This document shows, piece after piece, positions 1-64,000 of a DNA stretch of 64,000 bases. The stretch covers positions 85,393 to 149,392 of the forward strand of contig JAHEDZ010000001.1 in NCBI GenBank assembly GCA_024640955.1, in the 5' to 3' direction. A program made the translations under genes and the position numbers. Positions within the stretch are counted from its first letter, which is position 1; every line of letters begins with the position of its first letter. Below the pieces are notes generated by a model, which ran no database searches, was not told the origin of the DNA, and was given only the letters and a program-made list of their open reading frames with translations. Origin of the DNA: Oceanospirillaceae bacterium. GTDB lineage: Bacteria; Pseudomonadota; Gammaproteobacteria; Pseudomonadales; Balneatricaceae.

Positions 1-32
1 ACGTCAGCGCACCCATTTAATCAGCCGCTTAA

Positions 33-1298
33 TCAGGCTGGCTGTAGGCGCGAGTTACGCTGCGCCACCGGACGTTCATCAACCGGTAGATGAATAATCG
101 CTGAGAGTGCACCCACACCTATACCGACCCACCAGACCACGTCGTAACTGCCATATGCATCGTAGAGTGTACCGCCTAGCCAAACGCCAATGAACCCACC
201 CAACTGGTGCGAAAAGAAGACCAGTCCATAGAGTGTGCCCATATATTTAAGGCCGTAGATCTGCGCGATCAGCCCTGATGTTAGTGGTACAGTCGCTAGC
301 CATAGAGCGCCCATAAGGATCGAGAAGATCACCACAGATTCAGGTGTGATGGGTGAGAGAATAAAGACCGCGGCGACAATGGTACGGCCAGCGTAGATGC
401 TGGCCAGCAGGTATTTACGCGAATATCGCGCACCGAGCCAACCTGCGAAGATCGTACCGCCAATATTGGCAAAACCAACAAAGGCGATAGCCGCCGCGCC
501 TAAGCCGGACGCGGTGGTGATTCCCAGAGAGCGTACCAGGCTCGTCGGCTCTATAACGCTGCACACTTCGGTGATAAAAGCGGGGAAGTGCGCTGTGATA
601 AAAGCCAGTTGATAGCCACAGCTGAAGAAGCCGATAAAGATAAATATAAAGGTTTTGTCTTTGATTGCGTTGCGCACCACCGTGCCCATCGAATCAGTGG
701 TGGGCGCGCTGCTGTCATCGGTAGGTGCTTTAATAAACGGGAGCACTAGCATCACGGCAAGAACTCCTACCGCCATGATCATGAAGACCTCCTGCCAGAC
801 GAAGTTGTTCAGCAGCATCTGTACCACCGGTGGGCCAATAACCTGGCCTGCAGAACCTGCTGCAGTGGTTATACCCAGAGCCATCGAGCGGTGCTTAGCG
901 GGAGTTGCGCGGCCGACGATCGCCAGCAGAACGCCAAAGCCGGTGCCGGCGATTCCAAAGCCAACCAAGATCTCCAGGAACTGATGTTGGCCTGGCGTGA
1001 CAGCGAAAGCTGAGATAAACAGTCCGATGGCGTAGCAGACCACACCGAGTACGATCGCTTTACGGTCGCCGAACTTCTCAGCGATGGCGCTAAACAGCGG
1101 CTGTCCTATACCCCAGGCGAGGTTCTGAATAGCGATGGCAAAGGAGAAGTCCGCGCGCAGCCAGCTGAACTCCTCGGCGATCGGAATTTGGAACAGACCA
1201 AAGGAGGCGCGAATTGAAAAGCCTAGCAATAAAATGATACAGCTGGCGATCAACACTGGGGTGATCATTCGACTGGGTGAGGCGGCAGCAACCGACAT
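33..1298 (-). CDS. MFS transporter, monocarboxylate/oxalate-formate-like
   Basis: Probable inner-membrane secondary transporter of 421 residues, the usual length for a 12-helix major facilitator. Hydrophobic helices run the whole length from about residue 11 (MITPVLIASCIILLLGF) to about 400. A GDRKAIVLG-type loop between helices 2 and 3 (about residues 76-84) matches the MFS signature, and a central hydrophilic loop lies at about residues 192-205. The overall look is that of the monocarboxylate/oxalate-formate antiporter branch, but the substrate cannot be read from sequence. A GGAGA ribosome-binding site precedes the ATG. It is divergent from the rimK-like gene, with 130 bp between the starts. 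A nearby QuiC-like enzyme makes an aromatic or quinate-related acid a possible cargo, but that is speculation. Confidence 0.88.
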   Translation of the reverse strand: MSVAAASPSRMITPVLIASCIILLLGFSIRASFGLFQIPIAEEFSWLRADFSFAIAIQNLAWGIGQPLFSAIAEKFGDRKAIVLGVVCYAIGLFISAFAVTPGQHQFLEILVGFGIAGTGFGVLLAIVGRATPAKHRSMALGITTAAGSAGQVIGPPVVQMLLNNFVWQEVFMIMAVGVLAVMLVLPFIKAPTDDSSAPTTDSMGTVVRNAIKDKTFIFIFIGFFSCGYQLAFITAHFPAFITEVCSVIEPTSLVRSLGITTASGLGAAAIAFVGFANIGGTIFAGWLGARYSRKYLLASIYAGRTIVAAVFILSPITPESVVIFSILMGALWLATVPLTSGLIAQIYGLKYMGTLYGLVFFSHQLGGFIGVWLGGTLYDAYGSYDVVWWVGIGVGALSAIIHLPVDERPVAQRNSRLQPA

Positions 1299-1428
1299 GA
1301 AAATTTCTCCGCAAACAATAGACGAACTATAACCGTTCTGAATGCAAAATTTCTATGCACTGACTACTTTTTAAACTATCCTCGCGCAACTTTTTTACCC
1401 TGCTATCTGCTCCCATGGAGGAGTCTTA

Positions 1429-2802
1429 ATGGAAGATCGTATTATTGTTGGTAGTGAAGAGTGGTGTGCTTTCCCGACACTGAGCATTCACGCTATCAAA
1501 GCCCGGGTTGACTCGGGTGCAAAGACCTCAGCGCTTCACGCGTTCAATATCCGTTCGTTCAACCGTAACGGTGAACAGTGGGTCAGTTTTGATATTCACC
1601 CGATTCAAAAGAGCGATACCACCGTGTTGCGCTGTGAGTCGCCGGTGGTCGATCGTCGCTCTATTCGTAGCTCTAACGGCACCTCAGAGCGTCGTTATGT
1701 CATCCGTGTACCGATGTTCCTCGGCGGTCAGAGCTGGGATGTTGAGTTGACTCTGACCAATCGCGACACCATGGGTTATCGGATGTTGCTGGGGCGTGAA
1801 GCGATGCAGGGGCGAATGCTGGTGGACCCTAGCGCGCATTTTAACCTTGGCGATCTCTCTATCACTGAAGTGCGCAAAATGTACGGTGTCTCTGAGCGAG
1901 CCGCCAAGGGTCTGCGTATCGGCGTGCTGGCATCGAACCCGGAACTCTACTCAAACCGCCGCTTGATTGAAGCTGGTGAGGAGAGGGGGCATGAGATGGT
2001 ATTCCTCGATATCAAGCAGTGTTATATGAAGCTGGATGCTGAAAATCCTGAGATCCACTATCGCGGTGGCGACGTTGTGACTGGACTTGATGCCGTGATT
2101 CCACGCATCCGACCATCAATCACCTTCTATGGCTGTGCGCTGACGCGCCACTTCGATAGCTTGGGTGTTTACACTCAGAATTCGGCTAACGCCATCACCA
2201 TGTCGCGCGATAAGCTCTATTCGCTGCAGCTGCTGCAGAAGAGTGGCCTGGATATTCCGGTCAGTGGCTTTGCTAACTCCCCTATGGAGACCGAGGATCT
2301 GATCTCTATGGTCGGCGGCGCCCCATTGATTGTGAAACTGCTTGAAGGTACCCAGGGTCGCGGTGTGGTTCTGGCCGAGACCGACAAAGCGGCGGAATCC
2401 GTGATCAATGCGATCAAATCGCTGCGTGCAAACCTTTTAGTGCAGGAGTTTGTCAAAGAGGCTCAGGGTAAGGATCTGCGTTGCTTTGTAATAGATGGCA
2501 AAGTGGTGGCATCGATTCAACGCACTGCGGCTCCGGGTGAGTTTCGTGCCAATATCCACCAAGGCGGCAGTGCTGCTGTAGTTAAAATTACGCCAGACGA
2601 GCGCAAGCTGGCGATCAAAGCCGCCAAGACGCTCGGCTTGCAGGTGGCGGGTGTCGATATTATTCGCTCCAGCCGTGGTCCGTTGCTGCTTGAGGTGAAC
2701 TCCTCGCCAGGCCTTGAGGGCATCGAGTATGCAACAGGTATGGACATGGCGGGTGCGATGATCGCTGAGATAGAGAAGCGAATCGCTAAACTACGCAAAT
2801 AA
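1429..2802 (+). CDS. rimK: Fused RimB-like protease domain and RimK ATP-grasp ligase
   Basis: Two-domain protein of 457 residues. Residues 1 to about 150 resemble the RimB/ATP-dependent zinc protease family (retropepsin-like fold), with a DSGAKTS motif at 28-34 that looks like the DTGA active-site motif. From about residue 160 (LRIGVLASN) it aligns by eye along its full length with E. coli RimK, the ATP-grasp ligase that adds glutamates to the C-terminus of ribosomal protein S6. Conserved stretches include AVIPRI, VGGAPL(I)[16 protein letters not shown] and [12 protein letters not shown]. In many relatives rimB and rimK are separate genes, so this is a natural fusion. The start has a strong GGAGGAG ribosome-binding site. 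A terminator follows at 2890. Substrate S6 is family knowledge, not shown here. Confidence 0.9.
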
Positions 2803-2820
2803 TTGATTTGGATAGGAGGG

Positions 2821-2845
2821 GTTTAGCCGAAGGCTATTCCCCGAC
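2821..2845. repeat. Intergenic hairpin after rimK
   Basis: GGGG-tt-TAGCC-gaa-GGCTA-tt-CCCC forms a near-perfect hairpin 18 bp after the rimK stop codon. The surrounding TAGGA(N)GGGTTTAG pattern recurs after the patatin gene near 39247, so it may be a variant of the dispersed palindromic repeats described elsewhere in the window. There is no U-run directly after it, so it is not a classical terminator. Confidence 0.45.
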
Positions 2846-2889
2846 CTGCACTGTCGCAAACACTCGTTACACGTTGACCGCTGCAATCT

Positions 2890-2919
2890 AAACCGGCCCT
2901 GAGCCGGTTTTCTTTTTTC
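2890..2919 (+). terminator. Rho-independent terminator after rimK
   Basis: AAACCGGC-cctga-GCCGGTTT stem-loop followed by a T-rich run (TCTTTTTT). It lies 88 bp downstream of the rimK stop and 130 bp before the next gene. Confidence 0.85.
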
Positions 2920-3049
2920 TCGATACCGAACACATCAAATAAAATTAGGTAGTATCTAATTAGTTTAGTACTATTTCTAAATATAAATGCAACAAATTTA
3001 AGCCTCCGCAGGGCTCGAGTGTATAAGGTATAGGATAAGGGTGAGTTAA

Positions 3050-4909
3050 ATGAAAACAGCAATCGCCACCGTCACGTTATCAGGGTCGCTACCGGATAAG
3101 TTGCAAGCCGCTGCCGATGCCGGCTTTGATGCAGTGGAGATCTTCGAGAACGATCTGATTCAGTTCTCCGGTACCCCCCGAGATGTGCGACAGATTGCCG
3201 ATGACTTGGGCCTACACATTCTTGCGCTGCAACCCTTTCGTGACCTGGAAGCTAATCCTGGCCCTATCCGCGAAGAGAAGATCTACTATGTGCAGCGCAA
3301 GTTCGAGATGATGCACGAGCTCGGCACCAGCCGTATGCTCTGTTGCTCAAACGTATCGCCTCTCTGTATTAACGACCCAAAGCGAGCTGCGGCAGACCTG
3401 AATCACATTGCTGAACTGGCAGCCAAAGAGGGTTTTACCGTTGGTTATGAAGCGCTGGCTTGGGGGCGGCACACTGCTGACTATGAAGATGCCTGGAATA
3501 TCGTGAAGCTGGCGGATCACCCGGCGCTCGGTATCAACTTGGATACCTTCCATATGTTCTCGCGTGGTAACACTCTGGAGTGTCTGCGAGATGAGATCGC
3601 CAATGACAAAATTGCACTAGTGCAGATCGCAGATGCACCCCTGCTGCAGATGCACGATTTCCTGCAGTACAGCCGCCATTTCCGCTGCTTTCCTGGGCAG
3701 GGAGACTTGCCAGTCGTTGAGTTTATGCAGGTGCTGAAAGACAAAGGCTTTGACGACTACATCTCGCATGAGATCTTCAACGATGAGTTCCGCGCATCGT
3801 CTGCGAAAGAGCGCGCCGTAGATGGTATGCGCTCAATGATCTGGCTCGAGGAGCAGTTGCAGCCGCAAGAGTCGCAGGAAGCTAAGCCTGAAGTGACCGA
3901 TTACGAATTTATTGAGTTCGCGATTGAGGGCAAGGAGGGCGATAAGCTCATCATGATGCTCGAGGCGCTGGGCTTCACTGAGAACTACCGCCACGTATCC
4001 AAAGATGTAGGGCTGATGCAGATGAATGACATCAACCTTGTACTCAACCGCGAGCGTGAGAGTTCAGCGCACCAGCACTACAAGCGCCATGGTGCGTCAG
4101 TCTGTGCCCTTGCGTTCACCACTAATGATGCTAACGCGTCGCTCAAGCGAGCAGATCGTTATCGGATGCGCCGTTTTAGTAACCAGGCAGGCCCAGGTGA
4201 GCTCAATATCCCCGCCATTAAAGGGATTGGGGACTCACTGGTTTATCTAGTGGAGCGCTCGAAGAAATTCCGCTTCTTCGATATCGATTTTGAGCAGATA
4301 GAGGGGGTCGAAACGGCTGATCTTGGTCTGAAACGGGTCGATCATGTTGCTCAGTCGGTTAGCAATACTGAGTTTCTCTCGGCCAGCTTCTTCTACAAGT
4401 CGGTGCTGGATTTCAACATCGACCCTGCGCAGGATCTACCTGATATCTACGGTCTGGTAACCAGTCGAGTGGCTTCTAGCCCGAACGGCAACGTACGCCT
4501 GCCTATCAACATGACTGAGGCGCGCCAGGCCTCACCTCAGCGTTTTATTCAGCGCTCACAGGGCTCTGGTGTGCAGCAGATTGCTTTCGCCTGTGAAGAT
4601 ATCTTCAAGATGGCGGCGCAGATTGGCGAGCAGAACATCCTGCCGATTCCAGAGAACTACTACCGCGATATTGAGGCGCGTTTCCAGCTACCCGCTGAAC
4701 AGATTGAGAAGCTTAAAGCTGCCAATATACTGTTCGACCGTAACGATGATGGCGAGTTCTTCCACTGCTATACACGTGAAGTTCGGGGTGTCTTCTTCGA
4801 AGTGGTGCAACGGGTCGGAAACTACCAGGGCTACGGCGAGCCAAACGCGCATATTCGCTTCGCCGCACAAGCCTACCTCAATGAGTGGAATGCACTGCTG
4901 ACGCTCTAG
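3050..4909 (+). CDS. quiC: 3-dehydroshikimate dehydratase, QuiC1-type two-domain enzyme
   Basis: The 619-residue product has a sugar-phosphate isomerase/epimerase-like TIM barrel (about 1-270) followed by a vicinal-oxygen-chelate domain resembling 4-hydroxyphenylpyruvate dioxygenase (about 290-600). By eye it tracks Pseudomonas QuiC1, which dehydrates 3-dehydroshikimate to protocatechuate in quinate/shikimate catabolism. Shared stretches include AAGFDAVEIFENDL, YEALAWGRH and SRHFRCFPGQG. Acidic and histidine residues in these stretches would bind the divalent metal. The ATG has a GGTGAG ribosome-binding site. No quinate dehydrogenase or protocatechuate dioxygenase gene is in the window, so it stands alone here. 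A plain HPPD assignment is rejected because the N-terminal half is a TIM barrel. Confidence 0.85.
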   Translation: MKTAIATVTLSGSLPDKLQAAADAGFDAVEIFENDLIQFSGTPRDVRQIADDLGLHILALQPFRDLEANPGPIREEKIYYVQRKFEMMHELGTSRMLCCSNVSPLCINDPKRAAADLNHIAELAAKEGFTVGYEALAWGRHTADYEDAWNIVKLADHPALGINLDTFHMFSRGNTLECLRDEIANDKIALVQIADAPLLQMHDFLQYSRHFRCFPGQGDLPVVEFMQVLKDKGFDDYISHEIFNDEFRASSAKERAVDGMRSMIWLEEQLQPQESQEAKPEVTDYEFIEFAIEGKEGDKLIMMLEALGFTENYRHVSKDVGLMQMNDINLVLNRERESSAHQHYKRHGASVCALAFTTNDANASLKRADRYRMRRFSNQAGPGELNIPAIKGIGDSLVYLVERSKKFRFFDIDFEQIEGVETADLGLKRVDHVAQSVSNTEFLSASFFYKSVLDFNIDPAQDLPDIYGLVTSRVASSPNGNVRLPINMTEARQASPQRFIQRSQGSGVQQIAFACEDIFKMAAQIGEQNILPIPENYYRDIEARFQLPAEQIEKLKAANILFDRNDDGEFFHCYTREVRGVFFEVVQRVGNYQGYGEPNAHIRFAAQAYLNEWNALLTL

Positions 4910-4920
4910 GCATTTGCTGT

Positions 4921-5031
4921 ACGAGCGATGTAGAGCGCAGCTCTATTTCGCGATTCGATGCAGGGTCGGGTAATACGCCTGCGGCGTACAACCCTGGTAC
5001 GAGCGATCTACGCGTAGCGTATGTTCGCGAC
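4921..5031 (+). repeat. REP-like composite element, three units
   Basis: Three imperfect palindromes lie in a row. Unit 1 (4921-4953) begins ACGAGCGATGTAGAGCGCAG and ends TTTCGCGAT. Unit 2 (4963-4995) runs from GGGTCGGGTAATACGCC to GCGTACAACCCT. Unit 3 (4999-5031) begins TACGAGCGATCTACGCGTAG and ends GTTCGCGAC. Units 1 and 3 are the same family. The head AGCGATCT...TTCGCGA resembles the GGAGCG...CGCGA repeats common in Pseudomonas intergenic DNA. Copies recur near 11.6, 15.9, 30.3, 39.3 and 61.0 kb. Confidence 0.8.
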
Positions 5032-5035
5032 CCAC

Positions 5036-5061
5036 AAAAAAGCCCGTCACGTGACGGGCTT
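5036..5061 (-). terminator. Terminator of aceA
   Basis: The perfect palindrome AAGCCCGTCAC/GTGACGGGCTT (5040-5061) is followed on the minus strand by a run of six T (plus-strand A at 5036-5041). It sits 22 bp past the aceA stop. Confidence 0.9.
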
Positions 5062-5083
5062 CTTGGTTTTCAAGAACGAGGGC

Positions 5084-6691
5084 TTAGCTGATGTTTTCGA
5101 ATTGGCCCATGGTATTGTCTTTACCGCCCGCTTTAAGCGCAGCGTCACCAGCGAAGTACTCTTTATGATCGTCGCCGATATTAGAGCCTGCCATATCCTG
5201 ATGCTTAACAGTCGCGATACCCTGACGGATCTCTTTGCGCTGTACGCCGCCAGCGTATGCCAGCATGCCTTCGTTACCGAAGTAGCCTTTCGCCAGGTTG
5301 TCTGTCGACAGTGCCGCTGTGTGGTAAGTCGGTAGCGTGATCAGGTGGTGGAAGATACCCGCTTCACGAGATGCATCCGCCTGGAAGCTCTGAATACGTG
5401 CATCAGCTTCCTGACCCAGCGCAGTCTCATCGTAGTCAGCGCTCATCAGCTTAGCACGGTCATAGGCAGCCATATCTTTGCCCTCTGCACTCCAAGCATC
5501 AAAGACCTGCTGGCGGAAGTTCAGGGTCCAGTTGAAAGAAGGTGAGTTGTTGTACACCAGCTTCGCGTTTGGAACCACTTCACGGATACGGTTTACCATG
5601 CTAGCGATCTGCTGAACGTGTGGCTTCTCAGTCTCAATCCACAGCAGGTCAGCGCCACTCTGCAGGCTAGTGATACAGTCCAGAACTACGCGATCTTCAC
5701 CAGAGCCCGCTTTGAACTGGAACAGGCCGCTCTGCAGACGCTTAGGCTTCATCAGCTGGCCGTTCGCTTTGATTACAACGTCGCCGTTAGCGATGTCGTC
5801 AGCGCTGTTGATCACGTCGCCGTCGAGGAAAGAGTTGTACTGATCACCTAGGTCGCCTGGCTCGTTGGTCACAGCGATCTGCTTAGTGAGGCCAGCACCC
5901 AGTGAGTCGGTACGTGCAACGATGACACCGTCATCTACGCCCATCTCAAGGAATGCGTAGCGAACTGCGTTGATCTTAGCGATGAAGTCAGCGTGAGGTA
6001 CAGTGACCTTACCGTCCTGGTGACCACACTGTTTCTCATCAGATACCTGGTTCTCGAGCTGAATACAGCAAGCACCCGCTTCGATCATCTTCTTCGCCAG
6101 CAGGTAGGTCGCCTCAGCGTTACCGAAACCGGCATCGATATCAGCAATGATCGGCACGATGTGAGTTTCGAAGTTGTCGATCTTAGCGATTGTTTCGGCT
6201 TCCAGAGTCTGGTTGCCCGCCTCACGAGCTGCATCCAGCTCGCGGAAGAGGTGGTTCATTTCCCAAGCATCAGCCTGCTTGAGGAAGGTGTAGAGCTCTT
6301 CGATCAGCATCGGTACTGAAGTTTTCTCGTGCATGGATTGGTCTGGCAGAGGACCAAAGTCAGAGCGCAGAGCCGCAACCATCCAACCTGAGAGGTAGAG
6401 GTACTTTTTGTCAGTCGAACCGAAGTGCTTTTTGATCGAGATCAGCTTCTGCTGACCAATGAAGCCGTGCCAGCAACCCAGTGATTGGGTGTACTGCGAG
6501 CTGTCCGCATCGTAATCAGCCATGTCTTTGCGCATAATCGCTGCTGTGTACTTGGCGATATCCAGACCAGAGTTAAAACGGTTCTGGAGTTTCATGCGAG
6601 TCGCAGATTCAGCGCTAATTGCGCCCCAAGTCGCCCCGTACTGGTTGCAAGTCTGCTGGATAGATTCGATCTCTTGTTTGTAGTTCGACAT
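5084..6691 (-). CDS. aceA: Isocitrate lyase, long (about 535 aa) type
   Basis: Cleaves isocitrate to glyoxylate and succinate, the first step of the glyoxylate shunt, in the cytoplasm. It has 535 residues, matching the longer isocitrate lyase subgroup found in Pseudomonas and relatives rather than the 434-residue E. coli enzyme. The catalytic cysteine lies in EKQCGHQDGKV at about residue 227. The TIM-barrel metal-binding region is seen in VPIIADIDAGFGNAEATYLL. An AGAGGAAGAAG ribosome-binding site precedes the ATG. It is monocistronic: malate synthase is not adjacent, a strong terminator follows, and 537 bp of AT-rich DNA lies upstream. Aconitase B, which makes its substrate, is at 42.1-44.7 kb. 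Confidence 0.96.
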   Translation of the reverse strand: MSNYKQEIESIQQTCNQYGATWGAISAESATRMKLQNRFNSGLDIAKYTAAIMRKDMADYDADSSQYTQSLGCWHGFIGQQKLISIKKHFGSTDKKYLYLSGWMVAALRSDFGPLPDQSMHEKTSVPMLIEELYTFLKQADAWEMNHLFRELDAAREAGNQTLEAETIAKIDNFETHIVPIIADIDAGFGNAEATYLLAKKMIEAGACCIQLENQVSDEKQCGHQDGKVTVPHADFIAKINAVRYAFLEMGVDDGVIVARTDSLGAGLTKQIAVTNEPGDLGDQYNSFLDGDVINSADDIANGDVVIKANGQLMKPKRLQSGLFQFKAGSGEDRVVLDCITSLQSGADLLWIETEKPHVQQIASMVNRIREVVPNAKLVYNNSPSFNWTLNFRQQVFDAWSAEGKDMAAYDRAKLMSADYDETALGQEADARIQSFQADASREAGIFHHLITLPTYHTAALSTDNLAKGYFGNEGMLAYAGGVQRKEIRQGIATVKHQDMAGSNIGDDHKEYFAGDAALKAGGKDNTMGQFENIS

Positions 6692-7228
6692 TAACTTCTT
6701 CCTCTATCGGGATGTGGTGTTTCAGGTGTTGCTAAAGTGCGGTGTATGTTCGCTCTTTAAGTTAAGCGACATATTGGGTGGCGGGCGGAAAACTGTCAAA
6801 GGGGAGTTGTGCAGAGCAGCAAAGGGATTGCTGCAGGTGCGAGATTGGTTGAGCTATTTTTGTAGTTTGACTACAAGGGAAGTTCTGTAAGATCTGTCAT
6901 AAAATACAATAAAAACAATAATTTAAATTATAGTATCTAAGTATAATCAACTTAAGTCGTACCGTTTTACGTCGTCTTTTATATTCTTTTTTAATCACCA
7001 TTGGTTGTTTGGTAAGATTCAATAAGTCTTAAAAAAGCTGTTTTTGATAGATTTAATTAGAAATATCTAATTTAAAAATAGCGACATTGATCGAATTTTT
7101 GCGGCGCACCATTTTTGCGCTTTAGCCTTTCGTATTACGAAATAACCTCTGTTTTAGACGGATATATGGAAGCAAAGTTGGGCTGTGCTGGAAGTTTGTG
7201 ACGATACGGGGTGATAGGAAACAGGGGC
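6692..7228. promoter_or_regulatory. Long AT-rich upstream region of aceA
   Basis: I find no gene in these 537 bp. The part at about 6895-7090 is strongly AT-rich, with many A and T runs. A perfect inverted repeat TTGTAGT-ttg-ACTACAA lies at 6860-6876, 169 bp before the aceA start, and could be an operator. No -10/-35 pair stands out clearly enough to call. The right end is simply downstream of roxA, which is transcribed toward it. Confidence 0.4.
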
Positions 7229-8374
7229 TCAATCGAGCCCGCCAGCCTGATGTAATTTGCTGATGAGAGTGCAGTGTGCCCTAGAGATCTCAATAGGTCC
7301 GCTGGCACGCTTATCGCACAACTGCTTTATCCACTCTTGATGGCAGCCTGTTGTATCTAACTCTGTACCGTTGCAGAAGAGGAGCAGTGCGTTGGGTCGC
7401 TCGATATAGAGGAGGCGCGCATTCGGTAGTGCATAGACCCCCTCGTCGGGGTCGATGCTCTCTAGCCAATGAGCGGTCTCTATCTCATCCGGTTGGAAGC
7501 AATCTTCAGGATACTTGGCCTCAGAGACATACTGGCCAAACCAGTGCGCAAGGGCTTCAGGATCATCAAGAAGTGCACCTAGTCGTGAGCGCACCTGCGT
7601 AATTGCAGCCGGGTCGATAGCGCCGGGATTTGATGCAATAGCTAGGTTCGGATCGGTGTAACGCGCTTCGCTACTAAGTTTCTCGCCGATCTGATCAGAG
7701 AAGGATCTGAGCATCTCCGCATCGGAGGGAGCTCTGAAACCTATAGAGTAGGTGATGCAATCGGGCGAGGAGGCGATACCGTTGTGTGCAATCTGCGGTG
7801 GTAGGTAGAGCATGTCGCCTGGTTGCAGCTCGTAGCTCTGTGAGGCTTCAAACTCGCTAAGAATCATTAGTGGTATTTCAGGGATGCGTGGCGATTGGCT
7901 GGACTCAACTCCACCGATCTCCCAGCGGCGGGTGCCGCCTGCCTGGAGCAGGAATACATCGTAGTTATCGTAGTGCGGTCCTACACCGCCACCGACAGTG
8001 GCGTAGCTGATCATAAGGTCATCAATACGCCAGCGAGGAATAAAGCTAAAGCTTTCGAGTAACTCACTGGCTGCCTCAACATAGTGATCCACCGCTTGAA
8101 CCAGCAGTGTCCAGTGTGATTCGGGTAGTGAAGTAAAGTCCTCTTCGGTAAATGGCCCCTTACGAAGATCGAACGCCCCGGTTTGAGGAGTGAAGCTGAT
8201 TAGGCGAGACTCCACTTCCGGTTCAAGCGCTAATCCGGCAAGTTCATCGGCCTCGATGACTGGTTCGAGATTTGGAAAAGCTTGGCGAATTAGGACGGGG
8301 CGCTTCTGCCAGAAGTCTGCCAGAAAGCGTTCAGGGGTTAGCTCGCCCCAGTTGATCTGATAAATCGGACCCAC
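7229..8374 (-). CDS. roxA: RoxA/YcfD-type ribosomal protein L16 arginine hydroxylase
   Basis: 2-oxoglutarate/Fe(II)-dependent JmjC-family oxygenase of 381 residues (E. coli RoxA is 373). The facial triad is visible as H134 and D136 in GPHYDNYD and H197 in LPPQIAHNG. In E. coli the enzyme hydroxylates Arg81 of L16 (established family knowledge). The C-terminal half, after about 250, fits the family's dimerisation and winged-helix part. The start is a GTG with an AGGT ribosome-binding site 8 nt upstream. The gene is on its own, convergent with nothing and divergent from the GNAT gene. An aspartyl/asparaginyl hydroxylase of other specificity is less likely given the match over the whole length. 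Confidence 0.9.
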   Translation of the reverse strand: MGPIYQINWGELTPERFLADFWQKRPVLIRQAFPNLEPVIEADELAGLALEPEVESRLISFTPQTGAFDLRKGPFTEEDFTSLPESHWTLLVQAVDHYVEAASELLESFSFIPRWRIDDLMISYATVGGGVGPHYDNYDVFLLQAGGTRRWEIGGVESSQSPRIPEIPLMILSEFEASQSYELQPGDMLYLPPQIAHNGIASSPDCITYSIGFRAPSDAEMLRSFSDQIGEKLSSEARYTDPNLAIASNPGAIDPAAITQVRSRLGALLDDPEALAHWFGQYVSEAKYPEDCFQPDEIETAHWLESIDPDEGVYALPNARLLYIERPNALLLFCNGTELDTTGCHQEWIKQLCDKRASGPIEISRAHCTLISKLHQAGGLD

Positions 8375-8521
8375 TTTTTTGTTACCTGCGTTATCTAGAG
8401 ATCGAGATTGTATCTACGCGGCCTTAAATTTGCACACGAGATTAACGAGAACCGTCTAAACAGGCTCGATAAGTGTTATTTCCTTGGTACACTTGGAATA
8501 AGTATTGAGTTGAGACCTAAC

Positions 8522-9001
8522 ATGCAAATAAAACGTGTTGATTACCTGAATTCTGAGGATGCAGCAGCGCTTGTGAGTCTGCTCAATGCCTACGCCGAAG
8601 AGCCGTTAGGAGGGGGAACTCCGCTCAGCCAACAGGTACGAGACTCTCTACCGACAGAGCTCGCCAAAATCCCCGGCGCCTACTCTTTTGTGGTTTACTC
8701 TGAGGGTAAGCCCGTCGCATTACTGAACGCTTTTACCGGATTTAGTACATTTAATGCTCGCCCTTTAATCAATATCCATGACGTCTATGTTGCACCCTCG
8801 GTGCGCGGCTCAGGCGCGCTTGAGATGCTGTTTACTGCGGTTGAAGAACATGCGCGTGCCGTCAACTGCTGCAAAATCACCCTTGAGGTCTTGGAGGACA
8901 ACGCTAGGGCACAATCGGCCTATCGCCGACTCGGTTTCAAGGGCTATGAGGTTGGTGAGGAGGGTGGTGAAGCGCTCTTCTGGCAGAAGAAACTCAGTTA
9001 A
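8522..9001 (+). CDS. GNAT-family N-acetyltransferase
   Basis: Acetyl-CoA-dependent transferase of about 159 residues. The acetyl-CoA-binding loop is seen in VAPSVRGSGALEML (R/Q-x-x-G-x-G/A pattern), and the C-terminal ARAQSAYRRLGFKGYE is the usual GNAT motif B. I prefer the ATG at 8522 (product begins MQIKRVDYL) over a TTG at 8408, because family homology begins there and the extra 38 residues look non-coding. The substrate cannot be told. Its stop TAA overlaps the ATG of the DedA gene (TAATG), so the two are translationally coupled. Confidence 0.85.
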   Translation: MQIKRVDYLNSEDAAALVSLLNAYAEEPLGGGTPLSQQVRDSLPTELAKIPGAYSFVVYSEGKPVALLNAFTGFSTFNARPLINIHDVYVAPSVRGSGALEMLFTAVEEHARAVNCCKITLEVLEDNARAQSAYRRLGFKGYEVGEEGGEALFWQKKLS

Positions 9002-10026
9002 TGCGCTTGCACCTGCCTCGTTTTCAACGCCTTGGGCATCTGCCACCGATTAGTCTTAAAGTACTTGTTGCATTGCTGCTTCTGCTCCTTGTGGCGCAGC
9101 TCTATCTGGCCAACAAAACTTGGCGCACTTACCAAGTTCTATCCAGTGCACGCACTTTGGGGGTCGAGCAGGCGGCGGAACTTCGGGCTTACACGCGTGT
9201 AGATGAGCTGAGGTCGCGTTTTGGTATTAGCGAGGATGCGCTGCTGCAAACCTTGGGCCTTAGCGAGCTGCCTAGCCCGGTGACCAAGGTTAAAAATCTG
9301 GCGGCTGAATTAGAGCTCGATGAGCTTGTGCTGATCGCAAAGCTGCAAACCTTAGTGCCGCTTGAGTACCAGGCTACAGGGGCTTTCGAGCCGAGCCTCT
9401 ACGAGCGCTTTGAGTCCTTGATCCTAGAGTGGTTGCAAGCGTATGGACTGATTGTCTTGGTTATTGTTGTATTTTTTGGCGCACTTGGGATGCCGGTTCC
9501 TGCCGGACCCTTAGCGGCGTTGACTGGCGTACTCTCCTTCGATGGTTTGATGTCTGGCATTCCCACCGCCATAACTATTTTGGTAGCAGCGGTAGCTGGT
9601 GATCTCCTGATTTATCTCGTTGGCCTCAAAACCGACGATACAAAACTTATACGTTTTGGGCGCTGGGTTGGGTACACCGCGGCGAATCGCGTGCGTGTAC
9701 TGCATCTGTTCGAGCGCTGGGGAGGCCTGACGTTGCTACTCACACGCTCATTAGTGGCGCACATCAGCGCAGTCGCAAGTCTGCTTGCTGGCTCTTCGGG
9801 TATTCGTTTACGGGTATTTATTGGTTACGCAGTGCTGGGTCGCTCTATTTGGCTGTTTATCTATTTTGGCTTGGGCTATCTGGTTGGTAGCGATTTTGGC
9901 ATGGCGAGCAGTTTTCTGAGCTATCTATCGCTACTGCTGTTGGCGCTTTTAATGACGGGCCTGCTGCTCGAGCTTTACCACAAACAACATCCCAAGATTG
10001 AGAGGACTCCACATGAATCTATATGA
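9001..10026 (+). CDS. DedA/SNARE-associated family membrane protein
   Basis: Integral inner-membrane protein of 341 residues. It has an N-terminal membrane segment (about 20-37), a soluble stretch of about 110 residues rich in charged and leucine residues, and then the DedA/VTT domain from about 145 to 330. The DedA signature is GMPVPAGPLAALTG near residue 162. DedA proteins are lipid-carrier or undecaprenyl-phosphate transporters and support membrane homeostasis. The N-terminal soluble insert is longer than in most DedA proteins, which are about 200-220 residues. Overlaps the GNAT gene by one base and the following GlcG gene by 14 bases, so the three form a tight operon. Confidence 0.85.
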   Translation: MRLHLPRFQRLGHLPPISLKVLVALLLLLLVAQLYLANKTWRTYQVLSSARTLGVEQAAELRAYTRVDELRSRFGISEDALLQTLGLSELPSPVTKVKNLAAELELDELVLIAKLQTLVPLEYQATGAFEPSLYERFESLILEWLQAYGLIVLVIVVFFGALGMPVPAGPLAALTGVLSFDGLMSGIPTAITILVAAVAGDLLIYLVGLKTDDTKLIRFGRWVGYTAANRVRVLHLFERWGGLTLLLTRSLVAHISAVASLLAGSSGIRLRVFIGYAVLGRSIWLFIYFGLGYLVGSDFGMASSFLSYLSLLLLALLMTGLLLELYHKQHPKIERTPHESI

Positions 10027-10447
10027 GAGCAAACCTAGTCTAACGTTGGAAGCTGCACACAGATTGGCGGATCTTGGGCAACAGTTCGCTGCTGAGCTCG
10101 GTTTTGCGATGAACGTTGTTGTGGTAGATCGCGCCGGTTTGCCGCTGGCTCTGCTGCGTAATCCGGAGGCACCTGACGCGTCGCTAGAGTTTGCACAGCG
10201 AAAAGCCTACACCGCAGCTAGCTACGGTTGGCCGACGGCAAAATGGAACGATATCGTTGCAGATCGCCCCCTGGTAATGCAGGGGCTGTCACAGAATCCG
10301 AATGTGAGTCTGATTGCCGGCGGTATTCCAGTTCAGGTGGAGGGTGAGACAATTGGCGCGATCGGCGTTGCCGGAGCCAAAGCGCCAGAAGACCATCAGG
10401 TTGCCCAAGCGGCGATAGATAGGTTGCTCACTGAGCTGCAAGTCTAA
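10013..10447 (+). CDS. GlcG/HbpS (DUF336) family protein
   Basis: Small cytoplasmic protein of 144 residues with the GlcG/HbpS-like fold. The pattern LTLEAAHRLAD, AMNVVVVDRAGLPLALLR, AQRKAYTAASYG and IAGGIPVQVEGETIGAIGVAG is typical of this family. Members bind haem (HbpS) or sit with glycolate oxidase or glycerol/propanediol dehydratase genes, and their exact role is usually unknown. The ATG at 10013 has a GAGAGG ribosome-binding site. No glycolate oxidase gene is nearby, so a metabolic role cannot be inferred from context. Confidence 0.82.
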   Translation: MNLYESKPSLTLEAAHRLADLGQQFAAELGFAMNVVVVDRAGLPLALLRNPEAPDASLEFAQRKAYTAASYGWPTAKWNDIVADRPLVMQGLSQNPNVSLIAGGIPVQVEGETIGAIGVAGAKAPEDHQVAQAAIDRLLTELQV

Positions 10448-10499
10448 GCTTGCTAGCAAACCTAAGCTCGCTTGAGCCGCGGTAGGTTTTGCTCATTCT

Positions 10500-10637
10500 C
10501 TAAAGTTTCTCTGACAGTTCCAGACTCGCGTTTGAGGCGTTCAGCACAGAGGCTGTATCCTGGGCAATGACTGCCGAGACTGAGGACTGCTCCTCGGAGG
10601 CTGTCGCAACACTCCTAGCCATTGACTCTAGATCTGC
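10500..10637 (-). pseudogene. Remnant of a methyl-accepting chemotaxis protein C-terminus
   Basis: On the minus strand an open stretch of 45 codons, ending in TAG at 10500-10502, encodes MARSVATASEEQSSVSAVIA and then a polar helix ending LELSEKL. The A(T)ASEEQS hallmark belongs to the MCP signalling-domain C-terminal helix. Directly upstream, in frame, is a TAA, and no receptor body is present. A separate 54-codon reading frame (10615-10779, minus) overlaps it and may be degraded coding sequence, but I do not recognise it. The remainder of 10448-10883 holds only a weak inverted repeat near 10458-10490. Confidence 0.6.
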
Positions 10638-10883
10638 TTACTCGTTGAGTCCCCAAGCACCGCACAAGCCTATCCAACCGCTCGCCAATGATTTGCGTTT
10701 CAAGGTAGTCAACTATCAGTTTCATCTCTTGCTGATACCCGCGGACTTCGGCACGGGTAACTTCATTTGGGGCTCCCATTGGCTCTAAATGCTCTCAATC
10801 GAGGTGCACAATGACTCCGCATCAGATTAGATACTAATGAATTGAATACAGACCAAGGTTATGAGGATTGCTGGGCAAGCTAC

Positions 10884-11609
10884 CTATCGCTTTTTATTGT
10901 CGAGAGTCTCCTCGACAGCGTTGAGAATGCCACGCAGCATCCCCATCTCGGCTTTTTCTGGACGGGTACGGTTGAAGTAGCGACGTAGCTTGTCGAGTAC
11001 GCGCCCCTCATGTTGCGGGATAATAAAGTTAACCCGACGCAGCACCTTCTCTAGATGTTCAAAGAATAGCACCATCTCGTGTTGGCGAGGGTAAGGGGCC
11101 GGCTCGAGTGATTGTGCATCGATCATCCGCGTGGCTCGGCGCAGCTCGTAGCAGACTAGCTGAATCGCCTGGGATACATTGAGTACCGGATATTCAGGGT
11201 TGGCATCTATAAACAGGTGGCGATTACAGAGGAGCATCTCGCTGTTGTTCAACCCGCTGGTTTCGCGTCCAAACAGGATTGCGATCTCTCCCTCTTGGGC
11301 CTCCTGCCAGATCTGTGCCGAAGCGCTCTCTAGATCTTGTAGAGGAAGGTCATAGGAGCGCTCGCGAGCGCTTGTACCAACAACTAACTGACAGTCGGCA
11401 ATCGCCTCTTCAATGGTGCCGACCACACGGGCATTGTCCAGTAGATCCTTTGCACCGGCTGCACGTGAGTCCGCCTCTTCAGATGGAAACTCACGCGGAT
11501 TAACCAGCCAGAGCTGCTCCAATCCCATGTTTTTCAGTGCGCGTGCAGCCGCACCGATGTTACCGGGGTGGAAGGTTTCAACCAGGACAATGCGGATGTT
11601 GGATAGCAT
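10884..11609 (-). CDS. trmJ: tRNA (cytidine/uridine-32-2'-O-)-methyltransferase TrmJ
   Basis: SPOUT-family, SAM-dependent methyltransferase of 241 residues, which methylates the 2'-O of residue 32 in tRNA. The N-terminal ETFHPGNIGAAARALKNMG is characteristic. The trefoil-knot SAM site is seen in ILFGRETSGLNN and VLNVSQAIQLVCYEL. The C-terminal helical extension of about 80 residues is typical of TrmJ. The ribosome-binding site is weak. In many gamma-proteobacteria it precedes suhB or iscR; here neither is next to it. Confidence 0.94.
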   Translation of the reverse strand: MLSNIRIVLVETFHPGNIGAAARALKNMGLEQLWLVNPREFPSEEADSRAAGAKDLLDNARVVGTIEEAIADCQLVVGTSARERSYDLPLQDLESASAQIWQEAQEGEIAILFGRETSGLNNSEMLLCNRHLFIDANPEYPVLNVSQAIQLVCYELRRATRMIDAQSLEPAPYPRQHEMVLFFEHLEKVLRRVNFIIPQHEGRVLDKLRRYFNRTRPEKAEMGMLRGILNAVEETLDNKKR

Positions 11610-11628
11610 AGGAGGTGCCGTGGTAGAA

Positions 11629-11701
11629 GGGATGTACGCTAAGCGTATTTACCGACCCGGTCATCTCAGGTCGCGAACATACGCTACACGTACATCGCTC
11701 C
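11629..11701 (-). repeat. REP-like element, two units
   Basis: On the minus strand GGAGCGATGTACGTGTAGCG...GTTCGCGA (11671-11701) matches unit 3 of the element at 4921-5031. The adjoining GGGTCGGTAAATACGCTTAG...TACATCCC (11629-11657) matches unit 2. It fills the gap between purB and trmJ. Confidence 0.75.
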
Positions 11702-11710
11702 AACAACAGT

Positions 11711-13802
<2,092 letters not shown>

Positions 13803-13807
13803 TTAAC

Positions 13808-14917
13808 TTACTTCCAATAAAGATCGCGTGAACTGTGTTCGATAACGCCGCCACCAAGGCAGAGGTCATCACTATAAAGAACCAATGATTGGCCGGGGGT
13901 AACAGCACGTTGGCGCTCGGTAAAGGTAACGCGATAGCCACCCTCAACCTGATCGATTACGCACTCTTGGTCTGGCTGGCGGTAGCGCACTTTGGCTTTA
14001 CAGCGCAGTGGCAGCGTTGGTTGTTCACCGCTGATCCAGAAAATCTCGCGGGCATATAACCAGTCAGAGTAGAGCAGTTCATTGTCGATGCCCTGAACGG
14101 CAATTAGCTCATTCTGCTCAAGGTTCTTGCCGGCAACGAACCAAGGCTCTTCTGGGTAGTTCGCCAAGCCTCCAATGCCTAGCCCCTGACGCTGCCCTAG
14201 GGTGTAGTACATCAGCCCTTGATGTTCGCCGATCTGATCGCCGTTAGGCGTGACAATTTTGCCAGGCTGCGCCGGGAGGTACTGCTTCAAAAAGTCGGTG
14301 AAGCGGCGTTCGCCGATAAAACAGATGCCGGTGCTGTCCTTCTTCTTTGCGGTGGCCAGTTCTAGCATGTCAGCGATCTCGCGGACTTTAGGCTTCTCCA
14401 ACTCGCCGACCGGAAAAAGAGTCATGGCTAGCTCTTCGTTGCCAACCTGATGGAGGAAGTAGCTTTGATCCTTTTTTGGGTCTAACCCTTTGAGCAGAAC
14501 AGCCTTGCCGTCACGCTCGGCGCGGCGGGTGTAGTGCCCTGTAGCGATTAGATCGGCGCCCAGCATCTGTGCATATTCGAGAAACGCTTTGAACTTGATT
14601 TCGCGGTTGCAGAGTATGTCTGGATTGGGTGTTCGGCCGGCCTTGTACTCATCAAGGAAGTGTTCAAAGACGTTGTCCCAGTACTCAGCGGCAAAGTTGG
14701 CAGTGTGGAGGTGGATTCCAAGCTTGTCGCAGACTGCTTGAGCATCGGCGAGGTCCTCGATTGCGGTACAGTATTCGGTACCGTCATCCTCGTCCCAGTT
14801 CTTCATAAACAGCCCCTCAACCTGATACCCCTGCTGCTGCAATAGGTAGGCTGAGACGGATGAATCGACGCCGCCGGACATGCCAACGATTACTTTCTTA
14901 CTGCTGTTTTCGTTCAT
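13808..14917 (-). CDS. mnmA: tRNA-specific 2-thiouridylase MnmA
   Basis: Adds sulfur to U34 of tRNA-Lys, -Glu and -Gln using the TusE persulfide. 369 residues, the normal length. The N-terminal PP-loop [15 protein letters not shown] binds ATP. The catalytic cysteine pair lies in [12 protein letters not shown] and [12 protein letters not shown]. Further conserved blocks are GHYTRR and [10 protein letters not shown]. It follows nudJ by 4 bp and precedes hflD by 5 bp, so it is clearly in one operon. Confidence 0.97.
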
Positions 14918-14921
14918 TAAT

Positions 14922-15419
14922 CTAATCTTTCAAAAAATCGAGCGGGTAACGAACTCCGCGTAGATAGTCGTCTATGCACTCCAACACAAGATGCGCCCGC
15001 AGATTGGGCGCCGCTGCTACCTCGTTGCGCGTCATCCAGATCGGCCCAATAATGCCCTCATCGAGAACTGCGTTCTCGACCTGCCCGGTAATACGGGCAA
15101 TAAAACAGACTCGATGGAATGTCAGTGTCTTATCGTCGGTGCGGTAGACGTAGAGGCCGAGCAGCGCATCGGGCTCGACCCGGTAGCCAGTCTCTTCCAA
15201 TACCTCGCGAACCATCCCTTGCGCGAAGGTCTCATTCTCCTCCAGATGCCCAGCAGGTTGGTTGATGAGGTGCTCGCCTTTGATCATCTCCTCGACCAAC
15301 AAAAACTTGCCATCTCGCTCGATAATGGCGGCAACGGTGCTGCGGGGAGTCCAGCGGGTGGAGTGGGGCGAATTGCTAGAGTTCAACATCGACGGTTTAT
15401 ATAAGTAAAAAGAGCGCAT
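14922..15419 (-). CDS. nudJ: Nudix hydrolase, NudJ-like
   Basis: Nudix-box hydrolase of 165 residues. The box is [23 protein letters not shown], with the catalytic REVLEE core. The E. coli counterpart NudJ (YmfB) is a thiamin-pyrophosphate and nucleotide phosphatase encoded directly ahead of mnmA, as here. Two starts are possible: 15419, or 15389, where the product begins [13 protein letters not shown]. The shorter one is nearer to family length. First gene of the nudJ-mnmA-hflD-purB operon. Confidence 0.88.
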
Positions 15420-15475
15420 ATGATATCAGTTTTAGCGCCGTCGGGCGGAGCAAATTAGCGCAAGGTTGGATATCT

Positions 15476-15931
15476 ATGAGCAATTATATCGAGGTAACTG
15501 AAGCGAGTCTGAATAGTGCAGACGTGAACGCCTGGCTGAAGGAGTCTCCCGAGGGTGTCGGTGCTTTAGTAACTTTTACCGGCCTGGTACGTGAGCTTGA
15601 TGACGCGGACCTCGAAGCGATGGAGCTTGAGCACTATCCGGGTATGACCGAGAAGGCGCTGCAGAGGATTATCGATCAGGCTCGGGAACGCTGGCCACTG
15701 AAGCGAGTGTGGGTTGTACACCGGGTTGGGCGTATGACGCTGGCAGATGAGGTGGTACAAGTGGGGGTGAGCTCAGCCCACCGCAAAGCGGCGTTTGAAG
15801 CGGCCGTCTTTATCATGGATTACCTGAAACGCGACGCACCGTTCTGGAAACGTGAAGTGAGTGACAAGGGTTCGGTCTGGGTCGAGCAGAAGGGTACTGA
15901 TTTAGACGCTGCGAATAGCTGGGACGTTTAA
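15476..15931 (+). CDS. moaE: Molybdopterin synthase catalytic subunit MoaE
   Basis: Large subunit of molybdopterin synthase, 151 residues. It uses the MoaD thiocarboxylate to convert precursor Z to molybdopterin. Family blocks are GALVTFTGLVRE, LELEHYPGMTE-like MELEHYPGMTEKAL, VHRVGRMTLADEVVQVGVSSAHRKAAF and the lysine-rich DYLKRDAPFWKRE that carries the catalytic lysines. An AAGG ribosome-binding site precedes the ATG. moaD and moaC are not adjacent, so this copy is isolated. It is divergent from nudJ and convergent with rluE. Confidence 0.95.
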   Translation: MSNYIEVTEASLNSADVNAWLKESPEGVGALVTFTGLVRELDDADLEAMELEHYPGMTEKALQRIIDQARERWPLKRVWVVHRVGRMTLADEVVQVGVSSAHRKAAFEAAVFIMDYLKRDAPFWKREVSDKGSVWVEQKGTDLDAANSWDV

Positions 15932-15940
15932 AAAGGCGGG

Positions 15941-15974
15941 GTCGCGAACGTACGCTGCACGTAGATCGCTCCTA
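15941..15974 (-). repeat. REP-like element, single unit
   Basis: On the minus strand TAGGAGCGATCTACGTGCAG...CGTTCGCGACC, the same family as the 4999-5031 unit. It lies between the convergent moaE and rluE genes and its last bases form the rluE stop codon. Confidence 0.75.
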
Positions 15975-16565
15975 CCTTCCTCTTCTCGAGTCTCTTTTTT
16001 GCTTGCGTGGGCGCTCGGCCGGCAGGTTTATCTGTTCTGTGCGCCATTCGCCGGGCTGCAAACCATCCACTCGCCAAGGGCCGATAGCAACCCGTATTAG
16101 GCGCAGGGTTGCAAAGCCGACGGCCGCGGTCATGCGCCGGACTTGACGATTTTTGCCTTCCGAGATGCGAAGCTCAATCCACGATGTAGGTTGGTTCTTG
16201 CGCTCACGAATGGGTGGGTTACGCTCCCAGAGCTCAGGCTCTACTAGCCTCTGGGCGTAGGCCGGACGGGTCTTTCCATCTTTCAGCTCCACGCCTTTGC
16301 GCAACTGCTCCAGAGCTGCTTGGCTAATCTCACCCTCAACCTGAACCCAGTAGCTCTTCTCAAGTTTGAACTTAGGATTGGCTAGGCGATGCTGCAGGGC
16401 GCCATCCTTGGTCAGTATCAGCAGTCCTTCGGAGTCGTAATCGAGACGGCCAGCAGCGTAGACATCGGGCGCTTTTATATAGGACGCAAGCGTGTCTCTA
16501 CCCTCGCTATCGGTGAAGGTGGAGAGGACATTGAATGGTTTGTTGACTAGATAAATTTCAGACAT
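15972..16565 (-). CDS. rluE: 23S rRNA pseudouridine synthase RluE
   Basis: RsuA/RluE-type pseudouridine synthase, 197 residues, which isomerises U2457 in E. coli 23S rRNA. The product starts directly with the catalytic domain (IYLVNKPFNVLSTF) and lacks the S4 domain, as in RluE. The catalytic aspartate is in AAGRLDYDSEGLLILT, about residue 42. Later blocks are LEKSYWVQVEG and EGKNRQVRRMTAAVGF. A basic tail (RPRKQKRDSRRGR) is plausible for RNA binding. RluB/RluF are excluded by the missing S4 domain and short length. Confidence 0.92.
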   Translation of the reverse strand: MSEIYLVNKPFNVLSTFTDSEGRDTLASYIKAPDVYAAGRLDYDSEGLLILTKDGALQHRLANPKFKLEKSYWVQVEGEISQAALEQLRKGVELKDGKTRPAYAQRLVEPELWERNPPIRERKNQPTSWIELRISEGKNRQVRRMTAAVGFATLRLIRVAIGPWRVDGLQPGEWRTEQINLPAERPRKQKRDSRRGR

Positions 16566-16651
16566 AAGACACCGCCGATCCGCGGGCAGTCACTGCGCCG
16601 CAAGGCCCTAGTTTTGCCCTGTCTACTCAAGCCCGCAAGCGGATTTGGTGC

Positions 16652-16858
16652 TTAGTGTGCAGGGCTAATATTGATTGCGTGCATCCCTTTGGGGCTATCG
16701 TGCAGTTCGAAATGAACCGGTTGGCCTGCGCGCAGTGATTTGAACCCGTCGCTCTGAACTGCCGAGAAGTGGGCAAATACCTTGCCCTCGACGTTATCGG
16801 AGATAATAAATCCGTAGCCTTTAGCGTTGCTAAACCATTTCACGGTGCCTGTATGCAT
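16652..16858 (-). CDS. cspD: Cold-shock-domain protein, CspD-like
   Basis: Single cold-shock domain of 68 residues, binding single-stranded DNA or RNA. RNP1 is visible as KGYGFII and RNP2 as VFAHFSA. The start at 16858 has a GGAG ribosome-binding site, and upstream codons are probably leader, not protein. A cspD gene divergent from clpS-clpA is the normal arrangement in gamma-proteobacteria, where CspD is a stationary-phase replication inhibitor. The C-terminal tail is short, so the functional CspD/CspA distinction rests mainly on location. Confidence 0.88.
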   Translation of the reverse strand: MHTGTVKWFSNAKGYGFIISDNVEGKVFAHFSAVQSDGFKSLRAGQPVHFELHDSPKGMHAINISPAH

Positions 16859-17029
16859 AGCAGAAACTCCATCTGTGCAATGCTGCCGGGCGGCTTTGAA
16901 AAAATTCTGGCCGCCAGCTTTCCTTGTTAGAGGCTGAATCCGTTCTGCCTTTGTCTCCGTACCGATGTTATTGAGGACATCCAAGACTCTAAGATACTGA
17001 TATATAGCGGTAGTTCAATAGAGAGAGTT

Positions 17030-17057
17030 AGAAAAATGGAAGCGAAATTCTTCCATT
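17030..17057 (-). terminator. Terminator-like hairpin in the cspD leader
   Basis: On the minus strand AATGGAAG-aatttcg-CTTCCATT is followed by TTTTTC. It lies about 175 bp before the cspD start and nothing upstream on that strand is a recognisable gene. It could attenuate cspD or end a small RNA. The rest of 16985-17285 contains no other feature I can support. Confidence 0.5.
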
Positions 17058-17285
17058 GAAGAGCGGCTCACACTGGAGTAGTTTAAGAGCGTGTGCGGTA
17101 GATCGAGTGTTTCTGAGTATCGGATGACAAGCTATTTCACGAAGTGAGAATTTTGCATTGGTTTTGCAGCCTAGGTTGCATAGCAAGGTTTGAATCACCA
17201 TCTATACTGCAAAGCAGACCCGATTAGATCGACACAGGCACTGTGCTAAAACAGCAGGTAGCGACAACAGCGTTTTTGGAACAAG

Positions 17286-17651
17286 ATGAATCTACGCGGC
17301 AATACAGATTTCGGTATTTACAATCAGCAAGACGACGAAGGGCAGGGTCCTGAATACAATCCGCTCACGACAGTTGCAGAGGCGAAGCCCGAGTTAAAGC
17401 AGCCCTCATTGTACAGAGTGGTGCTTTTGAATGATGACTACACTCCCATGGAGTTTGTCGTCGAAGTATTAATGACCTTTTTCGCAATAAACGAGGAGAA
17501 AGCGACGCAGGTGATGCTCGCTGTTCACCAGCAGGGTAAAGGGGTTTGCGGAATATACAGCCGCGATGTGGCTGAGACTAAGGCAACACAGGTAAATCAG
17601 TTTTCACGACAGAACAAGCACCCATTGCTCTGCGAAGTAGAGAAGGTGTAA
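17286..17651 (+). CDS. clpS: ClpS adaptor protein
   Basis: Adaptor that delivers N-degron substrates to ClpAP, 121 residues. The core [21 protein letters not shown] holds the NDDYTPM motif that binds the N-terminal residue. [24 protein letters not shown] is the second conserved block. The N-terminal tail of about 35 residues is the flexible arm that contacts ClpA. It lies 10 bp before clpA, the standard pairing. Together with Aat and Ate encoded nearby, it completes the N-end-rule pathway. Confidence 0.97.
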
Positions 17652-17661
17652 GGGGCGAAAT

Positions 17662-19920
17662 ATGTTGAACCGTGAGTTAGAAGAGACCCTCAGCAGTGCA
17701 TTTCGTGACGCGCTTCACCGCCGCCACGAGTTTATGACAGTGGAACATCTGCTGCTGGCACTGTTAGATAACCGTCAGGCGGCTGAAGTGCTACACGCTT
17801 GCGGTGTCGACTTTGAGCGTCTACGAGAGCAGCTGCAGCGCTTTGTCGAAGAGACAACGCCACTGCTGCCTGAAAACACGCCGGAGGCCGAGACTCAGCC
17901 CACATTGGGTTTTCAGCGCGTACTGCAGAGAGCCGTTTTCCATGTCCAGTCCTCGGGTAAGTCTGAGGTCTCTGGTGCCAATGTCTTGGTAGCGATCTTC
18001 AGCGAGAAAGAGAGCCACGCGGTTTATGTACTGCAGATGCAGGGTGTAGAGCGCCTAGATGTGGTGAATTTCATCTCGCACGGTATCTCGGAGATGCCGA
18101 GCGGTGAAGAGCAGGCGGATGAAACGACCGAGACAGCTGAAGAGACATCGAATGATGCCTCGAGCCCACTGAAACAGTATGCGGTCAACCTCAACCAGCA
18201 AGCCGCCGAGGGTATGATTGATCCGCTAGTAGGGCGTGACTCTGAGGTGGAGCGTGTGGTGCAGATACTTTCGCGCCGGCGCAAAAACAACCCGCTGCTA
18301 GTTGGTGAGGCAGGTGTGGGTAAGACCGCAATTGCCGAAGGTCTTGCAAAGCTGATTGTTGAAGAGCAGGTGCCCAGTGTTATCGCAGAGTCGGTGGTCT
18401 ACTCACTTGACCTAGGTGCACTGCTAGCAGGTACTAAGTACCGTGGGGATTTTGAGAAACGCCTCAAAGCGCTGCTCAACGAGATCAAGAAGAAGCCACA
18501 CTCAATCCTATTTATTGATGAGATCCACACCATTATTGGTGCCGGTGCTGCCTCTGGCGGTTCGATGGATGCGAGTAATCTACTCAAACCTCTGCTCAGT
18601 TCAGGGCAGATTCGCTGTATTGGCTCAACCACTTTCCAGGAGTTCCGCGGCATTTTTGAAAAAGATCGTGCACTTGCGCGTCGCTTCCAAAAGGTCGATG
18701 TGATGGAGCCAAGTGTTGAGGATACTTATCAGATCTTGCGGGGCCTGAAGTCACGCTTCGAGGAGCATCACGAGATTCGCTACGAAGATGAGGCGCTGCG
18801 CGCAGCTTCAGAGCTGGCCGAGCGTTACATCAACGAGAAACATCTGCCCGACAAGGCGATCGACGTGATCGATGAAGCGGGCGCCTACCAGCGACTTCTT
18901 AAAGAGGAGGATCGGGTTGAGGTGATCGGTGTCGAGCAGGTCGAGGCGATTGTCGCGAAAATCGCTCGCATACCGCCGAAAAGCGTCTCTACATCAGACA
19001 AACAGCAGTTGGGCAAACTCGACTCTAGCCTCAAGATGGTGGTCTTGGGTCAGGACGAGGCGATCGACACGTTATCGGCTGCGATCAAACTGTCGCGTGC
19101 AGGCTTGAAAGAGCCCAATAAACCGGTGGGTAGCTTCCTCTTTGCTGGCCCAACGGGTGTGGGTAAAACTGAGGTGACGGCTCAGCTGGCTCGCATTATG
19201 GGTATAGAGTTGATCCGCTTCGATATGTCGGAGTACATGGAGCGTCATACTGTGTCGCGTCTGATTGGCGCGCCCCCGGGTTATGTCGGGTATGACCAGG
19301 GTGGCTTGCTAACCGAAGCGGTTACTAGGAACCCTCATGCGGTCCTACTGCTGGATGAGATTGAGAAGGCGCACCCCGAGGTGTTCAACCTCTTGTTGCA
19401 GGTGATGGACAACGGCACGCTGACCGACAATAACGGCCGCAAAGCTGACTTCCGTAACGTCATTCTGGTGATGACAACTAACGCAGGTGCCGAAGCGATG
19501 AATCGCCCAAGCATTGGATTCACTAACCAGGATCACTCATCAGATGGAATGGAGGCGCTGAAGCGTCTATTCACACCGGAGTTCCGCAACCGTCTTGATG
19601 CTGTCGTACAGTTCAAGCCGCTATCTTTGGATATCGTGCGTGGCGTTGTCGACAAGTTCCTGACCGAGTTGCAGGCGCAACTGGACGAGAAGCGTGTCAT
19701 GATTCACGCAACATCTGAGGCGCGCGACTGGTTGGCAGAGCACGGTTATGACGAGAAGATGGGTGCACGTCCGATGCGCCGTCTGATTCAGGAAAAGATC
19801 AAGAAACCTCTGGCTGAGCTGATACTCTTTGGTGAGCTAGCCGAGCAGGGCGGTGAAGTAGAGATTCGTGTTGGAGCAGATGGTGAGCTAACACTGGAGA
19901 TAGAAGAGGTGGTCGCTTAG
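17662..19920 (+). CDS. clpA: ATP-dependent Clp protease ATP-binding subunit ClpA
   Basis: AAA+ unfoldase of 752 residues that feeds ClpP. It has an N-terminal Clp repeat domain (about 1-145), an acidic linker rich in E, T and S (about 150-170), and two nucleotide-binding modules. Walker A motifs are GEAGVGKT (about 215) and GPTGVGKT (about 497); Walker B motifs are LFIDEIHTI and LLLDEIEKA. The absence of the middle coiled coil distinguishes it from ClpB. The IGF-type loop needed to contact ClpP is probably in SIGFTNQD. Directly follows clpS. Confidence 0.97.
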   Translation: MLNRELEETLSSAFRDALHRRHEFMTVEHLLLALLDNRQAAEVLHACGVDFERLREQLQRFVEETTPLLPENTPEAETQPTLGFQRVLQRAVFHVQSSGKSEVSGANVLVAIFSEKESHAVYVLQMQGVERLDVVNFISHGISEMPSGEEQADETTETAEETSNDASSPLKQYAVNLNQQAAEGMIDPLVGRDSEVERVVQILSRRRKNNPLLVGEAGVGKTAIAEGLAKLIVEEQVPSVIAESVVYSLDLGALLAGTKYRGDFEKRLKALLNEIKKKPHSILFIDEIHTIIGAGAASGGSMDASNLLKPLLSSGQIRCIGSTTFQEFRGIFEKDRALARRFQKVDVMEPSVEDTYQILRGLKSRFEEHHEIRYEDEALRAASELAERYINEKHLPDKAIDVIDEAGAYQRLLKEEDRVEVIGVEQVEAIVAKIARIPPKSVSTSDKQQLGKLDSSLKMVVLGQDEAIDTLSAAIKLSRAGLKEPNKPVGSFLFAGPTGVGKTEVTAQLARIMGIELIRFDMSEYMERHTVSRLIGAPPGYVGYDQGGLLTEAVTRNPHAVLLLDEIEKAHPEVFNLLLQVMDNGTLTDNNGRKADFRNVILVMTTNAGAEAMNRPSIGFTNQDHSSDGMEALKRLFTPEFRNRLDAVVQFKPLSLDIVRGVVDKFLTELQAQLDEKRVMIHATSEARDWLAEHGYDEKMGARPMRRLIQEKIKKPLAELILFGELAEQGGEVEIRVGADGELTLEIEEVVA

Positions 19921-19928
19921 GCGGCCAC
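19909..19928 (+). terminator. Hairpin across the clpA stop codon
   Basis: GTGGTCGC-ttag-GCGGCCAC, eight pairs with one G-T, spans the clpA stop codon. There is no U-run, so it may protect the mRNA end or act together with the convergent infA. Confidence 0.5.
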
Positions 19929-19948
19929 CTACTCTACAACGTGACGGC

Positions 19949-20167
19949 TTAGCGAGCGCGGTAGACGATGCGGCCTTTATTGAGGTCGTACGGAGTCAAC
20001 TCAACCTTGACCTTGTCGCCTGTCAGAATACGGATGTAATTCTTACGCATTTTGCCTGAGATGTGTGCGGTCACAACGTGGCCGTTCTCAAGTTCTACAC
20101 GGAACATAGTGTTAGGAAGGGTATCTACAACCGTTCCTTCCATCTCAAAAGCTTCTTCTTTAGCCAT
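19949..20167 (-). CDS. infA: Translation initiation factor IF-1
   Basis: S1-fold initiation factor of 72 residues, binding the 30S A site. The run [20 protein letters not shown] and the block [25 protein letters not shown] are almost invariant in proteobacteria. The gene is last in the trxB-aat-ate-infA series and converges on clpA. The 142 bp between it and ate suggest it has its own promoter. Confidence 0.97.
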
Positions 20168-20309
20168 TCACTCTTAACCTTAGGTGTTTGTCGTCACTCC
20201 GGATTGAGCGCTGGTCGCGATACCCGGATTTGGAAAGCGCCACATTCTGCACTAATCGCGGCCTAATGTGAACTGAATTGCCTGTTTTCTGAGCAATTTG
20301 TCGATTCGG

Positions 20310-21044
20310 CTAGAAGGACTCTTGGCGCTCAGTGTCGCCAACACGGACCCAGACACCCTGTTCAAGACGCTCCAGGGGGTAAAAGCGGGCTTTGTAACTC
20401 ATTTTGCGACACTGCTTAACCCAGTACCCTAGGTAAAGATAACCACCACGCTGTTCGCGTAGCTGCATAAGTTGCCAGAGCACTGCAAAGGTGCCAAGAC
20501 TGCGATGTTCATGTTGAGGGTCGTAGAAGGTATAGACGGCTGACTGCCCCTGCTGCAGGGTATCGGAAACCGCAACCCCAAGTAGCACGTTATCGGCGTC
20601 TCGCATCAGATGAAATTGGCTCTGTTGGTTTGAGTCTGTGAGAAATCCGCAGAACTGACCCGGTGATGGGGGGTACATATCACCATCAGCGTGGCGATCT
20701 GTTATGTAGCGCTCGTAAAGTTTGTAGATCTCATCCGTCAGTCGTGGAGCGATGCTCTCGACGGTCAAATCGCGATTTTTATTCCAGATCCGTTTTTGTG
20801 ACTTCGACATCTGGAACTCGTATGCTGGAATACGCACAGAGATGCACGCATCACACTGAATGCAGTGTGGGCGGTAGATGTGTGAGCCAGATCTGCGAAA
20901 GCCCATATCGGCTAGTTGCGCGTAGATATCGGCGTCTATGTCGGCTTGAGGGTCTACGAATAGCGTACGTGCCTTTTCAGCATCCAGATAGCTGCACTCA
21001 TGCTCTGGGGTCGCAAAAAAACGCAGTGTTTGAAGGGTGGACAC
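20310..21044 (-). CDS. bpt: Aspartate/glutamate leucyltransferase (Ate/Bpt family)
   Basis: Transfers leucine from tRNA to proteins with N-terminal Asp or Glu (Bpt) in the N-end rule. 244 residues. Typical blocks are FFATPEHECSYL, GSHIYRPHCIQCDACISVRIP with a cysteine cluster, FYDPQHEHRSLGTFAVLWQL and YLYLGYWVKQCRKMSYK. It starts on the base after the aat stop codon. Whether it transfers Leu (Bpt) or Arg (Ate) cannot be decided from sequence alone, but the bacterial gamma-proteobacterial branch is Bpt. Confidence 0.93.
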   Translation of the reverse strand: MSTLQTLRFFATPEHECSYLDAEKARTLFVDPQADIDADIYAQLADMGFRRSGSHIYRPHCIQCDACISVRIPAYEFQMSKSQKRIWNKNRDLTVESIAPRLTDEIYKLYERYITDRHADGDMYPPSPGQFCGFLTDSNQQSQFHLMRDADNVLLGVAVSDTLQQGQSAVYTFYDPQHEHRSLGTFAVLWQLMQLREQRGGYLYLGYWVKQCRKMSYKARFYPLERLEQGVWVRVGDTERQESF

Positions 21045-21755
21045 CTATTTGCTCCCGGAGTTCTGATACCATGTTGGATCGCGCCAGACGTCCATCTCTG
21101 GGCGCTCGTTGCAGCTCAATAGCAGCTGCTCAAACTGTTGTCGGTTTATCTCCTCGGCACCCAAAGAGTGTAGATGCGGGTTGTAAACCTGACAGTCAAT
21201 TACAGCATAGTCCGCCTGGCGCAGTTTTTCAGCCAGATGGTAGAGACAGATCTTCGACGCGTCGGGTATCGCTGAGAACATCGACTCACCGAAGAACAAC
21301 TTACCGATTGCCAGGCCGTAGAGCCCGCCCACTAGCTCTCCGGCAACCCAGAGCTCAACGCTGTGGCCGACGCCACGTTTGGAGAGCTCGGTGTAGGCAT
21401 TGATAAACGTCGGACTAATCCACGTACCATCTTGTGTTGCACGGGGCGCTGCACAGGCGCGCATAACGTCGGTGAAGCAGCTATCGACTCGTACTTCGTA
21501 GCTGAGTTGGTGCATCCGTTTACGAAGGGATTTAGATAGGTGAAATCGATCTGGGAAGAGCACGCATCGAGGCGACGGGCTCCACCAGAGGATGGGTTCG
21601 CCCTCGTTAAACCAGGGGAAGATCCCCCTGAGGTAGGCAGTTTGCAACCAGTCGGCGTTAAGCTCGCCGCCGGCTGCGAGGAGCCCGTTGGGCTCATCAA
21701 GAGCCCATTCGGTTGGCGGAAACGCCGGAAATCCGGGGTCCAGCCAAGGGAGCAT
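21045..21755 (-). CDS. aat: Leucyl/phenylalanyl-tRNA-protein transferase
   Basis: Adds Leu or Phe to proteins with N-terminal Lys or Arg, making them ClpS/ClpAP substrates. About 236 residues from the ATG at 21755 (product begins MLPWLDPGFPAFP). An upstream ATG at 21791 lies inside trxB and adds residues not in the family. Conserved parts are GLLAAGGELNADWLQTAYLRGIFPWF, ILWWSPSPRCVLFP, GESMFS and IDCQVYNPHLHSLGAEEI. It overlaps nothing but sits 1 bp after the trxB stop and abuts bpt. Confidence 0.96.
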   Translation of the reverse strand: MLPWLDPGFPAFPPTEWALDEPNGLLAAGGELNADWLQTAYLRGIFPWFNEGEPILWWSPSPRCVLFPDRFHLSKSLRKRMHQLSYEVRVDSCFTDVMRACAAPRATQDGTWISPTFINAYTELSKRGVGHSVELWVAGELVGGLYGLAIGKLFFGESMFSAIPDASKICLYHLAEKLRQADYAVIDCQVYNPHLHSLGAEEINRQQFEQLLLSCNERPEMDVWRDPTWYQNSGSK

Positions 21756-21756
21756 A

Positions 21757-22761
<1,005 letters not shown>

Positions 22762-22869
22762 TTATGGGGCTGGTGGCCCTCAATTCAACCCCAGATAGGG
22801 CAAGACCTCCACCCTCTGTTTATGCTATTTTGGCGACTAATAGATCCTGTTCGACATAAGGGATGCTCG

Positions 22870-25371
22870 TTGAGTACTCAGGAAACATCTAACACAGCGG
22901 CTAACACATCTACGGTTGCCCAGCAGCTAGGCCGCATCGCCCGTGAATCTGCGCTGGTTTTAGCGATTGGTGCCAACACTCTGCTACTGCTCGCTCTCTT
23001 CAGCTACGACCCGCGTGATCCGGGGTGGTCGCACTATGCCTACCAGTCGAAGGTAAATAACTGGGTCGGTAATTTTGGTGCCTGGATAGCTGATTATACG
23101 GTCGCTTGGTTGGGGGCCGCGGCCTTCTTCCTGCCGTTGCTGATTATCGTACCGGCCTGGCGCTGGTTACGCCGTCGCCAACTAGGTACGTTGCAACAGC
23201 TACCCTTTATTCTTTTGCGCCTGTTTGGCGGGACGCTAATGCTGATCTCTATTTCAGCGCTGGCCTCTTTGCACTTCTCCAATGAGTCGCTGCAGTTCCC
23301 ATTCTCGGCAGGTGGGCTCTCTGGCCAAGCACTGGGAGAGTTTGCCGTACACTGGTTGAACTTGATTGGCGCCACCGTCGTGCTTTGGATTGCGCTGCTG
23401 CTGGGGCTGACTCTCTATGTGGATACCAGTTGGGCGCAGGTGCTAGATGCTCTTGGCAACGCGGTTTTCTGGGTGAGTGACAAGCTGACTTCAGTGAAGG
23501 TCTCGGTGCCTGAGCAGCCCAAGGCGAAAGCAGCAAGTGCTGGTGCTGAGCGTCCGGTTGAAGTGCGCAAAGTTGGGCGTATCGAGCCCGAGATCGATCG
23601 GGCCGACGCAATTTCGTTATCCGAAGAGCCGGCGGTAGCGCCGAGTGCGCGCGCTAACGTTACTTCCCAACCACCACAAACGGCAAACTCTCCGACCATA
23701 GATGCTTTTGCTACTGATACCCCGCCTTGGGACACGCCACAGGGAACCGCTGAAAGTCGCATCGATGCTGATGCCAAACGCAACGTTAAGATCGTGCCGC
23801 TGTCACAGACGCATAAGCCGCTCGAGAGCGATGACGATAAGGATGTTAAACCGAGCGCGCCGGCGAAGATGAAGCTGCCGAGTCTTGAGTTGCTTGACCC
23901 GCCCGAGTTGCAGACCGACCAAGGCTACACCGAAGAGGAGGTGGAGCAACTTTCACGGCTACTCGAGCAGAAGCTCAAAGACTTCGGCGTAGTCGCAGAG
24001 GTGGTTGAGGTCAACCCAGGTCCGGTGATTACGCGCTTTGAGATTCAACCGGCACCGGGTGTGAAGGCGAGCAAAATCTCCAATCTGGCGCGTGACCTAG
24101 CGCGCTCTATGGCGGTTGCTGCTGTGCGTGTCGTTGAGGTGATTCCAGGTAAGTCAGTGGTGGGGGTTGAAATCCCTAACCACTCACGTCAGATGGTGCG
24201 CCTGTCGGAAGTTCTCAACTCTAAACCTTATCTGGATGCGGCATCGAAGCTTACGCTGGCGCTGGGTAACGATATTGCCGGAAACCCTGTGGTAGCGAAC
24301 CTTGCGAAGATGCCACACCTGTTGGTGGCGGGTACGACCGGCTCCGGTAAGTCCGTTGGTGTCAACGCGATGCTGCTCAGCCTGCTTTACAAAGCGACGC
24401 CCGAGCAGGTTCGATTGATGCTGGTTGATCCTAAGATGCTTGAACTCTCCATCTACGACGGTATTCCGCATCTTCTGACGCCGGTCATTACCGATATGAA
24501 AGAGGCGGCTGGCGGTCTGCGCTGGTGTGTGGCCGAGATGGAGCGTCGTTACCGTCTTATGGCTAAAGTCGGCGTACGTAATATCGCAGGATACAACGAT
24601 AAGGTGCGTGAAGCTGAAGCCGCCGGTGCGCCGCTTAAAGACCCATTGTGGAACCCTATGGAGATGGGCTTGTCGCCCAGCGAGCCAGCCCCTAATCTCG
24701 AGACCCTACCTTACATCGTGGTAGTGATCGATGAGTTCGCCGACATGATGATGATCGTTGGCAAGAAAGTTGAGGAACTGATTGCACGCATTGCGCAGAA
24801 AGCGCGTGCTGCCGGTATCCACCTGATTCTTGCGACTCAGCGTCCGTCCGTTGATGTTATTACCGGTCTGATTAAGGCCAACGTACCTACGCGTATCGCC
24901 TTCCAAGTGTCGTCCAAGATCGATTCACGTACGATTCTTGACCAGGCGGGCGCAGAGAACCTGCTCGGTAACGGCGATATGCTTTATCTGCCGGCAGGCA
25001 CCTCGGTACCCAACCGTGTGCATGGCGCCTTTGTTGGGGATGATGAGGTGCACCGGGTCGTTGAGGCCTGGAAGGCGATGGGCGAACCGGTCTTTATTGA
25101 TGCCATTCTCAATGAGGGTGGCAGTGACTCTGGCACTGCTGGAGGTGGCGCGGGTCTGTTCGATGATGAGGCTGATGCGCTTTACGATGAAGCGGTGGCC
25201 TTTGTCACCGAGTCGCGTAAAGCGTCGATCTCGTCGGTACAGCGCAAGTTGAAGATCGGCTACAACCGTGCCGCCCGTATGATCGAAACTATGGAAGCCG
25301 CCGGCGTTGTTAGCGAAGCCGGTAGCAATGGTCAGCGTGAAGTTTTGGCTCCGCCGCCGCCGAGGGATTAA
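22870..25371 (+). CDS. ftsK: DNA translocase FtsK
   Basis: Septum-located motor that segregates chromosome ends and activates XerCD at dif. About 833 residues. Several N-terminal membrane helices (about 20-180) anchor it at the septum. A short variable proline/acidic linker (about 210-370) is followed by the alpha/beta motor with Walker [13 protein letters not shown] and Walker [12 protein letters not shown]. The C-terminal gamma winged-helix domain, which reads KOPS, is [23 protein letters not shown] onward. I choose the TTG at 22870 with an AAGGGA ribosome-binding site; an ATG at 22822 or 22750 is possible but the upstream residues look non-coding. Confidence 0.93.
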
Positions 25372-25373
25372 CG

Positions 25374-26018
25374 ATGAGATATTTAGTTGTTTCACTGCTC
25401 ACGCTAACGCTGTCCGCGTTGACTCACGCGCAGGATGCGGTCCAGGCATTGGCCGATCGCCTTGGTGAACACCAGCGTTTCACCGCTGAGTTTCAGCAGT
25501 ACTCGCTTGGCGACGGCACTAGCCGTGAAGAGTTGAGTCAAGGGCGGATGTGGATTGAGACGCCCAATCGCGTGCGTTGGGAGACGGAGCAACCCTTTCC
25601 CCAGTTAATTGTTGGCGATGGCGACAATCTCTGGATCTACGATCCTGACCTGGAGCAGGCGACGCGCCGTTCACTCTCAGAGGAGTTAGCTTTCACGCCA
25701 GCGAGTGTTCTGGGAGCGAGCCGTGCCGAACTGGAGGCCCGCTTTATCGTGAGCCAGATTGAGGCGGGTGGCGCAGACAATCTGTTCGAGCTACGGCCCA
25801 AAGTGGCTGAAAACGCGGAGTTCGAGCGCTTGCGTATGCTATTCGGCCCGCGCTCATTGAGCGAAATTTTAATTGAAGATGGTTTAGGCCAACGTTCACT
25901 GATAATGCTCAAGAATGTCAGCTTCCCGGCGCAGATTGATACGGCTCGCTTTACGTTTACTCCGCCGCCCGGTACCGACCTGATTGAGGCGCAGCCGGTC
26001 GAGGCACCGGCCAACTGA
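25374..26018 (+). CDS. lolA: Outer-membrane lipoprotein carrier LolA
   Basis: Periplasmic chaperone that ferries lipoproteins from LolCDE to LolB. 214 residues with a Sec signal peptide ([19 protein letters not shown], cleavage before QDA). The mature part has the LolA blocks [39 protein letters not shown] and [14 protein letters not shown]. Starts 3 bp after ftsK and its TGA overlaps the rarA ATG, so it sits in the ftsK-lolA-rarA-crcB-serS operon typical of the group. Confidence 0.96.
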
Positions 26019-27385
26019 TGGATCTGTTCGACGCTGCTCCTGCAGGCTATGAACCGCTCGCTTCGCGGATGCGCCCGCGAAAGCTCGAGCAGTACCTCGG
26101 GCAGGAGCATCTGTTCGGCGAAGGTAAGCCGCTGCGCAAGCAGTTGGAGCAGGGGAATATCCACTCGCTGATTCTTTGGGGACCGCCGGGTGTCGGGAAA
26201 ACCACACTGGCGCGCCTGATCGCTGAGTATGTCGATGCTGACTTCATCTCCATCTCAGCCGTGATGGATGGGGTGAAGGAGGTGCGTGCTGCGGTTGAGC
26301 GTGGTCGCCATAATCGCATGCAGGGCGGGCGTAAATCGATCCTCTTTGTCGATGAGGTTCATCGTTTCAACAAGGCGCAGCAGGACGCTTTTCTCCCGGT
26401 CGTGGAGGAGGGGACGCTGATCTTCATTGGCGCGACTACCGAGAACCCTTCATTTGAACTCAACAACGCGTTGTTGTCGCGCGCGCGCGTCTATCCACTC
26501 AAATCTCTGAGTGAATCTGTGTTGTTGAATTTGATTACTCAGGCGCTTAGCGATGTTGAGCGCGGACTGGGCGAGCGCAATCTAGAGTTTGAAGCGGGTG
26601 TTTTAGAGTCATTGGCGCGTACCGCAGATGGTGATGGTCGTCGTGCACTGAGCCTGTTGGAGATCGCTGCTGATCTTGCAGAGGAGCGTGAGGGTGTTGA
26701 GTACGTGACTCAGCAGTCGCTGGTTGAAGTATTGGGCGCAGGTGCGCGGCGCTACGATAAGGGTGGCGACCTCTTCTATGATCAGATTTCCGCCTTCCAT
26801 AAGTCAGTACGCGGCTCCAATGCCGATGGCGCGCTCTACTGGTGCTGTCGCATGCTGGACGCTGGTTGTGACCCTCTCTATGTCGTGCGCCGCCTAGTTG
26901 CGATTGCTTCGGAGGATATAGGTAATGCCGATCCACGTGCGATGCAGGTGGCGCTGTCTGCCTGGGATGCGTTTGAACGAGTAGGCCCGGCTGAGGGGGA
27001 GCGGGCGATCGCTCAAGCGGCTGTTTACTGTGCGATGGCACCCAAGAGCAACGCGCTTTATCGCGCTTATAATCAGTGCCGTGCCGATGTGGCGACTGAC
27101 CTCAGCTATGAGGTGCCAATGCATCTGCGCAATGCTCCAACCGAATTGATGAAGCAGCAGGGGATGGGTGAGAGCTACCGCTACGCTCACGACGAACCTA
27201 ACGCTTACGCAGCTGGTGAAGTCTATCTGCCGGAGGAGATTAGCGAGCGACGCTACTACGAGCCGGAGAATCGTGGACTTGAGATTAAACTTAGAGAGAA
27301 GCTGGAGCGCTTGCGTCAAGCAGATGAGTCTAGTCCGAGGCGGCGCTACTCCCGCTTCTCAAAAACTGGAGGAAAACCACATTGA
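26018..27385 (+). CDS. rarA: Replication-associated recombination protein RarA (MgsA)
   Basis: AAA+ protein of the clamp-loader family acting at stalled replication forks. 455 residues. The N-terminal part has Walker [15 protein letters not shown] and Walker [17 protein letters not shown], followed by the sensor block [12 protein letters not shown]. The C-terminal tetramerisation part includes [33 protein letters not shown] and KSNALYRAY. It overlaps lolA (TGATG) and crcB (TGATG), so all three are translationally coupled. Confidence 0.96.
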
Positions 27386-27753
27386 TGCACCTCTTGAGTG
27401 TGGCGTTGGGCGGTGCTTTGGGAGCCGTGGCGCGCTACTGGTTCAGCGGTTGGCTCAACTCTGGCGACACTAAACTGCCGTGGGGAACGCTGAGCGCCAA
27501 CGTGTTAGGTTCGTTTCTGATGGGTGTGATGTTTGTGCTGATCCTAGAGAAGGCCAAACTACCATCGGAACTGCGTCCTCTCTTGATGACCGGTTTCCTG
27601 GGTGCATTCACCACCTTCTCCACTTTTTCACTCGAAACCCTGACGCTGATCGACGGAGGCCATATAATCGCGGCCCTCTTTTATGTACTATTGAGCGTCA
27701 TTTTGTGCATTGCGGCACTGGCCCTTGCTGTGGGCCTGACACGCATGTTCTGA
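27385..27753 (+). CDS. crcB: Fluoride exporter CrcB (Fluc)
   Basis: Dimeric fluoride channel, 123 residues with four membrane helices. Family motifs are GGALGAVARYWFSG, LSANVLGSFLMGV and GFLGAFTTFSTFSLETL, with the F-box phenylalanines and the Na-binding TTFS. ATG overlaps the rarA stop as TGATG. No fluoride riboswitch lies in front, as expected for an internal operon gene; its expression probably follows rarA. Confidence 0.94.
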   Translation: MHLLSVALGGALGAVARYWFSGWLNSGDTKLPWGTLSANVLGSFLMGVMFVLILEKAKLPSELRPLLMTGFLGAFTTFSTFSLETLTLIDGGHIIAALFYVLLSVILCIAALALAVGLTRMF

Positions 27754-27765
27754 ACCGTTTTTTAA

Positions 27766-29061
<1,296 letters not shown>

Positions 29062-29066
29062 AAACA

Positions 29067-30272
29067 ATGGGCGAGCAGCATGATCTTGTCGTAGTCGGGG
29101 GTGGCATGGTGGGCGCTGCCACAGCGCTGGCACTGGCTGAGACCGGTCTGAAGATCGCCCTGATTGAACCCAAAATTCCACAACCTTTTGCGGCTGATCA
29201 ACCCCTTGATCTGCGGGTCTCTGCACTGAGTCCGGCGTCTGTGGACCTGCTTGATCAACTCGATGTTTGGTCGAAGATTTTGAGTTGGCGAGCCGCTCCC
29301 TATCGCCGCATGCGCGTCTGGGAGCTGGACGAGGACGCACCCGGGCTGCAAGGGCGGGTGGCGGATAAGCTCGCAACCGAATTCAACTCCGACGATATGG
29401 CTCTCACTGAGCTTGGCTACATCGTTGAAAACCGACTGATTCAGCGAGCCTTGATTGAACAGCTACAGCAGAGCGCTGTCGAACTGATTAGTGCGCAAGT
29501 GCGCTCCATCGATTACTCGCCGGGAGCGAGTCTGCTTGAGCTAGCTGATGACCGTGTGCTGGTGGCTCGCCTGCTGGTTGCGGCGGATGGCGGTAACTCT
29601 ATGGTGCGCAGTGCTGCGGCGCTACCTGTGCATCAGTGGGACTATGCTCAGAAGGCGATGGTGATTAATGTCACCACCGAAGCCGCGCAGCAAGAGATCA
29701 CTTGGCAGCAGTTCACCCCCTCGGGCCCGCATGCACTTCTTCCACTGCCGGGTAATCACGCATCACTGGTTTGGTATGACTCGCCAGCGCGCATCAATCA
29801 GCTGTTAAAACTGGATGAAGCAGGTTTGCAGGAGGCTTTGGCGCAGACGTTTCCTCGGCGCCTCGGTGAACTCAGATCGATCGATGCACGCGCAGCCTTT
29901 CCGCTGCGCCGCCTGCACGCTTTGAATTATTACAAGCCAGGAGTCGTGCTTGTTGGTGATGCTGCACATCAGTTGAATCCGCTCGCGGGGCAGGGCGTTA
30001 ATCTCGGTTTCCAGGATGTTAAAGCGCTTACGGAGTCGCTCAAACAGGCTCTAGAGCAGGGTCTGCGCATCGACGATCCAGCACCTCTAGCGAGGTATGA
30101 GAAGCAGCGCCGCAACGCTAACTTAATAATGGTCCAAGCGATGGATACCTTCTACCGCGGCTTCAGCAACAACCTCGGTCCACTTAAACTGGCCCGCAAT
30201 CTCATTCTCGGCCTCAGCGGCAACCTCCCGGTGCTGCGCAAACAGATCATCAAACTCGCCTCCGGGCTATAG
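29067..30272 (+). CDS. UbiH/UbiF/VisC-family FAD-dependent hydroxylase
   Basis: Flavoprotein mono-oxygenase of 401 residues, probably a ubiquinone ring hydroxylase. The FAD site is VVGGGMVGAATALALA (about 9-24), a DG-like motif is VAADGGNSMVRSA, and the second FAD motif is GDAAHQLNPLAGQGVNLG. The early RVSALSPASVDLLDQLDVW and MRVWELD blocks are typical of the UbiH/UbiF/COQ6 family. I cannot tell which ring carbon (C1, C5 or C6) it hydroxylates, so no symbol is given. It starts 5 bp after serS, at the end of the operon. Confidence 0.88.
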   Translation: MGEQHDLVVVGGGMVGAATALALAETGLKIALIEPKIPQPFAADQPLDLRVSALSPASVDLLDQLDVWSKILSWRAAPYRRMRVWELDEDAPGLQGRVADKLATEFNSDDMALTELGYIVENRLIQRALIEQLQQSAVELISAQVRSIDYSPGASLLELADDRVLVARLLVAADGGNSMVRSAAALPVHQWDYAQKAMVINVTTEAAQQEITWQQFTPSGPHALLPLPGNHASLVWYDSPARINQLLKLDEAGLQEALAQTFPRRLGELRSIDARAAFPLRRLHALNYYKPGVVLVGDAAHQLNPLAGQGVNLGFQDVKALTESLKQALEQGLRIDDPAPLARYEKQRRNANLIMVQAMDTFYRGFSNNLGPLKLARNLILGLSGNLPVLRKQIIKLASGL

Positions 30273-30344
30273 GAGCGATCTGCGCGCAGCGCATGTTCGC
30301 GATTTTGTACGTGTGCCGGGTAATACGCATGTAGCGGACAACGC
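30270..30344 (+). repeat. REP-like element, two units
   Basis: TATAGGAGCGATCTGCGCGC...GTTCGCGA (30270-30303) matches the main unit, and GCCGGGTAATACGCATGTAG...GGACAAC (30316-30340) matches unit 2. It starts two bases before the end of the preceding hydroxylase gene. A perfect TATAAT at 30348-30353 just after it may be the -10 of the protease gene; I see no good -35. Confidence 0.75.
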
Positions 30345-30452
30345 TGCTATAATGGATCACTCTCTTACTGCGCACATCAATCTGAGACAGCCTTGAAAAA
30401 ATCGGGGAGGTACCCAATCATCGTACAGAGTGAAAGATTGGGAGGTGTTGAT

Positions 30453-31802
30453 ATGTTTAGAACTGCTCTGCTGTCGCTAATGCTGGGTTTTGGATCGATC
30501 AGCCAGGCGGCGTTGCCGTTGGCGGACTCTCAAGGGCAGGAGCTTCCGACCTTGGCGCCGATGCTGGAACGGGTGAACCCGGCTGTTGTGAATATCGCCA
30601 CCTACTCAACGCGCCGGGTTGGCGTGAATCCACTGCTTAGAGACCCCTTTTTTCAGCGCTTTTTTGATATTCCCAGACAGCAATTGCAGCCACAGCAGCG
30701 TCGCGCGCAGAACTCAGCCGGTTCGGGTGTGATCGTTGATGCAGCGGAAGGAACGATTGTCACTAACTTTCATGTCATAAAAGGCGCTGATGAGATTCAG
30801 ATTCAGCTAACTGATGGCCGCAGTTACGAGGCGACGCTGGTCGGTGCAGACCCCGAGGTGGATATCGCTGTGCTCGAGATCGAAGCGCAGTCGCTGACGC
30901 AGTTGGATCTGCGTGACTCGGATCAGGTCCGAGTTGGTGACTTCGTGGTGGCCATCGGTAACCCCTTCGGTTTGGGCCAGACAATCACGACAGGTGTTGT
31001 CAGTGCGCTTGGCCGTTCTGGCTTGGGCATTGAGGGCTACGAGAACTTCATCCAGACAGACGCGTCAATCAACCCGGGTAACTCCGGTGGCGCATTAGTC
31101 GACTTGAATGGTCAGTTGGTTGGTATCAATACTGCGATTATTGCCCCAGGAGGTGGCAACGTCGGTATCGGCTTTGCGATTCCATCAAATATGATGCGTC
31201 AGGTGGTAGATCAGATTCTGGAGCAGGGCAGCGTCTCGCGAGGTCAGATCGGTATCTCAATACAAGAGATCACACCGGATCTGCAGAGCGCCTTCAAAAT
31301 GCGCAACGGTGAATCAGGCGTGCTAGTGACGGGGGTCAGCGATGACTCCCCAGCACAGCAAGCGGGTTTGCAGCCTGGTGATGTGATTCTTAGTGTGGAC
31401 GGTAAAGCGACGCCAGATATCGGCCAACTACGCAATCAGATCGCCTTTGCGTCGACTGATCGCTCAGTTCCTTTGCGGGTACTTCGCGATGGCCGCCGGA
31501 TTGATCTACAGGTGCGAGTAAGTCGCAGCTACACAAATGAGACCGCCGCAAGTGTGCACCCATTGCTAGAGGGGGCTCGTTTCGAAAATGCTCCAGATAG
31601 CCGCGGTGTGCGTGTGGTTAGCCTCGCGCCGGACTCTCGCGCAGCGCTGGCTGGTTTGGAGATCGAAGATCGAATCTTGAGCATTAATCGTCAGAGGATT
31701 AACAATGTTGGTGAGTTGCGCTCGATGCTGGCAGGGCGACGAGGTGAACTGCTGCTGCAGATTCAACGCGCTCGTTCGGCCTTCTATCTGGTGCTTCGAT
31801 AA
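30453..31802 (+). CDS. degQ: DegQ/DegP-family periplasmic serine endoprotease
   Basis: HtrA-type protease of about 449 residues (E. coli DegQ is 455). Signal peptide is MFRTALLSLMLGFGSISQA with cleavage before ALP. The catalytic triad is visible: His in TNFHVI (about 107), Asp in DPEVDIAVLE (about 137), Ser in PGNSGGAL (about 210). Two PDZ domains follow (about 255-340 and 365-449). The start at 30453 has a strong GGAGGT site; an ATG at 30393 adds 20 residues and would hide the signal peptide. Its likely role is envelope protein quality control. It could equally be named MucD/AlgW-like. Confidence 0.92.
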   Translation: MFRTALLSLMLGFGSISQAALPLADSQGQELPTLAPMLERVNPAVVNIATYSTRRVGVNPLLRDPFFQRFFDIPRQQLQPQQRRAQNSAGSGVIVDAAEGTIVTNFHVIKGADEIQIQLTDGRSYEATLVGADPEVDIAVLEIEAQSLTQLDLRDSDQVRVGDFVVAIGNPFGLGQTITTGVVSALGRSGLGIEGYENFIQTDASINPGNSGGALVDLNGQLVGINTAIIAPGGGNVGIGFAIPSNMMRQVVDQILEQGSVSRGQIGISIQEITPDLQSAFKMRNGESGVLVTGVSDDSPAQQAGLQPGDVILSVDGKATPDIGQLRNQIAFASTDRSVPLRVLRDGRRIDLQVRVSRSYTNETAASVHPLLEGARFENAPDSRGVRVVSLAPDSRAALAGLEIEDRILSINRQRINNVGELRSMLAGRRGELLLQIQRARSAFYLVLR

Positions 31803-31861
31803 ACTTGGCGAAGTTGTTCATCTGTGACACTATCGGCCTAAACCGGTAACAAGTGTTCTAG

Positions 31862-32350
31862 ATGGCACAGATGAACATTACGCGAATTGCCCTCTGCGGC
31901 GTACTTCTTGCCCTTGTGGGCTGTACCTGCAATCCGTTCAAAACCGAATTTCAAACGGCGGCCCAGCCGCTTATCCCGAGTTTACAGCAAGTGCCTGAGT
32001 GCGCTGCGGCTTGTAAGGCTGAAGCAATCAAACCGACCTTGAGAGAGTATGTTGAGCGTGAATCCGCCTCTACAGGACTTCAGTTGGGGGCGTTCAAAGA
32101 GCCGAACGGCGCGAGCAAGCTGATTCAACGCTTGAGTACTCACTATCCTGTTGTTTTTGAGAGCAGATCGCCGATTATCCGTGCAATTGAGCGCGACGGG
32201 TCTACACTTTATAGAGTGATTCTTGGACCCTTCAGCGATACCAGTGTTGCCGACGCCTTCTGTAAGCTGTTAAGACAGCACTCTGAAGCTTGCTTCGCCA
32301 CCACCTTTGACCGTGTGGATCTGAGAGTCGACCTAGTAACGGATAGCTAA
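31862..32350 (+). CDS. Lipoprotein with SPOR-like domain
   Basis: Predicted lipoprotein of 162 residues. The signal peptide ends in the lipobox LVGC (Cys21), with Thr and Cys at +2 and +3, so outer-membrane sorting is likely. The C-terminal half contains GLQLGAFKEPNGASKLIQRL and LYRVILGPFSDTSVADAFCKLL, the two halves of a SPOR-type peptidoglycan-binding domain. Four further cysteines may form disulfides. The ribosome-binding site is poor, so the alternative ATG three codons down is possible. It sits 21 bp before the H-NOX gene; a functional link is unproven. Confidence 0.75.
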   Translation: MAQMNITRIALCGVLLALVGCTCNPFKTEFQTAAQPLIPSLQQVPECAAACKAEAIKPTLREYVERESASTGLQLGAFKEPNGASKLIQRLSTHYPVVFESRSPIIRAIERDGSTLYRVILGPFSDTSVADAFCKLLRQHSEACFATTFDRVDLRVDLVTDS

Positions 32351-32371
32351 AAACGACAAAAAGGATGCTCA

Positions 32372-32914
32372 ATGAAAGGTGTTGTTTTCAATATCCTTGA
32401 GGATATGGTCACCGAAAAGGGTGGCTTGATGATGTGGCAGAAGGTGATCGACAAAGCCGGCGTTGAGGGTGGCTATACTGCTGTGTCGACTTACAGCGAT
32501 GACGAACTCTTCTCTATAGTGGGCGCGGTTGTTGCAGAACTCGACCTACCGGCTGAGACGGTCATCAGCGCTTTCGGTACCTATATGTTTGGCCAGCTCG
32601 CGAGCCGCTATCCAGTATTCGTTGACTCTTGTGACGATCTCTTCAGTTTCCTGGAGAGTATCGACTCAGTGATTCACCTTGAGGTGAAAAAGCTGCTGAC
32701 CGAGACAAATCTACCATCGATTAGTTGTGAACGTGTAGGCGATGACCAGCTAGTGATGGACTATCGCTCACCACGTCGTCTCTGCGTACTGGCAGAAGGG
32801 CTAATCTACGGTGCGGCTGAGCATTACCAAAGACCGATTATGATCGAGCATCCAGTTTGTATGCATAAAGGTTCAGACCACTGCGATATTCGAGTGCAGC
32901 TAACGCATGAGTGA
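32372..32914 (+). CDS. hnoX: Haem-NO/O2-binding protein (H-NOX)
   Basis: Soluble haem sensor of 180 residues. The proximal haem ligand is His102 (in DSVIHLEVKK) and the haem-propionate motif YxSxR is Y131, S133, R135. A candidate zinc site C138, H160, C163, C171 fits the pattern described for Vibrio and Shewanella H-NOX. Position 140 is Leu, not the Tyr that gives O2 binding in obligate anaerobes, so an NO-selective sensor is inferred. It overlaps the kinase gene by 8 bases (ATGAGTGA), the usual H-NOX/kinase coupling. Confidence 0.93.
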   Translation: MKGVVFNILEDMVTEKGGLMMWQKVIDKAGVEGGYTAVSTYSDDELFSIVGAVVAELDLPAETVISAFGTYMFGQLASRYPVFVDSCDDLFSFLESIDSVIHLEVKKLLTETNLPSISCERVGDDQLVMDYRSPRRLCVLAEGLIYGAAEHYQRPIMIEHPVCMHKGSDHCDIRVQLTHE

Positions 32915-33857
32915 CGAAGCGGAACTCTACCGTAAGGCCTTCGAGCGAGAGCGCGAGGCGCGCAAAGCGGCAGAGCAGGTAGTCGAGCATCACACGCGTG
33001 AGCTCTACCTAAAAAACCAGAAGCTTGAAGAGTCGCTTAAGCAGCTCAAAGATCAGCAGCGAGTGCTGGTACAAAACGAGAAGCTTGCAATGCTCGGTAC
33101 TCTGGCTGCGGGTATTGCCCATGAGATCAACAACCCCATGGCGTTTGTTCACGCTAACCTTGAATCATTAACAGATTACCTTGAGTCTTATCAAAAGCTC
33201 GTTGAGCTGCAGCGTGAGGCGCTAACCCTTGCGCCTGATCAGCAAGAGGTAGCTGGCGCAAAGATCGCAAAACATGTGGCAGATGCAGATCTGGAGTTTT
33301 TTGAAGAGGAGCTGCCCGAGCTGCTAGAGGATACGCGCGACGGACTTGAGCGCGTGCGTGAGATTGTCGGTAACCTGAGAAGTTTTGCGCGTACGCACAC
33401 GCAAGAGCGTCAGGCGGCCGATATAGTCGCAGGCTTGCAGTCCACGCTGAAACTTTTGAACTCTCAATTCCGCACCGAGGTAATAGTGCAACAGGAGCTG
33501 CAGCCTCTGCCGATGGTGCAGTGTAATCTTTCCGAGTTGAACCAAGTGTTCCTCAATCTGCTGGTGAACGCCGGTCATGCCGTTGAAGGGCGCAAAGGGG
33601 CGACGATTGGAGTTGCAACCGCGGTTGCTGGCGGTCAAGTTATGATCAAGATCAGCGACAATGGTCTAGGAATGAGCGAGGAGGTCAAAGAGCAGGTCTT
33701 CGTACCTTTCTTCACCACCAAGCCGGTCGGTAAAGGCACTGGTATGGGGATGTCGATCGCTTATGGCATTATCGTAGACCACGGCGGCGAGATCGAGGTT
33801 GAATCGACTGAGGGCGAGGGAACTACCTTCACAATCAAGCTACCAATCGAGAGTTAA
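32907..33857 (+). CDS. hnoK: H-NOX-associated histidine kinase (HnoK-like)
   Basis: Cytosolic sensor kinase of 316 residues without membrane segments. A coiled-coil N-terminus (about 1-60) leads to the phosphoacceptor His72 in AAGIAHEINNPMAFVHANLE. The ATPase domain has the N box LSELNQVFLNLLVNAGHAV, the G1 box SDNGLGMSEE and the G2 box GKGTGMGMSIAYG. It is co-expressed with the H-NOX, which is expected to inhibit the kinase when NO is bound. No receiver protein is adjacent; the target in other bacteria is a phosphorelay to c-di-GMP enzymes. Confidence 0.9.
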   Translation: MSDEAELYRKAFEREREARKAAEQVVEHHTRELYLKNQKLEESLKQLKDQQRVLVQNEKLAMLGTLAAGIAHEINNPMAFVHANLESLTDYLESYQKLVELQREALTLAPDQQEVAGAKIAKHVADADLEFFEEELPELLEDTRDGLERVREIVGNLRSFARTHTQERQAADIVAGLQSTLKLLNSQFRTEVIVQQELQPLPMVQCNLSELNQVFLNLLVNAGHAVEGRKGATIGVATAVAGGQVMIKISDNGLGMSEEVKEQVFVPFFTTKPVGKGTGMGMSIAYGIIVDHGGEIEVESTEGEGTTFTIKLPIES

Positions 33858-33890
33858 AGCTCAGTAGAAAATGGATCACAAAATATCTGC

Positions 33891-33922
33891 TATCGATTCG
33901 TATAAAACGATAAAATTTTTTT
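33891..33922 (+). terminator. Possible terminator after hnoK
   Basis: TATCG-(12 nt)-CGATA stem followed by AAA and a run of T. The stem is only five pairs, so support is modest. The following 33923-34210 holds the nrd promoter region with NrdR boxes and no gene. Confidence 0.4.
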
Positions 33923-34042
33923 AAAAATAGGCTGAAAATAAACCAACTTCCGCTCAACCCGCGTCAGCGCTAGCGTCTACGCGGTTTCCCCTCGAAATCC
34001 AGAAAACTGACCCAAAAACAAGTATTGAAATAAATACTCATA

Positions 34043-34089
34043 TCACTATATTGGGTGTCACTGGTTATGCGAGACACTATATATAGTGT
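34043..34089 (+). promoter_or_regulatory. Paired NrdR boxes upstream of nrdA
   Basis: ACACTATATATAGTGT (34074-34089) is a perfect palindromic NrdR box. TCACTATATTGGGTGT (34043-34058) matches it at 12 of 16 positions. Their centres are 31 bp apart, three helical turns, the spacing known for NrdR sites. They lie about 120-170 bp before the nrdA ATG, so the repressor NrdR probably controls nrdAB and the ferredoxin. Confidence 0.88.
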
Positions 34090-34210
34090 TTTGTCTGATT
34101 TTTAAACATCTAGAAGACATTTGCGACAGTCGCTAATCTGCAGCGTTAGGAACTACTAACTTTGCCTACTTTAGACCGACATTGCGAGCGTCACAGAGTG
34201 GGTTAGCGGC

Positions 34211-36472
34211 ATGCAACAAGATCTAATGGTTACCAAACGCGACGGACGCAAAGAGCCGATCGATCTGGAGAAAATTCACAAGGTACTGATGTGGGCCGCG
34301 ACCGGGCTGGAGACGGTATCAGTCTCCCAGGTTGAGCTCAGTTCGCACCTGCAGTTTTTCGAAGGCATTAGCACCACAGATATCCACGAGACGCTAATCA
34401 AGTCGGCCGCGGATCTGATCTCGGAAGCGGCGCCAGACTACCAGTACTTGGCGGCTCGTCTCGCCGTATTCCACCTGCGCAAAAAGGCTTTTGGTGATTT
34501 CGAACCCCCACACCTCTACACTCATGTGCAGAAGATGGTCGGTGACAAGCGCTATGACCAGCACCTGCTAGAAGATTACACCGAGGCAGAGTTCAATGAG
34601 ATGAATGACTACCTCAAGCACGACCGCGATATGGATTTCAGCTACGCTGCTGTTAAGCAGCTTGAGGGTAAGTACCTGCTGCAGAACCGCGTTACCGGCG
34701 AGATCTACGAAAGCCCGCAGCAGCTCTACATGCTCGTAGCGGCTTGTCTCTTCTCTAAATATCCACAAGAGACGCGTCTGGACTACATCAAGCGCTTTTA
34801 CGATGCCTGTTCTCAATTCAAACTGTCGCTGCCGACGCCGATTATGGCGGGTGTGCGTACACCAACGCGCCAATTTAGCTCCTGTGTCTTGATCGAGACT
34901 GGCGATAGCCTGGACTCAATCAACGCTACAGCCTCTGCGATTGTTAAGTATGTGTCCCAGCGTGCCGGTATCGGTATCAACGCCGGTCGTATCCGCGCGC
35001 TCGGTAGTCCGATTCGCAACGGTGAAGCGTTCCACACTGGCTGCATTCCGTTTTACAAACACTTCCAGACGGCGGTTAAGTCCTGTTCACAAGGCGGTGT
35101 TCGCGGCGGTGCGGCGACGCTCTTCTACCCGATCTGGCACTACGAAGTGGAGTCACTGCTGGTATTGAAGAACAACCGCGGTGTTGAAGAGAACCGTGTG
35201 CGTCATCTCGACTACGGTGTACAGCTGAACCGTTTGATGTACCAGCGCCTGATCAAAGGTGGCAACATCACACTGTTCAGTCCGCACGAGGTTCCGGGCC
35301 TCTATGACGCCTTCTTCGCTGATCAGGAGAAATTCGAAGAGCTTTACGTTAAGTACGAGGCAGATCCAAGCATTCGTAAGAAGACGATGAAAGCGGTTGA
35401 GTTGTTCGGCATACTCGCTTCAGAGCGAGCCTCGACAGGTCGTATCTACATCCAGAACGTCGATCACTGTAACACTCACAGCCCGTTTGATCCGGCTGTG
35501 GCACCGGTTAAACAGTCCAACCTCTGTCTGGAGATCGCACTGCCAACCAAACCGCTTGAGCATGTTAATGATGAAGAGGGTGAGATTGCACTCTGTACCC
35601 TCTCTGCCTTTAACCTCGGCGCACTGTCGAACATGGATGAACTCGAAAACCTCGCTGATCTGATCGTCCGAGCCCTCGATAACCTGCTGGATTACCAGGA
35701 CTACCCGGTACCCGCAGCCTATAACGCCACCATGGGCCGCCGTACGCTGGGTGTCGGCGTGACTAACCTTGCATACTATCTGGCGAAGAACGGTGTGAAG
35801 TACTCTGATGGCTCAGCGAATGGCCTAGTGCACCGCACTTTCGAAGCGATTCAGTACTACTTGCTGAAGGCGTCTAACGGTCTAGCTAAAGAGTTGGGCG
35901 CCTGCCCTAAATTCGACGAGACGACCTATGCGAAAGGGTTGCTGCCGATCGATACTTACAAGCGGGAAGTGGACGACTTCTGTGAAGAGCCACTGCACTA
36001 CTTCTGGGAGACACTGCGCGAGGATATCCGCGAGTTTGGCCTGCGTAACTCCACGCTAACGGCACTAATGCCGTGTGAGACATCGTCACAGATCACAAAC
36101 TCGACTAACGGTATTGAACCACCGCGTGGCTTTGTATCAGTGAAATCGAGCAAAGATGGTGTAATGAAGCAGATTGTACCTGAGTACCTTGAGCTGAAAG
36201 AGAACTACGAGCTGCTCTGGAGCATCCCGAACAACGAAGGTTACCTGCAGCTTGTGGGCATCATGCAGAAATTTGTGGACCAGGCGATCTCGGCGAACAC
36301 TAATTACGATCCGGTGAAGTTTCCGAACGACAAGGTTCCAATGAAACAGCTGCTTAAAGACCTGTTGACCGCTTATAAGTACGGTGTAAAGACGCTCTAC
36401 TACCATAACACCCGCGATGGTGCGTCAGACCAGCAGGACGAGGGGTGTGAAGGCGGTGCTTGTAAACTCTGA
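34211..36472 (+). CDS. nrdA: Ribonucleotide reductase class Ia, alpha subunit
   Basis: Reduces ribonucleoside diphosphates to deoxy forms, 753 residues. The N-terminal ATP-cone (VTKRDGRKEPIDLEKIHKVL) gives dATP inhibition. Active-site residues are visible: Cys in FSSCVLIETG, the NLCLEIALP block with Asn, Cys and Glu, Cys in ALCTLSAFNLG, and the radical-path tyrosines in KTLYYHNTRDG. The redox-shuttle pair is in GCEGGACKL at the C-terminus. It leads nrdB by 92 bp. Confidence 0.97.
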   Translation: MQQDLMVTKRDGRKEPIDLEKIHKVLMWAATGLETVSVSQVELSSHLQFFEGISTTDIHETLIKSAADLISEAAPDYQYLAARLAVFHLRKKAFGDFEPPHLYTHVQKMVGDKRYDQHLLEDYTEAEFNEMNDYLKHDRDMDFSYAAVKQLEGKYLLQNRVTGEIYESPQQLYMLVAACLFSKYPQETRLDYIKRFYDACSQFKLSLPTPIMAGVRTPTRQFSSCVLIETGDSLDSINATASAIVKYVSQRAGIGINAGRIRALGSPIRNGEAFHTGCIPFYKHFQTAVKSCSQGGVRGGAATLFYPIWHYEVESLLVLKNNRGVEENRVRHLDYGVQLNRLMYQRLIKGGNITLFSPHEVPGLYDAFFADQEKFEELYVKYEADPSIRKKTMKAVELFGILASERASTGRIYIQNVDHCNTHSPFDPAVAPVKQSNLCLEIALPTKPLEHVNDEEGEIALCTLSAFNLGALSNMDELENLADLIVRALDNLLDYQDYPVPAAYNATMGRRTLGVGVTNLAYYLAKNGVKYSDGSANGLVHRTFEAIQYYLLKASNGLAKELGACPKFDETTYAKGLLPIDTYKREVDDFCEEPLHYFWETLREDIREFGLRNSTLTALMPCETSSQITNSTNGIEPPRGFVSVKSSKDGVMKQIVPEYLELKENYELLWSIPNNEGYLQLVGIMQKFVDQAISANTNYDPVKFPNDKVPMKQLLKDLLTAYKYGVKTLYYHNTRDGASDQQDEGCEGGACKL

Positions 36473-36501
36473 GGCTTAGCGCCGCAGTAAATGGATTCTG
36501 T

Positions 36502-36521
36502 AGACCGGCTGTTTGCGGTCT
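36502..36521 (+). repeat. Hairpin between nrdA and nrdB
   Basis: AGACCG-gctgtttg-CGGTCT, six pairs, with no U-run. It lies between the nrdA stop and nrdB start and may tune the stoichiometry of the two subunits. Confidence 0.5.
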
Positions 36522-36564
36522 GCGTATACGCAATTGATGTTTATAATGGAGTGGTTCTACGCGT

Positions 36565-37695
36565 ATGTCTTACTCTACTTTTAATGCAAGTTCACATGAT
36601 GCGACGCTCGAGCCGATGTTCTTCGGCCGCAGCGTTAACGTAGCCCGTTACGATCGTCAGAAGTACCCAATTTTCGAGAAGTTGATTGAGAAGCAACTCT
36701 CCTTTTTCTGGCGTCCTGAAGAGGTCGATCTGAGCACCGACCGTAAGGATTTTATGGCGCTGCCGGAACACGAGAAACATATTTTCCTGTCGAACTTGAA
36801 GTACCAGACACTGCTGGACTCGGTGCAGGGACGCTCGCCTAACGTAGCATTCCTACCGATCACCTCGCTGCCGGAACTCGAAACCTGGTTCGAGACTTGG
36901 GCGTTCTCTGAAACGATCCACAGCCGCTCTTACACCCACATCATCCGTAACATCGTGGCTGAGCCATCGGTAGTTTTTGATGAGATTGTGACCAATCCTG
37001 AGATCGTGCGTCGCGCTGAATCTGTCACTCGTCTCTACGACGAGCTGATCGAGCTAGTTAACATACACACAGTTCATGGCTCTGGTACTCACACACTTGG
37101 CGGTAAGACCTACGATACTTCAGAGTATAACCTTAAAACCAAGCTCTACCTGACGCTGGTTTCAGTTAACGTACTGGAAGCGATCCGCTTTTACGTCAGT
37201 TTTGCCTGCTCCTTCGCGTTTGCCGAGCGTGCGCTGATGGAGGGTAACGCCAAGATTATTCGCTTGATCGCGCGTGACGAAGCGCTGCACCTGACAGGTA
37301 CTCAACACATGATCAATCTGATGAACTCAGGTCGTGATGATGCCGACTTCAAACAGATCGCTGAAGAGTGCAAGCCTCAGGTGGTTGAGCTATTCCGCGA
37401 AGCGGCTGAGCAGGAGAAGGAGTGGGCTGAGTACCTATTCAGCCAAGGCTCAATGATCGGACTGAACGCGCGTATTCTCGGTGATTACGTGGAGTACATC
37501 ACCAACGTACGTATGAAGGCGATTGGCCTTGAGGAGCTTTTCCCGGCACGTACAAACCCACTGCCCTGGATGAACTCATGGCTGGTGAGCGACAATGTGC
37601 AGGTTGCGCCGCAGGAGTCTGAGATCAGCTCGTATCTGGTAGGCCAGATCGATGCCGATGTGGACACCGAAGACTTCGACGATTTCGATCTATAA
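36565..37695 (+). CDS. nrdB: Ribonucleotide reductase class Ia, beta subunit
   Basis: Diiron-tyrosyl-radical subunit, 376 residues. The radical tyrosine is Y123 in [11 protein letters not shown], matching Y122 of E. coli NrdB. Diiron ligands lie in [24 protein letters not shown] and [13 protein letters not shown]. The acidic C-terminus ([14 protein letters not shown]) is the tail that docks on NrdA. An E. coli-like 36-bp run follows before the ferredoxin. Confidence 0.97.
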
Positions 37696-37705
37696 GAGGT
37701 CGTCG

Positions 37706-37969
37706 ATGTCGGGCATTCCACGCATCAAGGTGAACCATCACCACACCTTTTACTATCAGTACGAGTTTTCGCTGCTTGATGCGTTGGAGGTTCAAGAGAT
37801 ACCGGCGCAGTACAACTGCCGTGGTGGCTACTGTGGAATCTGCAAAGTTCGTCTGATCGATGGTGAAGTGGAGGATGTGCAGGATATCCTTGTCGACCTC
37901 GCTGACGATGAGATCCTTGCCTGTAGTTGCAGACCCAAAGGGCATATAGAAATTGAACTGCCTGATTGA
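37706..37969 (+). CDS. 2Fe-2S ferredoxin, YfaE-like
   Basis: Plant-type ferredoxin of 87 residues. Cluster cysteines are in YNCRGGYCGICKVRL (Cx4Cx2C) plus LACSC. The start at 37706 has an AAGAGG site; an earlier in-frame start at 37652 lies inside nrdB. The E. coli homologue YfaE, also downstream of nrdAB, maintains the diferric-tyrosyl cofactor. That role is inferred from context. Confidence 0.9.
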   Translation: MSGIPRIKVNHHHTFYYQYEFSLLDALEVQEIPAQYNCRGGYCGICKVRLIDGEVEDVQDILVDLADDEILACSCRPKGHIEIELPD

Positions 37970-38215
37970 CCCGCGCATATTCAAAAAAATCATAAAAAAA
38001 GCAAGTTCTCGGACTTGATTTCTTGAGTTCTACACAGGGCATGACATTTGTGCCATCAAATTTAACTATTTTTACAGATTTCTTGAAAAACCCCGTTGAC
38101 ATACGTAGGGTATTGATAAATAACAGTTTTATTTTTGTGGTGATTTTTGCACCAATTCGCTGAAGCCCCTGTATTTCCTACTTTTGCGGTACTAATCCAA
38201 AAACAATTCACAGAG

Positions 38216-38254
38216 TTATCCACAGATGCTGTGAGTAACTTATTTTGTGGATAA
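38216..38254. promoter_or_regulatory. Inverted pair of perfect DnaA boxes
   Basis: TTATCCACA at 38216-38224 and its reverse complement TGTGGATAA at 38246-38254 are both exact E. coli DnaA-box consensus, 30 bp start to start. A weaker TGTGAGTAA lies between (about 38230). The 350 bp around (37970-38325) contain no gene, are AT-rich at 38115-38160, and include a TTGACA at 38096 followed by an AT-rich -10-like stretch. The boxes lie about 70 bp before the patatin start. Confidence 0.65.
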
Positions 38255-38325
38255 GTTTTTGGTTAGGTTGTAAGGAGTTCTGTTTTACAAGCCCAAATTG
38301 GCATGCATCCTGCTAATTCGAGTGT

Positions 38326-39249
38326 ATGAAAAGATATCGGATTTTGTGCCTCGATGGCGGCGGTATTCGAGGTTTTATCACAGCCCGCCTAATTGAACGC
38401 CTGCAACAGGAGCATCCGGGTTGGCTGGAGCAGGTTGATCTAATCGCGGGTACATCGACGGGAGGGCTTTTGGCACTTGCGCTAGCGAGTGGAAAATCAC
38501 CTGCCGAGGTTTGCCAACTCTACTTAGATGCGGGCGAGACTATCTTTGATGACTCGCCGCTGGATGATCTGAAAGACCTTGGTCGACTGGTTGGTGCTGA
38601 TTATTCAACAGCACCGCTCAGACGCGAGCTGGAACAGACATTCGGCCGGCTCAGCCTAGCGCAGCTCGATAAGAAAGTTGCCATACCCGCTTTTGATCTC
38701 GACAATGAAGCTGCAGATCCGATTGAGCGCAGCTGGAAACCCAAGATTTTTCATAACTTCAGCGGGAATGATTCCGACGGGCATCAGGATGTCGCTAAAG
38801 TAGCCCTATACACCAGTGCTGCACCCACCTATTTTCCATCAGTTGATGGCTATATCGATGGTGGTGTTTTTGCGAATAACCCAAGTTTGGTCGCTTTAGC
38901 TCAGGCGATTGCGAAGGATAACCACCACTCGGAGCGGGCAGAACTCCATGAGGTGGTTATGCTCTCTATTGGTACCGGAGCTGCAAAGAGTTATATCGAG
39001 GGAGAGACGCTTGATTGGGGTTTGACTCAGTGGGGCGGCCATCTGATTGATCTATTGATGGATGGCATGGCCGGGATTTCCGATTATCAATGTAAACAGC
39101 TGCTAGGCGAGCGCTACGCGAGACTACAGGTTGAGTTGGAGGATCCGATAGAGCTAGATGACCCGAGCCAGCTTGAGTTGATGGATCGCATCGCCAGCCA
39201 ACAACAGCTGGACGAGATGGCAGACTGGCTCAAGGAGCACTGGTTGTAG
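38326..39249 (+). CDS. Patatin-like phospholipase
   Basis: Lipid acyl hydrolase of 307 residues. The oxyanion loop DGGGIRG is at residues 10-16, the nucleophile Ser44 in GTSTGG, and the catalytic Asp178 in YIDGGVFANNPS. There is no signal peptide or membrane segment, so it looks cytosolic. The layout is like the CapV/plant-patatin branch. In CBASS such enzymes pair with a nucleotide cyclase, but none is present here, so a defence role is unsupported. A long AT-rich region with DnaA boxes lies in front. Confidence 0.9.
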   Translation: MKRYRILCLDGGGIRGFITARLIERLQQEHPGWLEQVDLIAGTSTGGLLALALASGKSPAEVCQLYLDAGETIFDDSPLDDLKDLGRLVGADYSTAPLRRELEQTFGRLSLAQLDKKVAIPAFDLDNEAADPIERSWKPKIFHNFSGNDSDGHQDVAKVALYTSAAPTYFPSVDGYIDGGVFANNPSLVALAQAIAKDNHHSERAELHEVVMLSIGTGAAKSYIEGETLDWGLTQWGGHLIDLLMDGMAGISDYQCKQLLGERYARLQVELEDPIELDDPSQLELMDRIASQQQLDEMADWLKEHWL

Positions 39250-39288
39250 GACGGGTTTAGTCGTCTCACGAGGCGACCTAGACCGCAG

Positions 39289-39361
39289 TACGAGTAATCT
39301 GCGCTCAGCGCATGTTCGCGAAGGTCAGTGCAGGGTCGGGAAATACCCTACGCGTACATCC
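39289..39361 (+). repeat. REP-like element after patatin gene
   Basis: TACGAGTAATCTGCGCTCAG...GTTCGCGAA (39289-39322) and GGGTCGGGAAATACCCTACG...TACATC (39333-39360) match the two unit types. A neighbouring hairpin, TAGTCGTCTC paired with GAGGCGACCTA (39259-39281), may also end the patatin transcript. Confidence 0.7.
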
Positions 39362-39364
39362 CTT

Positions 39365-41299
39365 CTACACCTGCTTAAATAGCTCTAGTGCCTCAGGGTT
39401 TGCTAGCGACTCAATATTCTTCACCGGCTGCCCGGTAAGCACATTGCGCACCGCAAGCTCCACAATCTTGCCGCTTTTGGTGCGCGGGATATCTGCGACT
39501 GCTTTGATAATGCCCGGCACATGCCGCGGTGTTGTATTGTCGCGGATCGTACTCTTGATTCGGCTGATTAGCTCGGCGCTAAGCTCGACTTCAGGCCGGA
39601 GAACCACGTAGAGCGCAACGATCACATCGCCATTTTTAGGCAGCCCAACACAGATGCTATCAACCACCTCTGTGACCTTCTCAACCTGACGATAGATCTC
39701 GGCAGTGCCGATCCGTACTCCGCCCGGATTGAGCACAGCGTCTGAGCGGCCGTGGATAATCAGTCCGCCTCTAGAGGTAAGCTCGGCGTAGTCGCCGTGT
39801 GCCCAAATGTTGTCGAAGGTTTCGAAGTAAGCTGCCCTGTAGCGCTCACCCTCAGGATCGTTCCAGAAGCCGATAGGGCGGCTAGGGAAGGGCGCAGTAC
39901 AGACGAGTTCGCCTTTCTCCTCGCGTAGCGGTTGGCCTTCGTCGTCGTAGATATCAACCGCCATACCTAAACCACGTGCCTGCAACTCGCCCGAGTAGAC
40001 CGGTAGTGTCGGCACGCCGAGTGCAAAGCAGGAGACGATGTCGGTACCCCCTGATATCGAAGCAAGATGCAGCTCCTCTTTAACCTGGGCGTAGACAAAC
40101 TCAAAGCTCTCGGGGGAGAGGGGCGAGCCCGTCGAGAGTATCGACTTTAACCTATCAAGCTTGACGTTCTCCTTGGGCAGGTAACGCGCTGACTGGACCG
40201 CTGCAAGATACTTAGCACTGGTACCGAAGGCAGTGACTCCCTCCTCGTCCACTATTTTCCAAAGCGCTGAGGGGCCAGGCTGAAACGGCGAGCCGTCGAA
40301 CAGTACCAAGGAGGCACCGACCGCCAGACCCGAAACCATCCAGTTCCACATCATCCAACCGCAGGTGGTGAAGTACATCAGGCGGCCATCTGGCCCCAGG
40401 TCGGTATGCAGCGCGAGCTCTTTTACATGCTGCAGGAGAGTTCCGCCAGCTCCATGCACGATACATTTTGGGACACCAGTGGTACCAGAAGAGTAGAGGA
40501 TATATAGCGGGTGGTCGAAGGGGAGTTCAACAAACTCAACCTCGGTTGCGGTTAGGTCCAGCGCCTCATTCCAAGCAATCGCCTTCTCAATCGCAGAGAG
40601 ATCGGGCGTCTCCTGTAAGAAGGGGTAGACCAAAACAGCTTGGATGCTCGAGATTCGTTCGACAATCTCAGGTAACTTGGGAAGGTTATCAATACGCTTA
40701 CCGGAGTAGTGATAACCATCAACGGTTATCAGAAATTTCGGCTCCACCTGACCAAATCGGTCGACCACGCCATTAACACCAAAATCGGGCGAACAAGATG
40801 TCCAGACAGCACCCAGAGCGCTTGTCGCTAGCATCGAGATAATGGCTTCAGGCGCGTTTGGTAGATAGCCAGCGATGCGATCACCTGCAGTCACCCCTTG
40901 TGCTATTAAATAGGACTGAAGCTGCGCAACTTTCTGGTACAGCTGGGAGTAACTGAGCACCCGACGAGTGCCATCTTCACCTCGAAATACCACTGCTTCG
41001 GCATCATCACGACGTTTTAGGAGGTGGCGCGCGAAGTTGAGGCGACCGCCTTCGAACCAGTTGGTGTCACGTATTCCGCCAGCTAACTTCAGTGGGTGCT
41101 GTGCGGTAGTACTGAACTCTACATCAAAAAATTGACAGATCGATTGCCAAAAATCATCCGAGTTGTTGACACTCCATTGCCAGAGTTCGTCATAGCTATG
41201 AAAACTATGCTGGTACTGCTCGTTTACATAGTGAGTGAAGGCGCTCAGGCGAGTTGCCGCACAGCGCTCCTTTGAGGGCTGCCACAACAGTTTTGACAT
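39365..41299 (-). CDS. Acetoacetyl-CoA synthetase (acetoacetate-CoA ligase)
   Basis: AMP-forming ligase of 644 residues that activates acetoacetate (ketone-body or PHB turnover). The adenylate P-loop is LYSSGTTGVPKCIVHG, and the motif block CGWMMWNWMVSGLAVGASLVLFDG is diagnostic for this subgroup. The C-terminal catalytic Lys is in RTKSGKIVELAVR. The N-terminal ACAS_N-like region and length fit acetoacetyl- rather than acetyl-CoA synthetase. It is a single gene with no neighbouring ketothiolase. The ribosome-binding site is weak. Confidence 0.92.
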   Translation of the reverse strand: MSKLLWQPSKERCAATRLSAFTHYVNEQYQHSFHSYDELWQWSVNNSDDFWQSICQFFDVEFSTTAQHPLKLAGGIRDTNWFEGGRLNFARHLLKRRDDAEAVVFRGEDGTRRVLSYSQLYQKVAQLQSYLIAQGVTAGDRIAGYLPNAPEAIISMLATSALGAVWTSCSPDFGVNGVVDRFGQVEPKFLITVDGYHYSGKRIDNLPKLPEIVERISSIQAVLVYPFLQETPDLSAIEKAIAWNEALDLTATEVEFVELPFDHPLYILYSSGTTGVPKCIVHGAGGTLLQHVKELALHTDLGPDGRLMYFTTCGWMMWNWMVSGLAVGASLVLFDGSPFQPGPSALWKIVDEEGVTAFGTSAKYLAAVQSARYLPKENVKLDRLKSILSTGSPLSPESFEFVYAQVKEELHLASISGGTDIVSCFALGVPTLPVYSGELQARGLGMAVDIYDDEGQPLREEKGELVCTAPFPSRPIGFWNDPEGERYRAAYFETFDNIWAHGDYAELTSRGGLIIHGRSDAVLNPGGVRIGTAEIYRQVEKVTEVVDSICVGLPKNGDVIVALYVVLRPEVELSAELISRIKSTIRDNTTPRHVPGIIKAVADIPRTKSGKIVELAVRNVLTGQPVKNIESLANPEALELFKQV

Positions 41300-41429
41300 A
41301 CGGCTTCCAATTACTGATCTCAGTGTAGTTGCAGCGAAATTACCTGCCTAAGCTTAAACATGCAAATCCTACACTGTAATAACCCGACCCAGCTTCTATA
41401 TTGTTAGGAGTGCAACAGAGGGAAGTGAA

Positions 41430-42023
41430 ATGCAGAGCGACAATATGGACAGAGACGAACCAGCACAGAGAGCGGAGTCACCTCCAGTCCTAGGCAAAAT
41501 TCCTGAACCTGTTGTTGAGGCGATGAGTCTGGTTATGCAGGAGGCGTAGAGAGCAGCATCAGCGGAGCTGGATAGTGCTAAGCAGGCACTCGCTCATGAT
41601 CGAGCTGAGTTTGAGACGCAACGTGCTGCACATTAGCAGACAATCGAGAAATCCAAAGCTCTACGCAGTGCGGCTCAACAGCATAATGAGGTGGTATCCA
41701 AGCTTGAACAGGAGCGCGAGACTCCGCAGCAGCGCTCTGCGCAACTAGAAAATCAGGTTGCTGAACTGAGCAACAAAGGAGCGAGCCGTGCCCAAGAGCA
41801 GGCGCGTTTAACGGTAGAGCAGAAACATCTGGCCTCGGAATTGGCGACGTCGCAAGAGAACCTAGCGGAAACCGAGAAGCGCCGTGTTGAGACAGCTGAT
41901 CGACTGAAAAAGGCCCAGCTCGAGATCTACACCCTCAAAGCTGAAGTGGGGGACATGGTGGCAGAGCTCAAGCGCTTGAAAAGCGCTCCAGTTTCTCAAG
42001 ATCAGCAACCTCAAGAGTCCTAG
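41430..42023 (+). pseudogene. KfrA-like coiled-coil protein, broken by two amber codons
   Basis: One frame from the ATG at 41430 (AGGGAAG site) runs through TAG at 41547-41549 and TAG at 41634-41636 to a stop at 42021. The readable sequence is helical and highly charged (AELDSAKQALAHDRAEF; KKAQLEIYTLKAEVGDMVAEL). The first stop falls where KfrA-type proteins have a Trp (EA-stop-RAASAEL), so TGG to TAG is likely; the second lies in H-stop-QTIEK. The N-terminal DNA-binding helix-turn-helix of KfrA is absent. Reading frame is otherwise intact for 198 codons, which could mean recent decay. Amber suppression is the less likely alternative. Confidence 0.7.
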
Positions 42024-42066
42024 CATTGAGTGATGAAATGAGAGTAGAGCGCAAAGCGCAATAGAT

Positions 42067-42094
42067 AAAAAACCCGGCGTTAGCCGGGTTTTTT
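42067..42094. terminator. Bidirectional terminator between kfrA-like pseudogene and acnB
   Basis: AACCCGGC-gtta-GCCGGGTT with an A-run before and a T-run after, so it can terminate both convergent transcripts. A degenerate piece of the dispersed repeat follows at about 42095-42137. Confidence 0.93.
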
Positions 42095-42140
42095 GTAGAG
42101 CTCGGAAAGTAGGCTACGCCTAGATCCCGTTTGTAGAGGC

Positions 42141-44738
42141 TTAGGCTTCGACAGTTGGGATCACTGAAGAGGCTTTGCCTACGTACGCTTCCATCTGATC
42201 GAAGTTGAGGTAGCGGTAGACGTCGCCAGCCATGCTGTCGATTTTCTTAGCGTACTCCATGTACTCGGTAACAGTTGGCAGTTTGCCTTCCAGTGCTGCT
42301 ACAGCTGCAAGTTCAGCAGAGGCCAGGAATACGTCTGCACCATCACCCAGACGGTTCGGGAAGTTACGCGTTGAGGTAGAGACTACAGTCGACTTAGCTG
42401 CAACACGTGCCTGGTTACCCATACAGAGCGAACACCCTGGCATCTCCATGCGCGCACCAGCTTTACCGAAGATGTTGTAGTAACCCTCCTCAGTCAGCTG
42501 AGCCGCATCCATTTTGGTCGGTGGAGCAATCCACATACGTGTTGGGATTGACTGACCAGAGGCTTCCAGCAGTTTACCTGCCGCGCGGAAGTGACCGATG
42601 TTAGTCATACAAGAGCCGATGAACACTTCGTTGATCTCAGCGCCCTGAACTTCAGACAGCAAGCGAGCGTCATCTGGATCGTTTGGAGCACAGAGGATTG
42701 GCTCGTTGATCTCAGACATGTCGATCTCGATCACTGTTGCGTACTCAGCATCAGCGTCTGCACGCATCAGGCTTGGGTTCGCCAGCCACTCTTCCATGCC
42801 TTGAATACGGCGTGAAATAGTACGAGCATCGCCGTAACCTTCAGCCAGCATCCACTTGAGCATTACGATGTTAGAACGCAGGTACTCAGCAACTGAATCT
42901 TCACCCAGAGTGATAGTACAGCCTGCAGCTGAACGCTCTGCAGATGCGTCAGACAGCTCGAACGCCTGCTCAACGGTCAGATCTTCCAGACCTTCAATCT
43001 CCAGTACGCGGCCAGAGAAGATGTTCTTCTTACCGGCTTTAGCAACAGTCAGGTGACCTTCTTTGATAGCGTAGTAAGGGATTGCGTGTACCAGGTCGCG
43101 CAGAGTGATGCCTGGGTTGCGCTTGCCTTTGAAGCGAACCAGTACCGACTCAGGCATATCCAGAGGCATAACACCAGTCGCAGCTGCGAATGCAACCAGA
43201 CCTGAACCTGCTGGGAATGAGATACCCAGTGGGAAACGGGTGTGCGAGTCACCGCCAGTACCCACGGTATCAGGCAGCAGCATGCGGTTCAGCCAGGAGT
43301 GGATTACACCGTCACCTGGACGCAGAGATACACCCCCACGGTTCATGATGAAGTCTGGTAGAGTGTGGTGAGTGTTTACGTCAACTGGCTTAGGGTAAGC
43401 CGCAGTGTGACAGAAAGACTGCATGGTCAGATCAGCTGAGAAGCCCAGACACGCTAGATCTTTCAGTTCGTCACGGGTCATAGGGCCAGTGGTGTCTTGT
43501 GAGCCGACAGTGGTCATTTTAGGTTCGCAATACATGCCAGGACGTACACCGTCCATGCCGCACGCTTTACCCACCATCTTCTGCGCCAGGGTGTAACCTT
43601 TTCCGGTGTCAACAGGCTGCTGTGGTTTGCGGAACAGTTCAGATGGACCCATGCCCAGCGTTTCACGTGCTTTCTCAGTCAGGCCACGACCGATAATCAG
43701 TGGGATACGGCCGCCAGCCTGAACTTCGTCGATCAGAACCTGAGTCTTCAGTTCGAACTCGCTGATCACTTCATCACTACCGTGGCGAGTTACTTTGCCC
43801 TGGTATGGGTAAACGTCGATGACGTCGCCCATGTTCAGCTCGTCTACAGGCATCTCGATCGGCAGGGCGCCTGCATCTTCCATGGTGTTGTAAAAAATGG
43901 GAGCGATCTTGCCGCCGAAACAGTAACCGCCAGCGCGCTTGTTAGGTACGTTGGGGATATCGTCACCGAAGAACCAGAGAACTGAGTTAGTGGCAGACTT
44001 ACGTGAAGAGCCTGTACCCACAACGTCACCCACGTAAGCAACTGGGAAACCTTTAGCTTTAACTTCTTCGATCTGCTTCAGAGGACCAACAGATCCCGGA
44101 ACCTCTGGGTTGATGCCTTCACGTTCCATCTTCAGCATCGCGTTAGCGTGCAGTGGGATGTCAGGACGTGACCAGGCATCTGGGGCTGGTGACAAGTCAT
44201 CGGTGTTAGTTTCGCCCGGTACTTTGAAGACAGTAACGGTGATCTTCTCAGCCAGTTCCGGCTTAGAGGTGAACCACTCGCCTGCAGCCCAAGATTCCAT
44301 GATCTGCTTAGCGTGTGCGTTGCCAGCATCCATCTTCTCTTTAACGTCGTGGAACGCGTCAAACATCAGCAGAGTGTGAGACAGTGCTTTTGCAGCTGTC
44401 GGTGCCAGCGCGTCAACGTCGAGGCAGTCGATCAGAGGCTGAATGTTGTATCCACCGAGCATAGTGCCGAGTAGCTCAACCGCTTTCACAGCATCGATAA
44501 GAGGTGAGCTTGCTTCGCCTTTCGCGACTGCCGCAAGGAAGCCTGCTTTTACGTAGGCCGCTTGGTCAACGCCTGCCGGTACACGGTTGGTGATCAGGTC
44601 CAGCAGAAACTCCTCTTCACCTGCAGGTGGGTTTTTCAGGAGCTCAACAAGAGCAGTGGTCTGCTCAGGGTCCAGTGGTTTTGGTGGCACGCCCTCAGTG
44701 GCGCGCTCTTCTACGTGTTTACGGTAAGCTTCAAGCAC
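42141..44738 (-). CDS. acnB: Aconitate hydratase B (2-methylisocitrate dehydratase)
   Basis: TCA and methylcitrate-cycle enzyme; the product is 865 residues when read from the GTG at 44738, exactly the length of E. coli AcnB. The start gives (M)[12 protein letters not shown], matching MLEEYRKHVAERA, with a GAGG site 8 nt upstream. Other starts further up (44783, 44831) add residues absent from the family. The 4Fe-4S ligands are in [16 protein letters not shown] and [10 protein letters not shown]. Aconitase feeds isocitrate to AceA, encoded at 5-6.7 kb. Confidence 0.96.
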
Positions 44739-44956
44739 AGTATCGTCCTCATCAAAAACTACACCCAAACCCTTGTGAGGCATGGGCCGATACCCCTTGC
44801 GAGTATCGATGGTTGCAAATTCGGCGCACATTTTACCGCAAGTGCGAAAGCTGCGCTTTAATACTTTGGCTAGGGATAAAGAGCAGGTAAGAACTAATTG
44901 GTCTTATTTTACAAGGAATAGGTATATAAGAGTCTTCATAACAGAGTTGGGCTGTG

Positions 44957-45007
44957 AGGAGCCCGGTAATGGGTGCGGCGGGTCGGCACTCCGGTGGGGA
45001 GGCTCCT
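44957..45007. ncRNA. Structured GC-rich element upstream of miaE
   Basis: AGGAGCC (44957-44963) pairs perfectly with GGCTCCT (45001-45007), and the interior holds further nested pairs (CGG with CCG, GTGC at 44973-44976 with GCAC at 44986-44989). It is much more GC-rich than the AT-rich DNA at 44870-44950. It may be a leader attenuator or a small RNA; I recognise no known family. The remainder of 44739-45143 contains only a TATAAT at 45073-45078 without a clear -35. Confidence 0.4.
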
Positions 45008-45143
45008 TTATCAAAGGTAATCGGATAATCTTGATCCTGTGTTGAGTGGCTGTATTCAAAGAGCGCAAGCTTTATAATGCGATTCGCCGGCGAAACGGCG
45101 GCAATTAATCGCGGACAGAGATAGCTTTGGCAGGAGGATTTAG

Positions 45144-45776
45144 TTGGACGCTCTCGACGAAATTAAGCAGTTTTTGGGCTGTGATACACCGCAGGCATGG
45201 ATCGATTTCGCAAAGGATCCCAACCAGCTAGAGCTGCTGCTGACCGATCACGCTCACTGCGAGAAGAAAGCGGCGTCGACTGCCATGACGCTGATGTTTC
45301 GTTATGTCGACCGTCCCGATCTACTCAACAAGATGTCGCGCCTGGCTCGTGAAGAGTTGATTCACTTTGAACAGGTGTTGGGCATCATGAAAGATCGTGG
45401 CCTTACATATGGTCATCTTTCATCCTCGGGTTACGCCTCAGGTCTGCATCTGCATGTGCGCTCGGGCGAGCCAGAGCGATTGGTGGATGTGCTAATAGTG
45501 GGTGCGTTTATTGAAGCGCGCTCCTGTGAGCGCTTCGCTGCATTGGCACCCTTCTTGGACGAAGAGTTGGCGAAATTTTACCGCTCGTTGTTGCGCTCCG
45601 AGGGGCGTCACTATCAGGATTATCTGAAGTTAGCTCAGGCCTATGCTGAGGTCGATATCTCCGGGAGAGTCGATCAGTTCCGTGAAATTGAGGCTGGGCT
45701 TATTCAAGCGTATGACAATGTCTTTCGTTTTCACAGCGGAGTGCCGGCGCTGACCTCATTGAAAGCGATGGCTTGA
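45144..45776 (+). CDS. miaE: tRNA-(ms2io6A37)-hydroxylase MiaE
   Basis: Non-haem diiron monooxygenase of 210 residues that hydroxylates the isopentenyl group at A37 of tRNA. Diiron ligand blocks are TDHAHCEKKAASTA, REELIHFEQVLGIM, IEARSCERFAAL and RSEGRHYQDYLKLA. The start is TTG with an AGGAGG site 6 nt upstream. It belongs to the ferritin-like superfamily, and MiaE is typical of Pseudomonas and Salmonella. It is preceded by a structured region. Confidence 0.93.
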   Translation: MDALDEIKQFLGCDTPQAWIDFAKDPNQLELLLTDHAHCEKKAASTAMTLMFRYVDRPDLLNKMSRLAREELIHFEQVLGIMKDRGLTYGHLSSSGYASGLHLHVRSGEPERLVDVLIVGAFIEARSCERFAALAPFLDEELAKFYRSLLRSEGRHYQDYLKLAQAYAEVDISGRVDQFREIEAGLIQAYDNVFRFHSGVPALTSLKAMA

Positions 45777-45884
45777 AGAGGCAATCGTCTCGCAAATACG
45801 CTTATCATAGGCTACATTAAAATCGTATTTGGATTATGTAGAGTGGCTATGGAACAGCCTTACCTTTTTCTTTAGAGCGAAGCG

Positions 45885-48800
45885 ATGGATACGCAAGCCG
45901 AGATTGGCTTCGAGGCATTAATGGCGCCACAGCAACCTCCAGTTAGTGGGTACAAACTGGGCACGACTTTAGCGATGCTCAGTACCTTGGTGCTTATTGC
46001 TGTTTTCTATCTTCTCTTGCTAACAACACGGGCTGATCTGCGAACTGAACTTGAGTTCCGTCAGAAGACCGTGCTCGAGCAAGCCAACGCGACCCTCGTA
46101 AACTACCTGGGGGTTGCTGAGCGAGATATGCGCTACTTGACGCGCTCGCAACGGCTACGACAGAGCATTACTGCAGACACGGCTGGCCGCTGGGAGGTTG
46201 TCGAGTCGGATTGGGTTGCATTGATGCAGAGCCGAGCTGATGTCTATGATCAGGTTCGCTTCATCGACCTAGAGGGGCGCGAGCGAGTTAGGGTTAACAA
46301 TAAATTACCCGATACTCTGGTAGTTCCTCCGTCTGCGCTACAATCCAAAGTGGAGCGCTACTACGTCTCCGAGGGTATGGCGTTAAGCCCAGGCTCGCTC
46401 TACTTCTCAGCTTTTGACCTCAACATTGAGCGTGGCGCGATCGAGATACCCCTAAAGCCCACGCTGCGAATTCTGACTCCGATGGAGGGGATCAACGGTC
46501 GCAAGGCCGGGGTTGTAGTTTTGAACTACAAAGGCGCTGACATGTTGGCGGCGATCACAGATGTTGGCCAAGCCTGGGGGCAACAGGTATGGATGGTCAA
46601 TAATGAAGGGCATTGGTTAATAGGTCCTAGCCCTGACGTCGAGTGGAGTTTTATGTATCCAAGCCGCACTCCGGCGTTAATTTCGGATCTTTTTCCTGAG
46701 TTGTGGCAGAGCGATTCAGGTCTGACGGGGTTTATTGAGGGTGGCTATCAACTTAGCATGCGAAAACTCACTCCCGATTTAGGCTTTTCTACTTTCGAGA
46801 ATGCGGTGCTGAACCGCGAGGGCAGCTGGACATTGGTCGCAGCATACGACACATCTTTGCTGCAGGCGCAAGCTTGGCAAATTATGCGTGGCTTATTGCC
46901 AGTCTTTGGATTGTTGGAGCTGTTTTTGGTCAGTTTGAGTCTGTGGGGCGGGCGTCAGATCAAACTTCGCACCCAGGCTATTCGCGAGACCGAAATTCGT
47001 GAGCGACAGCTAAACGTTATTTTTGAGTCGGCACCGGATGCCACTCTGATGTCAGATTCTCATGGCGTTATAACTCGGGCAAACGGTGCGGTAGAGAGAC
47101 TATTCGGCTACCGACCCGACGAGCTTGTGGGCCTGTCGATCGATCTGTTGGTGCCTGATCGTATCAAAAAGACTCACGGTTCATTGAGATCGCAGTACTA
47201 CAACTCCCCTGTGTCTCGAGCTGTTTCCTCGCGCTCACGGCTAACCGCGCGTCGCCGTGATGGCAATGAGATTCCTGTCTCTATTGCTCTTAACTCTCTG
47301 ATGATAGACGGTGAAATGCAGGTGCTCAGTGCTGTTCGCGATATGACGGCAGATCATCAGGCCAACCGTGAAATCCTAGCGCTTAACCAGCGCCTTGAGA
47401 TAGCGGCAAATGCCGCGAATATCGGTATTTGGGAGCTGGATACACGCGATGGTTCGCTGGTGTGGGACGCCCAGATGTACAAGCATTATGGAGTCGATGC
47501 AGATTTTGAGCTCAAGCTAGCCAGCTGGATGGCGTTGATCGATCAAGAAGATCGTGAGCTCGTTAATCAGCACATGCGAGAGACTATTCTCGATGGCAGT
47601 CATTTTGACGGGGTGTTTCAGGCGCAAAACACCCAGGGCGATGAGATTTGGGTCCGGCTGATTGCTACGACCAAATTGGACACAGAGGGGTTCACTCAAA
47701 CGCTAATTGGTACGGAGCTAGATGTGACCGAGGAGGTGCGTGTTGAGCGAGAGTTGCGTATCGCCTATGAGAAGTCCTCGGAGACCAATGTTGAGCTCGA
47801 GGCATTAAACCAAGAGCTCGAAGAGTCGCGTGAGGCGGCTGAGCAGGGCGCTCAGGTGAAGAGTGACTTTCTGGCGAATATGAGTCACGAGATTCGCACG
47901 CCGTTAAATGCAGTTCTCGGTATCAATCATCTATTAGAGCGACAGGTCCAAGAGCACTCCACTCGTGATCTAATTGCCAAGCAGGACAGAGCTGCGCAAT
48001 CTCTGCTCGGCATTATCAACGACATCCTCGACTACTCAAAAATTGAGTCGGGCAAACTGGAGTTAGATCAAAGTCCGTTCTCGCTCTATGAGCTATTGGA
48101 CAACCTCACGACGCTCGTTGGTGAACAAGCGTCACAGCGCGGCTTGAATTTAGTAGTAGAACCCCCTCCCGTCGAGTACAACGGTGTCATTGGAGATTAT
48201 CTGCGTCTCGAACAGGTGTTAGTAAACCTTTGCAGTAACGCGATTAAGTTTACCGAGCAAGGTGAGGTTCGGGTTAGCCTAACTTACCTTTCGACCAACG
48301 CGAGTAAGTTGAACTTGAAGTTTTCTGTGCGCGACACCGGTGTGGGTATTCCGCAACCTGTACAGTCTCAGTTGTTTATTCCATTTACACAGGCAGATGC
48401 CTCGGTTAGCCGGCGTTACGGAGGCACCGGTCTGGGGCTGAGTATCGCTGCTAATCTGGTGAAGCTGATGGGTGGCGAGATCTCCGTCAACAGCCAGGTA
48501 GGCGAGGGGAGCGAATTTAGTTTTGTTCTTAGCCTGAGCCGTCAATCCATCAATAGATTGCCGTTGACTGGCTTGTCCGGACGATCCGTTGTGCTAAGTC
48601 ACTACAACCCTGCAGTAGCTGCAAGTCTGGAAGGGTTACTTGCTGGATTTGGCGCGAAAGTGTCTAGAATCGCGCATCCCGACGACCTGGTGCAGGAGGT
48701 GCTACGAAACGAGAAACTGCAGAACCCCGACGCAGTTGTTTTGGTTGATGCCGATGCCTTTGTACCCCCAGACCTGGAGTCGCAATTGCAGCCCTTGGCT

Positions 48801-50009
48801 AAATTGTCAGAGAAGAGGCGCCCTAACGTAGTCATTGTAATCGCTACCCCAGAGGCTGCGCAGCAAGACTACCCGTCGGTGATCGACGGGTCTAGGGTGC
48901 TGCGATACCCTATCGGGCCTCTGGCACTCTACAACCTTCTGGTAGCGAGGGAGGATGTAGACGCAAATCAGGTAGACGAGGCTGAAAAACGTCTAGCAGG
49001 CAGTCGAATCCTTGTGGTGGACGACAATGCGATCAATCTAGATGTGGCCAAGATGATGCTTGAGGAGGAGGGTGCGCGTGTTTGGTTGGCACAAGATGGC
49101 GCAGAGGCGCTTGAACTCTTACGCGAACCCGTATTTAGTGTTGATGTTGTCTTGATGGACGTACAGATGCCAGGAATGAATGGGTTGGAGGCGACCCGCC
49201 AGATAAGAGCAGATAAAAAACTGGCACGTCTGCCCGTGCTAGCGCTGACTGCTGGAGTCACGCCGCTACAACGCAGTGCAGCGATGGAGTGTGGCATGAA
49301 CGGCTTCATTACCAAACCTATCGATCTGGATAGAGCTGTTGCTCTGTTGAAATCGTCAATGATGCCCCGAGGGTTGAACTTTGAGGCGCAGCATCACAAC
49401 GACGTGGAGGCAGTACCGCAGCGGCACCCCGATACTCCGATGGTGTTAAATCAAGATTATGGACTGCGGGTCTTCAAAACACGTGAGAAGTATCAGCGCT
49501 ATCTGCATCTCTTTGTACAGATGTATGAACAATCAATTGACGAACTCGAGGCTCTGGCATACCAACCTGAAGCGCTGGGCTCATTGGTGCACAAAATGCG
49601 AGGCGGTGCAGGCCACCTCGGCATCGATCAGGTGCGCGACCTCTGTGCCCAGATTGAAGCTTGTATCGACGAGCAGCAACCCTATATTGACGCTCTGGAG
49701 AAGCTTCGTACTGCGCTTCGCAGCTGTTTCTCTTATATCGACGAGCACTTCCCGCTGGGGGCGTCGGAAGGTCCTGTAATCGAGCTGAGCCTTGACCCAA
49801 AGCAGTTGATCGAGCCGTTACGGGCTTTATATGCGCAGTTGCAGAACTATGATTTAGATGCGGCTAACTCAATATTTCAAGGATTGAGTTCGAAACTGAG
49901 TGTAAACGATAGAGTCGCTCTTCAAAACTGCATCGATCTGTTTGACGCCAAGGGAGCTTTGGTTGAGGTTGATAGAATTGCTGGCGAGCTGGAGATAACG
50001 CTTGAGTAG
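45885..50009 (+). CDS. Large hybrid sensor histidine kinase with PAS, REC and HPt
   Basis: Membrane kinase of 1374 residues. TM helices at about 25-46 and 337-357 enclose a periplasmic sensor of about 290 residues. Then come two PAS domains (about 375-500 and 505-620), a coiled coil, HisKA with His668 in SHEIRTPLNAVLG, and the HATPase with DTGVGIP and GGTGLGLSIA. A degenerate receiver (about 905-1025) lacks the acidic pair. A good receiver (about 1037-1155) has Asp1092 in VLMDVQMPGMNG, and a C-terminal HPt has His1236 in LVHKMRGGAGHLG. It is 35 bp before the HD-GYP gene, whose REC may be its phosphorelay target. Confidence 0.92.
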   Translation: MDTQAEIGFEALMAPQQPPVSGYKLGTTLAMLSTLVLIAVFYLLLLTTRADLRTELEFRQKTVLEQANATLVNYLGVAERDMRYLTRSQRLRQSITADTAGRWEVVESDWVALMQSRADVYDQVRFIDLEGRERVRVNNKLPDTLVVPPSALQSKVERYYVSEGMALSPGSLYFSAFDLNIERGAIEIPLKPTLRILTPMEGINGRKAGVVVLNYKGADMLAAITDVGQAWGQQVWMVNNEGHWLIGPSPDVEWSFMYPSRTPALISDLFPELWQSDSGLTGFIEGGYQLSMRKLTPDLGFSTFENAVLNREGSWTLVAAYDTSLLQAQAWQIMRGLLPVFGLLELFLVSLSLWGGRQIKLRTQAIRETEIRERQLNVIFESAPDATLMSDSHGVITRANGAVERLFGYRPDELVGLSIDLLVPDRIKKTHGSLRSQYYNSPVSRAVSSRSRLTARRRDGNEIPVSIALNSLMIDGEMQVLSAVRDMTADHQANREILALNQRLEIAANAANIGIWELDTRDGSLVWDAQMYKHYGVDADFELKLASWMALIDQEDRELVNQHMRETILDGSHFDGVFQAQNTQGDEIWVRLIATTKLDTEGFTQTLIGTELDVTEEVRVERELRIAYEKSSETNVELEALNQELEESREAAEQGAQVKSDFLANMSHEIRTPLNAVLGINHLLERQVQEHSTRDLIAKQDRAAQSLLGIINDILDYSKIESGKLELDQSPFSLYELLDNLTTLVGEQASQRGLNLVVEPPPVEYNGVIGDYLRLEQVLVNLCSNAIKFTEQGEVRVSLTYLSTNASKLNLKFSVRDTGVGIPQPVQSQLFIPFTQADASVSRRYGGTGLGLSIAANLVKLMGGEISVNSQVGEGSEFSFVLSLSRQSINRLPLTGLSGRSVVLSHYNPAVAASLEGLLAGFGAKVSRIAHPDDLVQEVLRNEKLQNPDAVVLVDADAFVPPDLESQLQPLAKLSEKRRPNVVIVIATPEAAQQDYPSVIDGSRVLRYPIGPLALYNLLVAREDVDANQVDEAEKRLAGSRILVVDDNAINLDVAKMMLEEEGARVWLAQDGAEALELLREPVFSVDVVLMDVQMPGMNGLEATRQIRADKKLARLPVLALTAGVTPLQRSAAMECGMNGFITKPIDLDRAVALLKSSMMPRGLNFEAQHHNDVEAVPQRHPDTPMVLNQDYGLRVFKTREKYQRYLHLFVQMYEQSIDELEALAYQPEALGSLVHKMRGGAGHLGIDQVRDLCAQIEACIDEQQPYIDALEKLRTALRSCFSYIDEHFPLGASEGPVIELSLDPKQLIEPLRALYAQLQNYDLDAANSIFQGLSSKLSVNDRVALQNCIDLFDAKGALVEVDRIAGELEITLE

Positions 50010-50044
50010 TTTGAGCGTATCTGTAAACGGAGTTAGGTTTGGCG

Positions 50045-51034
50045 ATGAATAGAAGTGTTCTGATTGTTGATGATGACCCGCAAACCTTGGCGTCAATGCG
50101 CGAGGTGCTAGCTGATGATTTTCATCTCAGTTATGCCACTAGCGGGGTCCAAGCTTTAGAGGCGGCAAAGCGTGTCGGCCCGGCGCTTATTTTGCTCGAT
50201 ATCCGGCTGCCTGATATTGATGGTCTCGAAGTCTGTAGACGACTTACAGCGGATGCCGAGACTGCTCGGATTCCCATCATTTTTGTGACCAGTCTGAGTG
50301 ACAACAGCGTTGGTGTTGAGGGCTTTGAGGCCGGCGCTGTAGATTTCATTACCAAGCCAATAGTGCCTGAGTTGGTGATTGCTCGGGTTAAGTCTCACCT
50401 GTCGCGTGTACAGGTTGACCAACTGCAGGCTGCTTACCACGATGCAATCTCAATGTTGGCGATCGCAGGCGAATACAATGACACCGAGACGGGCATCCAC
50501 ATTCGCCGAATGGCGGCTATATCAGCCTGTGTTGCTCAGCATGCTGGCTGGACTGCTGACAGGGTTGAGCAGATAGAGTTAGCGGCCGCGATGCACGATA
50601 TTGGCAAGGTGGGTGTGCCTAGCTCGATTTTGCAAAAGCCTGGCCCGCTCAATACTGAAGAGTGGAGAGTGATGAGGCGTCATCCGCAGATGGGTAGTGA
50701 TATCCTCTCGGTGAGTGACGCCCCCATGTTTCAGCTCGCGGCTGAGATTGCACTTGGCCACCATGAGCGTTGGGATGGTACAGGCTACCCCAATGGGATT
50801 AGCGGTAAAGAGATACCGGAGTCGGCCAGAATTGTCGCACTAGCCGACGTATTTGACGCGCTAACATCAGTGCGTCCGTACAAGAAAGCTTGGAGCGTCG
50901 AGGACGCTATCGCCCACATTCAAGAGGGGAGCGGTTCCCACTTCGATCCAGAGCTAGTAGAGCTGTTTGTCGGTATTCTGTCGCAAGTAGTGGCGGTTAA
51001 AGCGAAGTGGGATGTTATGGCTGAGGCCAGTTAA
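50045..51034 (+). CDS. Response regulator with HD-GYP phosphodiesterase domain
   Basis: RpfG-type protein of 329 residues from the ATG at 50045; a TTG at 50039 with GGAG is also possible. Receiver (about 1-120) with phospho-Asp52 in LILLDIRLPDIDG. The HD-GYP domain has the intact metal-ligand set: HD in AAMHDIGKVGVP, HPQMGSDIL, GHHERWDGTGYP and ADVFDALTS. It would degrade cyclic di-GMP when activated. The gene follows the hybrid kinase with 35 bp between and is presumably its partner (inference). Confidence 0.93.
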   Translation: MNRSVLIVDDDPQTLASMREVLADDFHLSYATSGVQALEAAKRVGPALILLDIRLPDIDGLEVCRRLTADAETARIPIIFVTSLSDNSVGVEGFEAGAVDFITKPIVPELVIARVKSHLSRVQVDQLQAAYHDAISMLAIAGEYNDTETGIHIRRMAAISACVAQHAGWTADRVEQIELAAAMHDIGKVGVPSSILQKPGPLNTEEWRVMRRHPQMGSDILSVSDAPMFQLAAEIALGHHERWDGTGYPNGISGKEIPESARIVALADVFDALTSVRPYKKAWSVEDAIAHIQEGSGSHFDPELVELFVGILSQVVAVKAKWDVMAEAS

Positions 51035-51744
51035 GTTGGGCTAAACTCTACCAGTTCGAGGCGGTTAGCATCGCTGACCAGATACCAACCCGTCGTACCC
51101 CAGTCGCCTAGCACGACGCGCTCACCTTGAGGGTAGGTATGACGTTTTGGTCGATGCGTATGGCCGTGAATAATCAAATCTGCGCCGCTCTCATCAAAAA
51201 GCTTCGAGACGGCTGCCGGTGTGACATCCATAATCTCCTCGCTCTTCATCGCGCCCGCGTTTCTGCTTGTTTCACGCAGTTGTCGAGCGATCGCCAAACG
51301 CTCCTCTAAGGTTTTACTGAGAAATGCTGCTTGCCAATTTGAATCGCGTACCTGGGCCCTAAAGGTTTGATACTCGGTATCATCAAGGCAGAGCTCATCA
51401 CCATGCAGTAATACCGCCGTACCTTGCTCAAGCTGCAGGGTATGCGGCGCTTCAAGGAACTTGGCTCCGAGTTTTTCTGCGCCCTTCGATTGCAGCAGAA
51501 AATCGCGATTGCCATGCATAAAGTAGATTGCTGTCCCCGTGTTTTTCAACTCAAGCAGTGCGGGTGAGATTTCAGCCAGTACGGGGTCGGCGTAGTCATC
51601 GCCGATCCACGCTTCAAAGATATCGCCTAATAGGTAGAGTTCGTCAGCCCCTGGGGCGATATTTTCGAGAAAGTAGAGCAGCGCCCGAGTGATATCCGGG
51701 CGCTGTTGTTGCAGATGTAGATCTGAAATGAAGAAGCAGAGCAA
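51031..51744 (-). CDS. lpxH: UDP-2,3-diacylglucosamine hydrolase LpxH
   Basis: Metallophosphatase of lipid A synthesis, 237 residues, making lipid X. Metal-ligand motifs are SDLHL, LLGDIFEAWIGDDY, HGNRDFLL and HGHTHRPKRH. It overlaps the end of the HD-GYP gene tail to tail by 4 bp, and stands 3 bp after ppiB in the same direction. Confidence 0.95.
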   Translation of the reverse strand: MLCFFISDLHLQQQRPDITRALLYFLENIAPGADELYLLGDIFEAWIGDDYADPVLAEISPALLELKNTGTAIYFMHGNRDFLLQSKGAEKLGAKFLEAPHTLQLEQGTAVLLHGDELCLDDTEYQTFRAQVRDSNWQAAFLSKTLEERLAIARQLRETSRNAGAMKSEEIMDVTPAAVSKLFDESGADLIIHGHTHRPKRHTYPQGERVVLGDWGTTGWYLVSDANRLELVEFSPT

Positions 51745-51747
51745 CGC

Positions 51748-52242
51748 TTAGTCCACAATCTCAGCTTTTTCGATAACTACATCTTCAGCTGGTACATCTG
51801 AATGGCCCATTGCATGGGTAGTACGTACCGCTTTGATCTTGTCCACTGTCTCCATGCCATCTACAACCTTAGCGAAGACCGCGTAGCCCCAGCCGTGCAT
51901 AGTCTTGCCGGTGTGGTTGAGGAAATCGTTGTCAGAGACGTTGATAAAAAATTGCGCGGAGGCGGAGTGCGGGTCGGGTGTACGAGCCATCGCCAGAGTA
52001 CCGCGATCATTGCTCAGGCCGTTATCAGCCTCGTTCTCGATGGTCTCGCGGGTCTCTTTCTGCTTCATGCTTGGCTCAAAACCGCCGCCCTGAATCATGA
52101 AACCGTCGATAACACGGTGGAAGATAACGCCATCATAGAAGCCATCTTTGACATATTGTTCAAAGTTAGCGGCAGTCTTCGGTGCCTTGTCGTAATCGAG
52201 TTCGATTTTGATGTCACCCATGTTGGTGTGTAGAACGATCAT
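51748..52242 (-). CDS. ppiB: Peptidyl-prolyl cis-trans isomerase B (cyclophilin)
   Basis: Cytosolic cyclophilin of 164 residues from the ATG at 52242 (product begins [15 protein letters not shown]), which has an AGGA site. A further ATG at 52272 adds ten residues not in the family. The active site is [15 protein letters not shown], and the second block is [18 protein letters not shown]. No signal peptide. It is divergent from glnS and 3 bp before lpxH, as in Pseudomonas. Confidence 0.96.
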
Positions 52243-52400
52243 AGTCTCGGTTCCTGTCAGTAAAGAGTCCAATTTGGCGCGATTATATCAGCGCAAAAGC
52301 GCAATTGCTCGCTGTGATCCGTTTACAACTTCTATATAATGTTGCGCTTTTGCGGGCGCACCTGCGCGCCCAGTTCGATTTTTAGGTTGAAGAGACGTTC

Positions 52401-54077
52401 ATGAGCAGCAACGAAGCGCCACAGGTTACCAACTTCATTTATCAGATAGTTGAGAAAGATCTAGAGCAAGGCACACATGGTGGCAAGGTAGTTACCCGCT
52501 TCCCACCTGAGCCGAACGGCTTTCTTCACATTGGCCATGCGAAGTCGATCTGCTTGAACTTTGGCACCGCGCAGAAGTATAACGGTGTCTGTAACCTGCG
52601 CTTTGACGATACAAATCCTGAGAAGGAGTCGCAGGAGTACATCGACGCTATCGTGCGTGATGTTGAATGGCTCGGCTTTAACTGGGCGGGTGATATTCGT
52701 TACACCTCTGACTACTTCGATCAGCTGCATGCATGGGCGGTTCACCTGATCAAGCAGGACAAAGCCTTCGTCTGTCAGCTTAATGCCGAGCAGATGCGCG
52801 AATACCGTGGCAACCTGACTGAGCCTGGGAAGAACTCGCCCTACCGTGATCGCAGCGTCGAAGAGAATCTTGAGCTGTTTGAGCAGATGCGTGCCGGTGA
52901 ATTCGCTGAAGGTGAGGCGGCGCTGCGTGCCAAAATCGATATGGCTGCACCGAATATGAATCTGCGCGACCCGGTTATCTACCGCGTCCGTAAAGCGCAT
53001 CACCATCAGACGGGCGATAAGTGGTGCATCTACCCAAGTTACGACTTTGCTCACGGTCAGTCAGATGCGATAGAAGAGATCACTCACTCTATTTGTACGC
53101 TGGAGTTTGAAGACCACCGCCCACTTTACGACTGGTTCGTTGATAACCTGCCGGTACCGGCTAAGCCGCGTCAATATGAGTTTGCGCGGTTAAACCTTAA
53201 CTACACCATCACCTCTAAGCGTAAACTCAAACAGTTGGTTGATGAGCAGCAGGTTACGGGTTGGGACGACCCGCGTATGCCGACGATTTCAGGTCTGCGC
53301 CGTCGCGGCTACACACCAGCAGCCATTCGCAATTTCTGTGACATGATCGGTGTCACCCGCTCCAACTCCACCGTTGATATGAGCATGCTTGAAGCGGCCA
53401 TTCGTGAGGATCTAGAGAGTGCACCACGGGCGATGTGTGTTATCGATCCGATTAAGCTCACACTGACCAACTATGAAGAGGGTCAGGAGGAGTGGTTCGA
53501 GGTTCCAGTGCATCCCAAAGATGAAACCCTGGGACACCGCTTGGTGCCACTCACCAAAAACTTGCTGATCGAGCGCGAAGATTTTGCCATGGAGGCGCCG
53601 AAGAAGTGGAAGCGTCTTGCCCCGGGTTTTGCTGTGCGCCTGCGCGGCTCTTACTGCGTCACCTGTGAAGATGTGATTACAAATGAAGCGGGTGAAGTGG
53701 TTGAGCTACGTTGTAGCTACGATCCAGCAACAAAGGGTGAGAATCCAACGGACTACAAGCCCAAGGGTGTCATCCACTGGGTCAGTGCTGATAACTCAAT
53801 TCCTTGTGAAGTGCGTCAGTACGACCGCCTCTTCACAGAAGCGAACCCAGAAGCTGACAAAGAGCGCAGTTTTACCGAGTTCCTTAACCCTGAATCACTG
53901 CAGTCGTTCCCCAACGCGCGGGTTGAAGTGGGTATGGCCAACGCTGCTATTGAGAGTAGCTACCAGTTCGAGCGTCAGGGTTACTTCTGCGTTGATCCGG
54001 ACTCTACCGAAGAGCGCATGGTCTTTAACCGTACCGTGAGTCTACGCGACTCTTGGGCGAAACAGTCTAAAGGCTAA
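52401..54077 (+). CDS. glnS: Glutaminyl-tRNA synthetase
   Basis: Class I synthetase of 558 residues. The HIGH motif is [15 protein letters not shown] and the KMSKS-like site is TSKRKLK. The [20 protein letters not shown]-like [12 protein letters not shown] and [13 protein letters not shown] blocks complete the catalytic core and the C-terminal barrel follows. It starts the glnS-lipoprotein-cysS run. Its TAA overlaps the next ATG by one base (TAATG). Confidence 0.98.
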
Positions 54078-54982
54078 TGCGCACCGCCCTTGGACTGCTG
54101 CTGGCGCTGGTTCTGATGCAGGGCTGCGTAACAGCGCCGGATGGTTCGCCCTATGTGCGTGCTGAAGCAGAGAAACTGCAGCCTGTTCGGGTAACTGCGC
54201 TTGGTCCGCTCCTACATGAGAGCTCGGGGCTGGCGCTGGTAGGTAAAAATCTTTGGACTATGAATGATTCCGGCGGCGAGCCTGAGCTGCTCGCTATTGA
54301 TTTGCCGCACAGTCGCAGTCGCAGCCTAACACTGGATGGTGCTACCAATTTTGATTGGGAGGCCCTCGCACAGAGCTCGGAGCATCTGTTCGTCGTTGAC
54401 TGCGGCAACAATCGGGGTGATCGTATCTGGTTGCAGCTCTACGCAGTAAAGTTGAGCTCACTGAGTGAGCCTCGTGCGCAAAAAAGTATTGCTGCCAAGC
54501 GCGCTGATTTTCGCTTCGCTGATGTCCAGAATGCGGTAAACCGTCGCGCGCACAACAACGATTGCGAGGCAGCGACCTGGGTAGATAATCAGCTTTGGTT
54601 ATTTACCAAGAACTGGGGCGATCAGGCGACACGGCTCTATCGAATGGTGCCGGGTGCTGATCGGCAGCTGCTGACGAGTAGTGAGGGCTTTTTCAGTGAC
54701 GGCCTGATTACAGGTGCAGACTACAGCGAAGCCCACCAGATGTTGGCGCTGTTGGGATACGGTAAAGGCTTACGCGTCCTGCAGCCGTTTATATGGCTGA
54801 TACCCGTGAAGAAGAACGCCCCGCAATGGGCTGAGGCAAAGCGCTACCTGTTAAACCATCCCGGGCAGTGGGAAGCGATTGTCTGGCAGGGGGCAGAGCT
54901 GCTTATCAGCCGCGAAGAGAGTGTTATCGGGGGCGCAGAGATCTCCCGCATCAGTCTGCCGAGTGCAGCGCTGAATCATTAA
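54077..54982 (+). CDS. Predicted lipoprotein, possibly beta-propeller
   Basis: Unrecognised protein of 301 residues. The signal peptide [17 protein letters not shown] has a lipobox with Cys17, and Val at +2 allows outer-membrane sorting. Repeated beta-strand/turn motifs with conserved acidic turns occur ([62 protein letters not shown]). They resemble esterase-like or SdiA-regulated propeller proteins, but I cannot confirm this. It sits between glnS and cysS, overlapping glnS by one base, in a place where Pseudomonas normally has none. Confidence 0.75.
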
Positions 54983-54998
54983 TTTAGAAAGGTTAAAC

Positions 54999-56387
54999 AT
55001 GCTACAGATTTACAACACACTGACGAAATCGAAACAGCCGTTCACGCCAATTAATCCCGGCCAGATTCGTATGTATGTCTGTGGTATCACCGTCTACGAC
55101 CTCTGTCACATCGGCCATGCCCGAGTGATGGTCTGCTTCGATCTGATCACCCGTTACCTGCGCGCGCGCGGCTGGGGTGTGGATTATGTTCGCAATATTA
55201 CCGATGTCGACGACAAGATTATTCGTCGCGCTGCCGAAAACGGTGAGTCTGTCGATGATCTTACGGCACGCATGATCGCTGCGATGCATGAGGATGAGGC
55301 AGCGTTGAGTGTATTGCGCCCCGATCAGGAACCGAGGGCAACGCGTCATATCGATGACATTATCGCGATGGTACAGACCTTGATCGCCAAGGGCTTCGCA
55401 TACGCAGCTACCAACGGCGATGTCTACTATCGCGTTGAGAAATTTGCTAGCTACGGTAAGCTGACCAACAAAGTTGTGGAAGAGCTACGCGCCGGTGCGC
55501 GAGTTGAAGTGGAAACCGCTAAAGAGAGCCCGCTCGACTTTGTGCTGTGGAAGGCCGCAAAAGAGGGTGAGCTGAGCTGGCAGTCGCCTTGGGGTGATGG
55601 ACGCCCCGGTTGGCACATTGAGTGCTCTGCCATGTCTAAATGCTGCCTCGGTGAGACCTTTGACATTCATGGTGGCGGTCCCGATTTGCCATTTCCACAC
55701 CACGAAAATGAGATCGCACAGTCAGAAGCGGCCAACGGGCAGACTTACGTTAACTATTGGATGCATGCTGGACCGGTTCGCGTCAACGCCGAGAAGATGT
55801 CTAAGTCACTGGGTAACTTCTTCACCATTCGCGATGTACTCAAAGAGCACAACCCTGAGGTGGTGCGCTATTTCCTGGCGAGTGTGCACTACCGCTCGCA
55901 CATTGATTACAGCGTTGACAGCCTGCGTGAAGCCAAGGCGGCTCTGGATCGCTTCTATCAAGCGCTTGAAGGTGCACCGGCTGGCGAAGCTCAGTTGGAC
56001 GAGCAGAGTGACTACAGTACGCGCTTCTTTGAGGCGATGGATGATGACTTCAATACACCACGCGCCATGGCAGTCCTATTTGATTTGGTTGGCGAGCTGA
56101 ATAGAGCTAAAGCAGAAGGTCTTGAGACAGCCGCCTATTACGCTGCCCAGTTACGCGCCTTGGGTGGGCTGATCGGTCTGTTGCAACAGGAGCCCAACGC
56201 CTACCTTCAGCACGCAGCAGACGGTGAGATTAGTGCGGAGGCTATTGAGGCACTGATTGTCGAGCGTAAAGAGGCTCGCGCCGCGAAAGATTTCGCTCGC
56301 TCCGATGAGATTCGCGACCAGTTGGCAGAACAGGGTGTGGTGCTCAAAGACGGTCCCGAAGGTACTCAGTGGTACCGTGACCAGTAA
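54999..56387 (+). CDS. cysS: Cysteinyl-tRNA synthetase
   Basis: Class I synthetase of 462 residues. HIGH lies in [17 protein letters not shown] is in [15 protein letters not shown], and zinc-site Cys/His lie in [24 protein letters not shown] and [12 protein letters not shown]. It follows the lipoprotein by 16 bp with a GAAAGG site. The DALR anticodon-binding domain is at the C-terminus. Confidence 0.98.
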
Positions 56388-56449
56388 GGTATAGTAAGAG
56401 GTATTTGTAAGAGGAGTTTGCCGAAGACTGGTTGTAGCATGCAGCGACG

Positions 56450-56736
56450 GTGGCAAAAAGAAAAAACAAGCCGCTTATTATTGTTTTTCGGCCTGCCCCG
56501 AAACTGAAATCTATCGTTGCAAAAAATAGCGGCCACTCCATGGCCGCCTCCCTCATTCCCATCGGAAACTGGGTAACAACAGCACGTAATATTTAGCAAC
56601 GTCTGTGCCAACTTGCTCTCGACTCTGTCCATCTTATCGAGGAGGCCGGCTTTGAAGCCCAGATTCGCTGCGTTTCACCTATTCGGTGCGGTTCAATAAG
56701 GTTTCGGGACTGCTGGCTTCTGAGGTAAACCACTAA
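56450..56736 (+). pseudogene. Decayed gene of unknown family between cysS and tRNAs
   Basis: A frame from about 56450 reads VAKRKNKPLIIVFRPAPKLK and ends in TAG at 56594-56596. Beyond the stop, the same frame continues in protein-like sequence (QLALDSVHLIEEAGFEAQIR). A shift of minus one near 56680 continues the frame to YSVRFNKVSGLLASEVNH and a TAA at 56734. I do not recognise the family, and decay is my reading. The rest of 56388-56950 has no other feature besides the promoter below. Confidence 0.35.
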
Positions 56737-56870
56737 GCCTTTCTCAAAACGCGTCGCATAATGCGAATTTCTTTGCAAAGTGCGAATAAGCTTGGTGGGT
56801 GTTGATTGCTCGTCTGCCTGCACCTGACCAAATAATCTCTAAACATTTTCGAAATATCTCAACTAAGCTA

Positions 56871-56899
56871 TTGACCAGAGGGCAGGGCGTGGATAGGAT
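56871..56899 (+). promoter_or_regulatory. Sigma-70-type promoter of the tRNA cluster
   Basis: TTGACC at 56871-56876, 17 bp spacer, then TAGGAT at 56894-56899. A GC-containing stretch follows, and tRNA-Arg starts 52 bp downstream. Confidence 0.65.
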
Positions 56900-56951
56900 A
56901 CGCACCACTTCGCGAGGGGTGCAGTATGCAAACCTTGAGAGATCGGGCAGA

Positions 56952-57028
56952 GCGCCCGTAGCTCAATTGGATAGAGCACTCGCCTTCTAAGCGAGCGGTT
57001 GCAGGTTCGAACCCTGCCGGGCGCGCCA
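56952..57028 (+). tRNA. tRNA-Arg (anticodon TCT)
   Basis: 77 nt, complete cloverleaf: acceptor GCGCCCG paired with CGGGCGC, T arm GGTTCGAACCC, encoded CCA end. Anticodon loop CTTCTAA reads AGA/AGG. Confidence 0.97.
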
Positions 57029-57048
57029 AACTCGTTGAAGTTGCTACG

Positions 57049-57124
57049 GTGGCTGTAGCTCAGTTGGTAGAGCCCCGGATTGTGATTCCGGTGGTCGTGG
57101 GTTCGAGCCCCATCAGCCACCCCA
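57049..57124 (+). tRNA. tRNA-His (anticodon GTG), copy 1
   Basis: 76 nt plus an encoded G at -1 (57048), the His identity element. Acceptor GTGGCTG paired with CAGCCAC, then C and the CCA end. Loop TTGTGAT. Identical to copy 2 at 57243. Confidence 0.97.
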
Positions 57125-57152
57125 TCTCTCCACAGGGATGTAAAACTAACAC

Positions 57153-57237
<85 letters not shown>

Positions 57238-57242
57238 TTATG

Positions 57243-57318
57243 GTGGCTGTAGCTCAGTTGGTAGAGCCCCGGATTGTGATTCCGGTGGTCGTGGGTTCGA
57301 GCCCCATCAGCCACCCCA
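57243..57318 (+). tRNA. tRNA-His (anticodon GTG), copy 2
   Basis: Sequence identical to copy 1, including G at -1 (57242) and three bases after CCA, giving an 80-bp exact duplication. It sits 5 bp after tRNA-Leu. Confidence 0.97.
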
Positions 57319-57545
57319 TCTTCAGTTATCTTCTGCTTTATCTTTCGACACTCTGACCGAGCAAAAAGCGTGTTTCTCTACGTCTAGACGCTTGACTATT
57401 ACGCCCCCATCACGGAAAATTTCGCGCTTGTATTTTCACCTCTGTAGTCGCTTCCTGTGCCGGCTTTTTATAGCCCGCACCGGATGTTCAAGGGTAGAGC
57501 AGAGGTTTCCTATAAAACTGATGTACAAAATTGATGAGGATTTCC

Positions 57546-58865
57546 ATGCAGGTTTCTGTTGAAGCGACTTCAGGCCTCGAGCGCCAACTGACTGTTACAG
57601 TTCCAGCTGAGCGTGTCGATAACGATGTAAATAAGCAGGTCGCACAGCAGGCGCGCACCCGTCGAATGGATGGCTTCCGTCCTGGTAAGGTTCCGCCAAA
57701 AGTTATCAAGCGTATGTACGGCGAAGCGATTCGCTACGATGTGCTGAACCGTGTAGTACAGGAGAGCTTTTTTGAAGCGGTACAGGAGCAGTCTCTACAG
57801 CCAGCTGGTACTCCGACTATCGAGTTCAAGAATGACAAAGAGGGTGAAGACTTCTCTTTCACTGCAACTTTTGAAATCTACCCAGAGATCGAACTCAAGG
57901 ATCTGAACGGCGTTGAGATCGAAAAACAGTCTGCAACAATCAAGAAAGCCGATATCAAAACCATGATCGAGACTCTGCAGAAGCAGCAGTCTGGATGGAA
58001 AGAGACTCGCGGCGTGACTAAAGATGGCTTCAAAGTAAACATCGACTTCGAAGGTTTCGTAGACGGGGAAGCGTTTGAAGGTGGCAAGGCCGAAGGTCAG
58101 GACTTGGTTCTGGGCTCCGGTCAGATGATTCCTGGTTTTGAAGCGGGCATCGAAGGTCACAAGAAGGGCGAAGAGTTCGATATCGAAGTGAATTTCCCGG
58201 AAGACTACACAGCTGAAAACCTCAAAGGCAAAGCGGCAACGTTTAAGATCAAACTCAACAACGTCGAGAAGCCTGAGCTGCCTGAGCTGAACGAAGAGTT
58301 CTTCGCTAAGTTCGGCGTCGAAGTAGCTGATCAGTCTGCATTCGAAGAGGAAGTCAGCAAAAATATGGCGCGTGAAATGAATCAGGCGCTGAAGAACAAG
58401 CTGAAGAACAAGGTCTTTGACGCACTGATCGCTGCGAACGAAATCGACGTACCTGCATCATTGGTTGAAGATGAAGTTAAAAATCTGGCGCAGCAGGCTG
58501 TACAGCAGTTTGGTGGTAACGCTCAGATCGATCCTTCTACCCTGCCTAAAGAGCTGTTCGAAGATCAGGCTAAGCGCCGCGTTATGATCGGTTTATTGGT
58601 ACAGGAAGTGATCAAAGCAAACGATTTGCAGCCTGAAGAAGCTCGCGTAGATGCGATGCTGGCTGAGGTAGCAGACAGCTACCAAGATCCTCAGGAAGTG
58701 ATCGAGTACTATAAAACGAACCAGGACATGATGAATCAGGTTCGTAGCCTCGTACTAGAAGAGCAGGTCGTTGACCAACTTCTATCTTCTGCTAATGTGA
58801 ACGAAGTAAAAGTCAGCTACGAAGACGCAATCAAACCAGAACAGGCTGAGGCTGCTGCGGAGTAA
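57546..58865 (+). CDS. tig: Trigger factor
   Basis: Ribosome-bound chaperone and prolyl isomerase of 439 residues, starting MQVSVEATSGLERQL at the ATG 57546 (GAGGA site). The ribosome-binding signature is GFRPGKVPPKVIKRMYG. The middle PPIase (FKBP-like) domain runs about 150-245 with FVDGEAFEGG, and the long C-terminal helical arms follow. Earlier starts at 57531 add five residues. tig-clpP-clpX is the standard order. Confidence 0.97.
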   Translation: MQVSVEATSGLERQLTVTVPAERVDNDVNKQVAQQARTRRMDGFRPGKVPPKVIKRMYGEAIRYDVLNRVVQESFFEAVQEQSLQPAGTPTIEFKNDKEGEDFSFTATFEIYPEIELKDLNGVEIEKQSATIKKADIKTMIETLQKQQSGWKETRGVTKDGFKVNIDFEGFVDGEAFEGGKAEGQDLVLGSGQMIPGFEAGIEGHKKGEEFDIEVNFPEDYTAENLKGKAATFKIKLNNVEKPELPELNEEFFAKFGVEVADQSAFEEEVSKNMAREMNQALKNKLKNKVFDALIAANEIDVPASLVEDEVKNLAQQAVQQFGGNAQIDPSTLPKELFEDQAKRRVMIGLLVQEVIKANDLQPEEARVDAMLAEVADSYQDPQEVIEYYKTNQDMMNQVRSLVLEEQVVDQLLSSANVNEVKVSYEDAIKPEQAEAAAE

Positions 58866-58893
58866 TCCCAACCCTCAACTGTGATGTACTGAG

Positions 58894-58928
58894 AACGGCA
58901 GTTGGCTTTCGCTAACTGTCGTTTTTTA
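58894..58928 (+). terminator. Terminator/attenuator between tig and clpP
   Basis: AACGGCAGTTGGC-tttc-GCTAACTGTCGTT stem (two G-U pairs) followed by TTTTT. It lies 30 bp after tig and 30 bp before clpP, so clpP expression must use read-through or another promoter. Confidence 0.8.
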
Positions 58929-58958
58929 TTTCTCGTGTCGAGATAAGGAAAGAGTTGA

Positions 58959-59621
58959 ATGACCGATATCTTTACAGGACGTTCTGATGAAACTGTAAAT
59001 TCAGGCCTGGTCCCAATGGTTGTGGAGCAGAGCTCACGCGGTGAGCGCGCCTACGATATTTATTCACGCCTACTGAAAGAGCGTGTGATCTTTTTGGTGG
59101 GGCCGGTCGAGACGCACATGGCCAACCTAATTGTTGCACAGCTACTATTCTTAGAAGCAGAGAATCCGGATAAAGATATCCACCTGTACATCAACTCTCC
59201 CGGCGGGTCTGTATCGGCCGGCCTGGCTATCTACGACACCATGCAGTTTATTAAGCCAGATGTGAGCACTATGGTGCTGGGTCAGGCTGCAAGTATGGGT
59301 TCGTTTTTGGCGATGGCGGGTGCGAAGGGCAAGCGCTTCCTGCTGCCAGAGTCTCGTACAATGATTCACCGAGTTAGCTCCGGTACGCCGGGCACAAGTG
59401 GCTCTATTCATGTTCAAGAGCTCGAATTTGAGGATGCTCGCCGTCATATGGAAGAGGCCAAGCGTCTTAACGAGCGGCTCACCGAACTCTATGCAGAGCG
59501 CACCGGTAAGACGCTGGATGAGCTGCATGAGATCATGAAACATGACACTTTCCTGTCAGCGACCCAGGCTGTAGAGTTTGGACTAGCCGACCAGGTGTTA
59601 ACGAACCGCGACGCGGGTTGA
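58959..59621 (+). CDS. clpP: ATP-dependent Clp protease proteolytic subunit ClpP
   Basis: Serine protease ring subunit, 220 residues including a cleavable prosequence. The catalytic Ser is in GQAASMGSF and His in TMIHRVSSG; an Asp in the [11 protein letters not shown] block completes the triad. [19 protein letters not shown] is the handle region. It partners with ClpX downstream and ClpA at 17.6 kb. The GGAAAG site lies before the ATG. Confidence 0.98.
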
Positions 59622-59670
59622 TTTTAAAGACCGTTGCTAGCTTATCGGCAGCGGAGTAAGAGGATGTTAA

Positions 59671-60945
59671 ATGTCTGACGAAAATAAGAGCCAGGGCGAC
59701 TCTAAGCTCTACTGCTCTTTCTGCGGTAAGAGTCAGGACGAGGTTCGCAAGTTAATAGCGGGCCCCTCTGTGTTTATCTGTGATGAGTGTGTCGACCTTT
59801 GCAACGACATCATCACCGAGGAGATTCAGGAAGCTGAAGAGGTCTCTGATGACGATCGACTGCCGATACCCGCGGAGATCAAAGAGAATCTTGATGAATA
59901 TGTGATCGGCCAGCTGCGTGCCAAGAAAGTGCTTGCAGTCGCCGTATACAACCACTACAAGCGCCTGCGCTACAAAGGCAAAGATAAAGACTCAGTCGAG
60001 TTAGGTAAGTCTAACATTCTGCTGATCGGTCCCACCGGGTCGGGTAAAACCTTGCTGGCCCAGACGCTTGCACGCATGCTCAACGTACCCTTCACTATGG
60101 CTGATGCGACCACGCTGACTGAAGCGGGTTATGTCGGTGAAGATGTTGAGAATATCATTCAGAAGCTGCTGCAGAAGTGTGATTACGATGTTGAGAAAGC
60201 CCAGTTGGGTATTGTCTACATCGATGAGATCGACAAGATCTCACGCAAGTCTGACAACCCATCCATTACGCGTGATGTGTCGGGTGAGGGTGTACAGCAG
60301 GCGTTGCTGAAGCTGATTGAGGGTACGGTTGCATCGGTACCGCCTCAGGGTGGTCGCAAGCATCCACAGCAGGAGTTCCTGCAGGTTGATACCTCGAACA
60401 TCCTCTTCATTGTCGGTGGTGCATTTGCCGGCCTAGAGAAGGTTATTGCTGAACGCAGCGAAAAGAGCTCGATCGGCTTTAGTGCGACCGTTCGCAGCAA
60501 AGATGATGATAAGGGTTCTGAGCGTTTACAAGATGTTGAAGCTGAAGACCTTGTTAAGTTCGGTCTGATTCCCGAGTTTATCGGTCGTCTACCAATGATC
60601 GCCACGCTCACTGAGTTGGATCAAGATGCGCTGATTCAGATCCTGACCGAGCCGAAAAACAGCCTGGTGAAGCAGTACAAAGCGCTGTTTGAGATGGAAG
60701 GTGCCGATGTTGAGTTCCGTGAGGATGCACTCATCGCCGTGGCTGAGAAGGCGCTGGAACGCAAGACCGGTGCGCGTGGCTTGCGCTCCATCCTGGAAGC
60801 AACGCTACTAGAGATCATGTACGAGCTGCCTTCACTGGAGTCGGTCTCTAAAGTGGTGATCGACCGTGGCGTGATCGAAGGCTCGTCTGAGCCGATCCTG
60901 ATCTACGAGAAGCAGGAGATGGCCAAGGCCTCACCTGACGCTTGA
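59671..60945 (+). CDS. clpX: ATP-dependent Clp protease ATP-binding subunit ClpX
   Basis: AAA+ unfoldase of 424 residues. N-terminal C4 zinc finger is CSFCGKSQ and CDECVDLC. Walker A GPTGSGKT, Walker [11 protein letters not shown], and [10 protein letters not shown] sensor-2 are present, and the ClpP-contact loop is in SSIGFSATV. It follows clpP by 49 bp. In relatives lon comes next, but here it does not. Confidence 0.98.
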
Positions 60946-60962
60946 TCGTTTCTGGCTCAAAT

Positions 60963-60995
60963 AAACCCGCCCTTCGAGAGAAGCGCGGGTTTTTT
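60963..60995 (+). terminator. Terminator after clpX
   Basis: AACCCGC-(14 nt)-GCGGGTT stem followed by a T-run, 20 bp after the clpX stop. Confidence 0.88.
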
Positions 60996-61000
60996 AATGC

Positions 61001-61086
61001 AGGTCGCGACGTTCGCCTGCGCCTCACATCCCTCCAACAAGGTTGGATCTCTGCGGGAGGGATCTTGGAGCAGCCAAGGTCGCGAT
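61001..61086. repeat. Inverted pair of REP-like units
   Basis: 61001-61038 on the minus strand reads GTTGGAGGGATGTGAGGCGC...TTCGCGACC-like (GTCGCGACC), and 61056-61086 on the plus strand reads GGAGGGATCTTGGAGCAGCC...GGTCGCGA. The pair faces in opposite directions, like BIMEs. Both belong to the GGAGCGATCT...TCGCGA family, somewhat divergent. Confidence 0.6.
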
Positions 61087-61181
61087 AAGGCCCCTTTCTG
61101 TTTGTTCGAGGAACAGGCGCCTCTTGGCACGTTTTGTGCTCGGTCTACTACACGAAAAGGACAAAAGCAGAGGAAGACAGG

Positions 61182-63026
61182 ATGCCGCTGAATTGGCGTT
61201 TAACACTCGGGATCGCGTGCATAGAGATAGTACTTCTCGCGACGCTGGTTTTGGGGATGGTCGGCTTCGTGCGTGACACAAGTTTAGAGGGCCTTAAACG
61301 TGAGGCGCGGGTTACCTCTGAGCTGTTCAGTGCTTCAGCGACTAACGCGATTTTGGGTCAAGATCTTGCAACGTTGGAAGCTATGACCGACAAGGTTGTG
61401 AGCTTACCCAACATAGTCTTCGCTTACGTTAGCGATGCAAACGGACTTAGGCTTGCGGGCACAGCACAAGAGGACACAGCTCGGTTGCTTCAATCAGGCT
61501 CTGCCGAACAGTTCTTGTTGAATAAAACCGGCATAAGCCATGAGGGTCTAGAGGTTGGAGAGTTTGTTGCAGCATTTAACCTTAGCTATCATCACCAGAC
61601 GCTCTTCTCTGCATATCGCTGGGGCATATCGTTCGGTTTAGCCGAACTGATCTTTGTTACTTTGGCTACGTTGGCCTTTACCTGTGTGTTGTTGCGTGAG
61701 TTTAAGCGGATTCGCGAGAGCTCCACTCAACTTGTCTCCGGCCAATATGATACTGAAATACTCAGCACGACTCGAATACCTGAGTTGCGATCAATATCGG
61801 GTACCTTAGATACGCTTCGCCAAACTATAAAGGCACAGTTTGCGCAGTTAAATGAGTTGAACGCTGACTTAACCCAGGAGATGAAACAAAAGGAGTGCGC
61901 ACTAGAGGCAGAGCAGCAACTCGCCGAACGCAACTCGGAGGTTTTTGCTGTACTTTCCCATGAAGTCAGGACCCCCATCGCGGCAGCTGTTATGTTGCTA
62001 AAAGATTCGGAATACAGACAGAATCGAGCAGTCATATTAGAGAATCTGACACATGCGTTGGATTTAGTGAACAACCTGAATACTAAGGTAAACAGTACGG
62101 CAAATCCGGGTCTCAGTCGTGCGGTGGTTTTGAGTGACGCGATTCAAGAGCTGAATATTGGGCTACAGTCGCTCTTCGTCGGTTCCAAAAGCAAGTTTTC
62201 CCCGGCTTTCTTGGTTGAATGGGATGGCGAAGTACATCTACCAGTCCGATACATTAGCCAGATTGTCCGTAACTTAGTTAAAAATGCCATCCTGCACAGT
62301 GGCGCGAAAAATATCAGTTTCAACGTAAGGTCGAACTGGATTAGTGATGAGAGGGTTGAACTGAATTTTGAGGTGAAGGACGATGGAATCGGCATACCTC
62401 CGGCCTCATTAGAGCGCATCTTTGAACCTTATGTGCGTTTGGATCAGCAGACCCCCGGAACTGGGCTAGGTTTGAGTGTGTGCAAGGATCTTGCAGAGTC
62501 GATGGGTGGCTCCTTAGAAGTCCAGTCCAGTCGAGATGGGAGTAGTTTTACACTGCAGTTGATCGCAGTAACCATCAATCCAGAACACGCCTCTGCGAAA
62601 GAGTTAGATAGCGAGCCTAAAACAGAGCCAGCGCCCGACCCTGTTGAGGTTTTGGCAGGGAAACACATTCTAGTGGTTGAAGATAACCTGACCATTCGAG
62701 TACTGACCGAAAAGATTCTACAAAAAACGGGCGCCCGGGTTACCGTCGCGGAAGATGGTTTAGATGCAATCTCAAAATTTACCGATGAGATTGATCTAGT
62801 CCTTTCGGATATTCATATGCCATCAATGAATGGTATTGAACTGACCCAAGAGCTCAGAGGACGCTACCCAAAATTGCCGATCATCGGCGTAACAGCGGCC
62901 ACTATCGGAGAAGAGCAACAAGCCATAGTTGATGCTGGCGCCAATGCCTGCATCGGGAAGCCGTTTGACTTGCGAAATATGCTAGAGCTACTGACTGAAT
63001 TAGAGACAACGCCCCAAAAGGTTTGA
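61182..63026 (+). CDS. Hybrid sensor histidine kinase with receiver
   Basis: Membrane kinase of 614 residues from the ATG at 61182 (AGGA site); an ATG at 61134 adds 16 residues lying in the repeat-flanked leader. TM helices at about 9-30 and 147-168 surround a periplasmic part of about 115 residues. HAMP-like region, coiled coil, then HisKA with His260 in LSHEVRTPIAAAVML, and HATPase with DDGIGIPP and GTGLGLSVC. The C-terminal receiver has Asp543 in LVLSDIHMPSMNG. The signal is unknown. It is adjacent to yaaA, convergent, with 5 bp between stops. Confidence 0.92.
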   Translation: MPLNWRLTLGIACIEIVLLATLVLGMVGFVRDTSLEGLKREARVTSELFSASATNAILGQDLATLEAMTDKVVSLPNIVFAYVSDANGLRLAGTAQEDTARLLQSGSAEQFLLNKTGISHEGLEVGEFVAAFNLSYHHQTLFSAYRWGISFGLAELIFVTLATLAFTCVLLREFKRIRESSTQLVSGQYDTEILSTTRIPELRSISGTLDTLRQTIKAQFAQLNELNADLTQEMKQKECALEAEQQLAERNSEVFAVLSHEVRTPIAAAVMLLKDSEYRQNRAVILENLTHALDLVNNLNTKVNSTANPGLSRAVVLSDAIQELNIGLQSLFVGSKSKFSPAFLVEWDGEVHLPVRYISQIVRNLVKNAILHSGAKNISFNVRSNWISDERVELNFEVKDDGIGIPPASLERIFEPYVRLDQQTPGTGLGLSVCKDLAESMGGSLEVQSSRDGSSFTLQLIAVTINPEHASAKELDSEPKTEPAPDPVEVLAGKHILVVEDNLTIRVLTEKILQKTGARVTVAEDGLDAISKFTDEIDLVLSDIHMPSMNGIELTQELRGRYPKLPIIGVTAATIGEEQQAIVDAGANACIGKPFDLRNMLELLTELETTPQKV

Positions 63027-63031
63027 GACAG

Positions 63032-63799
63032 CTATTCGTGATCCCGGGTGAAAACCCAGGTGTCACCCTCTGACATCGCCTCATTAAAGCGGTAGCCCTC
63101 GTAGTCGAACGCCTTTAGCTGCTCCGGCTGCTCTACACGCTTGTCAATGATGTAGCGCGCCATCAAACCGCGCGCCTTCTTTGCCCAGAAACTGATGATC
63201 TTGTACTGACCATTTTTCTGATCTTTGAATACCGGTGTAATCAACCGTCCGTTAAGCTTTTTCGGCTGTACTGATTTGAAGTATTCGTTGGAGGCTAGAT
63301 TTACCACCACATCATCGCTCTGTAGTTCACTGTTGATCCGATCGGTTATCGCCGAGCCCCAGTAAGCGTAGAGTGTTTTTCCTTTTTCTGTGGTCAAACT
63401 GGTGCCCATTTCCAGACGGTAGGGTTGCATCAGATCCAGTGGTTTTAGCAATCCATAAAGGCCCGATAGAATGCGCAGGTGAGACTGCGCGTACTCGAGA
63501 TCCGCTTCGCTCAGTGAATCTGCATCCAAACCCGTGTACACATCTCCCTTGAAGGCCAGCAGCGCTTGACGAGCATTCTCTTGCGTATGCTTCGGTGTCC
63601 AACCTTGGTAACGGGCAACGTTGAGCGCAGCCAACTTGTCGCTCAGCTTCATCAGGTCGGCGATATCCTGGGGCGCTTTTTCACGCAGCACATCAATCAG
63701 TGGCGCAGCTTGCGCTGTAAACTCCGGCTGACTGTGGGTTTCAGTAATTGGTGGGGTTTCGAAGTCTAGGGTTTTCGCAGGCGAAAGCAGTACTAACAT
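63032..63799 (-). CDS. yaaA: Peroxide stress protein YaaA (DUF328)
   Basis: 255 residues beginning [14 protein letters not shown], which matches the YaaA family from its first residue. Other blocks are [18 protein letters not shown]-like [31 protein letters not shown] and [18 protein letters not shown]. In E. coli YaaA lowers free iron during peroxide stress and binds DNA. It converges with the hybrid kinase. No clear ribosome-binding site. Confidence 0.93.
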
Positions 63800-63934
63800 C
63801 AGTTCAAAATCTCATTGCATTAATGCCTATAGACTAATGCTTTACGACCTCAGACTGAAGTGGATCAGCAATATTGCCGCCGCATTACGCCGAATTATCG
63901 ACTGTGCAGGGCGCTGCCAGCCGAGACGGCCCTT

Positions 63935-64000
63935 TAACTGCGCCGCGCCTTACGAATCTGAATGACGCGCACTGTTGCGGCCAAAGCCGAACCCACCACA
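63935..64000 (-). CDS. Possible C-terminal fragment of a gene running off the window
   Basis: In the frame ending TAA at 63935-63937 the minus strand reads GSALAATVRVIQIRKARRS, a hydrophobic stretch with a basic tail. It could be a small membrane protein cut by the window edge. Too short to identify. The 135 bases between it and yaaA (63800-63934) show nothing else. Confidence 0.3.

Follow-up and report, generated by a model that had tools for sequence, protein, structure and literature searches.

A probable DARS-type core downstream of nrdAB in an Oceanospirillaceae bacterium and its recurrence in Gammaproteobacteria

In Escherichia coli, DARS elements recharge the replication initiator DnaA with ATP. 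To our knowledge, little is known of DnaA recharging outside enteric bacteria. We analyzed a 64,000-nt stretch of an Oceanospirillaceae genome (hereafter the window; coordinates are positions within it), where DnaA boxes cluster in intergenic DNA 3' of nrdAB and just before a patatin-like gene. Upstream lie nrdA, nrdB, and a ferredoxin gene, and 71 bp separate the last box, ending at 38254, from the patatin ATG at 38326. What are these boxes for? The initial annotation had described two exact TTATCCACA boxes on opposite strands with a weaker box between them, and all three are present where it placed them. It overlooked a further weak box, CAATTCACA at 38204-38212 (+), which is part of the conserved unit described below. 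The features of the locus are as follows.

34211-37695, plus strand: nrdA and nrdB, encoding ribonucleotide reductase (context)
37706-37969, plus strand: 2Fe-2S ferredoxin gene after nrdB (context; start chosen within an ORF listed from 37652)
38028-38036, plus strand: TTCTACACA, a distal box resembling a DnaA box, on the same side as the IHF site (aligned columns give the consensus TT.T.CACA)
38106-38118, plus strand: IHF-like site TAGGGTATTGATA, at -110 from box II, one mismatch to TAAnnnnTTGATW
38139-38153, plus strand: GGTGATTTTTGCACC, at -77, the place of Fis in many relatives; more than one mismatch to the Fis consensus
38153-38168, plus strand: conserved block CAATTCGCTGAAGCCC between the IHF site and the core, from an alignment of 45 family loci
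38204-38212, plus strand: DnaA box III, weak, CAATTCACA, in the same direction as box II and 3 bp from it
38216-38224, plus strand: DnaA box II, the strong core box, TTATCCACA, exact
38230-38238, minus strand: DnaA box I, weaker, TTACTCACA, head to head with box II and 5 bp from it
38246-38254, minus strand: extra exact DnaA box, TTATCCACA, mostly not conserved
38326-39249, plus strand: patatin-like gene (context; outside the conserved unit)

DnaA boxes are not enriched in the window as a whole (TTWTNCACA observed twice against 3.35 expected), and exact TTATCCACA occurs only at 38216-38224 (+) and 38246-38254 (-). The host genome (2.59 Mb in 42 contigs) contains 23 exact boxes, and simple arithmetic from this density predicts ~0.006 exact pairs no more than 30 bp apart genome-wide; hence the close exact pair is unusual. 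Read on the minus strand, boxes I, II, and III form the core TTACTCACA-5 bp-TGTGGATAA-3 bp-TGTGAATTG.

To establish which boxes form a unit, we fetched 83 loci of the host's family around the ferredoxin gene and placed 82 of them (L167, with no ferredoxin match, was dropped; L164 offers just 228 bp of downstream DNA). An exact plus-strand TTATCCACA was present within 800 bp downstream of the ferredoxin gene at 52 of the 82 loci. Across these 52, every offset from -40 to +40 of the exact box was scanned on both strands, allowing up to two mismatches. A box occurred at the box I offset (+14, opposite strand) in 49/52 loci and at the box III offset (-12, same strand) in 45/52, the next-best offset reaching 18/52. 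At the offset of the 38246 box, a box with up to two mismatches was found in only 8/52. The pair 38216/38246 flagged in the initial annotation therefore does not hold as a unit, the conserved one being 38204/38216/38230; a triplet of 38216/38230/38246 with spacers of 5 and 7 was dropped on the same scan. Using a looser definition, a core was found within 1 kb downstream of the ferredoxin gene in 66/82 family loci compared with 1/1,640 shuffled stretches. These 66 fall among the 74 loci whose ferredoxin identity is at least 70%, and 16/82 loci had no core within that distance. At the genome level, TTATCCACA-N5-TGTGNNTAA occurred in 63 of 116 family genomes, and a reversed control pattern gave no match in the same 116. 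The check in relatives that had been proposed for the boxes thus returned a strongly conserved three-box unit. In one family genome (G022, L071) the element is retained with a DDE transposase gene standing between it and the ferredoxin gene, and five family loci (L123, L126, L131, L139, and L155) carry two cores within ~2 kb downstream of the ferredoxin gene.

The geometry of this unit is that of the E. coli DARS core, in which the three boxes have the same spacing at DARS1 as at DARS2 and box I is opposed to boxes II and III (PMC5742627); spacers of 5 and 3 and the box orientation are as in E. coli. DARS1 reads TTATCCACT-5-TGTGGATAA-3-TGTGTATTA and DARS2, in the rppH-mutH intergenic region, TTATTCACC-5-TGTGGATAG-3-TGTGAAGAA, the same three-box core with box I reversed. 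As a control we scrutinized nine E. coli regions: DARS1, DARS2, datA, oriC/mioC, nrdA, polA, purH, nrdD, and priA. All except priA are sites in the ChIP-seq table of PMC11317965, from which rpoH, rne, the dnaA promoter, and dnaN were left out. Only DARS1 and DARS2 had the core geometry; it was absent from the datA, oriC/mioC, nrdA, polA, purH, nrdD, and priA regions. As here, a weak box lies 3 bp before TTATCCACA at E. coli nrdA, polA, purH, and oriC (PMC11317965). Unlike the window element, however, the double boxes at these four sites have no head-to-head third box at +14. Genomic address also differs, in that E. coli DARS1 adjoins uvrB on its upstream side, 397 bp from its start, whereas the window element lies between nrdAB-ferredoxin and the patatin-like gene; the window neighbors match neither the uvrB nor the mutH neighborhood of the E. 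coli DARS loci. Judged from sequence and conservation, the feature is probably the core of a DARS-type DnaA-reactivating element. A role of the boxes in regulating DnaA, raised at the outset, is likewise likely.

The flank on the box III side was then compared with that of DARS1 and DARS2. Taking TAAnnnnTTGATW as the IHF consensus (PMC8682772), the window copy has a phased one-mismatch site at -110 on the box III side. E. coli DARS2 has its IHF site, TAATGCATTGACT, at -99 on the same side and in the same strand relation, so the window site lies one helical turn farther out. DARS1, in contrast, has no IHF consensus within one mismatch at -130 to -80. Fis sets the copies further apart. In E. coli DARS2, IHF lies between the core and Fis (PMC4245941), and the exact Fis match, at -137, falls beyond the IHF site. 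Class relatives instead carry theirs at -78, on the core side of IHF. No match to the Fis consensus within one mismatch was found at -150 to -40 of the window copy, nor was a DARS2-type Fis site found beyond its IHF site. As there is no Fis beyond IHF and the Fis of relatives lies inside, the window copy is, strictly speaking, not a DARS2; our best reading is that its layout, with Fis between core and IHF in relatives, would be unlike that of E. coli DARS2. Among 66 family elements, 46 had an IHF site at -114 to -107 and 20 did not; at the Fis place, 6/66 matched exactly and 32/66 within one mismatch, with ~7.4 expected. An alignment of 45 family flanks, including two short fragments, placed the conserved blocks on the box III side in the order distal box, TAAnnnnTTGA, CAATTTGCTGAAGGCC, and core. 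The CAATTTGCTGAAGGCC-like block (38153-38168 in the window) is strongly conserved in the family and fits none of the DnaA, IHF, or Fis consensuses.

The host genome holds a second copy. Of its 23 exact boxes, only two have the core geometry: the window copy and TTATTCACAgagTTATCCACAggctgTGTGGGTAG (L022, G000:C32:156481-156510), on the same contig 33 kb away and ~7 kb past the window end. The latter sits between queE and a cation-efflux gene (the queE label was assigned in this analysis; Pfam gives a Radical SAM domain). It carries a perfect IHF site, TAACTTATTGATA, at -110 and a perfect Fis site, GGTTAAAAAATAACC, at -78, and so comes closer to the class layout than the window copy does. As a control, only 1 of 20 host boxes without core geometry had an IHF site at -115 to -95. 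Another genome of the host's genus (G047) also has a core in the queE/cation-efflux neighborhood. Genes for DnaA, Fis, and IHF alpha are present in the host, as is one for a shorter protein resembling DnaA, taken here for Hda.

Given this second copy, we searched the class by boxes alone with the pattern CACN4YTATCCACAN6GTGNNTAA. It matched in 190 of 369 sampled class genomes, representing 147/272 genera; 179/369 had no exact match, and the control pattern was absent among the matches listed. From the matches listed, 90 class loci were examined, chosen without regard to IHF or Fis, which yielded 89 scored cores (L253 covers the same place as L201, L282 contributes two cores, and the flank of L207 is incomplete). 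An IHF site with at most one mismatch was found at -112 to -108 in 53/89 cores, compared with ~0.3 expected, and at -101 to -97 in three others (~0.3 expected); 33/89 had a site in neither band. Related genomes are represented among these cores, and binomial values therefore overstate their independence. Kinship was considered by grouping flanks at least 60% alike, giving 72 groups of which 39 had the IHF site, while looser cut-offs chain nearly all class cores into one group. Exact Fis sites were similarly concentrated, with 29/89 cores having one at -78 and 35/89 at -79 to -77, against a mean over offsets of 0.15.

The neighbors of these class loci were diverse: priA was found at 25/90, polA at 4/90, and rppH at 3/90. 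The cores at the 25 priA loci, for example L185, L208, and L216 (Methylomonas), lie directly beside this gene, which encodes the replication-restart helicase. The three cores near rppH were considered as the DARS2 locus and dropped, as they sit 3' of rppH and E. coli DARS2 sits 5'. Cores adjoining uvrB were found in Shewanella fodinae (L215) and in two other class genomes (L313 and L314), all oriented as in DARS1 and 363-388 bp from the uvrB start. An IHF site was present at L313 (-111) and at neither L215 nor L314. In the L313 genome (G523), which is listed in the host's class, UvrB is 92% identical to E. coli UvrB over 298 residues, pointing to Gammaproteobacteria as that class. Outside the class, where the box pattern is less telling, it matched in 11/75 genomes. 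Of eight out-of-class loci examined, IHF lay at -109/-110 in two, and exact Fis matches at -77/-78 were seen in three. Two of these loci from the same phylum, L304 (G550) and L306 (G525), combine the core with IHF at -109/-110 and exact Fis at -77/-78.

Could the element instead serve transcription, either as a DnaA-dependent roadblock at the end of nrdAB-ferredoxin or by tuning the promoters of neighboring genes? The family context lends itself to this idea, since nrdB adjoins the ferredoxin gene in all 30 family loci that hold upstream DNA; moreover, E. coli DnaA binds upstream of nrdA (PMC11317965), and priA and polA stand beside class cores at the frequencies given above. Yet the element is located 3' of the operon, its distance to the ferredoxin gene being 194-900 bp across the family, the E. 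coli nrdA boxes lack the core geometry, and the same module recurs at unrelated loci. Promoter-like matches at the element place numbered one against 1.2 expected, and no terminator-like site was found there. We consider such a regulator unlikely. For the regulation of nrdAB proposed in the initial annotation, the constancy of the neighbor in the family stood, whereas the downstream position of the element and the presence of the module elsewhere, including beside queE, mean that nrdAB control is not needed to account for it. The nrdAB neighborhood may be only an address.

A datA-like site, at which DnaA and IHF drive ATP hydrolysis on DnaA or boxes simply titrate the protein, shares with the window intergenic DnaA boxes, including one double box, and an IHF site (for datA, PMC10380432). 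E. coli datA, however, read as a region rather than box by box for boxes 2, 3, and 7, lacks the head-to-head box at +14 that is conserved here, and passive titration leaves the fixed IHF distance unexplained. In relatives, chromosomal position also differs. Measured from dnaA in 15 family genomes assembled into one or two contigs, the nrd element has a median position of 0.58 of the half chromosome (range 0.43-0.97; element positions for this arm comparison were partly rounded, and the host assembly comprises 42 contigs). On the same scale, E. coli datA lies nearer oriC at 0.20, while DARS1 and DARS2 lie at 0.66 and 0.41 on opposite arms. Three family genomes (G005, G006, and G017) have a second core on the other arm at 0.57-0.63. 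These three also have further pattern matches near the origin at ~0.12, and elements occur off mid-arm in G047 (0.97) and G079 (0.87), all of which disfavors a strict mid-arm rule. Membership in datA, as first suggested for the boxes, is not supported, the E. coli datA boxes lacking this geometry, and a datA-like function is unlikely, ranking slightly below transcriptional control in our estimation.

Direct control of the patatin-like gene by DnaA would suit the 71 bp between them in the host genome. At this place, however, a patatin gene is present at only 1/82 family loci, the host's own, compared with 66/82 for the core, and no promoter-like sequence was matched between 37994 and 38326. This suggestion of the initial annotation has accordingly been abandoned, and we regard patatin control as very improbable. 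Among the matches listed, the closest relatives of the patatin protein reach 55-62% identity at best and belong to other groups, for example Acidovorax and Methylomonas; together with the absence of patatin from the other 81 family loci, this suggests horizontal gain of the gene. The idea that the inverted boxes encode an RNA hairpin or terminator is just as improbable: boxes II and I do form an imperfect inverted repeat with a 5-nt loop, yet the stem pair at box position 5, which is free in the DnaA consensus, is possible in only 24/66 sequences, and there was neither an Rfam match nor a terminator-like site. A replication origin, despite the cluster of DnaA boxes in AT-rich intergenic DNA, is hardly credible, as had been recognized from the start, because dnaA lies on a different contig, all eight 8-kb blocks of the window show positive GC skew with no switch, and 0/90 class loci matched dnaA, dnaN, mnmG, or mioC.

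We return to the reading of the feature as a DARS-type element. DnaA molecules on boxes I and II of DARS meet head to head, which stimulates ADP release (PMC8682772). In the host, ADP-DnaA would bind boxes III, II, and I, and the molecules on the head-to-head pair I-II would touch via their AAA+ domains and release ADP; the freed DnaA could then be reloaded with ATP in time for the following initiation. IHF, bound at a distance of 110 bp, would bend the DNA and bring the regulatory arm to the core, and Fis at -78 would assist in those copies that possess a Fis site. The window copy, in which no Fis match within one mismatch was found, may function with just IHF. DnaA binding, ADP release, and a role in initiation timing are inferred here from work in E. 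coli.

Whether this arrangement is the general form is, in our judgment, evenly poised: the core with Fis at -78 and IHF at -110 could be a general, perhaps ancestral, gammaproteobacterial DnaA-reactivating module that changes its address (nrdAB, queE, priA, polA, or uvrB) and keeps its inner distances, with DARS1, which has no IHF site, and DARS2, whose Fis site lies beyond IHF, as derived forms. The kind of element is already known; what departs from E. coli DARS2 is the place of Fis, between the core and the IHF site. Species closely related to E. coli are described as sharing the DARS2 layout (PMC4245941 and PMC5742627), and a review mentions DARS-like sequences across many proteobacteria (PMC10380432); some of the spread seen here may therefore be published already. 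Among the literature titles and abstracts listed, we found no description of a DARS beside nrdAB or priA, or of the -78/-110 layout. The class layout thus presents an order of IHF and Fis different from that of E. coli DARS2, and, defined by only a few distances, it predicts sites in 190/369 class genomes, which would make the reactivation model testable in many species.
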